Below, one piece after another: positions 1 through 64,000 of a DNA stretch of 64,000 bases. Below the pieces are notes generated by a model. It made no database searches. It worked only from the letters and a program-made list of their open reading frames with translations, and was not told where the DNA came from. The DNA lies in contig JAJDHV010000003.1 in NCBI GenBank assembly GCA_030266365.1, forward strand, positions 1 to 64,000, given 5' to 3'. Within the stretch, counting starts at the first letter, position 1; each line of letters begins with the position of its first letter. This stretch comes from Synergistaceae bacterium OttesenSCG-928-I11. GTDB taxonomy: Bacteria > Synergistota > Synergistia > Synergistales > Synergistaceae. The position numbers were made by a program, and so were the translations under genes.

Positions 1-130
1 AAGATTGCTCGGTGCTTCTGCGCTGACGGGCGTATTGTGTCTTTGTGTTGTCAGAAAGCAGTCTGTAACGAGAAGCACGTGTCGATAACATGGTGAATCA
101 ATGACAGCCTTGAGGGAAGGAGGAATAGAA

Positions 131-505
131 TTGCCAAGTATACAGCAACTCATCAGGCACGGTCGCAAGGACAAGAGAACGCGCTCCACGGCGCCCGCAC
201 TTCAGGAGAACCCGCAGCGCAGAGGTGTCTGCACCCGTGTCTATACCGTAACGCCGAAGAAGCCGAACTCGGCTCTGCGCAAGGTCGCCCGCGTTCGTTT
301 GACGAACGGCATCGAGGTCACGGCCTACATTCCCGGCATCGGGCATAATTTGCAGGAGCACTCCGTCGTTCTTGTGCGCGGCGGTCGTGTGAAGGACTTG
401 CCGGGCGTTCGCTACCATATCGTTCGCGGTACGCTCGACTGCGGTGGTGTCGAGAATCGCAAGCAGAGCCGTTCGAAATACGGCGCGCGCGCACCGAAGA
501 AATAG
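131..505 (+). CDS. rpsL: 30S ribosomal protein S12
   Basis: S12 of the small subunit decoding centre, 124 residues, the usual family length. I place the start at the TTG at 131 because a strong Shine-Dalgarno (GGGAAGGAGGA, 113-123) lies just upstream and the protein then begins like the family ([13 protein letters not shown]). The ATG at 101 would add ten unrelated residues. The conserved stretches [20 protein letters not shown] and [17 protein letters not shown] are intact. The Lys in TPKKPNS and the Lys in RVKDLP, the common streptomycin-resistance positions, are wild type. First gene of the str block; the 130 bases before it hold no convincing gene. Confidence 0.97.
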
Positions 506-543
506 CGGTTCCGGTATTTTGATTTCAGAGAGGAGCATGATTT

Positions 544-1014
544 ATGCCGCGTAAAGGGCATGTCAGGCCACGGGTTACACCGCCCGATTCGGTGTATTCC
601 AACGCTTCGATAGCAAAATTTGTAAACTGTCTCATGTTGGACGGCAAGAAGAGCACGGCGGAGCGCATCATGTATGGCGCACTCGACCTTGCAGGGTCCC
701 GCCTCAGCTTGGAACCGGTCGAGGTCTACGAGAAAGCAATGAACAACGTGCGCCCGCAGATCGAGGTGCGTCCCCGCCGCGTCGGCGGCGCAACCTATCA
801 GGTTCCCGTAGAGGTTCGCCCCGATCGCGCCCAGGCGCTGGCAATCCGCTGGATCATCCAGTACTCGCGCGCCCGCAAGGGCATCCCGATGCTCGAGCGT
901 CTCGCCCGAGAGCTCACCGACGCCTGCAAAGGTGAAGGCGGCTCTGTGAAAAAGCGTGAAGACACGCATCGCATGGCGGAGGCGAACAGGGCTTTCGCAC
1001 ATTACCGTTGGTAA
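544..1014 (+). CDS. rpsG: 30S ribosomal protein S7
   Basis: S7, primary binder that nucleates the 30S head, 156 residues as expected. The N-terminus [20 protein letters not shown] and the motif GARRLV-like [19 protein letters not shown] are characteristic, and the C-terminal end [15 protein letters not shown] matches the bacterial family. An AGAGAGGAG ribosome binding site precedes the ATG. It lies 38 bases after rpsL and 73 before fusA, the classical str operon order. Confidence 0.97.
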
Positions 1015-1087
1015 TGATCAGCAAGGCATGTAGAACGTTTCGAAGTGTTCGGGACGTTCGATTCAGCCGGGTTTAGTGAAGGTAGAT

Positions 1088-3154
<2,067 letters not shown>

Positions 3155-3212
3155 ACGAGTTTGAATAAAATTTAATCGCAAGATTCATCAAATTATCGGG
3201 AGGCAAAGAGAG

Positions 3213-4403
<1,191 letters not shown>

Positions 4404-4426
4404 TTCGATCCCTGGAGGGGAACATT

Positions 4427-4732
4427 TTGGCGAAAAACATTCGCATCAAACTGAAGGCATTCGATCACAGGGTTTTGGACGCTTCCGCCGTTCAGATCGC
4501 CGACACGGCGGGCAGGACGGGCGCGAAGGTCTTCGGCCCGATCCCTCTCCCCACGGAGAACAAGAAGTTCACGATTTTGAAGTCCCCCCACAAGGACAAG
4601 GACGCGCGTGAACAGTACGAGGTCAGAACACACAAACGCCTGATCGACATCATCGATCCGACACAGAAGACGATGGAAGCACTGATGCAGCTCAACCTTC
4701 CTTCTGGCGTCGATATACAGATCAAACTCTAG
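4427..4732 (+). CDS. rpsJ: 30S ribosomal protein S10
   Basis: S10, also known as NusE in transcription antitermination, 101 residues. Starts at TTG (4427) behind GGAGGGG (4414-4420), giving [18 protein letters not shown]. The signature [27 protein letters not shown] region and the C-terminus [10 protein letters not shown] are intact. First gene of the S10 set. Confidence 0.96.
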
Positions 4733-4764
4733 ACACCGGTTTGGTCTATAAAGGAGTGAATGGA

Positions 4765-5391
4765 ATGAGCATTGGCGTTCTGGGGAAAAAAGTGGGAATG
4801 ACGCAGGTCTTCGACGAGGACGGCAGGGCGGTTCCGGTGACGGTCATCGAAGCTGGCCCGTGCCCCGTGGTCGAGATCCGCACCCCGGAAAAAAATAACT
4901 ATTCGGCCGTGCAGCTCGGATTTGCCGACGAAAAATCTTCTCATGTAACAAAACCGAAGAAGGGTTATTTCGACAAGCAGGGTGTAGCCCCGAAGCGTTG
5001 GCTTCGCGAGTTCCGTGTCGACGATGCGTCGCAGTACACAGTCGGTCAGGAAATCACGGTCGAACTGTTTGCGGGCGGTGAGATCGTGGATGTGCGCGGA
5101 ATCAGCAAAGGCAAAGGATACGCCGGCGGCATGAAACGTCACCATTTCGGCGGCGGCCCCGCCAGTCACGGCGCATCGAGAATACATAGGAAACCGGGCT
5201 CCAGCGGCGCGAACAGCTATCCGGGCCATATTTTCAAGGGCAAGAAGATGGCGGGCCACATGGGCGGTGAGCAGGTCACTACCAAGGGCCTCACGGTCTT
5301 CGCAGTGGACGCGGAGAACAATCTCATTCTGATCCGCGGTTCTGTACCCGGCGCGAGCAACTCGCTCGTGCTCGTGTATAAGACTGCGTAG
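4765..5391 (+). CDS. rplC: 50S ribosomal protein L3
   Basis: L3, an early 50S assembly protein, 208 residues. The ATG at 4765 follows AAGGAG (4751-4756) and gives [20 protein letters not shown], the family N-terminus; the in-frame TTG at 4741 lies upstream of that binding site. The loop reaching the peptidyl transferase centre ([17 protein letters not shown]) and [10 protein letters not shown] are present. Overlapping order rplC-rplD-rplW-rplB follows. Confidence 0.96.
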
Positions 5392-5405
5392 GGGGAGGCT
5401 AGATC

Positions 5406-6032
5406 ATGCCGGTCGTCAAACAGGTCAATTTCAAAGGTGAGGTCATCGGCGACTTCGAACTCGCAAGCAGCGTATTCGAGATTCCGGTACATGTTGGCGC
5501 CATGCATCAGGTTGTCGTTGCCCACCTCGCCAACCTGCGCGTCGGGACGCACGACACGCTCAACCGCGGCGAGGTCCGTGGCGGCGGTCGCAAACCCTGG
5601 CGTCAGAAGCACACGGGGCGCGCGCGCGCAGGCAGCAACCGCTCGCCAGTCTGGGTGGGTGGTGGTGTTGCCCACGGTCCACACCCGCGCGACTATCATC
5701 AAAAGGTCAACAAGAAGGTTCGCAGGCTGGCCCTGCGCAGCGCGCTTTCACTGAAGGTCCAGGAGAACAATATGGTGGTCGTCGACAAGTTCGACCTCGA
5801 CGCACCGCGGACGAAAGCGATGCTCTCGTTCCTCGACAAACTCGAGAGCAAGAACAAACCGCTTTTCCTGATGCACGAGAGCAACGGCGCGGTCATCAAG
5901 TCGGCGAGCAATATTCCCGGCGCACAGGTTCTTCATGTCGACAGCATCAACGTCTACGACATTCTGAACCACGTCAAACTGATCGCGACCCCCGAGGCCG
6001 TAAGAAAGATCGAGGAGGTGTTCGGGGCATGA
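5406..6032 (+). CDS. rplD: 50S ribosomal protein L4
   Basis: L4, lining the nascent-peptide tunnel; in Escherichia coli it also represses the S10 operon. It has 208 residues. The extended loop GGGRKPWRQKHTGRARAGSN is clear, followed by SPVWVGGGVAHGP and the C-terminal Rossmann-like half. It starts at ATG 5406 with GGGGGAGG upstream, and its TGA overlaps the rplW start by 4 bases (ATGA), implying coupling. Confidence 0.96.
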   Translation: MPVVKQVNFKGEVIGDFELASSVFEIPVHVGAMHQVVVAHLANLRVGTHDTLNRGEVRGGGRKPWRQKHTGRARAGSNRSPVWVGGGVAHGPHPRDYHQKVNKKVRRLALRSALSLKVQENNMVVVDKFDLDAPRTKAMLSFLDKLESKNKPLFLMHESNGAVIKSASNIPGAQVLHVDSINVYDILNHVKLIATPEAVRKIEEVFGA

Positions 6033-6325
6033 TTGCAGTAGCGCACGACATTATCGTCAGGCCGATCATCACCGAGAAAAGCAGCCGGATGATGGGCTTC
6101 AACAAGTATACGTTTGAAGTGCTTCCGCAAGCGAACAAGATCGAAATTCGCAAGGCGGTGGAAGAGGTTTTCAAGGTGAAGGTTTCCAGCGTGCATACCA
6201 TTAAGATGCGCTCGAAGCCGAAGAGAATGGGTCGATTTTTCGGACACTCGCGCTCGTGGAAAAAAGCGATCGTCACACTGCTTCCGGGCGAGCGGATCGA
6301 ATTCTTCGACGGCGCTGGGATTTAA
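6029..6325 (+). CDS. rplW: 50S ribosomal protein L23
   Basis: L23, at the tunnel exit and docking site for trigger factor and SRP, 98 residues. N-terminus carries DIIVRPIITEKSSRMM and the middle YTFEVLPQANKIEIRKAVEE, both diagnostic. It overlaps the end of rplD by 4 bases and precedes rplB by 16. Confidence 0.96.
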   Translation: MIAVAHDIIVRPIITEKSSRMMGFNKYTFEVLPQANKIEIRKAVEEVFKVKVSSVHTIKMRSKPKRMGRFFGHSRSWKKAIVTLLPGERIEFFDGAGI

Positions 6326-6341
6326 GGGAGGATTGACTTAA

Positions 6342-7166
6342 ATGGGAGTTAAAAAATATCGTCCTACGACTCCAGGCCGCCGCTTCATGACGAGCCCCGA
6401 CTATGCGGAGATCACGAAATCCGAGCCGGAGCGCAGTCTTGTCGAATCGATCAAGCATCACGGTGGCCGCAACAACACGGGACGCATCACGATGCGGCAT
6501 CGCGGCGGCGGTGCCCGCAAGCTCTACCGCATCATCGATTTCAAGCGCGACAAGATTGGCGTTCCCGGCAAAGTCGCGTCGATCGAATACGATCCGAACC
6601 GCTCGGCACGCATCGCGCTGATCAGCTATAAGGACGGCGAAAAGCGCTACATCCTGGCCCCCGTCGGTCTGGGTGTCGGCGACATGGTTCTTGCCGGCCC
6701 GGAGGCCGACATTAAGCCGGGCAACGCGTTGAAACTCAAGAATATTCCTGACGGCACGGTCATTCACAACATCGAGCTCGAGCCGGGGCGCGGCGGCGTC
6801 GTCGTTCGTTCCGCGGGCACTTCCGCCCAGCTCATGGCGAAAGAGGGCAAATACGCTTTCGTCCGCATGCCGTCGAGCGAGCTTCGCCTCATTCTTCTCG
6901 AGTGCACGGCGACCATCGGTCAAGTCGGCAACGAGGAGCACGAAAACATCGTCTACGGCAAGGCGGGGCGTACGCGTTGGAAGGGGCGCAGACCCCATGT
7001 GCGCGGCATGGTCATGAACCCGGTCGATCACCCGATGGGCGGCGGCGAAGGCCGCAGCAAGTCGAACAAGCACCCCGTCTCTCCCTGGGGAACGCCGGCA
7101 AAGGGCTATCGCACGCGGAAACGCAAACCCTCGGACAAGTTTATCGTCCGCAGGCGCAACAAGTAG
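6342..7166 (+). CDS. rplB: 50S ribosomal protein L2
   Basis: L2, a universal protein needed for subunit association and peptidyl transfer, 274 residues. Landmarks are [38 protein letters not shown], and near the C-terminus [18 protein letters not shown] with the conserved His of the catalytic-centre loop. A GGGAGG site lies upstream of the ATG. Confidence 0.97.
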
Positions 7167-7184
7167 TTTAGGAGGTATTGGAGC

Positions 7185-7469
7185 ATGGCTCGTTCACTGA
7201 AAAAAGGACCGTACGTGGATGCTAAGCTGCTTAAGCGCATCGAGGACATGAACGAATCCGGCAAGAAGAGGGTGATCAAGTCCTGGGCGCGACGCTCGAG
7301 CATCACGCCGGAAATGATCGGACACACGATCGCGGTTCACAACGGGAAGATGCATATCCCCGTCTACATCAGCGACAACATGATCGGTCACAAACTCGGC
7401 GAGTTCGCGCCTACCCGCAAGTTCGGCGGACATGCGGGCCAGGAACGTTCCTCCAAGGTCAAGAGATAG
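7185..7469 (+). CDS. rpsS: 30S ribosomal protein S19
   Basis: S19 in the 30S head, 94 residues, starting [20 protein letters not shown] and carrying [22 protein letters not shown] and [16 protein letters not shown]. Ribosome binding site GGAGG at 7170-7174. rplV follows after 10 bases. Confidence 0.96.
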
Positions 7470-7479
7470 GAGGCGTACG

Positions 7480-7812
7480 ATGGAAGCGAAAGCAACTGCC
7501 TGGCAGGTAAGAATATCGACCGACAAAGCGCGTCAGGTTCTCGAGTTGATCCGGGGGAAGAAAGCCTCCGACGCCTTGATGATCCTGAAGTACACGCCCA
7601 ACCGGAGCGCACGTTACGTCGAAAAGACGTTGAAAAGCGCGCTCGCCAACGCGGAGCACAATCTCGGGCTTGACATCGACAACCTGTTTGTCGTCAAGGC
7701 CTTTGCGGATCAGGGTGCCTACATGAGGCGCTTCCGTCCCGTTTCCCACGGTCGGGCGCACCCCTTCAGGCATCACACGAGCCACATTACTGTCGCAGTG
7801 GCAGAGAAATAA
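7480..7812 (+). CDS. rplV: 50S ribosomal protein L22
   Basis: L22, which lines the exit tunnel, 110 residues. The reading frame is open upstream into rpsS, but the ATG at 7480 with AGGAGG (7468-7473) gives MEAKATAWQVRISTDKARQV, matching the family. The C-terminal beta hairpin region (MRRFRPVSHGRAHPFRHHTSH) contains the erythromycin-relevant loop in wild-type form. Confidence 0.96.
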   Translation: MEAKATAWQVRISTDKARQVLELIRGKKASDALMILKYTPNRSARYVEKTLKSALANAEHNLGLDIDNLFVVKAFADQGAYMRRFRPVSHGRAHPFRHHTSHITVAVAEK

Positions 7813-7828
7813 GGAGGGGTGACGGACA

Positions 7829-8509
7829 GTGGGTCAGAAAGTTCACCCGGTAGGTTATCGCCTGGGAGTCATCTACGATTGGGAATCGCGTTGGTATGCC
7901 CATGGCAAGAATTACGCAAAGAACCTTCACGCTGATCTTCGTCTGCGCAACTGGTTGAAAAAGCGCTGGTCGAACGCCGGCATCAGCAAGATCGAAATCG
8001 AGCGCATCGGTAACGTCATGCGCTTTACTGTGCACACCGCGCGGCCCGGTGTCGTCATCGGCAAGGGCGGCACGGAAATTCAGGCGATTCGCGACGAATT
8101 GCAGGCGATGACCGGTAGCCGCATCATGATCAACATTCAGGAGATCAAGAACCCCGACGCGTCGTCGCAGGTTGTTTCAGAAGGTGTCGCATCTGCTTTG
8201 GAGCGTAGAATTAGCTTCCGACGCGCGATGAAGCAGGCAATTTTCCGCGCGATGAAATCCGGCGCGAAAGGGATCAAGATCCAGTGCGCAGGCCGTCTCG
8301 GCGGTGCGGAAATCGCACGCACGGAGTGGTATCTCGAAGGACAGCTTCCCCTCTCTACGTTGCGCGCGGACATCGACTACGGTTTTGCCGAAGCGAACAC
8401 GATCTATGGCGTGATCGGAGTCAAAGTTTGGATTTACAAGGGCGAAGTCATGGAGCGGCCTCTCGTTATGGAGACCGAGCAGGCGAACGCCCCGAAAGAC
8501 AGGAGGTAG
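7829..8509 (+). CDS. rpsC: 30S ribosomal protein S3
   Basis: S3 at the mRNA entry channel, 226 residues. GTG start preceded by AAGGAGGGG; N-terminus [22 protein letters not shown] domain signature [10 protein letters not shown] is intact and the C-terminal domain has [20 protein letters not shown] and [10 protein letters not shown]. It precedes rplP by 8 bases. Confidence 0.96.
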
Positions 8510-8517
8510 CGGTTCGA

Positions 8518-8940
8518 ATGCTGTCGCCTAAAAGAGTGAAATATCGCAAGCCCCACCTGACGCCCCTTCGTGGAATCTCGAAAGGCGCGACGAAGGTCGA
8601 TTTCGGCGAGTACGGATTGCAGGCGCAGGAGAACGGTTGGATCACAGCCCGCCAGATCGAAGCGGTTCGCGTCGCGATCTCGCGTAAGATGAAAAAGGGC
8701 GGAAAGATCTGGATCCGGATTTTCCCGGATCGTCCCGTCACCGAGAAGCCTCTCGAAACGCGTATGGGTAAAGGTAAGGGCAACGTGGAGTATTGGACCG
8801 CGGCGGTCAAGCGCGGTCGCGTGATGTTCGAAATCGAAGGCGTTTCCAGAGAGGTCGCGGAAGCGGCTTTTCGCACCGCCTCGTTCAAGCTCCCCATTAA
8901 GGTGAAGCTTCTGGCCAGAGAGGGGATGGGTGGTCAATAA
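8518..8940 (+). CDS. rplP: 50S ribosomal protein L16
   Basis: L16, near the A-site tRNA elbow, 140 residues from ATG 8518 ([19 protein letters not shown]). The frame is open back to 8284 inside rpsC, but that extension is unrelated to L16 and the AGGAGG at 8500-8505 marks the true start. It carries [20 protein letters not shown]. Its TAA overlaps the rpmC ATG (TAATG). Confidence 0.96.
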
Positions 8941-9155
8941 TGGATCCGAAAGCGCTTCGCGATTTGACGGTTGACGAACTTCGCGAGAAACACCGCCAGT
9001 ACAAGGAGGAGTTGTTCAACCTCCGTTTTCAGAACGCAATCGGGCAGCTCAGCAACACGAGCCGCATCAAAGAAGTGCGTCGCACGATCGCGCGCGTCCT
9101 GACCGTCATGCACGAGAAGGAAACCGCAAGTGCCCGCACGGGAGTAAGGGGGTAA
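8940..9155 (+). CDS. rpmC: 50S ribosomal protein L29
   Basis: L29, small helical tunnel-exit protein of 71 residues. Signature: [48 protein letters not shown]. Starts on the last base of the rplP stop codon, so translational coupling is likely. Confidence 0.95.
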
Positions 9156-9161
9156 TCGACG

Positions 9162-9455
9162 ATGGAGGAGCGTACTCCACATCACAAGGTCAGAACTGGC
9201 ATCGTTGTCAGCGACAAGATGAACAAGACGGTGGTCGTCCGTGTAGACCGGATGTCGAAGCACCCCTTGTACGGCAAGCCGGTTCTGCGCGTGAAGAAAT
9301 ATATGGCACACGACGAGAACAACGAATGCCGTCCCGGCGACAGGGTGCAGATCGAGGAAACGCGCCCGATGAGCCGCCATAAGAGATGGAAGATTGCCGA
9401 AATCATCGAGCGCGCACCGGTTTTGGGCGTTGAAAAGAAGGACGAGGAGGCGTAG
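9162..9455 (+). CDS. rpsQ: 30S ribosomal protein S17
   Basis: S17, OB-fold primary 16S rRNA binder, 97 residues, slightly longer at both ends than the E. coli protein. Core motifs [26 protein letters not shown] and [18 protein letters not shown] are clear. Lies 6 bases after rpmC and 3 before rplN. Confidence 0.95.
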
Positions 9456-9458
9456 AAA

Positions 9459-9827
9459 ATGATTCAGTTACGCACCGTTCTCAACGTAGCAGACAATTCC
9501 GGGGCCAAGAAGATCCTGTGCATTCAGGTCAAGGGTGGTTCGTTCCGCAAGGTCGGCTCGGTCGGCGACATCATTGTCGCGTCCGTCAAGGAAGCCATTC
9601 CGAACAGTAACGTCAGCAAGGGAGATGTCATCAGGGCCGTCATCGTTCGCACAAAAAAGGAAGTCCGCCGCAAGGACGGCTCGTACGTGCGCTTCGACGA
9701 CAATGCTGCCGTTCTGATCGACAACAATGGCGATCCGAAGGGCACGCGCATCTTCGGTCCCGTAGCACGCGAGCTCAGGGAAAAGCGTTATATGAGAATC
9801 GTTTCCCTTGCGCCCGAGGTTGTATAG
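9459..9827 (+). CDS. rplN: 50S ribosomal protein L14
   Basis: L14 at the intersubunit face, 122 residues. N-terminus [20 protein letters not shown] and C-terminus [20 protein letters not shown] are diagnostic. First protein of the spc set. Confidence 0.96.
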
Positions 9828-9841
9828 GAGGGCTTTGAACA

Positions 9842-10168
9842 ATGTCTAAAATGCGCCTTCGGAAAGGCGACCGTGTGTATGTCGTTTCCGGCAAGGATAA
9901 GGGTAAAGAAGGAAAGATTCTGCGCAGGGATATCGCAAAGGAACTGATCGTCGTCGAGAACGTCAACATGGTGACGAAAAGCATGCGCCCGACGCAGAAA
10001 AACCCGAAGGGCGGCCTGGTCAAACTCGAGGCGGCATTCAACGCCTCGAAAGCGATGCTGGTTTGCCCGAACTGCGGAAAACCGACGCGTGTGTCGAGAG
10101 CCTTTCTCGACAACGGCAAAAAGGTTCGCGTCTGCAAAAAGTGCGGCGAAATCGTCGACAAGTCATAG
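9842..10168 (+). CDS. rplX: 50S ribosomal protein L24
   Basis: L24, assembly initiator with a KOW motif, 108 residues. KOW region DRVYVVSGKDKGKEGKILR is near the N-terminus. The C-terminal half carries two CxxC pairs (VCPNCGKPTR and VCKKCGEIVD), a likely zinc ribbon; this form is found in a subset of bacterial L24 proteins. Confidence 0.95.
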   Translation: MSKMRLRKGDRVYVVSGKDKGKEGKILRRDIAKELIVVENVNMVTKSMRPTQKNPKGGLVKLEAAFNASKAMLVCPNCGKPTRVSRAFLDNGKKVRVCKKCGEIVDKS

Positions 10169-10185
10169 AGGGGAGAGACGAAGAA

Positions 10186-10728
10186 ATGACACCACGTCTC
10201 CTGGAGAAATATAAAAACGAAGTTGCGCCGCGGCTGAAGAATCAGTTTTCCTACAAAAGCCCGATGCAGATTCCGAACCTCCTGAAAATCGTTCTGAATA
10301 TCGGTGTCAGCGAGGCAAAGCTCGACATGAAGTACATGGATGCGGCGATCAACGAACTCACGACGATCACCGGCCAGCGGCCGATGATGAAGAGGGCCAA
10401 GACGTCCGTCGCGGGCTTCAAGGTGCGCGAGGGGATGCCTGTCGCGTGTTGCGTCACGCTCCGCAGCGCAAAAATGTGGGAGTTCGCGGATCGTCTGATC
10501 AGCATCGCCCTGCCGCGTATCAAGGACTTTCAGGGCGTGGCGCGTCGTGGTTTCGATGGCCGCGGCAACTACAATCTCGGCCTTCGTGAACAGCTTCTGT
10601 TCCCCGAGATCGAATACGACAAGGTCATCCGTATGCGCGGCATGAACATTTCGTTCGTCACGAGCGCACGTACAGACGAGGAAGCGCATGCGCTCCTCTC
10701 TGAACTCGGAATGCCTTTCAGCAAGTAG
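10186..10728 (+). CDS. rplE: 50S ribosomal protein L5
   Basis: L5, the 5S rRNA and P-site tRNA contact, 180 residues. I use ATG 10186, preceded by GGGGAGAG, giving MTPRLLEKYKNEVAPRL; the frame is open upstream inside rplX but without similarity. IPNLLKIVLNIGVSEAK and PVACCVTLRSAKMWEFADRL are family landmarks. Confidence 0.96.
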   Translation: MTPRLLEKYKNEVAPRLKNQFSYKSPMQIPNLLKIVLNIGVSEAKLDMKYMDAAINELTTITGQRPMMKRAKTSVAGFKVREGMPVACCVTLRSAKMWEFADRLISIALPRIKDFQGVARRGFDGRGNYNLGLREQLLFPEIEYDKVIRMRGMNISFVTSARTDEEAHALLSELGMPFSK

Positions 10729-10743
10729 GGAGGAGAGTTCACA

Positions 10744-10929
10744 ATGGCGCGCAAGAGTTTGCGGAACAAAGCGGCAATAGAGCCGAAATTCAAGGTCAGG
10801 AAGTACAATCGCTGTCCCCTCTGCGGTCGTCCGAGGGGTTACATGCGGATGTTCAACATGTGCCGCTGCTGCTTCCGGAGCCTGGCACGCGAGGGAAAGA
10901 TTCCCGGCGTTGTCAAGTCCAGCTGGTAG
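10744..10929 (+). CDS. rpsN: 30S ribosomal protein S14, zinc-binding type
   Basis: S14 of the short zinc form (type Z), 61 residues. The ligands are visible as CPLC and, twelve residues later, CRCC (C-x2-C-x12-C-x2-C). The C-terminus [11 protein letters not shown] is standard. Having the zinc form inside the spc cluster is common in Gram-positive-like and Synergistota genomes. Confidence 0.96.
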
Positions 10930-10953
10930 AGCGTGAAGGGAGGATCAACAAGG

Positions 10954-11358
10954 ATGCATGTCACAGATCCTGTAGCCGATATGCTTACTCGCATCAGAAA
11001 TGCCAACACCGTCTATCACGAGATGGTGGACATGCCGATGAGTAAGCTTCGTCTGGAGATTGCAAGAATTCTCAAGGACGAGGGCTACATTCGCAATTAC
11101 AAGACTGTTACAGATCCCAAACTGCCCATCCCCACGCTTCGTGTGTATATGAGCTACGGTGCTGGCAGAGAGAGGGTCATTCAGGGACTGAGGCGCATCA
11201 GCAAGCCCGGACGTCGTATCTATGTACAGAAACAGGACGTTCCGAAGGTGATGGGCGGACTCGGTATCGCGATGATTTCGACTTCGAGCGGTCTTATGAC
11301 CGATGCGGAAGCGCGCAGGCGCGGGCTCGGCGGCGAAGTCATCTGCTATGTCTGGTAG
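10954..11358 (+). CDS. rpsH: 30S ribosomal protein S8
   Basis: S8, central-domain 16S binder and spc operon repressor in E. coli, 134 residues. The ATG at 10954 gives [18 protein letters not shown], the family start; an in-frame GTG at 10933 would add seven residues. GGGAGG at 10938-10943 is the likely binding site. The C-terminus [14 protein letters not shown] is typical. Confidence 0.95.
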
Positions 11359-11372
11359 GGGGAGGTTTCCGG

Positions 11373-11912
11373 ATGTCTCGTATCGGACGCAAACCAATCG
11401 TCCTGCCTAAAGGCGTGGACGTAAAAATCGACGGTTCTGAAGTGACCGTCAAAGGAACGAAGGGCACCATGAAGTTCGGCATCATGCCGAACATCGAAGT
11501 GGCGCTTGAAGATGGACAGGTCGCCGTGAAACGCGCAAACGACGAGAAGAGCGTGCGCGCGGCGCACGGCATGACGCGCGCGATCCTGAGCAATATGATC
11601 ACGGGCGTCAACCAGGGATTCGAGCGCGTGCTCGAGATCATCGGCGTCGGCTACAGGGCGCAGATGCAGGGTAAGAATCTCGTCATGGCACTCGGTTTTT
11701 CCCATCCTGTCGAGGTCGTTCCCCCCGAGGGAATCGAGTTCGCGGTCGATGGGCCGACGAAGATCATCGTTCGCGGGATCGACAAACAGCTCGTCGGACA
11801 GATTGCGGCCAACATCAGGGGTTACAGGCCGCCGGAGCCCTACAAGGGCAAGGGTATTCGCTATGCCGGCGAATATGTGATCCGCAAGGCCGGCAAGGCC
11901 GGCGGCAAATAA
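11373..11912 (+). CDS. rplF: 50S ribosomal protein L6
   Basis: L6, near the sarcin-ricin loop, 179 residues, MSRIGRKPIVLPKGVDVKID at the N-terminus and RPPEPYKGKGIRYAGEYV at the C-terminus. Two homologous alpha/beta domains fit the family length. Confidence 0.96.
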   Translation: MSRIGRKPIVLPKGVDVKIDGSEVTVKGTKGTMKFGIMPNIEVALEDGQVAVKRANDEKSVRAAHGMTRAILSNMITGVNQGFERVLEIIGVGYRAQMQGKNLVMALGFSHPVEVVPPEGIEFAVDGPTKIIVRGIDKQLVGQIAANIRGYRPPEPYKGKGIRYAGEYVIRKAGKAGGK

Positions 11913-11930
11913 ATTGCGAGGTGATGGAAG

Positions 11931-12299
11931 ATGATTAAAAGTCGCAGCCGCAACGAAATGCGCGAACATCGTCACCGCCGCCTGCGCAAGCGCGTCGCCG
12001 GTACGGCGGAACGTCCGCGTATGTCCGTGTTTCGCAGCCTGAAACACATTTATGCACAGATCATCGACGACGAGGCCGGAAGAACGCTTCTCTCCGCATC
12101 GTCGCTCGACAAGTCGCTCGCCGATTCGCTGAAAAACGGCGGGGATCAGGAAGCGGCGAAAAGTGTCGGTAAGCTGATTGCCGAACGCGCCCTCGCGAAC
12201 GGCATTACCGCTGTTGTGTTCGATCGCGGCGGCCATATCTTTCAGGGACGCGTCAAAGCGCTCGCGGATGCGGCGCGCGAAGCGGGCCTCAAGTTTTAG
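11931..12299 (+). CDS. rplR: 50S ribosomal protein L18
   Basis: L18, 5S rRNA binder, 122 residues. [36 protein letters not shown] and the C-terminal [20 protein letters not shown] are characteristic. Ribosome binding site GAGGTGATGG upstream. Confidence 0.95.
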
Positions 12300-12311
12300 G
12301 GAGGGAAGAAA

Positions 12312-12845
12312 TTGGCTACCCAGAATCAGCAGCAGAGCAAGAATTACAGCAGCAGGGGCATGGAGCTCACGGAGCGCGTCGTCTCCATCAACCGCGTCAG
12401 CAAGGTTGTCAAAGGCGGCAAACGGTTTCGTTTCTCCGTTCTGGTCGTCGTCGGCGACGGCATCGATCAGGTCGGCGTCGGTATGGGCAAAGCCCGTGAA
12501 ATTTCCGAGGCCGTTCGCAAGGGAATCGATCACGCAAAGAAGAACATGGTCGATATGAAAAAGGTTGGCAACACGATTCCGCACCCGATTCAGGGCAAAT
12601 TCGGCGCGGCCGAAGTTTTGATCCGCCCTGCGGCGCCGGGTACCGGCGTTATCGCGGGCGCGGTTGTCCGTGCGATCATGGAACTCGGCGGCGTGAAGGA
12701 CGTTCTCACGAAGGTCATCGGACGCACCTCGAATCCGATCAACGTCGCGTACGCGACCTTCGAGGCTGTCAAAGGACTCCGCACCCCAGAAGAGGTGCGC
12801 AGACTCCGCGGCAAAGAGCCCAGAGAAGCCCGCGCGTCCGCTTAG
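12312..12845 (+). CDS. rpsE: 30S ribosomal protein S5
   Basis: S5, involved in decoding fidelity, 177 residues. TTG start at 12312 behind [26 protein letters not shown], the glycine loop [10 protein letters not shown] and the C-terminal [20 protein letters not shown] confirm the call. rpmD follows after 14 bases. Confidence 0.96.
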
Positions 12846-12859
12846 GAGGATTTTAAAAA

Positions 12860-13042
12860 ATGTCCAAATTGGTTGTCACGTGGAAGAAAAGCACAATCGG
12901 TCGTCCTGTCAAGCAGGCGCGCACGATCAAGGCACTTGGCCTGCACAGACTCAATCAGACTGTCGAGCACGAAGACACCCCCCAGGTTCGGGGGATGATT
13001 CAGAGCGTCATTCACCTGATTGAGCTCAAAGAGACGAATTAG
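12860..13042 (+). CDS. rpmD: 50S ribosomal protein L30
   Basis: L30, short bacterial form of 60 residues. VTWKKSTIGRPVKQARTIKA and LGLHRLNQTVEHEDTPQVRG are the family hallmarks. AGGAGG precedes the ATG. Confidence 0.95.
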   Translation: MSKLVVTWKKSTIGRPVKQARTIKALGLHRLNQTVEHEDTPQVRGMIQSVIHLIELKETN

Positions 13043-13054
13043 GAGGCGATACTC

Positions 13055-13501
13055 ATGAATCTTCACGACCTCACCCCCGCACCCGGTTCGCGTCGTAAAG
13101 CAAAACGGCTCGGCATGGGGATTGGGAGTGGAAACGGCAAAACTGCGGGTAAAGGCCACAAGGGACAAAAAGCCCGTGCCGGACGTAGCGTCGCCGCATA
13201 TTTCGAAGGCGGCCAGATGCCGCTTTCGCGCAGAATTCCCAAACGTGGATTCAGCAATTTCCGTCACGCGCTCAATTACCAGACAGTCAATGTGAATGAA
13301 CTGGAAGAGCGTTTCGAGGCAGGAGCTGCGATCGGATTCGAGGAACTTTACGCGAAGCGCCTCATCCAGAACAGCACGAAGCCGATTAAAATTTTGGGAG
13401 ACGGAGACCTGTCGAAGAGCTTCACGATCAAGGCCCATGCTTTCAGCGCTTCTGCGAAGAGCAAGATAGAGGCTGCCGGCGGAAAGGCCGAGGTGATCTA
13501 G
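13055..13501 (+). CDS. rplO: 50S ribosomal protein L15
   Basis: L15, late 50S assembly protein, 148 residues. Glycine- and lysine-rich N-terminus (GMGIGSGNGKTAGKGHKGQK) and FEGGQMPLSRRIPKRGFSN are diagnostic. One base separates it from the secY GTG. Confidence 0.96.
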   Translation: MNLHDLTPAPGSRRKAKRLGMGIGSGNGKTAGKGHKGQKARAGRSVAAYFEGGQMPLSRRIPKRGFSNFRHALNYQTVNVNELEERFEAGAAIGFEELYAKRLIQNSTKPIKILGDGDLSKSFTIKAHAFSASAKSKIEAAGGKAEVI

Positions 13502-13502
13502 C

Positions 13503-14789
13503 GTGATCGACGGGTTCAGGGATGCCTTTCGTCTGCCTGATCTGAAAAGGCGCATTCTTTTCGTCATCGGTGCGTTGTTTATCTACAGGCTTGGAGCGCA
13601 TATACCAACACCCGGAATCGATTCGGAGGCGATGTCCAGACTCTTCGCCCAGGGCGGCGTTCTCGGTTTTCTCGACCTGTTCGCAGGTGGAGCGTTGCGG
13701 CGTTTCAGCATTTTTGCGCTGGGCGTCGCACCGTATATCAACTCGAGCATCGTGATGCAGCTCCTCGTCGTCATCTTCCCCGCTCTTGAAAAGATGCAGA
13801 AAGAGGGGGAGGAAGGAAGAAAGAAGATCACGCAGTACACGCGCTACGGGACAATTTTCTTCGCCCTTGTGCAGGCAATCGGCATGACGACATGGCTCAG
13901 AAACCTCGGTATCTTCTCCGGTGGTCTGATGTCCATGGTCATCGTGGTCGCGACTGTGACGACCGGCTCGATCGTCGTCATGTGGCTGGGTGAAGTTATG
14001 TCGGACCACGGCATCGGCAACGGCATCTCGCTCTTGATCTATGCGGGTATCGTGGCACGCCTCCCCGAGGCGATCGTGCAGACCTTCAAGCTCGTATCGC
14101 TCGGTGAAATGAACATCGTCGTTCTGATCCTGGCGCTGGTCGTCATGGTCTTCGTCATCGCAGGCTGCGTGCTTCTTCAGGAGGGACAACGCCGGTTGCC
14201 CGTGCAGTACGCGAAGCGAATGGTCGGCAACAAGGTCTACGGTGGACAGAGCACGTTCATCCCGCTCAAGGTGAACACGTCGGGCGTCATCCCGATCATC
14301 TTCGCCTCGTCGGTGCTGCTCTTCCCCTACACGCTCGCGAGCTTCTTCAAGGGATCGTTCGCGGATGGACTTCGCTGGGCGTTTTCGCCGACCAGCCCCG
14401 TCTACATGGTGCTGTACGTGTTGATGATCGTCTTCTTCTCGTACTTCTACACCGCGGTTGTGTTCAACCCGACCGAGTTGTCGAACAACATGAAGAAGTA
14501 CGGCGGGTTCATCCTGGGCATTCGCCCCGGCAAACCAACGACGGACTACATCGAGCGCGTCATGAACCGCATCACGCTCGGTGGCGCGGTGGCGCTTGCG
14601 ATCATCGCGCTGATTCCGACGTTCATGTCCGGCGTCATGAAGATCAATACGTTCTATTTCGGCGGAACGGCGGTCCTGATCGTCGTCGGCGTCGCACTCG
14701 ACACGATTCACCAAGTCGAGGGACAGATGCTGATGCGCCATTACGAGGGCATCCTCAAACGTCGCAACAAGAGCGGCGGTCTCCTGTAG
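13503..14789 (+). CDS. secY: Preprotein translocase subunit SecY
   Basis: Central channel of the Sec translocon, 428 residues, with the expected ten hydrophobic segments. Plug-region landmark FDLFAGGALRRFSIFALGV, the GVAPYINSSIVMQLL segment, and the cytoplasmic loops QEGQRRLPVQYAKRM and GIRPGKPTTDYIERV match the family. GTG start at 13503, one base after the rplO stop. adk and map follow, the usual order in Firmicutes-like spc operons. Confidence 0.97.
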   Translation: MIDGFRDAFRLPDLKRRILFVIGALFIYRLGAHIPTPGIDSEAMSRLFAQGGVLGFLDLFAGGALRRFSIFALGVAPYINSSIVMQLLVVIFPALEKMQKEGEEGRKKITQYTRYGTIFFALVQAIGMTTWLRNLGIFSGGLMSMVIVVATVTTGSIVVMWLGEVMSDHGIGNGISLLIYAGIVARLPEAIVQTFKLVSLGEMNIVVLILALVVMVFVIAGCVLLQEGQRRLPVQYAKRMVGNKVYGGQSTFIPLKVNTSGVIPIIFASSVLLFPYTLASFFKGSFADGLRWAFSPTSPVYMVLYVLMIVFFSYFYTAVVFNPTELSNNMKKYGGFILGIRPGKPTTDYIERVMNRITLGGAVALAIIALIPTFMSGVMKINTFYFGGTAVLIVVGVALDTIHQVEGQMLMRHYEGILKRRNKSGGLL

Positions 14790-14819
14790 AGAACCGTCGA
14801 TCGAGAAGGAGGGACTGAC

Positions 14820-15473
14820 ATGCGGATCATTCTGATCGGGCCGCCCGGAGCCGGGAAGGGAACGCAGGCAGAGAGCATCAAGGCGAAATATCCGATCGCG
14901 CACATCTCCACCGGTGACATGCTGCGGGAGAATGTAAGAAGCGGAACGGAACTCGGCAAGAAGGCTCGCGCGTTCATGGACGCGGGAAAGCTTGTGTCGG
15001 ACGACCTGATCATCGATATGATGAGGGCAAGGCTGCGGGCGGACGACGCCCGTGCCGGCTTCCTTCTCGACGGTTTTCCGAGGACGATTGCGCAGGCGGA
15101 AGCGCTCGACGGGCTGCTCAAGGAGATGTCCATCGAGCTGGATGCCGTGATTCTTCTGGAGGTATCCGACGACACAGTGGTTCAGCGACTGGCCAGTCGC
15201 AGGGTCTGCTCTTCGTGCGGCGCGATATACAACGCCATCGCGCATCCGCCGAAGATCGAAGGCGTTTGCGACATTTGTTGCAGCAAAGTCATTCAACGCG
15301 ACGACGACAAGGAGTCGGTGATACGCAACCGGCTCGCTGTGTATCACGAGCAAACCTCGCCTTTGATCGAATATTACGACAAAAAAGGTATGTTACACAG
15401 GATCGACGCGAACGTCGCAAAGGATTTTGTTCTCAAGTATCTTGAAACTTTGAACGCGGCGGGTAATGTATGA
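14820..15473 (+). CDS. adk: Adenylate kinase, zinc-lid type
   Basis: Adenylate kinase (AMP + ATP to 2 ADP), 217 residues. P loop GPPGAGKGTQA at residues 7-17, AMP-site HISTGDMLRENV, and LDGFPRT are present. The lid has four cysteines, CSSC then CDIC sixteen residues later, so it binds zinc as in many Gram-positives. GGAGGG upstream. Its TGA overlaps the map ATG (ATGA). Confidence 0.96.
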   Translation: MRIILIGPPGAGKGTQAESIKAKYPIAHISTGDMLRENVRSGTELGKKARAFMDAGKLVSDDLIIDMMRARLRADDARAGFLLDGFPRTIAQAEALDGLLKEMSIELDAVILLEVSDDTVVQRLASRRVCSSCGAIYNAIAHPPKIEGVCDICCSKVIQRDDDKESVIRNRLAVYHEQTSPLIEYYDKKGMLHRIDANVAKDFVLKYLETLNAAGNV

Positions 15474-16240
15474 TAACGCTGAAAAAGGCAGACGATATCG
15501 ATAAGATGAAACGAGCCGGGAAAATCGTCGCAGACGTGTTGAAGCTGATGCGCGATTTGATAAAACCCGGCGTCGATACGTTGTCATTGGACAGGGCAGC
15601 GGACGATCTTCTTGACAGGGAGTCCGCAAAGGCGGCGTTCAAGGGTTACAAAGTTCCCGGTATTGCGTCACCTTTCCCCGCCGCAATTTGTGTTTCGATA
15701 AACGAAGAGGTCGTACATGGCATCCCTTCGAAGAAGCGGATTCTGGAGGAAGGCGATATTGTGAGCATCGACTTCGGTGCCGTTATCGAAGGTTACTACG
15801 GCGACGCGGCGTGTACCTATCCGGTCGGCAGGATTTCGGAACGGCGCTCTTCGTTGCTCGACACGACACATCGTGCGCTGCACATAGGGGTTGAGCAGGT
15901 GAGGCCCGGACGCACGATAGGCGATATCGGGCATGCCATCGAGGAGTGGGTCCTCGGCAGAGGCTACGGGCTTGTCAGGGACTACGCCGGACATGGAATC
16001 GGGCGGAAGATGCACGAAGCTCCGCAGGTTCCGAATCACGGCAGAGCCGGAAGCGGCGTAACCCTCAAGGAGGGCATGACGTTCTGCATCGAACCGATGG
16101 TCATGAGCGGAGCGGAACCGGTAAAAAGTCTGAAAGACGGCTGGACCGTCGTCACGATGGACGGCTCCGACGCCGCCCACTTCGAACACACCATCCTCGT
16201 AACGAAGGACGGTGTCGAAATATTGACGCCATGGGAATGA
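15470..16240 (+). CDS. map: Methionine aminopeptidase, type I
   Basis: Removes the initiator Met from nascent proteins, 256 residues. The metal ligands are visible: Asp in SIDFGAVIEGYYGDAAC (two Asp), His in GHGIGRKMHEAPQVPNHG, Glu in FCIEPMV and Glu in FEHTILVT. Overlaps the end of adk by 4 bases. The C-terminus TPWE is short and typical of the type Ia form. Confidence 0.96.
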   Translation: MITLKKADDIDKMKRAGKIVADVLKLMRDLIKPGVDTLSLDRAADDLLDRESAKAAFKGYKVPGIASPFPAAICVSINEEVVHGIPSKKRILEEGDIVSIDFGAVIEGYYGDAACTYPVGRISERRSSLLDTTHRALHIGVEQVRPGRTIGDIGHAIEEWVLGRGYGLVRDYAGHGIGRKMHEAPQVPNHGRAGSGVTLKEGMTFCIEPMVMSGAEPVKSLKDGWTVVTMDGSDAAHFEHTILVTKDGVEILTPWE

Positions 16241-16247
16241 GTTGTGA

Positions 16248-16543
16248 TTGCGAATCTCTCGCACGCACTGCAGGGAATTCCCCTCGGGCTGTTTGGTACG
16301 GGTAACGTGCAACAGAAATATCGGAGCAACGTGCATTGTCGTCGGAATTGATAAAAAGTCAGAAAATAATGTTAGAATCCTGATTGCCGACGGCAGGAAC
16401 ATTCGCACGAAACCCAAGGTGAAAACCCCAAGCATCTCGAACGCATGGGGGACGTTTCGGCGGAAGTTGCCCGGCGACTCTCGGAGGGGAAATTTCTCGA
16501 CGGCGGATGGCTTAACGACCACTTTCGCTGTCTGGCGAGATAA
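16248..16543 (+). pseudogene. KOW-type RNA-binding protein gene, frameshifted
   Basis: Between map and infA many Firmicute-like genomes encode a small KOW-domain RNA-binding protein. Here the N-terminal part reads in one frame (GCLVRVTCNRNIGATCIVVG, then RILIADGRNIRTKPKVK) and the C-terminal part in the frame one base back (PKHLERMGDVSAEVARRL, then [15 protein letters not shown], stop at 16541). Adding one base in the A4C4 run at 16422-16429 joins them as KVK-NPKHLERMG, the expected KHL motif. The start is unclear: TTG 16248 is in frame but weak, whereas ATG 16237, overlapping the map stop (ATGA), lies in another frame and may indicate a second lesion. No X XXY YYZ slippery heptamer fits. It could be a sequencing error rather than a dead gene. 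Confidence 0.65.
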
Positions 16544-16578
16544 ACACGGCCTATTCACGAGGAGGTTGGTTTGTTCGA

Positions 16579-16797
16579 ATGGCAAAAGACGACGTCATAG
16601 AGGTCAAAGGTAAGGTGGTAGAACCGCTGCCGAATGCGATGTTCAGGGTCGAGCTGGAAAATGGGCACAAAATTCTGGCGCACGTGTCCGGCAAGATGCG
16701 AATGCACTTCATACGCATCCTACCCGGTGACAGGGTTCTCATCCAGCTGACGCCATACGACCTCACGCGCGGCAGAATTGTATATAGATACAAATAA
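16579..16797 (+). CDS. infA: Translation initiation factor IF-1
   Basis: IF-1, 72 residues, a single OB fold that occupies the A site during initiation. [20 protein letters not shown] and [20 protein letters not shown] are unmistakable. GGAGG at 16561-16565 is the nearest binding site; spacing is a little long. rpmJ follows 33 bases later. Confidence 0.97.
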
Positions 16798-16830
16798 GTT
16801 GCAGGGGCAATAAAGGAGGAAGTTGCGAAG

Positions 16831-16956
16831 ATGAAGGTAAGACCGTCGGTCAAAACCGTTTGCGAGTATTGCAGGATCATCAAACGGCACGGAGTCGTCC
16901 GCGTGATCTGCAGCAGGAATCCGAGACATAAACAGCGCCAGGGCGCGAGGAGGTAA
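16831..16956 (+). CDS. rpmJ: 50S ribosomal protein L36, zinc-binding type
   Basis: L36 of 41 residues, [20 protein letters not shown] at the N-terminus. Zinc ligands are C-x2-C (CEYC), then a Cys twelve residues later and a His (CSRNPRH), the C+ form. AAAGGAGG lies 12 bases upstream of the ATG. The tail (KQRQGARR) is a few residues longer than the usual 37-38. It sits between infA and rpsM as expected. Confidence 0.95.
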
Positions 16957-16962
16957 CGATAT

Positions 16963-17340
16963 ATGGCACGTATCGCAGGAGTGGACCTGCCAAGAGAAAA
17001 ACGGATAGAGATCGGGCTCACGTACATATTCGGCATAGGCCTGGCCACGTCCAAAAAGATTCTTGCTTCCACGGGTATCGATCCGAACACGAGAGTCAAG
17101 AATTTAACCGACGACGAAGCGCAGCAATTGCGCGCGGAGTTGGAGAACAACTATAAAGTGGAGGGAGACCTTCGCCGCGAGATCAGCATGAACATCAAGC
17201 GACTCATGGACATCGGTTGCTATCGCGGTCTCCGTCATCGTATCGGGCTTCCGGTTCGCGGGCAGCACACGAAAACCAACGCGCGCACCCGAAAAGGCCC
17301 GAAGCGCACGGTCGCCGGCAAGAAGAAGGTCACCAAGTAA
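16963..17340 (+). CDS. rpsM: 30S ribosomal protein S13
   Basis: S13 in the 30S head, 125 residues. [34 protein letters not shown] and the C-terminal [20 protein letters not shown] define the family. First gene of the alpha set, 6 bases after rpmJ. Confidence 0.96.
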
Positions 17341-17370
17341 TGAAGCTCGTGAATAGGGGGGAATAACCAG

Positions 17371-17763
17371 GTGGCAAAGAGAGTACAACGCAGGGGTAAA
17401 AGAAAAGAGAAGAAGCACGTCTCATATGGCGTTGCGCATATTTACTCCACATTCAACAATACGATCGTAACCCTCACCGATAAACAGGGCAACGCGCTGT
17501 CGTGGGCATCGGGCGGAAACGTCGGTTTCAAGGGAACGAGAAAGTCCACGCCGTATGCGGCGCAGATGTCTGCTGCGCAAGCCGCGAAGCTCGCGCAGGA
17601 TCACGGTGTCGTCGAAATCGACGTTGTCGTCAAGGGCCCCGGCCCTGGCCGCGAATCCGCGATCCGCTCGCTTCAGGCGGCTGGCTTGCAGGTCAACGTC
17701 ATACAGGACGCTACTCCGATACCTCACAACGGCTGCCGCCCTCCGAAGAGGCGCCGCGTCTAA
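17371..17763 (+). CDS. rpsK: 30S ribosomal protein S11
   Basis: S11 of the platform, 130 residues, GTG start. [34 protein letters not shown] and the C-terminal [18 protein letters not shown] are diagnostic, including the Asn-Gly that can form isoaspartate. In many bacteria rpsD follows; here rpoA does. Confidence 0.96.
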
Positions 17764-17792
17764 TTTCTGTCATCGAGGTATGGGACTTTGGC

Positions 17793-17820
17793 GGTAACGC
17801 AGCAAGAATCGGGCGTTACC
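17793..17820 (+). other. Stem-loop in the rpsK-rpoA spacer
   Basis: An 8-bp perfect stem, GGTAACGC paired with GCGTTACC across a 12-base loop, sits in the 85-base spacer where rpsD would normally be. There is no T run, so it is not an intrinsic terminator. A role in mRNA processing or as a protein-binding leader for rpoA is possible but unproven. Confidence 0.5.
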
Positions 17821-17848
17821 AGCGTTTACATGGAAAGGTGGGGGAACT

Positions 17849-18880
17849 TTGGAGCACGCTCGCTATGAGATCATAGTTGAGGAGAGCACACCTTCGTATG
17901 GCAGAATCGCGATAGAGCCCCTGGAGCGGGGATATGGCGTTACGTTGGGTAACTCCCTGCGCAGGGTTTTGTTGTCATCCATCACCGGAGCGGCCATCAC
18001 CGCCATTCGTGTGGACGGCGTGTTGCACGAATTCACGACGGTGCCCGGCGTCAAGGAAGACATGATAGAGCTGTTGATGAACATCAAGCATGTGCCCGTC
18101 CGTTCGTTCTCCCGTGAGTTCAGGATTTTGCACCTGGACATCGAAGCGGGCGACGAGCCGCGGGTCGTTACGGCGTCGGACATTCAGCCGGACAGCGAGG
18201 TGGAATTTCCCGATCCGGATGCGGTGATCTGCCACGTCGAAGCGGGAGCCAAACTCTCGATGGAGTTCTACGTGGAATCGGGTACCGGTTATGCGCCGAT
18301 CGATCGACCGCGTCCGGTGTATCTGCCCGTCGACGCGTTGATGGTCGATGCCATTTTTTCGCCTGCAAAACGCGTGAAGTACGAGGTTCAGGACAAACGA
18401 CTCGGGCAACGGACGGACTACGATCGCCTCGTCATCGAGATCTGGACGAACGGCGTCGTCACGTCAGAGGAGGCGATTCGGCAGGCCTCCGTCATATTGA
18501 AGGAGTACTTTCTGACCATTGCCATCGCCCTTTCGCCTGACGATCCGGAGGTGTTGGCGGAGTTGCAGGGCGGTGAATCCGCGAAGGGCGCGGATAAAGG
18601 CGGGGCCGATGCGAACGCGAAGAGCTTCCTCAAGCTCGGCGACAATCCTGCATACGCGCGCCCTGTGCGCGACCTGGAGTTGTCCGTGCGCAGCGAAAAC
18701 TGTCTGATGCGCGGCGGCGTTCATTACATCGGCGAACTGGTTTCGCGCTCGCGTGCGGACCTGCTCAAAATCAGAAACCTTGGCAAGATTTCCCTTCGGG
18801 AGATCGAGGAAAAATTGACGAAGTTTGACCTGTCGCTCTCCGGCGAGGTCGAAGAGGATCCCGAAGAGGATCACTTCTAG
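17849..18880 (+). CDS. rpoA: DNA-directed RNA polymerase subunit alpha
   Basis: RNA polymerase alpha, 343 residues, a little longer than usual because of an Ala/Gly/Lys-rich linker (roughly residues 248-268) between the two domains. N-terminal dimerisation domain: ERGYGVTLGNSLRRVLLSSI. C-terminal domain: LELSVRSENCLMRGGVHYIG with the Arg that contacts UP elements, then IRNLGKISLREIEEKL. TTG start at 17849 behind GGTGGGGG. Confidence 0.96.
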   Translation: MEHARYEIIVEESTPSYGRIAIEPLERGYGVTLGNSLRRVLLSSITGAAITAIRVDGVLHEFTTVPGVKEDMIELLMNIKHVPVRSFSREFRILHLDIEAGDEPRVVTASDIQPDSEVEFPDPDAVICHVEAGAKLSMEFYVESGTGYAPIDRPRPVYLPVDALMVDAIFSPAKRVKYEVQDKRLGQRTDYDRLVIEIWTNGVVTSEEAIRQASVILKEYFLTIAIALSPDDPEVLAELQGGESAKGADKGGADANAKSFLKLGDNPAYARPVRDLELSVRSENCLMRGGVHYIGELVSRSRADLLKIRNLGKISLREIEEKLTKFDLSLSGEVEEDPEEDHF

Positions 18881-18916
18881 AAAAAATCAAGAACGAATGC
18901 AAAGGGGCGGACTCGG

Positions 18917-19270
18917 ATGAGACATCGCATGAATCAAAGACGCCTGGGGCGTTACGGATCGCACAGGCGCGCCATGCTCGGCAACCTGGCTGCCAGCCTG
19001 TTCGTGGAAGGCAGCATCATTACGACGGTGACGCGCGCGAAGGAACTTCGCCGTGTTGCGGAAAAACTGATCACCAAGGCGAAGGCCGGCACGCTCAACG
19101 ACCGTCGTCTGGTCATCGCGCGCATGCCGCACAAGGTCGCGGTCAACACGCTGTTCAACGACCTGGCGCCGCGTTTCCATGAGCGCAACGGCGGCTATAC
19201 GAGGATCGTAAAACTCGGCAACAGAGTTGGGGACGCTTCCCCGATGGCGGTCATCGAACTCGTCGATTAA
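18917..19270 (+). CDS. rplQ: 50S ribosomal protein L17
   Basis: L17, 117 residues, ending the ribosomal block. MRHRMNQRRLGRYGSHRRAM, LFVEGSIITTVTRAKELRRV and the C-terminal GDASPMAVIELVD match the family. The ATPase gene downstream starts 4 bases later. Confidence 0.96.
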   Translation: MRHRMNQRRLGRYGSHRRAMLGNLAASLFVEGSIITTVTRAKELRRVAEKLITKAKAGTLNDRRLVIARMPHKVAVNTLFNDLAPRFHERNGGYTRIVKLGNRVGDASPMAVIELVD

Positions 19271-19274
19271 CGCC

Positions 19275-20102
19275 ATGGCGAGAAGCGACGCCATGCTCTC
19301 CGTGCGGGGGGTCGGTTATACCTACCCCGGGGCGCCCGCTCCGGCATTGAATGAAGTTACGCTGGAGGTTGCGCGCGGAGAGTGGACCGCCCTAATCGGG
19401 GCGAACGGCTCGGGAAAGTCGACATTCGCGAAAATTTGCAACGCCCTGCTGATACCGACGCAGGGCGCTTGTTTTGTGCGCGCGCTCGACACGTCGATCG
19501 AGGAAAACCAGCGGGTGATTCGGCAGTGTGTCGCGCTCGTCTTTCAAAATCCCGAAGACCAGATCGTGGCCTCCATCGTCGAGGAGGATGTTGCATTCGG
19601 TCCTGAGAATCTCGGTCTTCCACATGCGGAAATTCGTCGACGCGTCGACGACGCGCTCGAACTGGTCGGCCTCGCGTCATACCGAAGGCGGGGTTCCTAC
19701 TCCTTGTCCGGCGGGCAGAAACAACGCCTTGCGCTCGCGGGTGCGCTCGCGCTCGCGCCGGAGGTTCTCGTGCTGGACGAGTCCACTTCGATGCTCGATC
19801 CGGAGGGACGGGAGGATTTTTTGGCCTGCCTCAAGAGTCTGAAAAAAAACGGCATGACCATCGTGCAGATTACGCACCGCATGGAGGAGGCCGTCGAGTC
19901 CGACCGGATCGTCGTTATGAGCCGTGGGAGGAACGTCTGGGACGGTGCGCCCGCCGCGTTCTTCGATGGCGCGTATCGCAACTGGGATTTCGAGGAGCCA
20001 GACGAGGTCGCGCTGTATCGCGCGCTGCTTGCGGACGGTTTTGTTCCGAACGCGACGCCGCCGACAGTCGACGCGATGATGGGGGCATTATGTCTATCGT
20101 AG
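19275..20102 (+). CDS. ecfA1: Energy-coupling factor transporter ATPase EcfA1
   Basis: First ATPase of an ECF vitamin/metal transporter, 275 residues. Walker A GANGSGKST, Q loop FQNPEDQIV, signature LSGGQKQR, Walker B VLVLDESTSMLD (the usual Glu-Pro is Glu-Ser here) and switch His ITHRMEE are visible. I use ATG 19275; ATG 19293 is an alternative since neither has a strong binding site. It overlaps the second ATPase gene by 13 bases. Confidence 0.92.
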   Translation: MARSDAMLSVRGVGYTYPGAPAPALNEVTLEVARGEWTALIGANGSGKSTFAKICNALLIPTQGACFVRALDTSIEENQRVIRQCVALVFQNPEDQIVASIVEEDVAFGPENLGLPHAEIRRRVDDALELVGLASYRRRGSYSLSGGQKQRLALAGALALAPEVLVLDESTSMLDPEGREDFLACLKSLKKNGMTIVQITHRMEEAVESDRIVVMSRGRNVWDGAPAAFFDGAYRNWDFEEPDEVALYRALLADGFVPNATPPTVDAMMGALCLS

Positions 20103-20947
20103 CCGAAAATGTAACTTACACTTACGCGATCGGCACGCCCGCGGAGGGCACGGCGTTGCGCGATGTTTCCATGACGGCCGATCGGGGTGAATGGGTCTCC
20201 GTCGTTGGTCACACGGGCAGCGGCAAGTCGACGCTCGCGCAGCACCTGAACGTTCTGCTGATCGCACAGTGCGGGACCGTCACGATCGACGGCGTCGTCG
20301 TGCGGGAGAAATCGAAGGACCTGCGCTCCATACGCCGAAAGGTGGGTCTCGTCTTTCAATACCCGGAACAGCAGTTTTTTTCCGAGACGGTGCGGGAAGA
20401 GATCGCCTTCGCGCCATCGAACTGGGGGGTCGTCGGCGCGGAACTCGATGTCTGCGTGAACACCGCCGCACAGGCGGTCGGGCTCGACGTTTCGCTCCTG
20501 TCCTCCAATCCCTTCGCCCTCTCCGGCGGGCAGCGGCGTCGTGTCGCACTCGCCTCCGTTATGGCAATGTGCCCGGATTATCTCATTCTCGACGAGCCGA
20601 CGGCGGGCCTCGACGCGACGGGGATCCGTGAGCTCTTTCAACTGCTGAACGAGGCGAAACGAGGCGGGATGGGCATCGTGCAAGTCACGCACGATCTTGC
20701 GAGTGCCCTGTCATTCAGCGATCGTATTCTTGTTCTCGAAGAGGGGCAAAGCGTCTCCTACGGCGATCCGGAGTCGATCGCCGCATACTTGCTCGAGCGA
20801 CCGGTCCGCGGTCTCGTGCTGCCCCCACTCGTTGCTTTCTGTGCTGCCTTGAGGGCGCGTGGAGTGCCGCTTCCTCTGACGAGCGACATCCAGGAAATCT
20901 TGGGCGTGTTGAAAAAACGGAGGGGAGACGATCGATGCGATTTATGA
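20090..20947 (+). CDS. ecfA2: Energy-coupling factor transporter ATPase EcfA2
   Basis: Second ATPase, 285 residues. Walker A GHTGSGKST, Q loop FQYPEQQFF (the EcfA2-type Q loop), signature LSGGQRRR, Walker B LILDEPTAGLD and VTHDLA. It overlaps both neighbours by 13 bases. With EcfA1 and EcfT it forms the energising module. Confidence 0.93.
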   Translation: MSIVAENVTYTYAIGTPAEGTALRDVSMTADRGEWVSVVGHTGSGKSTLAQHLNVLLIAQCGTVTIDGVVVREKSKDLRSIRRKVGLVFQYPEQQFFSETVREEIAFAPSNWGVVGAELDVCVNTAAQAVGLDVSLLSSNPFALSGGQRRRVALASVMAMCPDYLILDEPTAGLDATGIRELFQLLNEAKRGGMGIVQVTHDLASALSFSDRILVLEEGQSVSYGDPESIAAYLLERPVRGLVLPPLVAFCAALRARGVPLPLTSDIQEILGVLKKRRGDDRCDL

Positions 20948-21759
20948 ACGGCATTTCCCTCGGACAGTTCATTCCTGGGGATTCCCCGATCCACAATCTG
21001 GATCCGCGCTGCAAGATCGCCTCGACCTTTGCATTGCTCGCGGGCCTGTTTCTCGCGAGCACGCCGTACGACTTCATTCTGTGGGGCGGCCTCCTCGCCC
21101 TGTTGTCGCATTTTTCCAAAATTTCTATCGGCACGATTCTGCGCTCCGGGCGGCCCGTCCTCTTTCTCATCGTCATCACGGTGATTTTGAATCTTTTCTG
21201 GACGCCGGGGCATGAGCTCTTTCGCATCGGGCCGCTCGCTGTGACGCGCGAAGGTGCGGTCTTCGCGTTCAGCATGGGGATGCGGCTCTATTTCCTCGTC
21301 GTCTTCGCCGCGATGCTGATGATGACGACGAGTCCGATGTCTTTTTCGGACGGCCTCGAACGCTTGTTTTCGCCGTTCTCGAAGATCGGTTTTCCTGCGT
21401 CAGAAATGGCGATGATGATGACGATCGCGCTTCGCTTCATTCCGACGCTCTTCGAAGAGACGGACCGGATCTTGAAAGCGCAGATCTCCCGTGGCGCGGA
21501 TTTCGAGAGCGGTGGATTGATCAAGCGTGCCAAAAGTTTCATCCCCGTTCTGATCCCCCTCTTCGTCCTCGTCTTTCAACGCGCAGAAAATTTGGCGACG
21601 GCGATGGAGGCGCGTTGCTACGTCCCAGGCGCAAAGCGTGCGCGCCTCAATCCGCTTGCCTGGCGGATGGGCGACACGCTGGCGATTGCCTTCGTTCTCG
21701 GTTACATCGCATTCGTGATGTTCGCCGAGCGCACGCTCTTTCGCGCGCTCCCGCTCTGA
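20935..21759 (+). CDS. ecfT: Energy-coupling factor transporter transmembrane protein EcfT
   Basis: Membrane coupling subunit, 274 residues, with about five to six hydrophobic segments. N-terminus has the family stretch GQFIPGDSPIHNLDPRCKI. The coupling-helix region contains ARG-type motifs (QISRGADFES and AMEARCYVPG). No S component is encoded beside it, so this is probably the shared group II type module that works with S proteins encoded elsewhere. truA follows after 3 bases. Confidence 0.93.
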   Translation: MRFMNGISLGQFIPGDSPIHNLDPRCKIASTFALLAGLFLASTPYDFILWGGLLALLSHFSKISIGTILRSGRPVLFLIVITVILNLFWTPGHELFRIGPLAVTREGAVFAFSMGMRLYFLVVFAAMLMMTTSPMSFSDGLERLFSPFSKIGFPASEMAMMMTIALRFIPTLFEETDRILKAQISRGADFESGGLIKRAKSFIPVLIPLFVLVFQRAENLATAMEARCYVPGAKRARLNPLAWRMGDTLAIAFVLGYIAFVMFAERTLFRALPL

Positions 21760-21762
21760 ATC

Positions 21763-22521
21763 GTGCCTCGCTTTGCCGTTACGCTCAGCTACGACGGGAC
21801 GCATTTCAAGGGGTGGCAATCGCAACCCGGCGGAACCGGCGTACAGGACGCAGTGGAGTCGGCGCTCGCCGAGCTCGGTTCCGCGGCGCTCGTGACGGGG
21901 GCCGGCAGGACGGATGCGGGGGTGCACGCGCGAGGACAGGTGGCGCACTTCGACCTCTTGAAAGAGTGGGCGCCGAGACGCCTGACACTCGCGTTGAACG
22001 CAAAATTGCCGCCATCCATCTCGGTCATGCGGACCGCCCGCGTGGACAGCGCGTTCCACGCACGACGATCCGCCGTGATGAGGGAGTATCGTTACTTCAT
22101 CTGGAATGCATCGACCTGTTACCCCCACATCAAACCCTACGTACTCTGGCTTCCCGGTCGCCATTACAACTGGTCGCGCGCGTCCGCCGCGGCGCGTCTG
22201 CTCGTGGGCGAGCACGATTTTCGGGCGTTCTGCCGCACCGTCGACTGTCCGGAGGAAACGAGGCGGACGGTTGTGCATGCGCGCGTATATGCCAGGAAAA
22301 ACTTCGTTCTCTTTCGGGTTGTCGCGAACGGCTATCTCACGAACATGATCCGCATCGCCGTCGGCAATTTGATGTCGGTTGCCTCCGGCAGACGAGACGA
22401 AAACTGGTTTCGATCCCTTCTCGAAGGAGATGTCGAACGCGCGGCGAGCGGACAAACCGCCTCGCCAAGCGGACTTTTTTTCTGGAAAGCGACGTATTCT
22501 GAACCGATTGCATGGGAATAA
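21763..22521 (+). CDS. truA: tRNA pseudouridine(38-40) synthase
   Basis: TruA isomerises uridines 38-40 in the anticodon stem, 252 residues. GTG start. The catalytic Asp lies in GAGRTDAGVHARGQVAHF near residue 50; YDGTHFKGWQ and the C-terminal FLTNMIR-like GYLTNMIRIAVGNL motif are present. The ecfA1-ecfA2-ecfT-truA order is conserved in Firmicutes and relatives. Confidence 0.95.
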   Translation: MPRFAVTLSYDGTHFKGWQSQPGGTGVQDAVESALAELGSAALVTGAGRTDAGVHARGQVAHFDLLKEWAPRRLTLALNAKLPPSISVMRTARVDSAFHARRSAVMREYRYFIWNASTCYPHIKPYVLWLPGRHYNWSRASAAARLLVGEHDFRAFCRTVDCPEETRRTVVHARVYARKNFVLFRVVANGYLTNMIRIAVGNLMSVASGRRDENWFRSLLEGDVERAASGQTASPSGLFFWKATYSEPIAWE

Positions 22522-22593
22522 ACATAACCTGATGCATCAGATGGAATCGACGCATTTCCCCAATCGAAAAACTTTTATCGTCTCGAACGTACG

Positions 22594-22645
22594 AAAAAGA
22601 GAGCCCATCATCGATTTTATTCGATCGATGGGCTCTCTTCTTTTT
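22594..22645 (+). terminator. Intrinsic terminator after truA
   Basis: Stem AAGAGAGCCCAT...TCGA (22597-22614), loop TTTTAT, and TCGA...ATGGGCTCTCTT (22621-22639), followed by C and five T. It closes the long rightward run and isolates the GntR promoter that begins at 22656. Confidence 0.85.
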
Positions 22646-22655
22646 GCGTTATGAA

Positions 22656-22683
22656 TTGACGACTGATATATCTATGTTATAAT
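22656..22683 (+). promoter_or_regulatory. Sigma-70-type promoter of the glycyl radical enzyme operon
   Basis: TTGACG (22656-22661), 16-base spacer, TATAAT (22678-22683), with TG one base before the -10 (extended -10). The GntR-family gene starts 19 bases past the -10. Confidence 0.7.
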
Positions 22684-22701
22684 AAAATCGGTGAGAGTGA
22701 A

Positions 22702-23397
22702 ATGACGTACACAAAGATGGAAACAGCAAAAAAAAGATCGATAGAGCCTCTTCGCGAACGTGTTTATGCGTATCTGAAAGACCGCATCAACACGCATCGG
22801 GTTCGCGCGGGCGAATTTCTCGACCTGGACGGTATTGGAACGGAACTCGGGATGAGTCGTACGCCGTTGCGCGACGCGCTCTTTCAACTCGAGTCGGAGG
22901 GGTTCATCACCATCTTTCCGCGTAGGGGCGTCATGGTCAACACGCTCGAGCTCAAGACGATCCGCGACATTTACGAGATCATCGGCGCGCTGGAAAGCGC
23001 CGCGCTGATCAGCGTGGCGGTTCGGATCGACGATCGGGACGTGGCGCACATGAACGAGCTCAACGACGTCATGGAGGCGGCGCTGGCCCGCGACGACTAT
23101 GCGACCTATTACGAGCGAAACGTCGCGTTTCACGACGTCTTCCTCGACAAGTCGGACAACGCGGAGTTGGTGCGGCAGGCGCGGATTCAGCGCGAGCGGC
23201 TCTACGACTTTCCGCGCACGCTCGGTTTCCTCAAGGAGTGGGACGAGAGCAACCTCTCCGAACACCGCGAGATGGTCCGCATGCTCTACGCACGAAATTT
23301 CAACGCGGCGGCGGAGTATCTGCGGGACGTTCACTGGTCGTTCTCCGTGCAGGAGCGATACATCCGAAAATATTATCTGGCGTTGAAACAGGAGTAA
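22702..23397 (+). CDS. GntR-family regulator with FCD ligand domain
   Basis: 231-residue transcription factor. The N-terminal winged helix-turn-helix has the GntR pattern LRERVYAYLKDRI...GEFLDLDGIGTELGMSRTPLRDALFQLESEG, about residues 15-75. The remainder is an all-helical FCD domain (IYEIIGALESAALISVAV; His and Asp in FHDVFLD; EHREMVRML), whose His/Asp residues usually bind metal and an organic acid. It leads the operon with the activase (4-base gap) and the glycyl radical enzyme, so it probably senses that enzyme's substrate or product. The ligand cannot be named from sequence. Confidence 0.9.
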   Translation: MTYTKMETAKKRSIEPLRERVYAYLKDRINTHRVRAGEFLDLDGIGTELGMSRTPLRDALFQLESEGFITIFPRRGVMVNTLELKTIRDIYEIIGALESAALISVAVRIDDRDVAHMNELNDVMEAALARDDYATYYERNVAFHDVFLDKSDNAELVRQARIQRERLYDFPRTLGFLKEWDESNLSEHREMVRMLYARNFNAAAEYLRDVHWSFSVQERYIRKYYLALKQE

Positions 23398-23401
23398 AGC
23401 G

Positions 23402-24298
23402 ATGACCGACACCGACAGGAAGATCGAAGCGACAAACGCACGACGACCGCAAGCGGAGACAACGGGAAGAGTTTTCGACATCAAGCGCTACACGTTGCAT
23501 GACGGCCCCGGTATCCGCGTCTCCATCCACCTCAAGGGATGTCCGCTCTCCTGCTGGTGGTGCCACAACCCGGAGAGCCAGCGCTACGAACCCCAGGTGC
23601 TCTTCCGTCCCGAGCGGTGCATCTCGTGCGGCGCGTGCAAGGGGTTGGACGAGATCGCTGCGGCCGAAGGATGCCCCGCCGAAGCGCGCGAGCTCTGCGG
23701 CGTTGAGATGACGGTGAACGAAGTCATGCGCGCGATCATGAAGGAGCGCATGTTCTTCGAGCAGTCCGGCGGGGGCGTGACGCTCACGGGCGGAGAGCCG
23801 CTCGGCCAGCCGGCGTTTGCCGTGGCGCTGCTCGAAGCCTGCAAGAAAAACGAGCTGCACACGGCGGTCGACACGTGCGGATTCGCCGACTGGGGCGTCT
23901 TCGAAGTGACGCTGCCATACACCGACCTCTATCTTTTTGACATCAAGCACATGGACCCCGAGAAGCATCGCCTTTACACCGGGGTCGACAACGAGATCAT
24001 TCTGCAAAATCTTGTTCGGCTGGGAGAGGCGGGGGCTGCGATCTTCGCGCGCATGCCCTTCATCCCCGGCATCAACACGGACGAAAAAAACCTGCACGAC
24101 ATGGGACGTTTCCTCAAAGACGTCCGGGGTATCGCGCAACTCAATCTGCTGCCGTACCATTCGGCTGCGGAGGACAAACACAGCCGCTGGAACATGGATT
24201 ACAAACCGGGCAAACTCTATCCGCCGACGGAGAACGCACTGCGAAAGGCGGCGGAACTCATGGAAGGTTACGGGATCAAAACCGTCATAGGGGGGTAA
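23402..24298 (+). CDS. Glycyl radical enzyme activating enzyme (radical SAM)
   Basis: Radical S-adenosylmethionine activase that installs the glycyl radical on the downstream enzyme, 298 residues. The radical SAM cluster motif is C47-x3-C51-x2-C54. A second cluster region follows: C73, C76 and C79 with C91 and C99 nearby, resembling the ferredoxin-like insert of activases for dehydratase/lyase-type glycyl radical enzymes but with a shorter set than the usual two auxiliary clusters. GGEP at the SAM site (TLTGGEPLGQP) is intact. It is separated from the enzyme gene by 6 bases. Confidence 0.93.
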   Translation: MTDTDRKIEATNARRPQAETTGRVFDIKRYTLHDGPGIRVSIHLKGCPLSCWWCHNPESQRYEPQVLFRPERCISCGACKGLDEIAAAEGCPAEARELCGVEMTVNEVMRAIMKERMFFEQSGGGVTLTGGEPLGQPAFAVALLEACKKNELHTAVDTCGFADWGVFEVTLPYTDLYLFDIKHMDPEKHRLYTGVDNEIILQNLVRLGEAGAAIFARMPFIPGINTDEKNLHDMGRFLKDVRGIAQLNLLPYHSAAEDKHSRWNMDYKPGKLYPPTENALRKAAELMEGYGIKTVIGG

Positions 24299-24304
24299 TG
24301 TACG

Positions 24305-26665
24305 ATGAACGAACGGATCGAAAAACTGCGCAACGAGAGCTTCGACACACACCCAAGTTTTTCCGCAGAACGGGCTGTGCTCGAGACGGAATTCTACAGG
24401 GAGAATGACGGCAAATATGCGACGCCCGTCATGAGAGGCCTCAATTTTAAGTACATCTGCGAGAAGAAAACGATTTACATCGGTCCCGACGAGTTGATCG
24501 TCGGCGAGCGGGGACCGAGGCCGAAGGCGGTCTCGTCGTTCCCCGAGCTGACCTGCCACTCGATTCAGGACCTCGAAATCCTGAACTCGCGACAGACGCA
24601 GAGTTACTCCGTCGCCGAGGAGGATATCAAAGCGTATAAGGAGATGGTCATCCCGTACTGGAAAGGGCGGAGCATGCGCGACAAGGCGTTCGCCCGCATG
24701 CCGCAGAAGTGGCTCGACCTCTACGAGGCGGGGACGTTCACCGAGTTCGGCGAGCAGCGCGCCTTCGGTCACACCGCACTGGACGGCCTGATCTACGAAA
24801 AAGGCATGCTCGACCTCAAGCGCGAGATCGCAGAGGTCCGCGCACGCCTCGACTTCGAGCACGACCCGGAGGCGACCGCGAAGGACGACGAATTGTTGGG
24901 GATGGACTACTCCTGCGACGCCGTGATGATCTTCGCCGAGCGCCACGCAGAGCTCGCCGAAAAAATGGCGAAGGAGGAGCGCGATCCGGCCCGCAAGGCC
25001 GAGCTCGAGAAGATTGCCGATGTCTGTCGCTGGGTGCCCGCGCACGCGCCGCGCGACTTCTGGGAAGCCGTTCAGATGTACTGGTTCGTCCACCTCGGCA
25101 CGATCACGGAATTGAACGGCTGGGATGCGATGAGCCCCGGCCACCTCGATCAACACTTGGCGCCATTCTACGAGCGCGGCCTCGCGGACGGCACGCTCGA
25201 CCGCGAGAAGGCGAAGGAACTCGTCTCCTGTTTCTGGATCAAGGTCAATAACACGCCCGCGCCGCCGAAGGTCGGCGTTACTGCGGCGGAGAGCGGCACT
25301 TACAACGACTTCACGAACATCAACCTCGCGGGTCTCAAGCGCGACGGCTCCGACGGATCGAGCGAGGTCACCCTCATCGTGCTCGAGGTGTTGGACGAGC
25401 TTCGTCTCCTCCAGCCGCAGTGCAACGTGCAGGTCAGCGCGCGCACGCCGGACAGCGTTCTGCGCGCAGCGGGCCGCGTTATCCGCCACGGTATGGGCTA
25501 CCCGTCGCTCTTCAACGCGGACGTCATCGTGCAGGAGCAGATGCGCGTCGGCAAGACACTTGAAGACGCGCGCGAGGGCGGCACGAGCGGCTGCATCGAG
25601 ACGGGCGCAGCAGGCAAGGAGGCCTACCTGCTGCACGGTTACCTCAACACGCCGAAGGTCCTCGAACTCGCGCTCAACAACGGCGTCGACCCGATGACCG
25701 GCAAGCAGGTCAGCATCCAAACCGGCGATCCTAAAAATTTCAAGACGTTCGACGATCTTTACGAGGCGTTCGAGAAGCAGCTCGACTACGTCGTGACGAC
25801 GAAGGTCGAGGTCGACAACTACCTCCGCTCGCGCTACGCCGAGTTCTTCCCCGCGACGTTCCTTTCCGTCGTCATCCGCGACTGCATCCAGAACGGCAAG
25901 GATTACTACAACGGCGGTCCCCGCTACAACAGCGACTACATCCAGTGCACGGGCATCGGCACCATCACCGACAGCCTGTCCGCCATCAAAAAGCACGTCT
26001 ACGACGAGGGCAAGGTTTCGCTCGACGCGCTCGTCGACGCGACGAACAAGAATTGGGAGGGCAACGAGGCGCTGCGCCTTACCGTGTGGAACAAGACGCC
26101 CTTCTACGGAAACGACGACGACTACGCCGACGACATCATGCAGCGCGTCTATACGTCCCTTTTCGACACCATCGACGGCAGGCAGAGCATCCTGGGCCCC
26201 ACGTACCACATCAACATGCTGTCGACCACGTGTCACAACTACTTCGGGCAGAAGACCGCGGCGACCGCGAATGGTCGTTTCAAGGGCATGCCGATCTCCG
26301 ATGGCACGTCCCCGAGCCACGGCGCAGACCGCAACGGCCCGACTGCCGTTGTCAAGTCGATGGGCAAGATGGACCAGGTCAAATCCGGCGGAACGCTCTT
26401 GAACCAGCGCTTCCTCCCGTCCGTCCTCGCGGGCGATGAAGGTCTCGCCGGTCTCGTCAACCTCGTCCGCACCTACTTCAAACTGGGCGGCCACCACATC
26501 CAGTTCAACGTCGTCGACGAGGCGACCCTGCGCGACGCGCAGAAAAACCCCGAGCAGTACAAAGGTCTCCTCGTCCGCGTCGCAGGCTACAGCGACTACT
26601 TCGTCGACCTCGACGACTATCACCAGGAGGAGATCATCGCCCGCACCGCGCAGGAAGCGATCTAA
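24305..26665 (+). CDS. Glycyl radical enzyme, HypD-like (probable dehydratase or C-X lyase)
   Basis: 786-residue glycyl radical enzyme. The thiyl Cys430 lies in GGTSGCIETG and the radical Gly761 in LVRVAGYSDYF. The overall sequence resembles my recollection of trans-4-hydroxy-L-proline dehydratase (HypD) more than pyruvate formate-lyase or glycerol dehydratase: GPDELIVGERG, EQRAFGHT, ELNGWDAMSPGHLDQHL, KTPFYGNDDDYADDIM and LNQRFLP are shared style. The pocket segment after the Cys differs (ETGAAGKEAYLLHGYLN), and no proC gene is nearby, so the substrate may differ; isethionate- or sulfonate-lyase relatives are alternatives. Transcribed with its activase and a GntR regulator; ends at a strong terminator. 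Confidence 0.85.
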   Translation: MNERIEKLRNESFDTHPSFSAERAVLETEFYRENDGKYATPVMRGLNFKYICEKKTIYIGPDELIVGERGPRPKAVSSFPELTCHSIQDLEILNSRQTQSYSVAEEDIKAYKEMVIPYWKGRSMRDKAFARMPQKWLDLYEAGTFTEFGEQRAFGHTALDGLIYEKGMLDLKREIAEVRARLDFEHDPEATAKDDELLGMDYSCDAVMIFAERHAELAEKMAKEERDPARKAELEKIADVCRWVPAHAPRDFWEAVQMYWFVHLGTITELNGWDAMSPGHLDQHLAPFYERGLADGTLDREKAKELVSCFWIKVNNTPAPPKVGVTAAESGTYNDFTNINLAGLKRDGSDGSSEVTLIVLEVLDELRLLQPQCNVQVSARTPDSVLRAAGRVIRHGMGYPSLFNADVIVQEQMRVGKTLEDAREGGTSGCIETGAAGKEAYLLHGYLNTPKVLELALNNGVDPMTGKQVSIQTGDPKNFKTFDDLYEAFEKQLDYVVTTKVEVDNYLRSRYAEFFPATFLSVVIRDCIQNGKDYYNGGPRYNSDYIQCTGIGTITDSLSAIKKHVYDEGKVSLDALVDATNKNWEGNEALRLTVWNKTPFYGNDDDYADDIMQRVYTSLFDTIDGRQSILGPTYHINMLSTTCHNYFGQKTAATANGRFKGMPISDGTSPSHGADRNGPTAVVKSMGKMDQVKSGGTLLNQRFLPSVLAGDEGLAGLVNLVRTYFKLGGHHIQFNVVDEATLRDAQKNPEQYKGLLVRVAGYSDYFVDLDDYHQEEIIARTAQEAI

Positions 26666-26710
26666 GGTCTCGGGGGGAGCCCCGCACTTTCATGCACGTA
26701 TGCACAGCGA

Positions 26711-26749
26711 CAAAAAATTTTCCGCGCAAACGCGCGGAAAAATTTTTTA
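26711..26749. terminator. Bidirectional terminator between glycyl radical enzyme and yoeB
   Basis: Near-perfect palindrome: AAAAAATTTTCCGCGC, loop AAAC, GCGCGGAAAAATTTTTT. A and T runs on both sides let it serve the plus-strand enzyme gene and the minus-strand yoeB, which ends 17 bases further on. Confidence 0.85.
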
Positions 26750-26765
26750 TCTTTTGGTCGTTTCG

Positions 26766-27023
26766 CTAGCAGTAATGTCTCCTGCACTTGGCGATAAAGA
26801 TCGAATCACCCTCAACGCTGTAGATGAGTCTGTGTTCATTGGTAATCCTGCGGCTCCAGAAACCTTCCAGGTCGTGTCGAAGGGGTTCCGGCTTGCCTAT
26901 GCCGCTGTGGCCGTTTCTTTCGATGTCGCGCAGCAGTTCGTTGATTTTTCTCAGGATTTTTCGGTCGTTCTCAATCCAGTGTTGATAATCCTCCCACGCG
27001 TTGTCTGAAAAGTGTTTATTCAT
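26766..27023 (-). CDS. yoeB: Toxin YoeB (RelE/ParE superfamily mRNA endonuclease)
   Basis: 85-residue ribosome-dependent mRNA interferase of the Txe/YoeB family. WEDYQHWIENDRKILRKINE, GIGKPEPLRHDLEGFWSRRI and the C-terminus RHYC match YoeB, with catalytic Glu (PEPL), Arg (SRRI) and the terminal His-Tyr present. An extra Cys follows the usual final Tyr. Its start overlaps the antitoxin stop by 4 bases. Confidence 0.93.
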   Translation of the reverse strand: MNKHFSDNAWEDYQHWIENDRKILRKINELLRDIERNGHSGIGKPEPLRHDLEGFWSRRITNEHRLIYSVEGDSIFIAKCRRHYC

Positions 27024-27283
27024 TCTTGATCGTCGTCCACCAGCATTCGGACCTTCCCCTTGCCGTGCTTCAACTGGTCGACGGAGTCGAGCAACCTCTG
27101 ATAATCAGCCTTGTCGCTCCTCACGTAAAGGTTCTCCATAAGGTTGTTGTACTCGGTCTCCGACATGATCACGACGTTTTCGTCCTGTTTGCGCGTCACG
27201 ATGATCGTTTCGAAATCATGCACAGCAGAATCGCAGAATTTTTTGAAATTGCTTCTGGCGGCGGAATAGTTGACAGCGATCAT
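27020..27283 (-). CDS. yefM: Antitoxin YefM (Phd/YefM family)
   Basis: 87-residue antitoxin and autorepressor. The ATG at 27283 follows AAAGGAGG (27290-27297 on the opposite strand) and yields MIAVNYSAARSNFKKFCDSA, the Phd/YefM DNA-binding N-terminus; upstream in-frame codons are ignored. VTRKQDENVVIMSETEYNNL is the family core, and the acidic C-terminus wraps YoeB. Antitoxin first, toxin second, overlapping by 4 bases. Confidence 0.93.
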   Translation of the reverse strand: MIAVNYSAARSNFKKFCDSAVHDFETIIVTRKQDENVVIMSETEYNNLMENLYVRSDKADYQRLLDSVDQLKHGKGKVRMLVDDDQE

Positions 27284-27304
27284 GATATCGCCTCCTTTGT
27301 TTGT

Positions 27305-27333
27305 ATTGTACGAAATATTGTACAATATATCAA
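27305..27333 (-). promoter_or_regulatory. yefM-yoeB promoter with paired TGTAC operators
   Basis: On the minus strand TTGATA (27333-27328), a 17-base spacer and TACAAT (27310-27305). Two TGTAC(A/G) cores at 27319-27324 and 27307-27312, centre-to-centre 12 bases, overlap the spacer and the -10. The E. coli YefM-YoeB operator also uses TGTACA cores, so autorepression is likely. Confidence 0.7.
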
Positions 27334-27415
27334 GCGGATATGTGAAACGGATTGGGTGGTGTGTGAAAATTGTCGCAGACTGAAACTACGCTTGTTTCAA
27401 CTTCGCTCTCCGCTC

Positions 27416-27445
27416 TTGCGCTGACACGTATAGTTTTGATACTAT
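27416..27445 (+). promoter_or_regulatory. Possible promoter of the MalY-type lyase gene
   Basis: TTGCGC (27416-27421), 18-base spacer, TACTAT (27440-27445). A short inverted repeat ATAGT/ACTAT overlaps the -10. Neither box is strong. Confidence 0.4.
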
Positions 27446-27493
27446 GTCGTCGAAGTCGATTTTATCTTGGGTTAGGTGATGGAGGGAAAGCGT

Positions 27494-28672
27494 TTGGCGT
27501 ACGATTTCGACACGATGGTGGAGAGAAGAGGCACGGGCTGTTCGAAGTGGGACGGTATGGATGCTGTTTTCGGCAAGAAGGATCTGCTGCCGTTCTGGGT
27601 GGCGGATATGGATTTTCGCTCGGCGCCCGAGATTATCGACGCATTGCGGGAGAAGGTAGCGTTCGGGGTGTTCGGTTATCCGATCATGACCGAGGCGGCG
27701 AGAAAGGCCGTCGTGGATTGGGAGTTCGAGCGGCACCAGTGGTGTGTCGTTCCATCGGAGGTCGATTTCGTGCCCGGTGTTGTGAACGGGCTTATCGCCG
27801 CGATCCTGGCGTTTACAGAGCCGGGAGACGGTGTTGTCGTGCAGACGCCGGTCTATCCGCCATTTTTCAACGTCATTCGTGACAATGGGAGGCGGATCGT
27901 CGAGAATCCGTTGGTCGAGACGGACGACGGGTATCTGATGGATCTGGATCATCTGCGCAACGTGCTGACGCCGGATGTGAAGGCCATCATCCTTTGCAGC
28001 CCCCACAACCCGGTCGCGCGCGTCTGGACGAAGGACGAGCTCGCGGCGTTCGCGAAGGTCTGCATCGAGCGGAACGTCCTCGTCTTCTGCGACGAGATTC
28101 ATCAGGATTTGGTCTACAGCGACGCGAAGCACGTGCCGCTGTCGCTTGCCGCACCGGAGATCGATCCGCTGCTTCTGACGTTGGTTGCGCCGAGCAAGAC
28201 GTTCAACATCGCGGGCCTTTCCTCGTCCGCGTGGATTGCGAAGGACAAGAAGATCGCCGAACGGATGCGTGCGACGCTCGACCGCCTGCACCAGTCGAGA
28301 CTGAACCTGCTCGGGGTGGCGGCGCTCGAGGCGGCATATACGAAGGGGATCCCCTGGCTGGAGGCGGCGATGCGCTATCTGGAGGGAAACCGGGATTTCG
28401 TCGAGGCGTTTCTGCGGGAAAAGTTACCGCGCGTCCGGATGAAGCATCCGGAGGGCACGTTCATCTTCTGGCTGGATTTTCGCGACTACGGCATGACGGG
28501 CGCAGAGATCCAGCGAGTGCTCGTCCACGAGGCGGGTGTCGCTTTGAATGCGGGCGTTACGTTCGGCAAGCAGGGGGAAGGATTCGCGCGGCTCAACGTC
28601 GGTTGCCCGCGCGGCCAGCTCGAAGAGGGTATGACGCGGATTGCCGCGGCGTTCGAAAAATATGGCAAGTGA
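27494..28672 (+). CDS. MalY/PatB-type cystathionine beta-lyase / aminotransferase
   Basis: Fold-type I PLP enzyme, 392 residues from TTG 27494, chosen because GGAGGG lies at 27481-27486 and the protein then begins AYDFDTMVERRGTGCSKWDG as in MalY/PatB. An upstream GTG-ATG (27476/27479) is possible. PLP Lys is in APSKTFNIAG; LPFWVADMDF, SPHNPVARVW, CDEIHQDLVY and RLNVGCPRGQL are conserved. It cleaves C-S bonds (cystathionine, cysteine) or transaminates. It lies 15 bases before the FAH gene, suggesting one transcript. Confidence 0.88.
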   Translation: MAYDFDTMVERRGTGCSKWDGMDAVFGKKDLLPFWVADMDFRSAPEIIDALREKVAFGVFGYPIMTEAARKAVVDWEFERHQWCVVPSEVDFVPGVVNGLIAAILAFTEPGDGVVVQTPVYPPFFNVIRDNGRRIVENPLVETDDGYLMDLDHLRNVLTPDVKAIILCSPHNPVARVWTKDELAAFAKVCIERNVLVFCDEIHQDLVYSDAKHVPLSLAAPEIDPLLLTLVAPSKTFNIAGLSSSAWIAKDKKIAERMRATLDRLHQSRLNLLGVAALEAAYTKGIPWLEAAMRYLEGNRDFVEAFLREKLPRVRMKHPEGTFIFWLDFRDYGMTGAEIQRVLVHEAGVALNAGVTFGKQGEGFARLNVGCPRGQLEEGMTRIAAAFEKYGK

Positions 28673-28687
28673 CGGAGTGAGAGCGGA

Positions 28688-29470
28688 ATGAAGAGAGGCG
28701 AGCCGGTCAAATTTTGCAGGTTTTCCGTGGACAATCGGACGTATAACGGTGTCCTCCGGGGGAACATGCTCGATATCGTCGAAGGTGACATTTACGGTGA
28801 TTTTTCGAGCATGCGGATGAGCTATCCTGTCGATCGCGTGAAGTTCCTGACGCCGATCGTTCCCAACAAGATCTGGTGTGTGGGGCGCAATTATGTCGGG
28901 CACGTCAAGGAGCTCGATCACGAGCTGCCGGAGGAGCCGATCATCTTTATGAAACCGCTGACGACGCTCGTAGGGCACGGCGATCTCGTGCGCATCCCGA
29001 ACTGGGCCGGGCGCGTCGACTACGAGGGCGAGCTCGCCGTCGTGATCGGGAAAAGATGCCGCAAGGTCTCCGAGGCGGATGCGCTCTCGTACGTCGCGGG
29101 TTATTCTTGTTTCAACGACGTCACGGCGCGCGAACTTCAGAACAAGGACGGGCAGTGGACGCGCGCGAAGAGCTTCGACACGTTCGGGCCCTTCGGGCCG
29201 GTGTTGCTTCTGACGGACAGGATGCCGGGGGATGCCGCGATCACGACGCGCCTTAACGGAAACGTCGTGCAGCGCGACGTATTCTCGAACATGATCTTCT
29301 CCGTCTCCCGCATCATCTCGCACATCAGCCGGTTTGCGACGCTCGAACCCGGCGACGTGATCGCGACGGGAACGCCGGAGGGCGTCGGTCGCGTGGCCCC
29401 GGAGGACCGCGTCGAGGTCGAGATCGACGGGATCGGGACGCTCTCCAACCCTTTCATCGCGGAGCATTAA
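28688..29470 (+). CDS. Fumarylacetoacetate hydrolase family protein
   Basis: FAH-family hydrolase/isomerase/decarboxylase, 260 residues. After a short N-terminal domain come KIWCVGRNYVGHVKEL, FMKPLTTLVGHGD, the metal-binding Glu residues in VDYEGELAVVIGK and the Asp in SCFNDVTARELQ, then KSFDTFGPFGP and GDVIATGTPEGVG. Such enzymes act on 2-keto acids or acylpyruvates; the substrate is not predictable. Follows the C-S lyase closely. Confidence 0.88.
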   Translation: MKRGEPVKFCRFSVDNRTYNGVLRGNMLDIVEGDIYGDFSSMRMSYPVDRVKFLTPIVPNKIWCVGRNYVGHVKELDHELPEEPIIFMKPLTTLVGHGDLVRIPNWAGRVDYEGELAVVIGKRCRKVSEADALSYVAGYSCFNDVTARELQNKDGQWTRAKSFDTFGPFGPVLLLTDRMPGDAAITTRLNGNVVQRDVFSNMIFSVSRIISHISRFATLEPGDVIATGTPEGVGRVAPEDRVEVEIDGIGTLSNPFIAEH

Positions 29471-29522
29471 CGAAGTCGATTGCAACGGCTTCGCACATCC
29501 ATTTCAGCAGGGAGGTAAGGAC

Positions 29523-29960
29523 ATGGCACAGATCGAAGAGAAAATTTGGATTGTGGTGGAACTGAAGGACGACGGCGGTATGCAGGCGAGCGCGTTCGAC
29601 AACGAAGCGGATGCGAAAAATTATTTCATCGAGATGCGCGCGCGTTACACGGACACCGCCAGAATCCGGATCCAGGAGACCGTTCTGAACCGCCGCGAGG
29701 AGTACATTCCCTCCGACGAATCTCCGTGGGGCGCGCTGCGCGTGGACGTCACGAGCGAGTTGGTCGAGGGGCTCATGGAGGACATGGTTCCGCTCGATCA
29801 GATCAAGCCGGACGCGGCTCACCGCTTCGTCTGCGAGAAGGTCGAAATGGTCCGCCGCAGGACGCTGGACCGGATCGACGAGATCATTCGCAAGGAGACG
29901 AGAGAAGAGTTGCTTGCGTGCCATGACGACTGGTGCCACGGCAAACACATGGAAGACTGA
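29523..29960 (+). CDS. Hypothetical acidic protein
   Basis: 145 residues with no signal peptide or membrane segment; I do not recognise the family. Strong GGGAGG site upstream and codon use like its neighbours support a real gene. N-terminal half resembles a small alpha/beta domain (KIWIVVELKDDGGMQASAFD), the C-terminal half is helical with HRFVCEKVEMVRRRTLDRID and a Cys/His-containing tail (CHDDWCHGKH) that might bind a metal. Confidence 0.75.
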   Translation: MAQIEEKIWIVVELKDDGGMQASAFDNEADAKNYFIEMRARYTDTARIRIQETVLNRREEYIPSDESPWGALRVDVTSELVEGLMEDMVPLDQIKPDAAHRFVCEKVEMVRRRTLDRIDEIIRKETREELLACHDDWCHGKHMED

Positions 29961-29981
29961 TTTTTTCATATACTGCACGAA

Positions 29982-30031
29982 GAGGACCGCGAGATTCCGC
30001 CCGACGCAAGCCGGGCGGAGCTTGCGGTCCT
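29982..30031 (+). terminator. GC-rich hairpin, probable terminator
   Basis: AGGACCGC (29982-29989) pairs with GCGGTCCT (30024-30031) and CCGCCCG with CGGGCGG inside, separated by small internal loops. No T run follows, so it may act as an mRNA-stabilising structure rather than an intrinsic terminator. It separates the unknown gene from addB. Confidence 0.5.
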
Positions 30032-30059
30032 GCCGTTCTTTGCGTGACGCGGGTTCGCC

Positions 30060-32909
30060 ATGATCGCACTTCGCCACTACGCCCGAGTTTCTGAACTCAG
30101 GGAACTTCTGAGGGAGCCGGTTGACGGAACGCGGGCTCAAAGAATCTTCATGCTGCCCTCGCATGCGAACGACGAGGCGCTGCTCGACCTGCTGCGACGC
30201 AACGAGAGTTATTTTGGCGAGCACCCGCAAATCTGGAGCTGGTCCGAGTTGTACCGCGCGCTCGTACCGAAGGCGCGGCTGCGTCGTCAGATCGATCCCC
30301 CCGACCATCGCTTGATCCTGCGATATATTTTGAACGAAACGCTTGCCGACTTCGACGCGCGCGGCGTCTCTGTGCCTGGCGGCGTCCGAAGGCGCGGGTT
30401 TCTCGACCTCCTGAGCGCGGCCGTCCGCGAACTTCTGCTCGAGGATGTGACGCCGGACCGCCTGATCTGCGACCGCGCGGAAGAGGGGCTGGACGATGCC
30501 GCGGAATCGAAAGAACTGCTTTATCGCCTTTATGTCGATTATCTTTTTTATCTCGAAGAACGGGGCCTCGCCGACAACGCGCAGCTCCCCTCTCTTGCGA
30601 GGGCGGACCTGGACGAAGACGAAGCGCGCGCGTCGCTGTGCGGCGCGGAGCTCTGCTGGATCGGTTTTCTCTCGTTCACGGGCGCGCAGCGAAAGCTGAT
30701 CCACGCCATCGACAACCTTGCGCCGACTATGCACTTCCTCGTGCCGGACGCAGGCATGAGCGGTTTTCGCGACGCGTCGCTCCAACTCGGTTTCACGATC
30801 CGCGACGCGACGCGCTTTGGCGGAGAGATTGCAGCGATCACAGGCCGGGACGTTTACGCCCAGTACGACGGCGTTGCGCGCGAAATCGCGTCGATGCTCG
30901 AAGGGGAGGGCGCGCTGGTGGGTGCGTTCGAGGGATTCTCGGAAGCGTCCTTCAAACGAAGCGACGTCGGCATTTTGGTCGCATCGGGGCGGGCGAACCT
31001 CATGGCTTCGGCGCTTCGAAGACATCGCGTCCCCTTTCAGGTGCGCACCGAAACGCCGGTGCACGACACCGCCGCATTGGAGATTGCCCGCATGGCGTGG
31101 GAGGCACATCGTGCGGGGTGGCCGCTTAAACGGACGCTCGCGCTACTCTCCTCCCCGGTGTTCGGCCTCGATGGCCTCGACGGTGAACAGGCCTTTTCCC
31201 TGATGCCGGAGGGAGCGGCGGCGTGGACGGCGTTCCTTGCTGACGATGCGCTTGCTGCGGACGTTTTCGCGAAATTGCTCGCGTTCTGTCGATATGTGGC
31301 GGAGCCTGCCGGGCACACGGGAGCGGAGTTGCTGCGCGCTCTCCTCGAACTCGTGGCGGACGACTGGATCGCACGTCTCTCGGATGAGGCGCGGGAGAAC
31401 TTCGACCTGGATTTTTCCGTCCGCGCTCTTGCGAGCGCGCGCTTGGAGATAGAGCAAAAGCTTGACCTGCTTGCCGAGCTGACGCCGCCGCTCGGCGAAG
31501 CCGGCTCGCTTCGCTTTTCCGGCGCGGACGCGATCTCGTTTTTAACCGACTGGAGCAAGGAGGCGTCGACCGCCCTTCCTCCGCTGCAAAAGGGCGTTGT
31601 CACCGTGTACGACGCCCCTCCGTCCGTGCTCGTCTCCCACGCATTCTGGGTCATGACGGACGTCGACTCCGGCAGATATCCCGGCTCCACATCGGATCAG
31701 GCTCTTTTGGGCGGTGAGATACGCGAGCGCGTGAACCTTGCCGGGGAGGATTTTGTTCACCTTCCGACGCTTCACGAAAAGCGGGAGCAACAGGAGGCGC
31801 TCTTTCGCCGCCTGCTTTGCATTGGTGAGGTCGGGACACTTCTTTCGAGATCGATTCTCGACGCGCAGGGGAGGGAGCAGGGCGAATCCCCGTTCGTGGA
31901 GTCCCTGTTCTCCGACCCGGCGACGCCGTGGTGGCTGTGCGCCGAGATCAAGACTCCGCCACTCGATGGATCTTCAGCGAGTCGATTGTACAGGGGGCCG
32001 TTTCCTCGCACCGTCTCGACGGAGCGCTGCGGGAAACATCGTGTATCCGCGAGTGCTGTCGACGAATGGTACGAGTGTCCGTACCGTTACTGGCTCGACC
32101 GCGTCGCGCGGGTCGGAGCGCGGATGGATGAGGTCGAAATGTTCGACCGCGCCGTGCGGGGCAACATCGTGCACGGCGTTTGGCAGGCCGTCTGGACGCG
32201 CTTTTCGCGCGGCGGGGGCACAACGCTCCACGCAACGCTTCTGGGTGGTTGGGACGAGTATATGGTATTTCTCGCGCGGCGTTATCCCTTTCTGGCGGAC
32301 GAACGCGCCGCGCCGGTCCGCGCCGATCTTCGCGGGATGATGCTCGATATGGCCGAACTACAGGACGAGGTCGAGGCGCGCGCCGCTGCAATCGGGCTGG
32401 TGCGCGCGGAGGCGAAATTGGAATACCGGTTGCCGGAACTGGAGATGGAGCACGCGGTCTTCGCGGGCCTCGCCGATCGCTTGGACATTTGGAAGGGTGT
32501 CGGCGCGGTCGTCGTCGACTACAAGCTCGGCTCCACCTCGGCCTACAAAGACGCCCTCCAGCTCGCCTGCTACGCCGCGATGCTCCGAGATGCGGAGATT
32601 GGCCCGGTCGTCGGGTTCTGCTACATGGGGCACGGGGACGGGAAGATTCGAGGCAGCTGGGCGCTCGAAGAACTGAAGGGCGTGTACGACGACAAATCGC
32701 GTTTCGACGCGCCGTTCGCAGAAAAAGTCGACGGGGCCTACAGCGTCATGCAGGACATGGACGCCGTTCTTGGCGGCGGAAAGTTCACGGCGAACTACGA
32801 ATCGAAGCTCTGCACGCACTGCGATTACGCGCAGATATGCAGGCGGACGGAGCGCTTCGGCGTGTTCTCTGGCGGGGAGGAAGGAGCGGATGATGACACG
32901 GACGAATGA
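30060..32909 (+). CDS. AddB-like helicase/nuclease subunit
   Basis: 949-residue protein with the layout of AddB/RexB, the inactive-helicase and nuclease subunit of the end-resection complex. The first two thirds look helicase-like but lack a Walker A motif. The C-terminal PD-(D/E)XK nuclease domain contains FAGLADRLDIWKG, VVVDYKLGSTSAYKDALQLA and downstream Tyr residues. Four cysteines fit the Fe-S staple of AddB: C673 (WYECPYRYWL) and C918-x2-C921-x5-C927 near the end. The helicase gene overlaps its 3' end by 17 bases. Assignment as recombinational repair complex is by architecture and gene order. Confidence 0.85.
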   Translation: MIALRHYARVSELRELLREPVDGTRAQRIFMLPSHANDEALLDLLRRNESYFGEHPQIWSWSELYRALVPKARLRRQIDPPDHRLILRYILNETLADFDARGVSVPGGVRRRGFLDLLSAAVRELLLEDVTPDRLICDRAEEGLDDAAESKELLYRLYVDYLFYLEERGLADNAQLPSLARADLDEDEARASLCGAELCWIGFLSFTGAQRKLIHAIDNLAPTMHFLVPDAGMSGFRDASLQLGFTIRDATRFGGEIAAITGRDVYAQYDGVAREIASMLEGEGALVGAFEGFSEASFKRSDVGILVASGRANLMASALRRHRVPFQVRTETPVHDTAALEIARMAWEAHRAGWPLKRTLALLSSPVFGLDGLDGEQAFSLMPEGAAAWTAFLADDALAADVFAKLLAFCRYVAEPAGHTGAELLRALLELVADDWIARLSDEARENFDLDFSVRALASARLEIEQKLDLLAELTPPLGEAGSLRFSGADAISFLTDWSKEASTALPPLQKGVVTVYDAPPSVLVSHAFWVMTDVDSGRYPGSTSDQALLGGEIRERVNLAGEDFVHLPTLHEKREQQEALFRRLLCIGEVGTLLSRSILDAQGREQGESPFVESLFSDPATPWWLCAEIKTPPLDGSSASRLYRGPFPRTVSTERCGKHRVSASAVDEWYECPYRYWLDRVARVGARMDEVEMFDRAVRGNIVHGVWQAVWTRFSRGGGTTLHATLLGGWDEYMVFLARRYPFLADERAAPVRADLRGMMLDMAELQDEVEARAAAIGLVRAEAKLEYRLPELEMEHAVFAGLADRLDIWKGVGAVVVDYKLGSTSAYKDALQLACYAAMLRDAEIGPVVGFCYMGHGDGKIRGSWALEELKGVYDDKSRFDAPFAEKVDGAYSVMQDMDAVLGGGKFTANYESKLCTHCDYAQICRRTERFGVFSGGEEGADDDTDE

Positions 32910-35900
32910 GGACGTGTTTCTCCATCTGATATCGGATGCCAGGGCGGAGCAGCAGGAGGCGATCCGTTCGTCCGTGCCGTTGACCGTCGTCAGCGCGGGG
33001 GCGGGCACGGGCAAGACCCACACGCTCGCGCGGCGATTCGCGTGGCTGCTCGTGACGGACCCGACCTGCCGCGTCGATCAGATCCTGACGCTCACGTTCA
33101 CACAGCTCGCGGCGGACGAAATGCGAACCCGCATCCGCGATACGCTCACCGTCTGGTACGAGTCGGACGTGAAAAATTTTTCGCACCTCCGCGACGCGAT
33201 CGTGCGCATCGACGAGGCGTATATCTCCACGATCCATTCGTTCGCGCTTCGCGTCATTCGCGAGACTGGGCTGGAGTTGGATATCGATCCCGGCGCGTCG
33301 CTCGTTTCCGAGCCGGTCGAGCGCGATTTCTGGGACGCGTTCGTCTGGAATTTGCGCGCGCGTCATCGGTCGCGGATCCTGGCACAGATCTCCCCCGAAA
33401 GCGCTGCGTGGGCCGAGGGCATTCTCGCGAGCGACGGCCTGGACGCGTTCCTGTCCCATTTCGACGCGTCGCTCGTCGCGGACCTGGCAAGATCGGTGGG
33501 CGAGGTGTTCGGGAGTATGAACCTCGGCCCGGACTTTTTGTCGAATTTCGGCCCCGAACAAGAAGAGGCGGTTCGCAACGAGTTGATGCGGATTGTCGCC
33601 CCTGTGTGCCGCGAGGTATGGGACCTCTGGCAAGGGCGAATCCTCCCCACCGTCGCCGAACATCTTCCGGTGGCGAAGAGCGGTGTCTTCGTCGACAAGA
33701 TGCGACGTTTCTGCGAGGAATGGTACGTCGCCGGCGACGACGACGAGATGGTTTGCTCTTTTCTTGCGGCGTTGATCTCGGGACCGCTCGCCTCCCTGCC
33801 GTCGTCGGGAGAGTTGAAGCGAATTGTCACTGACGGCCTCGGGATGCCGTTGAAGGAGTGGCGGGATGCGCACAAAGCGTACGGGCTGCTCGCCTCGACC
33901 CTCGTTGCGACGCCTCGCTACGGCGACGACGAGCGATCTGTGCGGCGCACCCTGCTCGGTATGGCAGCCATCGGGTGGGAGGCGTGGGAGCGCGCAAAGC
34001 GGGAGATGGGCGTCCTCTCGTTCTCCGACCTCGTGCGCTACGCCGGGCGGATTCTGACGGACAACACGTCCTACGCGAACCGTTTCCGCCATGTGATGAT
34101 CGACGAGTTTCAGGACACCGACGGTTTACAGGACAAGATGATCCGCGCGCTCACCGCCGCATGGGATGCGAAGGCTCCGCGAACCCTCTTCGTGGTGGGC
34201 GACATCAAGCAGTCGATCTATCGCTTCCGGCACGCCAACCCGATGCTCTTCGCGCGGTATATCGACCGCGCCGCGCGCGGCGAAGGCGCGTTGCATATTC
34301 CCCTCTCCTACAGCTTTCGAATGAACGGTTGCCTGATGCGCGACGTGAACGCCGTCTTCGGAACGATGTGGCGCGACGGCGTGATTTCCGGTGTTTCCGA
34401 CGTCGAGGCGGCGCGGTCGCTTGAGTACGAACCGCTCCTCCCCCCCGAGGACGCGCCCTGGTGGGACGCGCGCAACGCGGGGCGAAGTGCCTCGCAGATC
34501 GAGATTCTCCTTCACACGCCGGACGACGAGGAGGCGGGGGACGAGGGAGAGGGCGAAAAAGGCGGGAAAAACGAAAAAAAAGAGAAAAAAAATGCGGCCG
34601 CTCTTCGAGCGCGCCTCGCTCTCGGCATAGCGGACAGATTGTCCGAGTTGATCGAAAGCGGTGAAGTCGTCTGGGACAAGCGCGAGCGAGCGCATCGCCC
34701 GGCTGCCTGGGGCGACATGGCCGTGCTCGTGCCGACGCGGATCTACTATCCCGCCCTCGAGGAGGCCTTCGAGGCGCGGGGCGTGCCCGTCGTCTTCGCG
34801 CGGAGCATGCAGTACTACAATCGCGGCGAGGTGCAGGACATGGTGAACCTGCTCCGCGCGTTGAACGACCCGGGCGACGATTTCGCGCTCTCCGGCTGGA
34901 TCGAATCTCCTTTCTCCGGCTGCCGCCCCCTTTCTGCAACCGCGTTGCTCGATCGTGTCCGTGGCTCCGCCCTCGGACTCGAGCGCACTTGGGCGGCTGC
35001 ACACCCGCATGGGTACGGACGTTTTGCGAACCTGCGCCGAATCGCGCGGCTGCGCGCGCCGTCGGAAGCCGTGCTGGCGCTTCTGGAAGACCCCTTCTGG
35101 CTCGATGCCTATCCAGAGGATTCGAGGCCGAGGGTCGTGGCGAATTTGCGTCGCGGCGTCGACGTCCTCCGCGAATACGAGGGATCGCTCGGGAAAAACC
35201 TCGCGGCGGAGTCGGCGTACCTGGCCTCCGCGATGCGAGGAGGTGTTGCGACGGAGGAACCGGACTTTGCCGGCGAGGGGGAGAACGCCGTGCGTGTGAT
35301 GACCGTGCACGCGTCGAAGGGCCTCGAGTTTCCGATCGTCGTCGTCATGGGGATGGAGGCCGTGAAGAAGAAAAAAAACCGAAGCCGAGCCCGCATCTCG
35401 CGATCGCTCGGCGTCGTCCCCACAACTGTACCGAGCCTTGCAAGCGGCGGTGGACGAAAGGCCGCTGCCTCCCCCTCCGTGACGGCCCTTTGGGACGATT
35501 TTCTTGAGTCGATCCGGGAGGAGGACGAGTACAAACGGCAGATGTACGTCGCGATGACGCGCGCGCAGGAGCGTCTGATCTGCGCCGGTGTCTCTCGGAG
35601 CGGATTGGGCGACTTGGGCAGCGGCAAGGGCGACTGTTGGCTAGACTGGCTTCTGGAAGCGAATGCGCGAAACGGAAATCCCTTTCCCGTTTCGGACGTC
35701 AAGGAACGGGCAAAAGCGAAACCGATGTTGTTGCAAAGCACGCGAAACGAAGTGCCGGTCCAGGAAGAACCGATTCCCGCCGCGGGCGCGGAGAAAAATC
35801 GCGTGCTTCTTTCTCCTCCCAGGCTTGCGAAATTTTCGGCGAGCGCGTACTCGCTGCTCTCATGGTGCCCGCTTGCGTATCGCTATCGCTACCGACAGGG

Positions 35901-36594
35901 GCTCGACTTGAAATGGGAGATGCCGGACGGGGATGGCTACGGAGGCGCGGACCTCGGCTCTCTCGCCCATTGGGTGCTTCGGAAATGGGAGCTGTGCTGC
36001 GACTCTCTGGAACGATATCTTCCGGTCGATTTGCCCGACGGCGAACTGGAGGGTCTCCTTCGCGCGACGCCGCCCTTTTTGCGCGCCGTCTATGCAAAGC
36101 GGAGAAACAGGGCAATCCTGTTCGAATGGCTGTGCGCGTTTTCGAAGACGGACACGTGCGCGGCATTGTGGGCGCGGAAATCGGAGGGGGCACTTTTGCA
36201 GGAAATTGCGTTCTCCGTGCCGCTCGATGGAACGACGCTTGCCGGCAGCATCGATGTCTATTGGGAGGACACGGAGGGCGCGCATATCCGGGACTGGAAG
36301 ATCACGCGGGAGGAGCGCGCGCCGATCGAATTGTACGAGGAGCAGCTCGATTTTTACGCGCTCGCGTGTCACCTCCTCAAACCGGAGATGCCCCTTGACG
36401 TCGGTTTGATCTATCTTCGTCCGGACGAAACGAGCGCGCAAAATGCCGTACGACGCATCGCCGATTGGGACGAATGCTCGGCGAAGGTCGCCCGCGCGGC
36501 AGGCGTTGCCGTCACCGGTCCTTTCGAGGGGGATGTGAATCGGTGCAACAGATGTCCTTTCTCACGTTTTTGTGCTTTGAAAATGCCGAATTGA
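32893..36594 (+). CDS. AddA-like UvrD/Rep helicase with C-terminal nuclease
   Basis: 1233-residue SF1A helicase-nuclease. I use ATG 32893 (AAGGAG at 32881-32886; ATG 32890 adjoins). Motif I SAGAGTGKTHT, motif II MIDEFQDTDGLQ, motif III GDIKQSIYRFRHA, motif V VMTVHASKGLEFPIVV and motif VI AMTRAQERLI are intact. A short Lys/Glu-rich insert follows at about residues 553-575. The C-terminal nuclease has GSIDVYW, IRDWKITREE and EEQLDFYALA. Unusually for AddA it also has an AddB-like cysteine set, C992 and C1218-x2-C1221-x5-C1227. Overlaps addB, so both are co-translated. Confidence 0.87.
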   Translation: MTRTNEDVFLHLISDARAEQQEAIRSSVPLTVVSAGAGTGKTHTLARRFAWLLVTDPTCRVDQILTLTFTQLAADEMRTRIRDTLTVWYESDVKNFSHLRDAIVRIDEAYISTIHSFALRVIRETGLELDIDPGASLVSEPVERDFWDAFVWNLRARHRSRILAQISPESAAWAEGILASDGLDAFLSHFDASLVADLARSVGEVFGSMNLGPDFLSNFGPEQEEAVRNELMRIVAPVCREVWDLWQGRILPTVAEHLPVAKSGVFVDKMRRFCEEWYVAGDDDEMVCSFLAALISGPLASLPSSGELKRIVTDGLGMPLKEWRDAHKAYGLLASTLVATPRYGDDERSVRRTLLGMAAIGWEAWERAKREMGVLSFSDLVRYAGRILTDNTSYANRFRHVMIDEFQDTDGLQDKMIRALTAAWDAKAPRTLFVVGDIKQSIYRFRHANPMLFARYIDRAARGEGALHIPLSYSFRMNGCLMRDVNAVFGTMWRDGVISGVSDVEAARSLEYEPLLPPEDAPWWDARNAGRSASQIEILLHTPDDEEAGDEGEGEKGGKNEKKEKKNAAALRARLALGIADRLSELIESGEVVWDKRERAHRPAAWGDMAVLVPTRIYYPALEEAFEARGVPVVFARSMQYYNRGEVQDMVNLLRALNDPGDDFALSGWIESPFSGCRPLSATALLDRVRGSALGLERTWAAAHPHGYGRFANLRRIARLRAPSEAVLALLEDPFWLDAYPEDSRPRVVANLRRGVDVLREYEGSLGKNLAAESAYLASAMRGGVATEEPDFAGEGENAVRVMTVHASKGLEFPIVVVMGMEAVKKKKNRSRARISRSLGVVPTTVPSLASGGGRKAAASPSVTALWDDFLESIREEDEYKRQMYVAMTRAQERLICAGVSRSGLGDLGSGKGDCWLDWLLEANARNGNPFPVSDVKERAKAKPMLLQSTRNEVPVQEEPIPAAGAEKNRVLLSPPRLAKFSASAYSLLSWCPLAYRYRYRQGLDLKWEMPDGDGYGGADLGSLAHWVLRKWELCCDSLERYLPVDLPDGELEGLLRATPPFLRAVYAKRRNRAILFEWLCAFSKTDTCAALWARKSEGALLQEIAFSVPLDGTTLAGSIDVYWEDTEGAHIRDWKITREERAPIELYEEQLDFYALACHLLKPEMPLDVGLIYLRPDETSAQNAVRRIADWDECSAKVARAAGVAVTGPFEGDVNRCNRCPFSRFCALKMPN

Positions 36595-36676
36595 AAGTGA
36601 ATGTCATTTTCCCCCGAGTATGATAAAATGCTAGCTCGAGTTGATACGATCGATAGGGGGATCGACCTCGACACCA

Positions 36677-38536
36677 ATGAATCCGGATATATTGAAATCG
36701 AATAAAAATCTCGATGAATCGGCGGGGGCGAGCGGGGCGAAGCAAAACCTGCTGTTTTTCATCAAGACGATGAACGAAATATTTTTTCTCATAAACGAAG
36801 ACCGGACCATCGAAGCGGCTTCGGATATGGCGTATGAGGCGTTGGGGTTGGACGGTCGATCGGACGAGCCGATCCGGATCGACCGATATTTCCCGGTCGT
36901 CTATATCGATGCGATTTTCAGCCGGGTTCGCGAGGACGACGTCATGAACATGAGCATGACCTTTCCGGTTCAGAGCGCTTCCGGCAGGAAGCTCAGTATG
37001 GAGACGCGTTTCAACTGGTTTACGATGGACGACCGGGACATGCTGGCCATTACCTGTCGCGACATCGGTCGCTACACAGCCACCATCTCCGACCTGACGG
37101 CGAGGGAGGACCTTTATCGGACGATCTTCCACGAATCGCCGCTCGGCTTCATTCACATCAATAGCGACGGCATTGTCGCCGACTGCAACTCCGTTTTTCT
37201 GGACATCTTCGGTTTTATCCGCGAGCAGGTCATCGGCCTCTGCATCGCGGACGAGAAACGACTTGAGCGCTACGCACGCTTTCGCGACGCGGCGATGAAC
37301 GCCATCAAGGGAACGGGTTCCACCTACGAGGCCAAGTTCTCGCTGGCGGAGGGCATTGAGCATCGCGAAGGCTGGGCGCGCGTGTCGTTCAGCCCCATCA
37401 TCTCCGAGACGAAATCCTTTCTCGGTGCCGTGGGGATCGTTGAGGACGTCTCCGAGGAAAAATACGCGGAGGAAAAGGTCGCGTTCATCAGCAACCACGA
37501 TGTGCTGACCGGGCTGTTCAACCGGCGTGCCTGCGAGGAAGCGCTTGTCGACATCGACCGTCCCGAGAACCTCCCGATCGGTGTCATCTATGTCGATTTG
37601 AACCACCTCAAACTCGCGAACGACGCCTTCGGGCACCACGAGGGCGACGCCCTTCTCCAGAAATGCGCCTCGATTTTGAAAGCGAATACCACCTCGAACG
37701 ACGAGGGGTATCGCTGGGGTGGCGACGAGTTCGTGCTGCTCCTGAAAAACACCGATCGCAGCGAGCTCCGCACGAGGGTGAACAACATCAACCGCATGTG
37801 CCAGGTTTGGACGGGCGAAGGGATCGTCCGGCCGAGCATGGCGATCGGATCGGCGATCAAGATCTTCGAGAAACAGGATATGGAGGAGGTCATCAAAGAG
37901 GCGGAGGACACGATGTACGCGAACAAACTGCGCAACGGGCAACTTGTGCGCAGACGCCTCATGACGACGCTCGAAGCCAAGCTTCAGGAACTGATGGACG
38001 GGGCGGTTGGCGAGCGAAGCAAGCGCATGTTATTATGGGGGGACTGGATGCTCAAGAACCTGTTCATCCCGGACGAGGCGGACAAGAGAAACCTCCGTCT
38101 TCTTTGCAGGTATCATGACATCGGCCTGCTCGCCTCCTCGGACGAGCTGGAGGTGGTCCGCACAAACCCGGCGGCGAGGCGCACGGTGACGCCCATGCAA
38201 CACATGGCGGTCGGCTACCGGATCGCGCGCAGCGTCGCCGAGATTTATCCCGTCGCGGATTACATCCTCTCGCACCACGAACACTGGGATGGGAGCGGTT
38301 ACCCAAATCAACAGAAGGGGACGGAGATCCCATACCTCTCGAGGCTCGTCTCGGTCTTCGATGCAATCGAGGGGATGCTCTCTCTCAACTCGTACGCGAA
38401 CCGGCCTTCGTTCGGCGAAGTGTTGAACGCAATCGAGGCTTGCGCCGGAAAACTGTACGATCCCGACATCGTTGTGAGCATCGTGACGCGCTTGCGAAAA
38501 GAAACGCCGATTTTTGTCGACTATTTGGAGGGTTGA
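36677..38536 (+). CDS. PAS-GGDEF-HD-GYP signalling protein
   Basis: 619-residue cyclic-di-GMP protein, probably soluble. Two PAS-like domains (about residues 15-120 and 125-255) precede a GGDEF domain with an intact active site (WGGDEFVLLL, preceded by DLNHLKLANDAFGHHEGD). The C-terminal HD-GYP domain keeps HDIG (RYHDIGLLA) and HHEHWDGSGYP. Both synthesis and breakdown of c-di-GMP are therefore possible. ATG 36677 is preferred; TTG 36641 is in frame. GGGGGA at 36656-36661 is the only nearby purine tract. The next gene starts 2 bases after the stop, so the two are co-expressed. Confidence 0.87.
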   Translation: MNPDILKSNKNLDESAGASGAKQNLLFFIKTMNEIFFLINEDRTIEAASDMAYEALGLDGRSDEPIRIDRYFPVVYIDAIFSRVREDDVMNMSMTFPVQSASGRKLSMETRFNWFTMDDRDMLAITCRDIGRYTATISDLTAREDLYRTIFHESPLGFIHINSDGIVADCNSVFLDIFGFIREQVIGLCIADEKRLERYARFRDAAMNAIKGTGSTYEAKFSLAEGIEHREGWARVSFSPIISETKSFLGAVGIVEDVSEEKYAEEKVAFISNHDVLTGLFNRRACEEALVDIDRPENLPIGVIYVDLNHLKLANDAFGHHEGDALLQKCASILKANTTSNDEGYRWGGDEFVLLLKNTDRSELRTRVNNINRMCQVWTGEGIVRPSMAIGSAIKIFEKQDMEEVIKEAEDTMYANKLRNGQLVRRRLMTTLEAKLQELMDGAVGERSKRMLLWGDWMLKNLFIPDEADKRNLRLLCRYHDIGLLASSDELEVVRTNPAARRTVTPMQHMAVGYRIARSVAEIYPVADYILSHHEHWDGSGYPNQQKGTEIPYLSRLVSVFDAIEGMLSLNSYANRPSFGEVLNAIEACAGKLYDPDIVVSIVTRLRKETPIFVDYLEG

Positions 38537-38538
38537 TC

Positions 38539-39495
38539 ATGACAGAGAATAGATATGCGGAGTATTTCGACGAAATTTACGACGAGGTGAGCGCGATCCT
38601 CGAGGAGGAAGACGCGGAGACGCGCGTTCGAATGGTGGATGAAATCCTGTGCGAACACCCAGAGAATCCGTTCGCCCAATATCTGAAGTGGCAGGAACTG
38701 GACGAGGACGAGTCGGAGGAGAACAGAAGGCTTCTTCTGGATGCCGTCGAGACCTTGCGCCCAGCGGTAGCGGAGGCCGCCGAAAGCGGAGAGATCGACG
38801 AGGAGATTCTGTCTGCCTATGTGTCGATGCTCTCCGACCTCGCGTCGCTTCAGTACTTCTCCGAGGAGAAGGACGCGGCGCTCGAGACGGCGCGCGAGTT
38901 CATGAAACTCGACCGGGATTGCTACATCATCGGGCGGCTCGTCTACTACACGCTGCTCGTCGAAAAGAAAGCTTACGCGGAGGTTGTGAGCGCCGCGGAC
39001 GACGACGTCTGCGAGACGCCCATCGCCGCGCACTGTCGCGCCATCGCGCTGTTCGAGACGGAAGGCGCGAGCGCCGAGGCGTCGGACGCGTTGCTCGAGG
39101 CGATCTCGATGGACCCCGATATGTCCTTCTATATCCTGGGTCTCTGGGAGCTCGACGACGAAGCGGAGAGCATGAATCCCGAGGAGGACGCCTACATGGA
39201 GGACCTCGTCATGCACGTCTCGATGCTCTCCGAGTTGTGGAACGCCACGGAAGAGCGCCTGGCTTTCCTCGGCGTCGTGGTTTTCGCCTTCGGTTACATG
39301 ACCGGCAGGATGGACGACACCAACGACACCGACATGCTCGAGGACGGCTACAAAACACTCGGCTGTCTCGACGAGATGCAGGAGGCGCGCGACACCCTGC
39401 ACGCCATGATCGCCTCCGGCAAGGAACAGGAGGCCGTCGACGAAGAAGCCCTGATGCTATTCCGCGACATCCGCGACCAGGGGTTTTTCAGCTAG
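38539..39495 (+). CDS. Acidic helical protein, possibly tetratricopeptide-like
   Basis: 318 residues, highly acidic, no signal peptide. ATG 38539 with GGAGGG at 38527-38532. The sequence is a run of short amphipathic helices rich in Ala, Leu, Glu and Asp (for example LLLDAVETLRPAVAEAAESG, DKDAALETAREFM-type repeats), compatible with a TPR-like solenoid, but I recognise no defined family. Its position 2 bases after the PAS-GGDEF-HD-GYP gene suggests a partner or effector of that protein. Confidence 0.75.
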   Translation: MTENRYAEYFDEIYDEVSAILEEEDAETRVRMVDEILCEHPENPFAQYLKWQELDEDESEENRRLLLDAVETLRPAVAEAAESGEIDEEILSAYVSMLSDLASLQYFSEEKDAALETAREFMKLDRDCYIIGRLVYYTLLVEKKAYAEVVSAADDDVCETPIAAHCRAIALFETEGASAEASDALLEAISMDPDMSFYILGLWELDDEAESMNPEEDAYMEDLVMHVSMLSELWNATEERLAFLGVVVFAFGYMTGRMDDTNDTDMLEDGYKTLGCLDEMQEARDTLHAMIASGKEQEAVDEEALMLFRDIRDQGFFS

Positions 39496-39561
39496 ACGTG
39501 ATACAGGCAAAAAAAATCTCACCAACCACTTGGTTGGTGAGATTTTTTGTCTGTATCACGT
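39496..39561. terminator. Long palindromic bidirectional terminator
   Basis: Core AAAAAATCTCACCAACC, loop ACTT, GGTTGGTGAGATTTTTT, extended outwards by perfect arms ACGTGATACAG (39496-39506) and CTGTATCACGT (39551-39561). It begins at the base after the stop of the plus-strand gene and lies 18 bases from the end of the convergent minus-strand gene. Confidence 0.85.
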
Positions 39562-39579
39562 TTGCCGTTGGTGAGAAAA

Positions 39580-39915
39580 TTACCAAGTGGCGGTCACGTC
39601 CTGGTTAAGTGTGATGTTTTTCGCACTGCCGGGTAACCCCATATAAGTGGCCTCTTCGCCCGCCTCGGTCACGATGGCGATGTCGAATTCCTGATACGAG
39701 CCGTCAACCTGGATGCGGAGGGTCTCACCGTGCTCAAGGATCTGGTTGCCGAGTACGTCCTCTTCCCAGTCTTCCGTTCCGCTGTCGGAGATGTAGAGTT
39801 CTTCGATCGTCACGCCCGTGTTGTTCTTGATCATAATGGTACCCGCAAATGCCACCGCCGCGAAGGAAAACACGAATACAAGCAGAGCTACCACAAAGAT
39901 ACAAATTTTCTTCAT
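39580..39915 (-). CDS. Small exported protein of unknown function
   Basis: 111 residues from ATG 39915, behind AAGGGGTG. A clear signal peptide, MKKICIFVVALLVFVFSFAA with cleavage near VAFA-GT. The mature part is a predicted beta-sandwich: MIKNNTGVTIEELYISDSGT, WEEDVLGNQILEHGETLRIQ. The pattern N-x-TG-x2-I-x2-LYIS...VLG...L-x2-G-x3-I recurs in small exported proteins of several phyla, sometimes misnamed argininosuccinate lyase; no function is established to my knowledge. The in-frame extension to 40020 lacks a binding site and runs into the neighbouring gene. Confidence 0.8.
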   Translation of the reverse strand: MKKICIFVVALLVFVFSFAAVAFAGTIMIKNNTGVTIEELYISDSGTEDWEEDVLGNQILEHGETLRIQVDGSYQEFDIAIVTEAGEEATYMGLPGSAKNITLNQDVTATW

Positions 39916-39967
39916 TTCAGAACACCCCTTAAATAATTGTTGGATTGGTTGGTTTTTGTCGAAGAGT

Positions 39968-40378
39968 TTATTTCCCTTCGAAAGAGTCAAGAATACCTTC
40001 CAGAGCAGGATCGGTTCCATAGAACATGATCAGCACGTATTCGCCATTCTCCGTCAGGAAAGCAGCTTCGATATCTTCGCCTTCGGTGCCTTTCAGACTG
40101 AACGAGTAAATATCATCCTCGTCTTTTTCCGGTTTCGATCCTTTTAAGCCATTTGCGAGGTTCTTGACGACATCCTCGGGTTTGGCGCCCTCAAGGGAAC
40201 CCATCGTGACTGAAACGCCGCTTTTTTTGTCTTGCGAATACAGGCTTACAGTAGCGCCCTCTTCTTGTGCGGTCCAACCGGTTGGCAGGTCGACCTTGAA
40301 TTTCTTGAATTCTTTGATCTCTGCGGAGGCGCATACCGCAAAAATCAACACCAAAAGCACAGCTAACAGTTTTTTCAT
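39968..40378 (-). CDS. Small exported protein sharing a domain with the adjacent protease
   Basis: 136 residues with signal peptide MKKLLAVLLVLIFAVCASA. The mature protein starts with FKKFKVDLPTGWTAQEEGAT and ends EYVLIMFYGTDPALEGILDS. This matches, segment by segment, the C-terminal 115 residues of the divergent protease gene (FSVRVPRGWSVLDEDD..., YAVLWETDD..., LAEIIDSIEEF), so both carry the same small domain. GGAGGGG precedes the ATG. Unknown function; an envelope ligand-binding or inhibitor-like domain is conceivable. Confidence 0.82.
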   Translation of the reverse strand: MKKLLAVLLVLIFAVCASAEIKEFKKFKVDLPTGWTAQEEGATVSLYSQDKKSGVSVTMGSLEGAKPEDVVKNLANGLKGSKPEKDEDDIYSFSLKGTEGEDIEAAFLTENGEYVLIMFYGTDPALEGILDSFEGK

Positions 40379-40512
40379 CGAACCCCTCCGTCTCTTCTAA
40401 TCCACGTTGTTTCTTTAAGACATCCACCACTCAATTCCCACGCACCACCCCCAGTGTGTAGGTTTTCGTTTCAAATCGGAGAGGCCCATAGCTAGCCCCT
40501 CAGCAGACAGTC

Positions 40513-40540
40513 AGTATAGCAAGACAATCTTGAAATGTAA
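40513..40540 (-). promoter_or_regulatory. Possible promoter for the exported-protein pair
   Basis: Minus strand TTACAT (40540-40535), 16-base spacer, TATACT (40518-40513). The 285-base gap between the divergent genes holds no other gene; the rest is AT-rich and otherwise unremarkable. Confidence 0.4.
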
Positions 40541-40664
40541 ATTGATTTGCCTTAGAATGACTCGAGGTTTTGCGGAATTTGTTTAGACCACCGTAAAAGA
40601 TTATTTTTTAGAATGCTTCTCGGTGTGCGATAAATTTTATTTCTCTCAATGGGGGTGCTTGGTG

Positions 40665-41966
40665 ATGATTGGTATGCGAAGACACGCGACAGGTTTGTTG
40701 GTATTTTGTTTACTCGTTCTTTTCCCGATGGCAGCCGGAGCGAATGTGCCGGCGAATTTCAACGAGAGTGCAAGGGTCGAATATAACGAGCGCAGGCGCG
40801 CGATTGCCTCCATGATGGAAGCGGCGACGGTTTGGATCGTCGCGGAAGATGAGAAATCCATATTCAACGGAACCGGTTTCATTGTGGCGGACGGCATCGT
40901 CATGACAAACGCGCACGTTGTCGATGAACTTGGAAAGGGGAGGCGCGTTTTCGTCGTAAACGAGAAAATCCCTCCGACAGAGGCGACGATCGTGGATATG
41001 GTGCACGACGAAAAAACCGATGAAACCGTAACGGGACGGGACTTCGCGCTGCTTCGCTTTTCTCCGCCGAAGGGCACCGCGCTCCCAGTGCTCTCGTTCA
41101 GCCTCGATGCGCAGCGGATGGACAGGGTGAGCGCGTGGGGTTACCCCGTAATGGTCACGCAGTTTGATGCCAGCACAAGAAATCTTCGAAAAGGGGATAC
41201 GAGCGGTCTGAAGCCAGCGCCTGTCGTTTATACGGAAGGTACGATCAGTTCGATCGTCAAGGACGAATATGGCGCTGCAATCATACACACGGCGGCAATT
41301 GCCGGCGGTAACAGCGGTGGGCCTCTCATCAACGGCAGGGGCGAGGTTGTTGGTATCAATACCTGGGGATATACGGAGGAGGACGAGGGGGCTTTCCTGA
41401 ACGTCTCACTTCCGGCGGACGAAATCGTTCGCTTCCTCCAGAAAAACAAGGTCGCGGCAAAACTTGCCCTCGGTCAGACGTTGGCGGCGAGTCCCTATCG
41501 TGAGCGCCCATCGCAGCCCACAAAACCGACCGGGAGACCGGCCGACAAGCCGGATGGCGGCGGCAGCATCACCGGTTTTTTGCAACCCCGGCAGGATGAC
41601 GACCGCAACAGGGATGTCGGCAGTTTTTCCGTGCGCGTTCCGCGAGGCTGGAGCGTCCTCGATGAAGACGATGACTATATTTTCCTAGGTGCCGACGACG
41701 ACAGCTCGGTGATCGAGATCATGATGGCGGACAACGATGGAATGAAACTCTCGCAGATTGCCCGGGAGTATTCGGAGGAGCTGGACGGAACGAAGCCGAA
41801 GTACGATGACGGCTTGTACGTCTTTGCCTATGAGGAGGCGAATGGCGAAGAGGCCTACGCCGTTCTGTGGGAAACGGACGACGATGGGCACGTCGCGCTC
41901 TTCCTTGCGGGCGACATCGAGAATCCCGTTTTGGCGGAGATCATCGACAGCATCGAAGAATTTTAA
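40665..41966 (+). CDS. Exported trypsin-like serine protease with extra C-terminal domain
   Basis: 433 residues from ATG 40665 (an ATG at 40674 and a GTG at 40623 are alternatives). Signal peptide ending near PMAAGA. A chymotrypsin/HtrA-type protease domain follows with His84 (VMTNAHVVDE), Asp126 (GRDFALLRF) and Ser217 (AGGNSGGPL). There is no PDZ domain. A Pro/Gly-rich linker (PSQPTKPTGRPADKPDGGG) leads to a roughly 115-residue domain (RVPRGWSVLDEDDDYIFLG to the end) that is paralogous to the small exported protein at 39968-40378. Likely periplasmic or envelope quality control. Confidence 0.87.
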   Translation: MIGMRRHATGLLVFCLLVLFPMAAGANVPANFNESARVEYNERRRAIASMMEAATVWIVAEDEKSIFNGTGFIVADGIVMTNAHVVDELGKGRRVFVVNEKIPPTEATIVDMVHDEKTDETVTGRDFALLRFSPPKGTALPVLSFSLDAQRMDRVSAWGYPVMVTQFDASTRNLRKGDTSGLKPAPVVYTEGTISSIVKDEYGAAIIHTAAIAGGNSGGPLINGRGEVVGINTWGYTEEDEGAFLNVSLPADEIVRFLQKNKVAAKLALGQTLAASPYRERPSQPTKPTGRPADKPDGGGSITGFLQPRQDDDRNRDVGSFSVRVPRGWSVLDEDDDYIFLGADDDSSVIEIMMADNDGMKLSQIAREYSEELDGTKPKYDDGLYVFAYEEANGEEAYAVLWETDDDGHVALFLAGDIENPVLAEIIDSIEEF

Positions 41967-41980
41967 GTTTCTGCACACAT

Positions 41981-42011
41981 AAAAAAAGCCGCGCGAACGC
42001 GCGGCTTTTTT
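41981..42011. terminator. Bidirectional terminator between protease and oadB
   Basis: AAAAAAAGCCGCGCG, loop AA, CGCGCGGCTTTTTT; A and T runs on both sides serve the convergent protease gene and oadB. Confidence 0.85.
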
Positions 42012-42041
42012 GTATGCTGTTGTTGCGGGTGAGGCTGATTT

Positions 42042-43151
42042 TTATCCCCCAAGGTAGGCGAGCAGGACGCCGCCTGCGAGGACGGAGCCGATCTGCCCGG
42101 CGACGTTTGCGCCGACGGCGTGCATGAGCAGGAAGTTGCCGGGATCGGCCTGTTGGCCGAGGCGCTGGGTGACGCGCGAAGCCATGGGGAAGGCGCTGAT
42201 GCCTGCCGCGCCGACCATCGGGTTGACCTTGCGGTCCGCGGGGAGGAAGAGGTTGAGGAGCTTGGCGGAGAAGACGCCGCCGATTGTGTCGAAGACGAAG
42301 GCAAACAGCCCCATGCTGATGATCATCAGCGTCGTCGTGTTGACGAATTTTTCACCGGTCATCGTCGCGGAGATCGAGAGCCCCAGGAGGATCGTCACGA
42401 TGTTGGCGAGCTCGTTCTGTGCGGCGTGCGCGAGGCGGTCCGTGACGCCGCTTACGCGAAGCAGGTTGCCGAACATCAGAAATCCGATCAGGGCGACAGA
42501 GGCGGGGGCGACGAGGCCCGCGAAGACGGTGACGACGATGGGGAACATGATCAGTTTGAAGCGCGTGACGGGGCGCTCGATGTACTTCATCCGCATCTTT
42601 CGCTCTTTTTGCGTTGTGATGAGCTTGATGACCGGAGGTTGGATCAGGGGTACGAGCGCCATGTAGGTGTACGCCGCGACCGAGATCGGCGCCAGGAGGT
42701 GTTCCGCGAAGCGGTTGGCGACGTAGATGGAGGTCGGGCCGTCCGCCGCGCCGATGATGCCAATGGAGGCCGCCTCGTAAATGTCGAAGCCGAGAAAGAG
42801 CGCGAGCCCCATGGTGATGAAAATGCCCGCCTGCGCCGTCAGGCCGAAGACGAACATCATGGGGTTCGAGATGAGCGGCGAGAAGTCGCACATTGCGCCA
42901 ATCGCGATGAAGATCAATAACGGGAAGAGTTCGTTCCGGATGCCCGCGTCGAAGAGCAGGGTGAGGGCTCCCTCGTGCCCGATCGCGGACGAGAGCGGCA
43001 GGTTCGCCAGGATTGTGCCGAAGCCCATGGCGAGCAGCAGGTTGGGCTCGAAGTCTTTGACGATGGCGAGGTACATCAGGGTCGCGCCGACGGCGATCAT
43101 GACGATTTGCTGCCATTGGAACGCTAAAATGCTCGAAAACAAAGTGACCAC
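42042..43151 (-). CDS. oadB: Sodium-pumping decarboxylase beta subunit (OadB type)
   Basis: Membrane subunit that couples decarboxylation of a carboxybiotin carrier to sodium export, 369 residues with about nine to eleven hydrophobic segments. Family motifs are MGFGTILANLP, IFIAIGAMCDFSPLISNP (the Asp of the Na+ site), GIIGAADGPTSIYV and AFPMASRVTQRLG. GTG start at 43151. It is divergent from the carboxyltransferase gene 161 bases away. It could belong to an oxaloacetate, methylmalonyl-CoA or glutaconyl-CoA decarboxylase; the carboxyltransferase next door favours oxaloacetate. Confidence 0.92.
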   Translation of the reverse strand: MVTLFSSILAFQWQQIVMIAVGATLMYLAIVKDFEPNLLLAMGFGTILANLPLSSAIGHEGALTLLFDAGIRNELFPLLIFIAIGAMCDFSPLISNPMMFVFGLTAQAGIFITMGLALFLGFDIYEAASIGIIGAADGPTSIYVANRFAEHLLAPISVAAYTYMALVPLIQPPVIKLITTQKERKMRMKYIERPVTRFKLIMFPIVVTVFAGLVAPASVALIGFLMFGNLLRVSGVTDRLAHAAQNELANIVTILLGLSISATMTGEKFVNTTTLMIISMGLFAFVFDTIGGVFSAKLLNLFLPADRKVNPMVGAAGISAFPMASRVTQRLGQQADPGNFLLMHAVGANVAGQIGSVLAGGVLLAYLGG

Positions 43152-43270
43152 GCCTTTCTGACAAGTGCGAATTTTATTTTGTGCGCTACACTTGCGCGCC
43201 GCATGATGATACCATATCGCTCGTCGATTGTTGCACCGCTTCTCGTTTGCGTTGTGCTATGATACGCGAA

Positions 43271-43299
43271 TTGACATGCTGCGATCCATCATATATAGG
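43271..43299 (+). promoter_or_regulatory. Possible promoter element upstream of oadA
   Basis: TTGACA at 43271-43276 with TATATA (15-base spacer) or TATAGG (17-base spacer). The -10 lies against the ribosome binding site AGGGAGGA (43297-43304), which makes it an awkward promoter for this gene; another may lie upstream. Confidence 0.25.
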
Positions 43300-43312
43300 G
43301 AGGAAAAGAAGG

Positions 43313-44797
43313 ATGGCAAATCCGAGCGAAAAACCAACGAAAAACACGGCGAAGGAACAACCGCGCGAAGCAGCCAAACCGCCTCGCGCCGAGAATAAAA
43401 ACCGCAAGGTCGGTATCACGGAGACGGGGCTTCGCGACGCGCACCAGTCGATCATGGCGACGCGTCTTCGCACGGAGGACATGCTGCCGATCTGCGAGGC
43501 GATGGACGAGGTCGGATACCACTCGCTCGAGATGTGGGGCGGCGCAACGTTCGACTCCGCCATGCGCTTTCTCGAGGAGGATCCCTGGGAGCGCCTCCGC
43601 GAGATCCGCAAGCGCGTCAAGAAGACGAAGCTTCAGATGCTCCTCCGCGGCCAGAATCTGGTCGGCTATCGCCACTACGCCGACGACGTCGTCCGCGAGT
43701 TCGTCAAGCGCGTCGTCGCGAACGGCATCGACATTGTCCGTATCTTCGACGCCCTGAACGACCTCCGCAACATGGAAATCGCGGCGGACCAGGTGAAGCG
43801 CGAGGGTGCGCACCTTCAGCTCTCCATCTCGTACACAATTTCGCCCGTTCACACACTCGAGCTCTTCGCGAAACAGGCGCGCGACATGGCGGATATGGGT
43901 GCGGACTCCATCTGCATCAAGGACATGGCGGGCCTCCTGACGCCGGTCGCCGCACGTTCGCTCGTCCAGGCAATCAAGACGAAGGTCGACCTTCCCATCC
44001 AGCTCCACAGCCACTACACGAGCGGACTCGCAGCCATGGCCTACCTCGACGGCCTCGAGGCGGGCGCGGACGTCTGCGACTGCGCCATCTCCCCCTTCGC
44101 GATGGGCACCAGCCAGCCCGCGACGGAGACCATGGTGGCAGCTCTCGCCGGTGGCCCGCTCGACACCGGCCTGTCACTCGAAAAACTTCTGCCGGTCGCC
44201 GAGCACTTCACGAAGCTCAAGGAAAAGTACAAGAACATCATCATGGGCGTCTCCGGTGTCGACATCAACATCCTGCTCTACCAGGTGCCGGGCGGCATGT
44301 ACTCGAATCTCCAGAGCCAGCTCAAGGAGGGCAACTCCCTGCACAAACTCAAGGACGTCCTCGAAGAGGTTCCGCGCGTCCGACAGGAGATGGGCTACCC
44401 GCCGCTTGTGACCCCGACGAGCCAGATCGTCGGCACGCAGGCTGCGATGAACGTCATGGTCGGCGAGCGCTGGAAGGTTATCCCGAAGGAGGTCAAGCAG
44501 TACTTCCTCGGCCATTACGGACGTACGCCCGCGCCGGTCGATGAGGCGATTCAGAAGAAGGTCATGGAGATGGAGGGCGAGACCCCGATCACGACTCGCC
44601 CCGGCGAGAAGATCGCACCCGAGATGGACAAACTCCGCGAGGAGGTCGGCGCATGGGCGACACAGCCGGAAGATATCCTCTCCTACGCCATGTTCCCGCA
44701 GGTCGCCAAAGACTTCCTGCCCAAGAAATTCGCCCGCGAGACCAAACAGAACGTCGGACTCGACGATCCGATCGCAGAGGGTTCGTACCCGGTGTAA
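43313..44797 (+). CDS. oadA: Oxaloacetate decarboxylase alpha / carboxyltransferase, without biotin domain
   Basis: 494 residues. TIM-barrel carboxyltransferase of the PycB/OadA family: VGITETGLRDAHQSIMATRL, EMWGGATFDSAMRFLEEDPW, LLRGQNLVGYRHYADDVV, ICIKDMAGLL (the Lys is probably the carbamylated metal ligand) and LPIQLHSHYTSG with the metal His pair. A Lys/Glu/Pro-rich N-terminal extension of about 30 residues is unusual. The protein ends soon after the conserved carboxylase domain, with no biotin attachment motif (MKM), so a separate biotin carrier is needed and is not encoded here. Confidence 0.9.
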   Translation: MANPSEKPTKNTAKEQPREAAKPPRAENKNRKVGITETGLRDAHQSIMATRLRTEDMLPICEAMDEVGYHSLEMWGGATFDSAMRFLEEDPWERLREIRKRVKKTKLQMLLRGQNLVGYRHYADDVVREFVKRVVANGIDIVRIFDALNDLRNMEIAADQVKREGAHLQLSISYTISPVHTLELFAKQARDMADMGADSICIKDMAGLLTPVAARSLVQAIKTKVDLPIQLHSHYTSGLAAMAYLDGLEAGADVCDCAISPFAMGTSQPATETMVAALAGGPLDTGLSLEKLLPVAEHFTKLKEKYKNIIMGVSGVDINILLYQVPGGMYSNLQSQLKEGNSLHKLKDVLEEVPRVRQEMGYPPLVTPTSQIVGTQAAMNVMVGERWKVIPKEVKQYFLGHYGRTPAPVDEAIQKKVMEMEGETPITTRPGEKIAPEMDKLREEVGAWATQPEDILSYAMFPQVAKDFLPKKFARETKQNVGLDDPIAEGSYPV

Positions 44798-44802
44798 GGA
44801 CA

Positions 44803-44998
44803 CAGGTCGCGTGGCTCTGCCCCGCACCCCGGAAGGGGTCGGCGACCCCTTCACCCCATTCATAAGACCAAATTAAAGGCCCGAGATTTTTTTGCCGCTC
44901 TGAGCGGCAAAAAAATCTCGGGCCTCTGTATTTTGATTTTATGATGGAGGTGCAGGAGGCGCTGCCTCCTGCCGGGTGCGGGCGGAGCCCGCGACCTG
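44803..44998. repeat. Large imperfect inverted repeat between convergent genes
   Basis: About 96-base arms centred on the terminator at 44901. Both arms read CAGGTCGCG, GGCTC(T/C)GCCC, GCACCC, a hairpin, CACC, TCATAA, CAAA, then the shared terminator GGCCCGAG. The second hairpin is AAGGGGTC-GGC-GACCCCTT in the left arm and GCAGGAGGC-AGC-GCCTCCTGC in the right, so paired bases changed together. A degenerate relative follows the glycyl radical enzyme gene (26668-26710). Confidence 0.8.
44878..44924. terminator. Perfect 47-base palindromic terminator
   Basis: GGCCCGAGATTTTTTTGCCGCT, loop CTG, and its exact complement. It lies between oadA (plus) and the deacylase gene (minus) and can form on either strand; it is the core of the larger inverted repeat. 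Confidence 0.85.
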
Positions 44999-45003
44999 CG
45001 CCT

Positions 45004-46377
45004 TTACTTTCGCTCGTAGAAGTCGCCGACCGGTTCCGGGGAGAATTTTCCGTCCCGAAGGGTGACCTTGCCGCCAACGACGACGAGTTCGAGTCCGGTC
45101 GGCGGTGCGAACGGCTCCTGAAATGTTGCGTTGTCGACGAACGTTTCGGGGTTGAAGACGATGACGTCGGCGATGGAACCTTTAGCGAGGCGTCCCGCGT
45201 TTTCAAGGCGGATGCGGTCGGCGGGCATCGTCGTCATTTTTGCGAGCGCGTCCTGCCAGGTGTAGCCGCGTTCGCGCAGGATGCGCAGCGCGCGGGGGAA
45301 GGTGCCGGCGATTCTGGGGTGTGCGCCGCCGCCCGTGTAGAGGGCGTCGCTTGCGACGATGCACTTGGGGTGGGCGAGGCAGTTTTCGACCTCTTCCTTG
45401 TCCATGACGTGTGCCACGATGAGGTCCATCGGCTCTTCGGTGCGCATTTTTGCGAGCGTCTCGAACGTGAGGCGTTGGCCTTTGAACTGGCCGGATACGG
45501 CTTCGAGGGCTTCGGGGCCTTTGCCTCGCCAGCGTTCGACAAAGCCGTCGTCGTAGACGGCCGATCCCGCCTTGGCGCAGAAGGCGTCGTAAGGGTAGCA
45601 GTCGAAGCAAACGTCGAGACCTTCTTTCATGGCGGCATCGATGACGTCCATGCAGGTTTGCGTGTTGTACATCGTCATGCTTCCGAGGTGCGAGACCTGG
45701 AGGCGGACGCCCGTCTCGCGGGCGAGGCGTATGACCTCCTCCACGGCCCGGACACAGCGGTCGTCGTCGTAGCGGATGTGGACGGTGATCAGCCGGTCGT
45801 CGAACGCCGCGACGACGCCCGCGAGCGCCTTGATTTCGTCGTACGTCGCGCCCGGCGCGTACTCGAGGCCGAGCGAGAGGCCCATGGCTCCGCCCGCGAG
45901 CGACTCGCGGAGCAGGGCCTTCATTTTTTCGACTTCCTCCGGCGTTGCCGGGGTGTAGCGATCTTTGTGGCCGATCTCCTCGCGCAGCATGCAGTTGCCG
46001 ACCATGTAGGAGAGATGGAGCCACGGTTTCGTGCGCTCGGCGCGGGATTTGAAGAAGTTCGGCCCGCTGCCGCAGTGTCCGGCAACGGCGGTGGTGACGC
46101 CCTGGCGGATCAGCGCCTGCTGGACGGTGTCCGGGTCGGCATAGTATTCGTCGTGAATGTGGCTGTCGACAAAGCCCGGCGTCACGTATAGGTCGGTTGC
46201 ATCGAAGACGAAATCCGCCTCGGCATCCGTGTCCGGTGGTAGAATCGAAAGAATTCTGCCGCCGGAAATCGCAACCGATGCGGGTTTCGGCGATGAGCCG
46301 TCCTTCATGCCGAAGAAAGTACCGCCTCGTATGAGGAGTTCTGCGCGCACCATCTTGGAACGGTCTTCGGCAGTCAT
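45004..46377 (-). CDS. N-acyl-D-amino-acid deacylase family amidohydrolase
   Basis: 457-residue metal-dependent amidohydrolase of the D-aminoacylase group. Metal ligands: HxH in GFVDSHIHDEYY, the Cys in VAGHCGSGP that bridges metal in D-aminoacylases, His in LITVHIRYD and in QVSHLGSM, and Asp in IVASDALYTGGG. The C-terminal beta domain RLAKGSIADVIVFNPETF is typical. Probably releases D-amino acids from N-acyl or cyclic precursors. Shares direction with the M20 peptidase 39 bases upstream, suggesting an operon. Confidence 0.88.
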   Translation of the reverse strand: MTAEDRSKMVRAELLIRGGTFFGMKDGSSPKPASVAISGGRILSILPPDTDAEADFVFDATDLYVTPGFVDSHIHDEYYADPDTVQQALIRQGVTTAVAGHCGSGPNFFKSRAERTKPWLHLSYMVGNCMLREEIGHKDRYTPATPEEVEKMKALLRESLAGGAMGLSLGLEYAPGATYDEIKALAGVVAAFDDRLITVHIRYDDDRCVRAVEEVIRLARETGVRLQVSHLGSMTMYNTQTCMDVIDAAMKEGLDVCFDCYPYDAFCAKAGSAVYDDGFVERWRGKGPEALEAVSGQFKGQRLTFETLAKMRTEEPMDLIVAHVMDKEEVENCLAHPKCIVASDALYTGGGAHPRIAGTFPRALRILRERGYTWQDALAKMTTMPADRIRLENAGRLAKGSIADVIVFNPETFVDNATFQEPFAPPTGLELVVVGGKVTLRDGKFSPEPVGDFYERK

Positions 46378-46416
46378 CGTATCGAGCCTCCTTTTGTTCT
46401 TGAGAATTTTTTTGCG

Positions 46417-47604
46417 TCAGCGTTTTTGTTCGATTGCGAGGTCCTCGGCCATCTTTCGACGGGATTCCGCATCCGTCAACACGATCAGCCCCATGCGGGC
46501 GATGGCCTTCGCGCCCTCTTCCACGCCTTTTCTTGCGTATCCTGGGTTCGCGGCGATTTCGGCGAACTCCTTCGTGTGAAGCGCCACTTTCTCGTCCGTG
46601 ATTGCGAGTCCCAGGTGCATCGTCGGGCACTTCCAGCTGACGTTGCCCGCGTCCGTGGAGCCGCCGAAGTAGGGGTCGCTCGAATAGGGGATTCCGAGTT
46701 CGTCCAGGATTTCCATCATCCGCCGCTCGACCTCCGGGTTGGGGAGGAGTTCGTAGAAGCTCGTCTGGTGATGGCGCCACGAGACCTCCGTTCCCGTCGC
46801 AAGCGCCGCGCCTCGGGCACAGTTGTATGCTTGCGCGAGCACGGATTCCAGATAATTTCGGCTTGGGGAGCGGAAATAAAAGGAAGCTTGCGCGAAATTC
46901 GGGACGATGTTCGGCGCTTCCCCTCCTTTCGTGATCACTCCGTGAATTCTCGTCTCCGGTCTCACATGCTGTCGCAGCATATCCAGCGCGTGATACATGA
47001 GTTGGAGGCCGTTTAGGGCGTTTTTGCCGTCCCAGGGCGCCGCTGCGGCGTGCGACGAGACGCCGGTAAAATCAAACTCCACCGGGATGATCGCGAGCGA
47101 CCGGTAGCGGGGTTTTGTCGTCTCGCTGGCGACGTGGACCATCATCGCGAAGTCGACGTCGTCGAAAACGCCCTTGTCCGCCATCTCCACCTTGGCCCCG
47201 TTCGTCTCCTCGGCGGGTGTGCCGACGATTCGAATCTCTCCTTTCACGTCATCGCCGATCGCGTCGGCCAGGGCGATGCCGCCCAAAAGGGAAATGACGC
47301 CGTTCAGGTTGTGTCCACACGCGTGGCCGATATCCGGGAGTGCGTCGTACTCCGCCATAAACGTCACGACCGGCCCGTCGCCGTTGCGCCGTGCGGCGTT
47401 GAAGGCGGTTGGCAGGCCGATATAGGGGTATTCGACGTTCCAGCCTCGCTCGGCGAGGGCTTCGACGAGCATTCGGCTCGTCTCGAATTCCTCTTCGCCA
47501 AGTTCGGGATGTTGGGCGATTCGAATCGCCAGATCGGTAAAAAATGGCAATTCTTCTCTGATTTTGGCATCGATTCTCTCTTTGTAACGGTCCGGATTGT
47601 TCAA
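46417..47604 (-). CDS. M20 family amidohydrolase (AbgB/IAA-amino-acid hydrolase type)
   Basis: 395-residue metallopeptidase of the M20D group. QHPELGEEEFETSRMLVEAL, FMAEYDALPDIGHACGHNLN, GTPAEETNGAKVEMADKGVF and GGSTDAGNVSWKCPTMHLGL match aminobenzoyl-glutamate hydrolase and related aminoacylases, with metal His and Glu residues intact. Acts on N-acyl amino acids or dipeptide-like amides. A promoter lies at 47649-47675. Confidence 0.88.
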   Translation of the reverse strand: MNNPDRYKERIDAKIREELPFFTDLAIRIAQHPELGEEEFETSRMLVEALAERGWNVEYPYIGLPTAFNAARRNGDGPVVTFMAEYDALPDIGHACGHNLNGVISLLGGIALADAIGDDVKGEIRIVGTPAEETNGAKVEMADKGVFDDVDFAMMVHVASETTKPRYRSLAIIPVEFDFTGVSSHAAAAPWDGKNALNGLQLMYHALDMLRQHVRPETRIHGVITKGGEAPNIVPNFAQASFYFRSPSRNYLESVLAQAYNCARGAALATGTEVSWRHHQTSFYELLPNPEVERRMMEILDELGIPYSSDPYFGGSTDAGNVSWKCPTMHLGLAITDEKVALHTKEFAEIAANPGYARKGVEEGAKAIARMGLIVLTDAESRRKMAEDLAIEQKR

Positions 47605-47648
47605 AACGGAGACCCCCCTTGGCTTGGTCTGATGTCTTTACCACGACC

Positions 47649-47675
47649 ATTATACCGCGTTTCGTTTTGCGGCAA
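47649..47675 (-). promoter_or_regulatory. Promoter of the amidohydrolase operon
   Basis: Minus strand TTGCCG (47675-47670), 15-base spacer, TATAAT (47654-47649). The M20 gene starts 45 bases past the -10. Confidence 0.55.
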
Positions 47676-47729
47676 TTCGGGAAATGTTGTTGAATGTCGG
47701 TGAAAGCGACTGACGGAAGATAATATTCA

Positions 47730-47779
47730 GGCCCGGGAACGACGCATGTACGCGCGCCCCCGGGCCTTTTTTCTTTTTT
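47730..47779 (+). terminator. GC-rich hairpin with T run on the plus strand
   Basis: GGCCCGGG (47730-47737) and CCCGGGCC (47759-47766) enclose a 21-base loop and are followed by TTTTTTCTTTTTT. The T run is on the plus strand, although the adjoining genes are all minus strand. In the minus direction an A run precedes the hairpin and only TGAATATT follows. Confidence 0.55.
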
Positions 47780-47789
47780 GATAGAGGGG

Positions 47790-49298
47790 TTAGGGCATCA
47801 TCGTTCCGTTGTTTTTCAAACGTTCGTGCCAGGAGAATGCTTCCGCGAGGATGTGTGGCTCGTGTCCGCCGCCGGTTTCGGCGCGCTTCACATAATCGCG
47901 CAGCAATTCGCGGTAATCGGCGTGGCAGCACTTGCTCACGATTTCCGCCGAGCGCTCGCGCGGCGACAATCCGCGCAGGTCGGCGATGCCGTTTTCCGTT
48001 ACGATGATGTCGACGTCGTGTTCCGTGTGGTCGACGTGCGAGCAGAACGGGACGACCTTGGAGATTTTACCTTTGCCCGATGTCGAGGGGCAGAGGAATG
48101 CGGTGAGGTATGCGTTGCGCGCGAAGTCGCCGGAGCCGCCGATGCCGTTCAGCATCTTCGTGCCGCCCGCCATCGTCGAGTTGACGTGTCCGTATACGTC
48201 GACCTCGACGGCCGTGTTCATCGCGATGACGCCCAGACGGCGGATGAGCTCGGGGTGGTTGCTGATTTCCTGGGGGCGCAGCACGATTCGATTTTTGAAG
48301 TCGTCGAGGCGGGGATAGTATTTTGCCGCGGCATCCGGGCTCGGGGTCAGCGCGGTGCTTGACGCGAAGGAGATTTTCCCCTTGTCGAGCAGATCGAAGA
48401 CGGCGTCCTGAAGGACTTCCGTATAGACGGTGAGGCCGTCCGTCGGCCATTCGGAGAGGCCGACCAGCACGGCGTTTGCAATGTTCCCGACGCCGCTCTG
48501 CAGGGGGAGTAACTCCTTGGGCAAGCGCCCTGCCTTGACCTCCATGCTCAGGAAGTCGATGAGGTTTGAGGCCATTTTCTCGCTGACTTCGTCGACGGGG
48601 GCGAGGGGTCTTTGCGAGTCCTGCACACCGGAGTGCACGATCGCGACGATTTTTTCCGGTGGGCAGGGCAGAGCGGTCGTTCCGATGCGGTCCTGCACGT
48701 TTGCGATCGGGATCGGTTTTCTGTGCGGCGGATTCTCCAGCGAATAAATGTCGTGGATCCCCTTGAGGCCGCGCGGCTGGACGGTGTTGATTTCGACGAT
48801 CACGCGGTCCGCCATCTCGATGAACGCGTTGCAGTTGCCGACGGAGGTCGTCGGCACGATGCCGCCGTCTTCCGTGATTTCGAGCGCTTCGATGACGGCG
48901 AGATCCATGTGACCGTAGAAGCCGTAGCGAAGGTTTTGCGCGCAGTGCGACAGATGGATGTCGGCGAACTGAATCTCGCCGCCGTTGATGCCCTTTCTCA
49001 GCGCGTCGTTTGTCTGATAGGGGAAGCGGCGTTTCATGCAGCCCGTGCGGACGAGCTCTTCGTCCAGCTCGGGGCCGACGGAAGCGCCGGACCAAACGGT
49101 GATGGGAATCGGACCTTCATGCTCCGCCCTTTTGGCGAGCGCCATCGGCAACACCTTGGGATAACCGGATGGTGTGAAGCCGCTGAACCCGACGATCATG
49201 CCCGGCTTTACAAACAAAGCCGCCTCGTCCGCGGTCATAATTTTTTCGTGCAGTTTCGAATTTCCGATAAATTCCTTGATGCTCGTCTGACCTGCCAT
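47790..49298 (-). CDS. Acetyl-CoA hydrolase/transferase family protein (Cat1/AarC-like)
   Basis: 502-residue class I CoA-transferase, like succinyl-CoA:acetate or butyryl-CoA:acetate CoA-transferases. ATG 49298 with AAAGGAGTGG upstream; the open frame to 49406 has no binding site. PGMIVGFSGFTPSGYPKVLP, the glycine-rich SGVGNIANAVLVGL and YTEVLQDAVFDL (the likely catalytic Glu) and VTENGIADLRGLSPRERS are conserved. It would exchange CoA between short acyl groups in fermentation, matching the amino-acid catabolic genes beside it. Confidence 0.88.
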   Translation of the reverse strand: MAGQTSIKEFIGNSKLHEKIMTADEAALFVKPGMIVGFSGFTPSGYPKVLPMALAKRAEHEGPIPITVWSGASVGPELDEELVRTGCMKRRFPYQTNDALRKGINGGEIQFADIHLSHCAQNLRYGFYGHMDLAVIEALEITEDGGIVPTTSVGNCNAFIEMADRVIVEINTVQPRGLKGIHDIYSLENPPHRKPIPIANVQDRIGTTALPCPPEKIVAIVHSGVQDSQRPLAPVDEVSEKMASNLIDFLSMEVKAGRLPKELLPLQSGVGNIANAVLVGLSEWPTDGLTVYTEVLQDAVFDLLDKGKISFASSTALTPSPDAAAKYYPRLDDFKNRIVLRPQEISNHPELIRRLGVIAMNTAVEVDVYGHVNSTMAGGTKMLNGIGGSGDFARNAYLTAFLCPSTSGKGKISKVVPFCSHVDHTEHDVDIIVTENGIADLRGLSPRERSAEIVSKCCHADYRELLRDYVKRAETGGGHEPHILAEAFSWHERLKNNGTMMP

Positions 49299-49322
49299 GT
49301 CTTCCACTCCTTTGTTCTCGGT

Positions 49323-49338
49323 ACTTGTAAAAACAAGT
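49323..49338. promoter_or_regulatory. Candidate operator upstream of the CoA-transferase gene
   Basis: Perfect inverted repeat ACTTGT-AAAA-ACAAGT, 25 bases upstream of the start codon and just downstream of a GATAAACT -10-like sequence on the minus strand. A regulator cannot be named. Confidence 0.35.
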
Positions 49339-49378
49339 TTATCAGCAATGAACGGTTTCGTACAGTTCGGTACGCCGC

Positions 49379-49410
49379 AAAAAAAGCGCGGACGCAACGC
49401 GTCCACGCTT
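49379..49410 (-). terminator. Terminator of the glycine betaine transporter operon
   Basis: On the minus strand AAGCGTGGACGC, short loop, GCGTCCGCGCTT followed by a run of seven T. It lies 36 bases beyond the end of the substrate-binding gene. Confidence 0.8.
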
Positions 49411-49445
49411 GTGTGGCGATTGACATATGCTGGCGTCGTGCCCGT

Positions 49446-50375
49446 CTATTTTATGATTTTATTCTCCTTCAGGTAGGTTTCGGCGACCTTCTTCGGATCT
49501 TCTTTCTTTTCGGCCACGAGGAAATTCAGCTCCGTAATGGCCGCGTCGTCCAGGACCGCACCGAGTTTTTCGAAATACGTCGCGATGTCCGGATCCTTGT
49601 CGAGGAACGATTTGTGGATCACCATGCACGGGTTGTACGCCGGGAACATCTCCTTGTCGTCGGTGAGCGCGACGAAGTCGTACGCGCGAATGCGCCCGTC
49701 CGTCGTGAAGCCGAGGCCGACGTCGATCTTCGCGTCCTTGAGCGCGAGATAGATGAGTCCCGAGTCCATCTGCGTCACGGTTGTGATGTCGAGTTTGAAG
49801 CCGTATGTCTTGATCATCTTCGGCAATCCGTCCGGACGCGCGAAGAACTCGTTGTTCGAGGTGATTTTCAGTTTTCCCGGGTTGTCCGAGACGTATTTTG
49901 CCAGGTCGGACATGCTCTTGATGCCGAGTTCGTCCGCCTGTGCGCGGCGCATCATGAGGCAGTATGTGTTATTGAAGGTCATCGGCGGAAGCCAGACGAT
50001 CCCGTCCTTCGCGTCGGTGTCGCGTACGAGGTCGTACGTTTCCTTGCCGTTCAGGGGGCGCGTTTCTTTGAAGAAGACGGTGGAAGCGGTGCCCGTGTAC
50101 TCGATATAGCCGTCGATCTGTTTCGAGACGAGCGCCTGGCGCACGATATTCGTGCCTCCGAGCGGAACCTTGGCGACGACGTCGTAACCGGCATCCGCCA
50201 TGATCAGTGAAACCATGTGTCCCAGTACAAGCTGTTCGGTGAACTCCTTGCTGCCGACGGTGAATTTTCCCTTGCTCGCGGCGAACGCCACATCCGGTGC
50301 GGCGGATACCAATGCCACCGCCGAGAGAACGAGCGCGATCAAAACGACCTTGAAAAAGCGTTGTTTCCGTTTCAT
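49446..50375 (-). CDS. Glycine betaine/choline ABC transporter, substrate-binding protein (OpuCC-like)
   Basis: 309 residues from ATG 50375 (AAAGGAGTG upstream). Signal peptide to about VAFAAS. The mature protein starts FTVGSKEFTEQLVLGHMVSL, the OpuAC/ProX-type signature, then GYIEYTGTASTVFF and PPMTFNNTYCLMMRRAQADE. There is no Cys at the cleavage site, so it is probably a free periplasmic protein, consistent with a diderm cell. Last gene of a four-gene operon. Confidence 0.9.
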   Translation of the reverse strand: MKRKQRFFKVVLIALVLSAVALVSAAPDVAFAASKGKFTVGSKEFTEQLVLGHMVSLIMADAGYDVVAKVPLGGTNIVRQALVSKQIDGYIEYTGTASTVFFKETRPLNGKETYDLVRDTDAKDGIVWLPPMTFNNTYCLMMRRAQADELGIKSMSDLAKYVSDNPGKLKITSNNEFFARPDGLPKMIKTYGFKLDITTVTQMDSGLIYLALKDAKIDVGLGFTTDGRIRAYDFVALTDDKEMFPAYNPCMVIHKSFLDKDPDIATYFEKLGAVLDDAAITELNFLVAEKKEDPKKVAETYLKENKIIK

Positions 50376-50376
50376 C

Positions 50377-51036
50377 TCACACACTCCTTTCGTATCTGTT
50401 CGACTTGCGCCAGCTCGTCAACATTTTTTCGACGCGGCCGAGGGTGAAGTCGGTCGCGATTGCAAGCAGTGCGGTTGGAAATGCGCCCAGAAACATCAGT
50501 TCGGCGTCCATCATGGCGAGTCCCATGAAGATCAGCCTCCCGAGTCCGCCGCCCCCGATTTGCGAACTCAGCGCGGCGGTGCTGATGGTGAGTACGGCGG
50601 CGACGCGGATTCCTGCGATAATCGTCGGCATGGCGAGCGGAAGTTCGATTCGCCAGAGGATGCTTCGCCTCGACATCCCCATGCCCCTCGCCGCGTCCAG
50701 GACTTTGGAATCGACGCCCGACAGCCCGGCGATCACGTTGCGCATCATCGGAACGATCGCGTACAGCGCCAGAGCCGCGATTGCCGTTCGCATACCGATT
50801 CCCAGAAACGCCATGATGAGGCCCAGCACGGCGAGGCTTGGAATGGCCTGTCCGAGCGAGAGAAGGCGGACGAGCATGGGGACCGCAACACTTCCCGCCC
50901 GTTCCGGCCTCGTCGCCCAGATACCGACGATCATCGAGATCGCGATGCCGATGCCGGTCGCGACGGTTACGAGCGTAACGTGCTGAACGAGCAGTGTCAA
51001 CAGAAGTTCCCGCGAGACGATCGGGTGCGAGAACAT
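50377..51036 (-). CDS. Glycine betaine/choline ABC transporter, permease (OpuCB-like)
   Basis: 219-residue permease with about five hydrophobic segments. ATG 51036 overlaps the ATPase stop (TGATG). LLTLLVQHVTLVTVATGIGI and ALYAIVPMMRNVIAGLSGVD (the EAA-type loop VDSKVLDAARGMGMS, LPLAMPTIIAGIR) are characteristic. The open frame continues upstream to 51897 antisense-frame inside the ATPase gene, but that part is not protein-like. Confidence 0.9.
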   Translation of the reverse strand: MFSHPIVSRELLLTLLVQHVTLVTVATGIGIAISMIVGIWATRPERAGSVAVPMLVRLLSLGQAIPSLAVLGLIMAFLGIGMRTAIAALALYAIVPMMRNVIAGLSGVDSKVLDAARGMGMSRRSILWRIELPLAMPTIIAGIRVAAVLTISTAALSSQIGGGGLGRLIFMGLAMMDAELMFLGAFPTALLAIATDFTLGRVEKMLTSWRKSNRYERSV

Positions 51037-52205
51037 CAGCGCGCTCTCCAGAGATAGTCGTGGAGGCTTGTCATCGAGATGGCGCCGATTGGTTTGCCGC
51101 CTTCTCCCTGTACCGGTAAATTTGTGACGTTGTTCGCGATCATCGCGGAGAGCGCCTCGTATGCCGTGCTGTTCTCCGTGATGTCGGGGAAAATTTTCAT
51201 GCACTGATCCGCAGGCGTGTCGTCGCTGAACGGTTTCGAGACGTCGATGCAGCCGAGGAGTTTCCCCTCCCCGGAACAGACGCACACGAGCGGGGACTTG
51301 TCGATGTCGCCCATGCCGTTGTACTCGTATCTCCTCATTCGCCGGTCGAATTTTTTTCGTGCCGCCGCGAACGAGTCGGACTCCGCGATGCGCGGCGGTC
51401 TGTCGTGCGTGTCGACATCGGCAACCTTGAGGTATTTGAACTGCGCCAGAACGTCCTTCGAACCGACGAAATCGCGGACGAAGTCGTTTGCCGGATTCGC
51501 GAGCAGCGTGAGCGGGTCGCCGATCTGCACGATCCGACCGTCCTTCATGATCACGATCCGGTCTCCCATCTTGATCGCCTCGTGGATGTCGTGGGTCACG
51601 AAGATGATCGTCGCCGAGAGCTGGTCTTTGATACGGATGAGTTCGTCCTGTAAAGATTCGCGGACGATCGGGTCGAGCGCGCCGAACGGTTCGTCCATGA
51701 GGATGACCTCGGGGTTGCCCGCGAGCGCGCGCGCGACCCCGACACGCTGTTGTTGTCCGCCGGAGAGCTCGTGCGGGTATTTGTGCGCGTACTCCTTGTA
51801 GTCGAGTTCCATCAACTCGAGACAACTGTCGACGATGTTTTCCAGTTCGTCCCGGTTCGCGCCCTTCAGGCGCGGCACCGTGGCGATGTTCTCCCATATC
51901 GTCATGTGTGGAAAAAGACCGATTCCCTGTATGACGTATCCCATGCTTCTGCGCAGTTTCGTCGGATCGATCGTCGCGGTGTCGACGCCGCCAAAAAGAA
52001 TGTTGCCGCTCGACAATTCTTCGAGGCGGTTTGTCATGCGCAACGTTGTCGTCTTTCCGCAGCCGGACGGGCCGATAAAGACGACGGTTTCTCCGTGTCC
52101 GATTCGCAGGTTGAAGTCGCTGACGACGTCCTTGCCCAGTTCAAAGGTCTTGGCGACGTCTCTGTATTCGAGGAGAAATTTGGAACGCGCGTCGTTTGCC
52201 GTCAT
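51036..52205 (-). CDS. Glycine betaine/choline ABC transporter, ATPase with CBS domains (OpuCA-like)
   Basis: 389-residue ATPase. Walker A GPSGCGKTTTLRM, signature LSGGQQQRVGVARAL, Walker B VILMDEPFGALDPI and switch VTHDIHEA. After about residue 255 there are two CBS-like segments (SPLVCVCSGEGKLLGCIDVS; EALSAMIANNVTNLPVQGEG) that in OpuCA/OpuAA act as osmosensors. Overlaps the upstream permease stop by 4 bases. Confidence 0.92.
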   Translation of the reverse strand: MTANDARSKFLLEYRDVAKTFELGKDVVSDFNLRIGHGETVVFIGPSGCGKTTTLRMTNRLEELSSGNILFGGVDTATIDPTKLRRSMGYVIQGIGLFPHMTIWENIATVPRLKGANRDELENIVDSCLELMELDYKEYAHKYPHELSGGQQQRVGVARALAGNPEVILMDEPFGALDPIVRESLQDELIRIKDQLSATIIFVTHDIHEAIKMGDRIVIMKDGRIVQIGDPLTLLANPANDFVRDFVGSKDVLAQFKYLKVADVDTHDRPPRIAESDSFAAARKKFDRRMRRYEYNGMGDIDKSPLVCVCSGEGKLLGCIDVSKPFSDDTPADQCMKIFPDITENSTAYEALSAMIANNVTNLPVQGEGGKPIGAISMTSLHDYLWRAR

Positions 52206-52828
52206 CGTTTACCGATCCTCCCCTCGAGAATTTTTTGCACGCCTCCGAGCAGAAAATCGATGCCGATCGCCATCGCGCTTGCGCCGAACGCGCCGATGAG
52301 GATCGTCTGCCTGTCGCTTGCCGCGATGCCGCGAATGATGTATGTCCCAAAACCGCCCGCGCCGATATAGGCTGCGATCGAGGCGACGCCGGTCCCCATG
52401 ACGGCGGATGTTCGCAGCCCGGCCATGATCATGGGCATCGCAAGCGGCAGGCGGATCTTAAAAAGAATTTGCCGCTCCGTCATGCCCATTCCGATCGCGG
52501 AATCGACCACGGACGGGTCGATGTTCCGCAACCCGACCAGTGTGTTGCGCAGCATCGGCAATTGCGAATAGAGAAACAGCGCGATGACTGCCGGCACCGT
52601 TCCGATCCCCACGTTCCAGATCGCAAGCACCGGCATGAGCAGGCCGTAGAGTGCGACCGACGGAATCGTGGAGATCAAATTGTCGAAACCCAGAATCAGG
52701 GTCGACGCGACCGGGCGGTTTCTCGCCCATACGCCCAATGGAATGACGGTCGCAGCCGCCAACCCAACCGATACGACGACAATGAAAAAATGACTCTGAA
52801 AGGCGTCGATGAAGGAACCCAGAGGCAT
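52202..52828 (-). CDS. Glycine betaine/choline ABC transporter, permease (OpuCD-like)
   Basis: 208-residue permease, first gene of the operon. ATG 52828 has AAAGG seven bases upstream; GTG 52834 is closer to that site. FIVVVSVGLAAATVIPLGVW, LYSQLPMLRNTLVGLRNIDP and IGMGMTERQILFKIRLPLAM give the EAA loop, and AAYIGAGGFGTYIIRGI is conserved. It pairs with the second permease to form a heterodimer. Confidence 0.9.
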   Translation of the reverse strand: MPLGSFIDAFQSHFFIVVVSVGLAAATVIPLGVWARNRPVASTLILGFDNLISTIPSVALYGLLMPVLAIWNVGIGTVPAVIALFLYSQLPMLRNTLVGLRNIDPSVVDSAIGMGMTERQILFKIRLPLAMPMIMAGLRTSAVMGTGVASIAAYIGAGGFGTYIIRGIAASDRQTILIGAFGASAMAIGIDFLLGGVQKILEGRIGKR

Positions 52829-53059
52829 CACCACCTTTATGCGAAGTGCGAAGTGTGTTTTTCATTATTGACGGCAAATCAGAGGCAATAAATTGTAGGC
52901 AAATTACAGACAACGAAGAATCTTTACAGAATTATTTTAAACAAAGTGACAGCAGAAGTCAAGAGTAATGAACTTTAGTGTCTTTGCGGGGAAAATACGG
53001 GGAAATGATTTTCGCGCATGGTGCGCGTTGCAGAGCCGGGTTTTCTGGCGCGCAGTCGG
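52829..53059. other. Intergenic region upstream of the transporter operon and tRNA-Leu
   Basis: No gene is supported here. Three GGCAA-type repeats (52873, 52884, 52898) lie about 45-70 bases upstream of the OpuCD-like gene, spaced 11 and 14 bases, on a face that could bind an osmotic or stress regulator. A minus-strand TACAAT with a poor TTCTTC -35 overlaps them. An apparent minus-strand frame at 52975-53256 is antisense to the tRNA. Confidence 0.35.
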
Positions 53060-53088
53060 TTGACGTTTCGGGGAAGACGGTATAAAAT
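53060..53088 (+). promoter_or_regulatory. Promoter of tRNA-Leu
   Basis: TTGACG (53060-53065), 17-base spacer, TAAAAT (53083-53088), or TATAAA with a 15-base spacer. The tRNA begins 54 bases later. Confidence 0.55.
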
Positions 53089-53141
53089 CTCACCTGTCGC
53101 TCTCGCTGGACCGGTTTGATCTCGAAGCCTGCGAAGCACGA

Positions 53142-53228
53142 GTCGGGGTGGCGGAACTGGTAGACGCGCTGGATTCAGGATCCAGTGGGCGCAAGCCCAT
53201 GGGGGTTCAATTCCCCCCCTCGACACCA
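53142..53228 (+). tRNA. tRNA-Leu, anticodon CAG
   Basis: Class II tRNA with a long variable arm. Acceptor GTCGGGG pairs with CCTCGAC (one G-U), anticodon stem CTGGA/TCCAG with loop TTCAGGA (CAG at 53176-53178), variable arm TGGGC-GCAA-GCCCA, T arm GGGGG-TTCAATT-CCCCC. The 3' CCA is encoded. Reads CUG, a major Leu codon in this GC-rich genome. Confidence 0.95.
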
Positions 53229-53236
53229 TTAAAAAT

Positions 53237-53271
53237 AAAAAAACCGAGCTGAACATCAGCTCGGTTTTTTT
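53237..53271. terminator. Bidirectional terminator after tRNA-Leu
   Basis: CCGAGCTGA, loop ACA, TCAGCTCGG, with an A run before and seven T after, serving the tRNA and the convergent minus-strand gene. Confidence 0.85.
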
Positions 53272-53276
53272 ATTAC

Positions 53277-53555
53277 CTACTTTGTCATATGCAGCTGGAT
53301 CATGTCGATGAAATTCGTCAGCATCTCCGTCAGATAGGGGATGTTCATGCTGATCAGTTCGGCGATGGCCTTGTACATGACGGCGAGTACGATTGCCGTT
53401 CCGACGGTGAATCCGAGTCCCCTTGCGATGCCGGAGAGAAAATTCAGCCAGAGGATTTTTCCTGTGTTTTGAGACAATCTGACGAACTCCGAGACGCCGC
53501 TGTTGTCCATGCGCTCGAGAAGACGCTCCAATCGGTCGAACCTGTCTTCGCTCAT
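53277..53555 (-). CDS. DUF5665-like small membrane protein
   Basis: 92 residues from ATG 53555 (GGAG eight bases upstream; TTG 53570 is upstream in frame). An N-terminal charged helix (DRFDRLERLLERMDNSGVSE) is followed by ILWLNFLSGIARGLGFTVGT and a hydrophobic span, the pattern of the DUF5665 family. Likely inner-membrane; function unknown. Confidence 0.78.
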   Translation of the reverse strand: MSEDRFDRLERLLERMDNSGVSEFVRLSQNTGKILWLNFLSGIARGLGFTVGTAIVLAVMYKAIAELISMNIPYLTEMLTNFIDMIQLHMTK

Positions 53556-53670
53556 TGTTTTCATCTCCAAACGCTTCGCGCGTATTTTTCGAGAAAATTA
53601 TAGCCGAATCGGAGGAGGAATTTTGAGGAAGACGATATAATGAAGGCGATCATGCGCGGAGGTTCAGGCG

Positions 53671-53850
53671 ATGCAGGTATGGAAGAAGGGGAGTGTGCCG
53701 CCCCCCGGAGAGTATGAATTCAGGACGAGGACGGGCGGTCGGCTGCGCGTTTGGGTCGGCGAAGGATTTGTCGTGATGAACGGCGAGTCCAAGACGCTCG
53801 AACAGGTGTTTCATGCGGGCCAGTTGAGCGGGCCGATGGAGGAGGGATAG
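53671..53850 (+). CDS. Hypothetical protein, 59 residues
   Basis: MQVWKKGSVPPPGEYEFRTR then RLRVWVGEGFVVMNGESKTL, a compact beta-rich sequence. GGAGG at 53658-53662 precedes the ATG and the next gene starts one base after the stop with its binding site inside this gene, so it is probably real. No family recognised. A TATAAT at 53636-53641 may be its -10. Confidence 0.6.
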   Translation: MQVWKKGSVPPPGEYEFRTRTGGRLRVWVGEGFVVMNGESKTLEQVFHAGQLSGPMEEG

Positions 53851-53851
53851 T

Positions 53852-54112
53852 ATGCGAGACACGCTGCCGCCGGAGATGGAGAACCTGACGCCGAAGGATA
53901 TCGAGGGACTGATCGGCGACCAGGGCGAAAAAGCGTACGACGAAATGGCGGAGCAGTTTCCCGATGTGTTTCGCGACGTGTCGCCCGCGTCTTTTCTTTC
54001 GATCTACAATGCCGCGTTTCTGATCGGGTTCCGAAACGCGGAGATGATCTACCGCACCCGCCTTTTGGAATTGGCGCTCGAAGAGAGGGACGAGAAGGAA
54101 GAGTCGCGGTAG
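53852..54112 (+). CDS. Hypothetical protein, 86 residues
   Basis: Acidic helical protein: LTPKDIEGLIGDQGEKAYDE, EQFPDVFRDVSPASFLSIYN, then AAFLIGFRNAEMIYRTRLLE. Strong GGAGGAGGG site. No signal peptide or family recognised; co-transcribed with the 59-residue gene. Confidence 0.65.
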   Translation: MRDTLPPEMENLTPKDIEGLIGDQGEKAYDEMAEQFPDVFRDVSPASFLSIYNAAFLIGFRNAEMIYRTRLLELALEERDEKEESR

Positions 54113-54121
54113 CCCACTCGT

Positions 54122-54688
54122 CTACCGCGTTTTGTTCTTTTCAGCCAGCTTCTTTTCGAGGTCGCGAATTCGCTGTTCCCTTGCCGAGGTTAGGGGCATG
54201 CCGTTTTCCATTGTCGGAAGCCTTTTGGCGTGCTCGAGCGCCTTTTCCAAATCCACCTCCGTGCCGAATCCCATCTCGTAGAACTCCGACGCGGTCATCT
54301 GAGCCGCGAAATTGTCCGCGTCCGCGACACGCGTCATGAGTTCGTGCGCCAGGCCGATGTCGCGCGAGACACCCCAACCGTGTGCGTACATGCGCGCCAG
54401 TGTCGCCGTTCCATCCGGGTCGCCGAGATCTGCCGCTTTCGTGAACCACTCCAGCGCTTTTTTGTCGTCGCTATATCCTCCCAGTCCGCCGAAGTAGATA
54501 TAGCCGATGTAGGCCATCGATTTGGCATCGCCCATCTTTGCGCTCTTCGCCCATTCGAGGAGCGCGTTGTCGTAATCTTCGGCGACGTAGGCGTTCATCC
54601 CCCCGATGAAACTGGCTGAGGCGGCGGAGGATAAAAGCAGGGCGAACAAAGAAGCGAGCAGGGCGGCTTGCAGCAATTTTTTCTTCAT
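54122..54688 (-). CDS. Exported Sel1-repeat protein
   Basis: 188 residues from ATG 54688 (GGAGGA upstream). Signal peptide MKKKLLQAALLASLFALLLS, cleavage near ASA-SF. Three Sel1-type repeats are visible: DNALLEWAKSAKMGDAKSMA with YIGYIYFGGLGG, DKKALEWFTKAADLGDPDGT with LARMYAHGWG, and a more divergent third. A charged C-terminal helix ends the protein. Sel1 proteins are protein-interaction scaffolds in the periplasm; partner unknown. Convergent with the 86-residue gene. Confidence 0.85.
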   Translation of the reverse strand: MKKKLLQAALLASLFALLLSSAASASFIGGMNAYVAEDYDNALLEWAKSAKMGDAKSMAYIGYIYFGGLGGYSDDKKALEWFTKAADLGDPDGTATLARMYAHGWGVSRDIGLAHELMTRVADADNFAAQMTASEFYEMGFGTEVDLEKALEHAKRLPTMENGMPLTSAREQRIRDLEKKLAEKNKTR

Positions 54689-54874
54689 GATTCGATCCTC
54701 CGTCAATTCGATGATGTGGGAACGAGCGATCCGTAAATTTTATCATAATCGGCCTTTACTGCGATGTCGCGTCGAAACCATGTGGAAGAGTGTCTGTATT
54801 GCTGGTAGAATATTTTCAAAGCGCCCTTGCGGCGGAAGATATAAAAGATGAGACGGATTGGAGAAATCGAAAAA

Positions 54875-55366
54875 ATGGCTGTGCTCGAAGTTCTCGTCTA
54901 CCCAAATACGGCGCTCCGGCAAGAGGCGATCTGTGTTTCGGAATTCGACGACAAACTTAAAAAATTGATTAACGACATGCGGGAAACGATGTATGCGGCA
55001 AACGGTGTCGGGCTCGCCGCCCCACAGGTCGGGATTCCACAAAAACTCGTCGTCATCGACTGGAACGGCAACAGATACGTGCTCGTCAACCCACGGATCG
55101 TCGAGCAGGAGGGCGAGGAGCGTCGCGAAGAAGGGTGCCTGAGCTTTCCCGGCATCTACGAAGAGGTTGCGAGGCCGGAGAAGATTCGCGTCCTCTATCA
55201 GGATGAGAACGGCGACGAGCACGACGAGACGATCGAAGGATTTCTCGCACGCGTGTTCGCGCACGAGATCGATCACCTGGAGTGCAAACTGATGATCGAC
55301 CATCTCTCCCCGCTCAAACGAACATTTTTGCGGAAAAAAATGGAGCGAAAGGCGAAATCGGCGTGA
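54875..55366 (+). CDS. def: Peptide deformylase
   Basis: Removes the formyl group from nascent proteins, 163 residues from ATG 54875 (GGAG upstream; ATG 54848 would add nine). Motif 1 GVGLAAPQVG, motif 2 EGCLSFP with the metal Cys, motif 3 HEIDHLE with the metal His pair. Its stop overlaps the fmt start (GTGA), so both enzymes of formyl-Met metabolism are coupled. Confidence 0.95.
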   Translation: MAVLEVLVYPNTALRQEAICVSEFDDKLKKLINDMRETMYAANGVGLAAPQVGIPQKLVVIDWNGNRYVLVNPRIVEQEGEERREEGCLSFPGIYEEVARPEKIRVLYQDENGDEHDETIEGFLARVFAHEIDHLECKLMIDHLSPLKRTFLRKKMERKAKSA

Positions 55367-56319
55367 CGAAACAGGGAAAACCGCGTTACGGTTTTATCGG
55401 CTCGGGCGCGTTCGCGGCCCGGTGTCTGGACCTGCTCTGCGAGTGGAAGTTGCCGTCGTGGATCGTCACGGCGCCGCCGAAGGCGGCCGGCAGGGGAAAT
55501 CGTCTCACGCGGACGTCGGTTGGGCGTTTTGTCGAGGAGCGCGCGATATTTTCGAACGTTCCACTGGTCGAGTCGGCCTGTGCATCGAAGGACGACCGGG
55601 TTTTTCTCATGAAGCGGGACGTTCCGGTCGATTTCGCGTTCGTCATCGATTTCGGTCAGTTGATACGCGAACCGCTTCTTGCCTGGGGCGAGCCGATCGG
55701 CTGCCTCAACATCCACCCGTCGCTGCTGCCTCGCTATCGGGGGGCGGCACCGGTGCAGAGGGCGCTGATGGATCGCGTGGAAGAGACGGGCGTGACGATA
55801 TTCAAACTCGCGCCGGGTATGGATTCCGGTCCCGTGTTGCTCCAAAGGAAGATCGTCGTCGGAGAAGACGACGCGGGCGCTCTGCTGGAGCGCGCCGCGG
55901 TGGCGGGAGTGGCGGCCTTTACCGAATACGCCGAATCGACGCCAATGACGGAGTGGCGCTTTGCACCGCAGGACGACGCGCTTGCGACGACGGCGCCGAA
56001 GATCTCGAAGGAAGAGGAGCGCATCGACTGGAGCAGGTCGGCGGGCGAAATTCTCAGGAAAATCCGTGCATTGGCGCCGAAACCGGGTGCGTGGACGACG
56101 TTCGGCGAGAAGCGCCTGCGCATTTTGGGCGCGTCCGCATCGACCTTACGTGCGAAGACTCGTCCGGGCACATTGACACTTGACGCCTCTTCCCTCTCCG
56201 TATCGACGGGGGACGGGGCTCTCTCGATTTCGCTCGTCCAGATGGAGGGCAAAAAAGTACAGAGCGCGGCGGAGTGGAAAAACGGTCTCCGAGGCGCGAC
56301 GGAGGTGGATCTCGTTTGA
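55363..56319 (+). CDS. fmt: Methionyl-tRNA formyltransferase
   Basis: Formylates Met-tRNAfMet, 318 residues from GTG 55363 overlapping the def stop. N-terminal Rossmann part GFIGSGAFAARCLDLL, formyl-folate site LNIHPSLLPRYRGAAPVQ, GVTIFKLAPGMDSGPVLLQ, and a C-terminal OB-like domain. The open frame upstream to 55282 lies inside def. Ends in TGATG with the Nudix gene. Confidence 0.95.
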   Translation: MTKQGKPRYGFIGSGAFAARCLDLLCEWKLPSWIVTAPPKAAGRGNRLTRTSVGRFVEERAIFSNVPLVESACASKDDRVFLMKRDVPVDFAFVIDFGQLIREPLLAWGEPIGCLNIHPSLLPRYRGAAPVQRALMDRVEETGVTIFKLAPGMDSGPVLLQRKIVVGEDDAGALLERAAVAGVAAFTEYAESTPMTEWRFAPQDDALATTAPKISKEEERIDWSRSAGEILRKIRALAPKPGAWTTFGEKRLRILGASASTLRAKTRPGTLTLDASSLSVSTGDGALSISLVQMEGKKVQSAAEWKNGLRGATEVDLV

Positions 56320-56909
56320 TGGAGTGTGACTGCGGCTGCGGTGAGGGGTGCAATGGAGGGTGCGGCTCTATGGATCTTATCGAGACTTGTGTGGGGAGCG
56401 AACGGCTTTACGAGGGGCGAATCCTCAACCTGCGTCGTGACAGCGTAAAACTGCCGGACGGGCGGATCCGTCAGAGGGAGGTCGTCGAACACGACCCGGC
56501 TGTCGTGATCGTCGCGGAGAACGACAATGGAGAATTGCTGCTGATCGAACAGTTCCGATACCCCATAGCGGAGGCGATTCTCGAATTCCCGGCGGGGATC
56601 GTCGAGCGCGGTGAAGATTATGAGGAGGCCGCCGTGCGGGAACTTCAGGAGGAGACCGGTTGGAAGCCTGGAAGCCTGGAGCTCGTCGCCGAGGTTTTCG
56701 CGTCGCCCGGATTTACGACGGAACTTTTCGTGATCTTCTACGCGACCGCGTTGACGCAAAACAAGCTTCCGGAGGACGATGACGAGTTCATCGTGCCGCG
56801 TTTCTACACCCGCGCTGAGGTCGAACGCCTTCTGAAAGAGGGGGCGATCGTCGACGGCAAAACGCTGCTCGGCATTTATTGGTGGCTGAGAAAAAAAGAT
56901 ACTCGATAA
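56319..56909 (+). CDS. Nudix hydrolase, ADP-ribose pyrophosphatase type
   Basis: 196 residues from ATG 56319, which overlaps the fmt stop. Nudix box starts GIVERGEDYEEAAV and continues RELQEETGW, intact. YEGRILNLRRDSVKLPDGR and EQFRYPIAEAILEFPAG match ADP-ribose pyrophosphatases. The first 17 residues are unusually rich in Cys and Gly (MECDCGCGEGCNGGCGS); ATG 56370, with GGAGGG nine bases upstream, would omit them and give a conventional 179-residue enzyme. Confidence 0.88.
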   Translation: MECDCGCGEGCNGGCGSMDLIETCVGSERLYEGRILNLRRDSVKLPDGRIRQREVVEHDPAVVIVAENDNGELLLIEQFRYPIAEAILEFPAGIVERGEDYEEAAVRELQEETGWKPGSLELVAEVFASPGFTTELFVIFYATALTQNKLPEDDDEFIVPRFYTRAEVERLLKEGAIVDGKTLLGIYWWLRKKDTR

Positions 56910-56913
56910 AAAG

Positions 56914-57840
56914 ATGAAAAGCGTTCGATTCGCGCCGCAAAGCGAAGATGTCGACCCCGCGGTGAACGGGTTTCTCGATTACATGCGCTACGAGCGCGAT
57001 GCGAGCTTGAATACGGTGCGGGCCTACGCAGCGGATCTCGTCGATTGGGGGAGGTTCTGCAAGGATCGCGGCAGGGCGCTCTATCCGGTGGAAGCGGAGG
57101 AACTTTCGCGATACCTCAAACGCCTCGAAGCGGGCGGCATGTCCTCCGGGACGAGAATGCGGCGAGCCGCGACGCTCTCCGCTTTCACGAAATATCTGAT
57201 TTACGACGGACGGATCGAGCCGACCGCCTCTTTGCCGCCCGTACCCAAGCGGGAAAAGACCCTGCCTCAGGTGATGACCGAGGGGGAAATCGAGCGTCTT
57301 TTGAACGGCTGCGACGATGGGACGCCGGCTGGGCGAAGGGACCGCACGATGATCGAGATGATCTACGACTGCGGGTTGAGGGCGAGTGAAGTCTGTTCTC
57401 TGCGCCTCTCCGATATCGACGAAACGAATGGGGTCGTGTATGTAAAGGGGAAGGGACGCAAGGAGCGTATCGTGCCTTATGTCGGGGCGCTCAAAAGCGC
57501 GGTTCGAAACTACCTGGACGAGACGAGAGGTTTGTTGTTGCGTGAACACGGTGATCGTGACCCCGGTTTTCTCTTCCTCTCGACGCGGGGCGGACAGGTG
57601 TCGAGGCAGTGGCTTTGGGGCATGATCCGGCGTAGGGGGACTATTGCCGGAATCGCACGCGCACGCCTACACCCGCACGTATTGCGCCACTCGTTCGCAA
57701 CGCACCTCCAGCGGAGAGGAATGGATCTGCGAACGCTACAGGAGCTTCTGGGGCACGCATCGATTGCGACGACGGAAAAATATGCACATCTTGACACGGA
57801 GATGAGGGATATCTATGACAGTTTTCACCCACGCGCATGA
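56914..57840 (+). CDS. Tyrosine recombinase XerC/XerD type
   Basis: 308-residue site-specific recombinase, probably for chromosome dimer resolution. N-terminal SAM-like core-binding domain (FLDYMRYERDASLNTVRAYA). Catalytic residues: Arg in DCGLRASEVCSL, Lys in VKGKGRKERIVP, HxxR in HPHVLRHSFATHL, His in LLGHASIATTEKYAHL and Tyr787-type YAH. It lies 4 bases after the Nudix gene and overlaps the region upstream of punA. No second recombinase is nearby, so XerC and XerD cannot be told apart. Confidence 0.9.
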   Translation: MKSVRFAPQSEDVDPAVNGFLDYMRYERDASLNTVRAYAADLVDWGRFCKDRGRALYPVEAEELSRYLKRLEAGGMSSGTRMRRAATLSAFTKYLIYDGRIEPTASLPPVPKREKTLPQVMTEGEIERLLNGCDDGTPAGRRDRTMIEMIYDCGLRASEVCSLRLSDIDETNGVVYVKGKGRKERIVPYVGALKSAVRNYLDETRGLLLREHGDRDPGFLFLSTRGGQVSRQWLWGMIRRRGTIAGIARARLHPHVLRHSFATHLQRRGMDLRTLQELLGHASIATTEKYAHLDTEMRDIYDSFHPRA

Positions 57841-57883
57841 CATCATCAAGACGATCAAGGAGGTCACGGAGGAAGGGATCAAC

Positions 57884-58726
57884 ATGCTGAACCCGGAGAA
57901 GAGCGCCGAGACGCTCTCGGCGATCCGCCGGAGGACCGAGGTCAAACCGCATGTCGGCATTATTCTGGGCTCGGGGCTCGGCGGTGTCGCCGATGCCATC
58001 GAGAACCCCGTGGTCATCCCGTACGAAGATATTCCCTACTGGCCTCGCACGACTGCGATCGGGCACGCCGGGCGGTTGATTATCGGTATGCTCGAAGGCG
58101 TTCCCGTCGTGGCGATGCAGGGGCGTGTCCATTATTACGAGGGATACGGCATGGACGAGGTCACGCTCCCGATTCGTATCTTCGGTGAGATGGGCGTGAA
58201 AACGCTCTTCGCGACCAACGCTTCGGGGGGGATCAATCTCGGTTATGCGCCGGGGGATCTCGTGGCGATCTACGACCACATCAACTATATGGGAACAAAC
58301 CCCCTGATCGGTGCGAACGAAGACAAGTGGGGACCACGCTTTCCGGACATGACCTATGCCTATGACCGTGCATACGTCGACCTCCTCATCGACGTCGCGC
58401 GGCACGAAAAAATTACGCTGCACAAAGGCGTGTACATCGCGTTCACGGGGCCCTCGTACGAGACGCCCGCGGAGATTCGGATGGCGCGCATACTTGGCGC
58501 GGACCTCGTCGGCATGTCCACTGTGCCGGAGGTCATCGTGGCGAACCATATGGGGATTCGGGTTGCTGCGGTTTCCTGCGTGTCGAATTTTGCAGCGGGC
58601 GTGACCGCGAACAAACTGCACCACCAGGAAGTCCTCGATGGAATGGCGAAAGCGGCTGGTTCCCTCGTCGCATTGATCAAGGGCTTCTTGCGCCAACTGA
58701 GCGGAAGTCCCGCCGGAAGGGGGTAA
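57884..58726 (+). CDS. punA: Purine-nucleoside phosphorylase
   Basis: 280 residues from ATG 57884, chosen for AGGAAGG just upstream and fit to family length; ATG 57815 inside xer is an in-frame alternative. Trimeric PNP family: GIILGSGLGGVADAIEN, phosphate site QGRVHYYEGY, TNASGGIN, GPSYETPAEIRM with purine-site Glu, and GMSTVPEVIVANHMGIRV. Splits inosine/guanosine to base and ribose-1-phosphate. The pyrimidine phosphorylase follows directly. Confidence 0.93.
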   Translation: MLNPEKSAETLSAIRRRTEVKPHVGIILGSGLGGVADAIENPVVIPYEDIPYWPRTTAIGHAGRLIIGMLEGVPVVAMQGRVHYYEGYGMDEVTLPIRIFGEMGVKTLFATNASGGINLGYAPGDLVAIYDHINYMGTNPLIGANEDKWGPRFPDMTYAYDRAYVDLLIDVARHEKITLHKGVYIAFTGPSYETPAEIRMARILGADLVGMSTVPEVIVANHMGIRVAAVSCVSNFAAGVTANKLHHQEVLDGMAKAAGSLVALIKGFLRQLSGSPAGRG

Positions 58727-58732
58727 ATGCAA

Positions 58733-60037
58733 ATGTTTCGCGCAATCGATTTTATCGAACGTAAACGAGACGACGGCGAACATGCGGAGCGGGATCTTCG
58801 CGCGTTCGTGACAGCCGTGCGAGATGAAGATATCCCGGACTACCAGACTGCTGCGTGGCTCATGGCGGTCTACTTCAACGGTCTATGTGAGCGGGAGCTG
58901 CGCGCGTTCACAGAGGCGCTTGCAACGAGTGGTGACGTCGTTTCGCTGCCTCCGGGAAAAACCGCGGTGGACAAACACAGTACCGGCGGCGTCGGCGACA
59001 AGACGACGCTGATCGTTGCTCCTCTCGTCGCCTCGTGCGGGTTGAACGTGGCGAAACTGAGCGGGCGTGGACTCGGTTTCACCGGCGGCACCGTGGACAA
59101 GCTGGAGTCGATTCCCGGCATGAACGTACACCTTGCTACGGAGGACTTTGCCCGGCAGGTCGACGAAATCGGCATCGCAATCAGCGGGCATTCGATGGCG
59201 CTCGCCCCGGCGGAGGGGAAGTTCTATGCGCTTCGCGACGTCACCGGGACGGTCCCGTCGCTTCCCCTTATTGCGAGCAGCATCGTTTCGAAAAAAATCG
59301 CGGGCGGCGCGGACGCTTTTGTCTTCGACGTCAAGTGCGGCACCGGTGCTTTCATGCAGACGCCGGACGATGCCCATGCGCTCGCGCGCGCGCTCGTCGA
59401 CCTCTCCGCCTCCCTCGGGCGCAGGAGTTCGTGCGTAATTTCGGACATGAGCCAGCCGCTTGGAGAATGGGTCGGCAACGCCGTGGAGGTCCTGGAGGCG
59501 ATTCAAGTACTCTCTGGAAAGGGGCCTGCCGATACACGAGAACTCTCCCTGGCGCTCGCAGCCGAAATGCTCTTGATCGGTGGCGTCGCAGAGGATTACG
59601 AGGCGGCACACGGTTTGGCGAAGCGAAAACTCGACAGTGGCGAAGCGCTCGAGAAATTCGCGTCCGTCGTCCGCATGCAGGGGGGTGACCCGACGGTCTG
59701 TTACGAACCGGAGCGTGTGCTGCAAGCCGCGAGCCGCAAAAAGACGATCACGGCCCCGACGCGAGGATATGTCGGCAGCCTGGACGCGCGCGCGGTTGGA
59801 AACGCGATCAAGGCGCTTGGCGGTGGTCGGACGCGCAAGGACGACGTCGTCGACCTCGCCGTCGGCGTGCGGATTTTCAAGAAAATCGGCGATTCGGTTT
59901 CCGAAGGGGAAGCGGTTGCAGAAATTTACTACAATAACGACTCGCAGCTCGCGGCGGCGGAATTGTATTTCCAGGAAGCGTACACGTTCGCAGACACTGC
60001 CGAACCGCGCCGTTTGATTCTGGATCGCGTTTGCTGA
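58733..60037 (+). CDS. Pyrimidine-nucleoside / thymidine phosphorylase
   Basis: 434 residues from ATG 58733 (AGGGGG upstream; ATG 58727 also possible). DKHSTGGVGDKTTLIVAPLV, KLSGRGLGFTGGTVDKLESI, VFDVKCGTGAFM and the C-terminal biotinyl-like domain identify the family; DeoA and Pdp are not easily separated, though Lys in DVKCGTGAFM fits both. With punA this gives nucleoside salvage/catabolism. Its stop overlaps the sigma-factor start. Confidence 0.92.
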   Translation: MFRAIDFIERKRDDGEHAERDLRAFVTAVRDEDIPDYQTAAWLMAVYFNGLCERELRAFTEALATSGDVVSLPPGKTAVDKHSTGGVGDKTTLIVAPLVASCGLNVAKLSGRGLGFTGGTVDKLESIPGMNVHLATEDFARQVDEIGIAISGHSMALAPAEGKFYALRDVTGTVPSLPLIASSIVSKKIAGGADAFVFDVKCGTGAFMQTPDDAHALARALVDLSASLGRRSSCVISDMSQPLGEWVGNAVEVLEAIQVLSGKGPADTRELSLALAAEMLLIGGVAEDYEAAHGLAKRKLDSGEALEKFASVVRMQGGDPTVCYEPERVLQAASRKKTITAPTRGYVGSLDARAVGNAIKALGGGRTRKDDVVDLAVGVRIFKKIGDSVSEGEAVAEIYYNNDSQLAAAELYFQEAYTFADTAEPRRLILDRVC

Positions 60038-60567
60038 GGAGGGAGCCCGTTACGCTTCAAAGAAAGGATTTTGCCGCGGAGATTGCGCCGTTTGTGCCGA
60101 TCGTCGTGAAAGAAGCGCGCCGGTTGTCTCGAAACGACGCCTTTACAATGGACGATCTCGTGCAGGAGGGGATGGTCGCGGCGATTTCGGCGATGGAATC
60201 CTTCGATCCGGCGCGTGGAGATAAAAACGCCTACGTCAGGGTGTGCGCGCGCAATAGAATGATCTCTTATCTTCGCCACGGTGCGCACGAATTGCCGGTG
60301 GACGAGGAGATTCTCGTGGGCTCGATCGACGCCGACCCTTTGGTTGCGTCTGAAAACCAGCATGAAGCCGTGGAAGTTCGGGAGGCTCTGGCGAACCTCC
60401 TGGCGAAACTCAGCCCGTTCGAGCAAAAAGTACTCGCGGCCTACCTGAGCGGCGGAAGCACTTCGGAGGCGGCGCAATCGCTTTCGATGGACAGAAAAAA
60501 GATTGACAATGCGTTGCAGCGAATCAGAATCAAGGCCAGGGCCGAAACGATTTTCACCCTTCCCTGA
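60031..60567 (+). CDS. Sigma-70 family factor, SigH-like
   Basis: 178 residues from TTG 60031, overlapping the upstream stop; CTG 60034 or a later non-standard codon cannot be excluded, since GAGGAGGG (60036-60043) lies just inside. Region 2 reads FTMDDLVQEGMVAAISAMES, FDPARGDKNAYVRVCARNRM with ISYLR; region 4 is LSPFEQKVLAAYLSGGSTSE with QSLSMDRKKIDNALQRIRIK. This two-region layout matches SigH/ECF-like alternative factors. The regulon is unknown. It probably shares the nucleoside phosphorylase transcript. Confidence 0.85.
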   Translation: MLRREPVTLQRKDFAAEIAPFVPIVVKEARRLSRNDAFTMDDLVQEGMVAAISAMESFDPARGDKNAYVRVCARNRMISYLRHGAHELPVDEEILVGSIDADPLVASENQHEAVEVREALANLLAKLSPFEQKVLAAYLSGGSTSEAAQSLSMDRKKIDNALQRIRIKARAETIFTLP

Positions 60568-60613
60568 TGCCATGAGCGCGTGAAACAAGAGGTCGATTTA
60601 CGAGGAGACGAAG

Positions 60614-61480
60614 ATGAAATACCTGCCAGAGCGAATTTTCTTTCTCTTTTTCGTCGTTTTTGCTCTTACCTTTTTCCCGGACAGTGCGACACGCGCTTCC
60701 GAAGTCGACCCGACGCAGCGAGTCCGTATCGCCGAGTGCTTCAACTCGCCGCCGTCCGGCATCCTTCTTCTTCAGATCAACGATGCCTTTCTCGGTCTGG
60801 CAGAGGCGCCACCGGTCTGGCAGACGCTGACTGCAAAAACGGACGCCGAGCGACGCAATCTGGAGCGTGCGAGTGTTGTCGGCGTCTACGACATGGTGAT
60901 CACCTCGAATGAGGAGTATGTGGAGAGTTTGCGGAAACAAGGACTTTTGCGGAGGGTCGCTCTGATTTATGCGGAACACTTGCTTCTGGTCGGACCGCCG
61001 GAATTGTCGTCGAAAAAAAAGGAGCTTTCAGCGAAAGCGACTATGAAAAAAATATTCGAAGACGAGGATCTTTTTTTCTCTTCATTGGACAACGACTGGG
61101 TTTCGGGCGAAGAAAAAAAATTGTGGACGCAGGCAGGCGTCGCTCGGCCTTATGACAATAAAAACTACGTCGAAAGCGGCCATGACGATATCGGTCTGTT
61201 GATTCAGGCCGAAGAGGAGCGAGGGTTCGCGCTGACGGGCGAGGCTTCGTTCGCGCAATATCTTGACATGCAGCGTTACGACCCGCAGCTGGTCGTTTAC
61301 GCCGACACCGGGGTTGTCCGAACGGCGCATGTGTGCCTGATCGTCAACTCCGGTTATCGGAAAGTGCGAACGGAGATGGCGGATCGCTATGTCGACTGGT
61401 TGACGAGCGAGGTCGGAGCGGCGTTGATCGATTCGTTTTCGTTGGGTGCGATCGCACCGTTTCGGGCCGTTAGGGAATGA
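60614..61480 (+). CDS. Exported TupA-like (PBP-like) protein
   Basis: 288 residues with signal peptide up to about TRA-SE. The mature protein resembles TupA tungstate-binding proteins in order of elements: YDMVITSNEEYVESLRKQGL, LIYAEHLLLVGPPE, a stretch like the SRGDDSGTH region degraded to SSLDNDWVSGEEKKLWTQAG, then ALTGEASFAQYLDMQRYDPQ and a late VRTAHVCLIVNSGY. The N-terminal lobe is shortened and no ABC permease or ATPase is adjacent, so tungstate transport is doubtful. Confidence 0.75.
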   Translation: MKYLPERIFFLFFVVFALTFFPDSATRASEVDPTQRVRIAECFNSPPSGILLLQINDAFLGLAEAPPVWQTLTAKTDAERRNLERASVVGVYDMVITSNEEYVESLRKQGLLRRVALIYAEHLLLVGPPELSSKKKELSAKATMKKIFEDEDLFFSSLDNDWVSGEEKKLWTQAGVARPYDNKNYVESGHDDIGLLIQAEEERGFALTGEASFAQYLDMQRYDPQLVVYADTGVVRTAHVCLIVNSGYRKVRTEMADRYVDWLTSEVGAALIDSFSLGAIAPFRAVRE

Positions 61481-61590
61481 AAATCCCGACGTCTGTTTCG
61501 GAAGGGTGCGCGGTCCCGATACCCGGCAGTCACGAGCGTCGATTGAATATATACGTATGGATAAACGAAGCAGGATTATGATAAACTGCA

Positions 61591-61621
61591 CGCGTCGTGT
61601 GAATCACGACGCGTTTTTTAT
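61591..61621 (+). terminator. Intrinsic terminator after the TupA-like gene
   Basis: CGCGTCGTG, loop TGAAT, CACGACGCG, then TTTTTT. A TATGATAAACT sequence (61578-61588) just before the stem looks like a -10 for the next gene, which would put this hairpin in that gene's leader. Confidence 0.75.
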
Positions 61622-61642
61622 TACGACGACGGAGGTAACGAT

Positions 61643-62404
61643 ATGAAAAAAATCACACGAGTGTTCTTTGCCATTCTTTTGTGCATCACGTTCCTGGGCG
61701 CGAGTTTCCAAATGCTGGAGGCTGCCACGAAATACGATTCGGCGCTCGCCAAGTGGTCGAGGTTCGAGGAAGCGCAGGACGATATGGGTGGGCGCTTTTT
61801 ATTGAGGGCGACCCTTTATACTGCGGAATACATCAATCTGCTCATGGAGAGCGAAGCGGAGAAGAACCTCTGGACGGCGAGCGAGTTGGAGGACTATAAG
61901 TACAATTTCCTTCGCGGCATCCAGATGGACGACTATATCGCCGTCCATCTCGAGATCGAAAACCTCGGCGCCACAGCGCACATGGCGCCCTTCAACGAGA
62001 TGGTCTACCTCTGGATCGGAAACAAAAAATATACGCCGGTCGATTACGATCAGCGCTTCAACCTGCCATTGCAGGGGAAGCGGGACGGCCTTGTTTTTTT
62101 CCCGCGCTACGACGACAAAACGGGGGAGCCCCTTCTCAAAAAGGACATGTCCCTGCGTTTCGTGATGATCGGTGCAGCAAGCCCCGTCCTCTCGAACAGG
62201 GAAATCCGCTTCACCTGGGACGTGAAGGCGGAGAGCGGCGTGTTGGCGGGCACAGCGGCGGACAGAATGGAGGTCGACCGCCTTCTTCGCAGGGTCGAAA
62301 AACTGAACGGCGAAAAGACGGACCTCGAAACGCAACTTGCGGCGAAGAATCGCGAGATCGCGGAGATCATGAAACGGATCAACGAACTTCAGGGAAAACG
62401 ATAA
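61643..62404 (+). CDS. Exported protein with C-terminal coiled coil
   Basis: 253 residues. Signal peptide MKKITRVFFAILLCITFLGA with cleavage near LEA-AT. The middle (residues 30-195) is a probable beta-rich domain, AVHLEIENLGATAHMAPFNE and VYLWIGNKKYTPVDYDQRFN, without a family I recognise. The last 45 residues (VDRLLRRVEKLNGEKTDLET onward) form a heptad-like coiled coil. GGAGGT upstream; pfkA follows 12 bases later. Confidence 0.8.
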   Translation: MKKITRVFFAILLCITFLGASFQMLEAATKYDSALAKWSRFEEAQDDMGGRFLLRATLYTAEYINLLMESEAEKNLWTASELEDYKYNFLRGIQMDDYIAVHLEIENLGATAHMAPFNEMVYLWIGNKKYTPVDYDQRFNLPLQGKRDGLVFFPRYDDKTGEPLLKKDMSLRFVMIGAASPVLSNREIRFTWDVKAESGVLAGTAADRMEVDRLLRRVEKLNGEKTDLETQLAAKNREIAEIMKRINELQGKR

Positions 62405-62416
62405 GGGGGGTATACG

Positions 62417-63376
62417 GTGAAAAGAATCGGCGTACTGACCAGCGGCGGCGACGCGCCGGGGATGAATGCGGCCATCCGGTCCGTCACACGCGCTGCGATC
62501 TACAACAATCTCGACGTCATCGGTTTCAGAAGGGGTTACGAGGGCCTGCTCGAGGGGGACGGCATTCCCCTCACCGTCAGTTCGGTCGGCGGAATCATAC
62601 ACCGCGGCGGCACGATTCTCCGCACGGCGAGATGCGATCGTTTCACGACGCCGGAGGGTGTTCGCGAGGGTTTTCAGCGACTCAAAGCGTACGATATCGA
62701 CGCGTTGGTGGTGATTGGTGGGGACGGCTCCTTCCGCGGCGCTTACGAACTTCATAAGCTCGGTTTTCCCGTCGTCGGAATCCCCGGCACGATCGACAAC
62801 GATATGGCGGGGACGGATTGCACGATCGGCTTCGACACCGCCTGCAACACGGCGCTCCAGTGCATACAGAAACTGCGGGATACTGCCTCGAGCCACGAAC
62901 GGCTCTTCATCGTCGAGGTCATGGGACGGGCGGCGGGGTTCCTCGCACTGGAGGCGGCGGTTGCCGCAGGGGCCGAGTGCGTGCTGGTGCCGGAGCAGCC
63001 GTTCGACATCGAGCAGCTCTGCAAAAAACTTCATTACGCGAAAGAGCGCGGCAAGACACATTCGTTGATCATCGTGGCCGAGGGCGTCATGCCCGCCTCG
63101 GAGCTGGCACACAAATTGAAGGACACGGCGAGCTACGACGCACGAATCATCGTTCTCGGACATATCCAGAGGGGCGGCAGTCCGTCGTCTTTCGACGCAG
63201 TGCTGGCGTCGAGGCTGGGCGGCGGGGCAATCGAGGCATTGTTGCGCGGTGAATACGGCACGATGGTCGGCCGAACCAGCGGAAAAATCGTGACGAACCC
63301 GATTCAGGTTGCCTGGGAGGAGAAAAAAGGGCTCGATGCAGATATGATGACACTGGTGGATATTCTGGGGATATAG
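62417..63376 (+). CDS. pfkA: 6-phosphofructokinase, ATP-dependent
   Basis: 319 residues, GTG start behind AAGGGGGG. GVLTSGGDAPGMNAAIRSVT, VVIGGDGSFRGA (Gly after GGD indicates ATP rather than pyrophosphate), catalytic PGTIDNDMAGTDCTIGFDTA, EVMGRAAGFLALEA and HIQRGGSPSSFDAVLA are intact. Glycolysis step from fructose-6-phosphate. The following gene starts 2 bases after the stop. Confidence 0.96.
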   Translation: MKRIGVLTSGGDAPGMNAAIRSVTRAAIYNNLDVIGFRRGYEGLLEGDGIPLTVSSVGGIIHRGGTILRTARCDRFTTPEGVREGFQRLKAYDIDALVVIGGDGSFRGAYELHKLGFPVVGIPGTIDNDMAGTDCTIGFDTACNTALQCIQKLRDTASSHERLFIVEVMGRAAGFLALEAAVAAGAECVLVPEQPFDIEQLCKKLHYAKERGKTHSLIIVAEGVMPASELAHKLKDTASYDARIIVLGHIQRGGSPSSFDAVLASRLGGGAIEALLRGEYGTMVGRTSGKIVTNPIQVAWEEKKGLDADMMTLVDILGI

Positions 63377-63378
63377 AT

Positions 63379-64000
63379 GTGGCGACCGGAGGCGAAAACA
63401 GACTGTCGCCTTCTATTGCGACGGGACTGACGAAGGTCGTTGCAAGCGGGCGGACGTCGCGGGGGCCGTCGCCGCTCTGCGATGCGCATCTTTGGCAGGA
63501 TGCCGTCGACCTGATTGCACAAAGTACCTCCGTCGCGGTGATTTCAGGTTTCTACATTCCATCGGCGTCCGCGCCGGAGACCGATGGACCGCCGGGAGCG
63601 ACCGTGTTGGCGCGCGCTCTCTCGCGTATGGGGCGCAGAGCGGAGATATGGACCGATGCATTCTGCCTGGATTGCATGCGGCGTTGTGCCGATGCGATCG
63701 TATTCCCGACCGACTGCGTTCTTGACGCGACGAATTTCGATCTCGCGGCGAACCGACCGGAGCTTCTCATATATATCGAGCGCCTCGGCAGAGCCGCCGA
63801 CGGTCGCTATTACAACATGCGAAAAGAGGATATCACGGATTGGACGGCGCCCCTCGATTCGTTCGCGATGTACAGCGACATCCCCGTGCTCGCCGTCGGA
63901 GACGGCGGAAACGAGGCCGGCATGGGGGCAGTGCACGGACCTCTTTCCGGCATGATGCCCGACTATGCCGAGTGTTTGTGTGTCGTCGGTGCGAATGTCT
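63379..64000 (+). CDS. D-glutamate cyclase family protein (DUF4392), 3' end beyond window
   Basis: Open from GTG 63379 to the window end, at least 207 residues. The core reads AVISGFYIPSASAPETDGPP, GATVLARALSRMGRR, LLIYIERLGRAADGRYYNMR, DITDWTAPLDSF and VLAVGDGGNEAGMG, the conserved pattern of the DUF4392/DGLUCY domain that converts D-glutamate to 5-oxo-D-proline. It is truncated only by the window. Fits the D-amino-acid theme of the deacylase at 45004-46377. Confidence 0.85.
   Translation, partial: MATGGENRLSPSIATGLTKVVASGRTSRGPSPLCDAHLWQDAVDLIAQSTSVAVISGFYIPSASAPETDGPPGATVLARALSRMGRRAEIWTDAFCLDCMRRCADAIVFPTDCVLDATNFDLAANRPELLIYIERLGRAADGRYYNMRKEDITDWTAPLDSFAMYSDIPVLAVGDGGNEAGMGAVHGPLSGMMPDYAECLCVVGANV

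Follow-up and report, generated by a model that had tools for sequence, protein, structure and literature searches.

The window analysed here comprises the first 64,000 nucleotides of contig JAJDHV010000003.1 from Synergistaceae bacterium OttesenSCG-928-I11, an inhabitant of the gut. In it, a gene for an oxaloacetate-decarboxylase-type alpha subunit (PYC_OADA, HMGL-like; 43313-44797, + strand) faces an amidohydrolase gene (Amidohydro_3; 45004-46377, - strand). The two are convergent, as the initial annotation had stated, with stops at 44797 (+) and 45004-45006 (-), and the 206-bp gap between their stop codons is filled by a near-complete nested palindrome of 196 bp (44803-44998, no strand), imperfect over its whole length and laid out as left arm, linker, central palindrome, linker and right arm. 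Matched to its own reverse complement, it gives 80% identity (E 1.3e-37), and for a 221-nt stretch the folding energy is -154.2 kcal/mol, where dinucleotide shuffles give -80.4 +/- 5.5 (z = -13.6; none of 200 shuffles as stable). The inverted repeat first recognised by eye of the sequence is therefore genuine, with its arms where they had been placed, and a chance palindrome is ruled out by this z value together with the many genomic copies described below. The C-terminus of the decarboxylase (SYPV*) is native and kept in relatives, so the element did not create its stop codon.

The single-stranded fold of the element is closed by a stem, inside which two hairpins project laterally and a third forms the centre. 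The outer arms (44794-44811 and 44990-45007) are complementary at 83%; the left side of the outer stem, TAAGGACACAGGTCGCG (44795-44811, +), begins with the stop codon of the + strand gene, and the right side, CGCGACCTGCGCCTTTA (44990-45006, +), ends in that of the - strand gene. The left arm is a two-hairpin unit (44805-44857, +; 68.4 bits, E 1.0e-12 with the arm covariance model) with hairpin 1, GCGTGGC-TCT-GCCCCGC, at 44809-44825 (+, one mismatch) and hairpin 2, GAAGGGGTC-GGC-GACCCCTTC, at 44832-44852 (+). The right arm is a second such unit (44947-44996, -; 45.4 bits, E 2.6e-7 with the same model) and holds, in + strand letters, hairpin 2, GCAGGAGGC-GCT-GCCTCCTGC, at 44952-44972 (-) and hairpin 1, GCGGGC-GGA-GCCCGC, at 44978-44992 (-); both hairpins 2 were placed from sequence and fold. 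The arm sequences of these inner hairpins are unlike and the pairing is intact in both, just as had been noticed at the outset. Between the arms lies a perfect 24-bp palindrome with an AT-rich inner part (44877-44925), the halves of which (44877-44900 and 44902-44925) are complementary at 24 of 24 positions across a 1-nt gap. It scores as terminator-like on both strands and has a T run 5' of the stem and an A run 3' of it. Its tails, TCTGTATTTTGATTTT and TTTAATTT, are T-rich yet interrupted; of the perfect terminator palindrome that had been proposed, the perfection stands, but the likeness to a terminator is only moderate.

The genome holding the window (G000) is a Synergistaceae MAG of 163 contigs, 55.6% complete, in which blastn found 27 matches to the element, several of them at contig ends. 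Its placement agrees with the matches of the decarboxylase gene, most of which were in MAGs of Synergistaceae and related Synergistota (68-90% identity). A covariance model of the arm (R1), built from 12 aligned arms with the two-hairpin structure assigned, found 41 arms in G000, 91 in the 96% complete genome of the relative G016 and 23 in G065. R1 matches occur in 21 of the 53 genomes of the family Synergistaceae, and across the phylum Synergistota the arm model places the element in 36 of 188 genomes and 17 of 63 genera. The search with one arm that the initial annotation had advised thus gave the opposite of the adverse outcome it had named, namely no more copies and poor pairing in relatives: copies are many and pairing is retained. 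The spread is patchy, four genomes of the genus g12 having at least 104, 23, 1 and 0 copies. Ten unrelated genomes together gave 1 weak match. Of 297 genomes sampled from the phylum to which a deltaproteobacterial MAG belongs, 5 had matches; four loci were inspected, and each is a single arm.

Several further occurrences were noted along the way. In that last phylum, solo two-hairpin arms are abundant in at least 3 genomes (13-17 scored matches each), and no mirror arm was found at the inspected loci (L268-L271). A solo arm closely resembling a G000 arm lies at L266:1501-1547 on a small mobilizable plasmid of 9 kb with a mobV relaxase gene (NZ_CP120985.1), recorded as Streptomyces sp. Alt3; possibly this plasmid is a carrier between hosts, or the record is mislabelled. 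The same two-hairpin arm is also present on IMG/VR viral contigs with unnamed hosts (L165:3302-3408; L166:1546-1655 and 5149-5340; L167; L168), and the architecture is therefore not confined to Synergistota. Inward arm pairs occur on two of these contigs, L165 and L166, and the pair at L166:5149-5340 encloses a long central palindrome. Within G000, contigs C11, C12, C75, C117, C120, C122, C126 and C154 carry copies no more than about 120 nt from a contig end, which suggests that assembly breaks at the repeat and that the real number of copies exceeds the count; the repeat may help to fragment metagenome assemblies.

The members of the family share a fixed plan. An arm consists of two GC-rich hairpins over about 53 nt, with the consensus GACCGCGGGGC..GACCCC, and the close arm pairs examined are all inward-facing (about 68, none outward): 14 '+-' pairs in G000, 25 in G016 (none reversed), 18 in G050 and about 11 in G063. 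The two gene ends had been thought to carry a copy each of one 3' element; the arms are indeed of the same type, but they are halves of one composite element and not independent. Elements fall into size classes of about 110, 148 and 190 bp (ranges of about 107-118, 143-159 and 169-197 bp), with an AT fraction of 0.26-0.29 in the arms and 0.58-0.76 in the centres. The centres are interchangeable, AT-rich and palindromic throughout, and vary in sequence by subfamily. G016 elements end in the terminal inverted repeats CCTCRAACC..GGTTYGAGG, and the ends of G000 elements are paired copy by copy. Solo arms and derivatives of 50-60 bp also belong to the family, as do collapsed copies in which one hairpin 2 is held in common (L057, L059). 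As a rare break of the two-arm plan, the left arm at L184:2810-2987 (G016 contig C57) is tandemly duplicated ahead of the right arm. A second repeat, AACAGGCTG..TTTGACAAGGCTGAATGGCTGATCAAACCTGTTTTAACGCTTCACCCTTTAGGC, is apparently recurrent in G016 and lies near several elements (L010 on C36, L175 on C26).

Pairing is maintained in these arms despite extensive sequence change. Among 139 arms (135 distinct), the stems carry 347 double against 39 single-side changes, and 95.5% of cells pair, in an alignment which was fitted to the model and in which pair counts accordingly favour structure; in slid controls the covariation signal is gone. Stem mismatches comprise 44 G-T and 54 A-C, with no G-T excess. 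A tolerance of G-T above A-C would be expected of an RNA read in one direction; stems that are almost purely Watson-Crick fit the upkeep of a palindrome at the DNA level at least as well as selection on RNA, and the mismatch pattern also fits RNA roles on both strands. An indel in G063 is likewise paired across the centre (TTTGATTTTCGCCC/GGGCGAAAATCAAA versus TTTGTTTTCGCCC/GGGCGAAAACAAA). In G000 and G050, the complementarity reaches beyond the element, the 18 nt outside both arms being complementary copy by copy, well above the level reached with flanks taken from other copies (0 of 20000 permutations in each genome); examples are L037, with CAGCGATTGAAAATCAGGACC versus GGTCCTGATTTTCAATCGCTG, and L287. 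Such copy-specific flanks were not found in G016. Two origins are conceivable: insertion of the element into hairpins that were already there, or outward growth of the palindrome at its site.

Evidence for movement comes from G016. Identical 5-mers lie outside both element ends in 7 of its 25 copies (TTGAT, TCAAA, ATATC, CCCGC, AATTA, TGATG and ATCAC, at offsets 14-20), whereas 1.0 is expected from mismatched pairs. Such a count was reached in 3 of 20000 permutations, a somewhat optimistic figure since the offset window was picked after the sequences had been inspected; at inner and outer control offsets, direct repeats do not exceed expectation. One G016 site is empty in the relative G055, where the insertion point can be aligned on either side (left TTATGATT..TTGA, right AAGCAT). 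Target-site direct repeats were not seen in the G000 or G050 copies, and the mobility of the window copy is therefore deduced from its relatives. A TCGTA direct repeat that flanks the window copy at offset 17 was dismissed as chance, its left copy lying inside the native, conserved SYPV* C-terminus. As to the mover, searches of G016 with the arm and the end motif found no transposase between ends, and the other copies of the end motif there are short hairpin derivatives or chance. An autonomous copy with distant arms was also considered and rejected, as the two '+ .. -' gaps examined in G016 (C70, C36) hold ordinary genes and no transposase.

Nearly all copies are intergenic. Those of G000 lie at a median of 11 nt from a stop codon and 34 nt from a start codon, by gene positions from a home-made codon-usage caller with which single distances may be off; 8 of 9 copies in tandem gaps are closer to the stop, and beyond both ends the first 10 nt have a T fraction of 0.45. 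These features, with the terminator-like centre, make a role as bidirectional terminator plausible in G000 on sequence grounds, and the window copy may end transcription of both flanking genes. In G016, the bias towards stop codons is weaker and copies occupy tandem and divergent gaps in proportions near background; the divergent-gap copies do not fit a terminator role. The suggestion of a 3' element at each gene end is partly borne out, by the stop-codon proximity in G000, but not as a rule: tandem and divergent gaps are occupied too, which leads us to reject a strictly 3' end element, and the two arms form one unit.

We propose that the window palindrome represents a mobile element of Synergistaceae that is dispersed, non-coding and non-autonomous, akin to MITEs or REPs and of a nested-palindrome type, and we give this reading a probability of about 0.75. 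Its dispersal, fixed geometry, size classes and patchy spread are directly observed, and so are the 5-bp target duplications in G016 and the empty site in G055. The element would be mobilised in trans by a putative transposase recognising its ends, in the G016 lineage probably through DDE-type cut-and-paste transposition. The complementarity of the arms could be renewed at the DNA level whenever replication switches template from one arm to the other; this would explain both why paired changes lack wobble intermediates and why the inverted flanks are specific to each copy. In G000, the window copy might in addition double as a transcription end for both convergent genes, a weaker proposition. 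The initial annotation had offered selection on structure or a mobile palindromic element as alternatives. Many copies, patchy spread and, in relatives, target duplications and an empty site speak for the mobile element; the covariation is extensive, but the mismatch counts do not single out selection on RNA structure.

The most serious competitor, which we hold to be possible but not favoured, is a structured RNA or 3' UTR element (a bidirectional terminator, an mRNA 3' stabiliser or an RNase barrier) kept by selection on the RNA fold and amplified through its usefulness at gene ends. The strong fold and covariation, the stop-codon proximity and T-rich surroundings of the G000 copies and the centre that is terminator-like on both strands would all follow from it, yet wobble changes are rare and do not exceed A-C mismatches, G016 copies occupy tandem and divergent gaps at near-background proportions, a single genus spans copy numbers from 0 to more than 100, and target duplications and an empty site indicate transposition. 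A known RNA family was rejected, as Rfam at gathering score gave a tRNA alone in the window, and ten copies of the element had no more than weak sub-threshold matches. Far less probable is a REP/BIME (REPIN) family moved by a TnpA-REP (RAYT, HUH tyrosine) transposase. Short hairpin units, inverted pairs, extragenic location and high copy number do recall REP dimers (PMC3733652), and the arm-carrying genome G021 has a match to Y1_Tnp (the RAYT family); against this, a search for Y1_Tnp genes found none in either G000 (55.6% complete) or G016 (96% complete, with 91 arms), neither the GTAG nor the CGTC tetranucleotide tag stands at the foot of the arm consensus, and 5-bp target duplications such as those in G016 are not a TnpA-REP feature. 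Seen at this single locus, with its converging genes and T-rich tails beside the central hairpin, the palindrome might suggest an ordinary lone bidirectional terminator, or chance; we give this reading practically no credence, as it is refuted by the 27 blastn matches and 41 model arms in G000 and by the spread in genomes of the family.

A narrower question is the origin of the inverted flanks in G000 and G050, which may stem from host intrinsic terminators: the element would have inserted into the loops of these older hairpins and parted their two halves. Flanks with T tails, such as AAGAGTCAAGACC/GGTCTTGACTCTTTTCTTT at L059 and GCCGGACC/GGTTCGGCCTTTTTT at L054, look the part, no permutation in 20000 matches the flank pairing, and REP dimers are known to sit within target palindromes (PMC3733652). 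We nevertheless regard this origin as somewhat unlikely, given that the flank pairing often extends the end motif TCAAGACC/GGTCTTGA, as would palindrome extension by template switching. Going further than the mobile-element reading itself, one might speculate, with still greater reserve, that the palindrome renews itself: template switching would perfect the inserted element and pull neighbouring host DNA into it, and the palindrome would in some hosts merge with or replace the native terminator after each gene and so become a genome-wide bidirectional terminator, with the centre swapped like a cassette.

Synergistota thus harbour a repeat family that is abundant yet absent from Rfam. With copies by the hundred, it offers a test case for whether selection on RNA or template switching of DNA lies behind paired changes in hairpins. 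If the element ends transcription, a mobile element would supply many gene ends in these bacteria. The family was not found in the open-access papers searched, also by arm sequence strings (the sole match was an unrelated virus paper), and its novelty rests on this search, which is short of a full review, and on the lack of an Rfam match.

Template switching has been reported to create and maintain hairpins in which, as here, compensatory changes arise together and without wobble intermediates; that account concerns RNA hairpins in general, not a mobile repeat family (PMC8794818). With REP, BIME and REPIN elements and GTAG/CGTC-tagged dimers (PMC3733652, PMC3116915, PMC2817692), the Synergistaceae element shares the size of its hairpin units (about 20-60 nt), the occurrence of solo copies alongside inverted dimers, and a bias downstream of genes; some REP dimers also lie inside palindromes (PMC3733652). 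It differs in that its unit is two hairpins, not one, in its single dimer orientation, and in having 5-bp target duplications (in G016) but no RAYT in G000 or G016. Rhizobium intergenic mosaic elements (RIME) are intergenic too, and are composed of hairpin modules over about 100 nt. BOX and SPRITE elements are intergenic composites of this modular kind and length as well (cited in PMC10969869), and all three resemble the Synergistaceae element in these described features. A further close parallel is with the prokaryotic MITEs (Correia, ERIC, Chunjie, QMITE1/2) reviewed in PMC10969869, which are likewise below 500 bp, non-coding, intergenic and dispersed, have terminal inverted repeats and decaying direct repeats, come in graded truncated copies shading into REP-like hairpins and form a stable stem-loop in the transcript. 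Unlike them, our element has GC-rich arms (AT 0.26-0.29) and is AT-rich in its centre alone, is a nest of palindromes over its whole length, and has no parent IS among the sequences found. In size, lack of coding capacity, multiple dispersed copies and terminal inverted repeats, the family agrees with MITEs, the direct repeats being present in G016 only. Because its size, copy number and terminal repeats are those of MITEs, and the REP features looked for (the foot tag, and RAYT in two genomes) were absent, we class it broadly with the small palindromic repeats that are non-autonomous.
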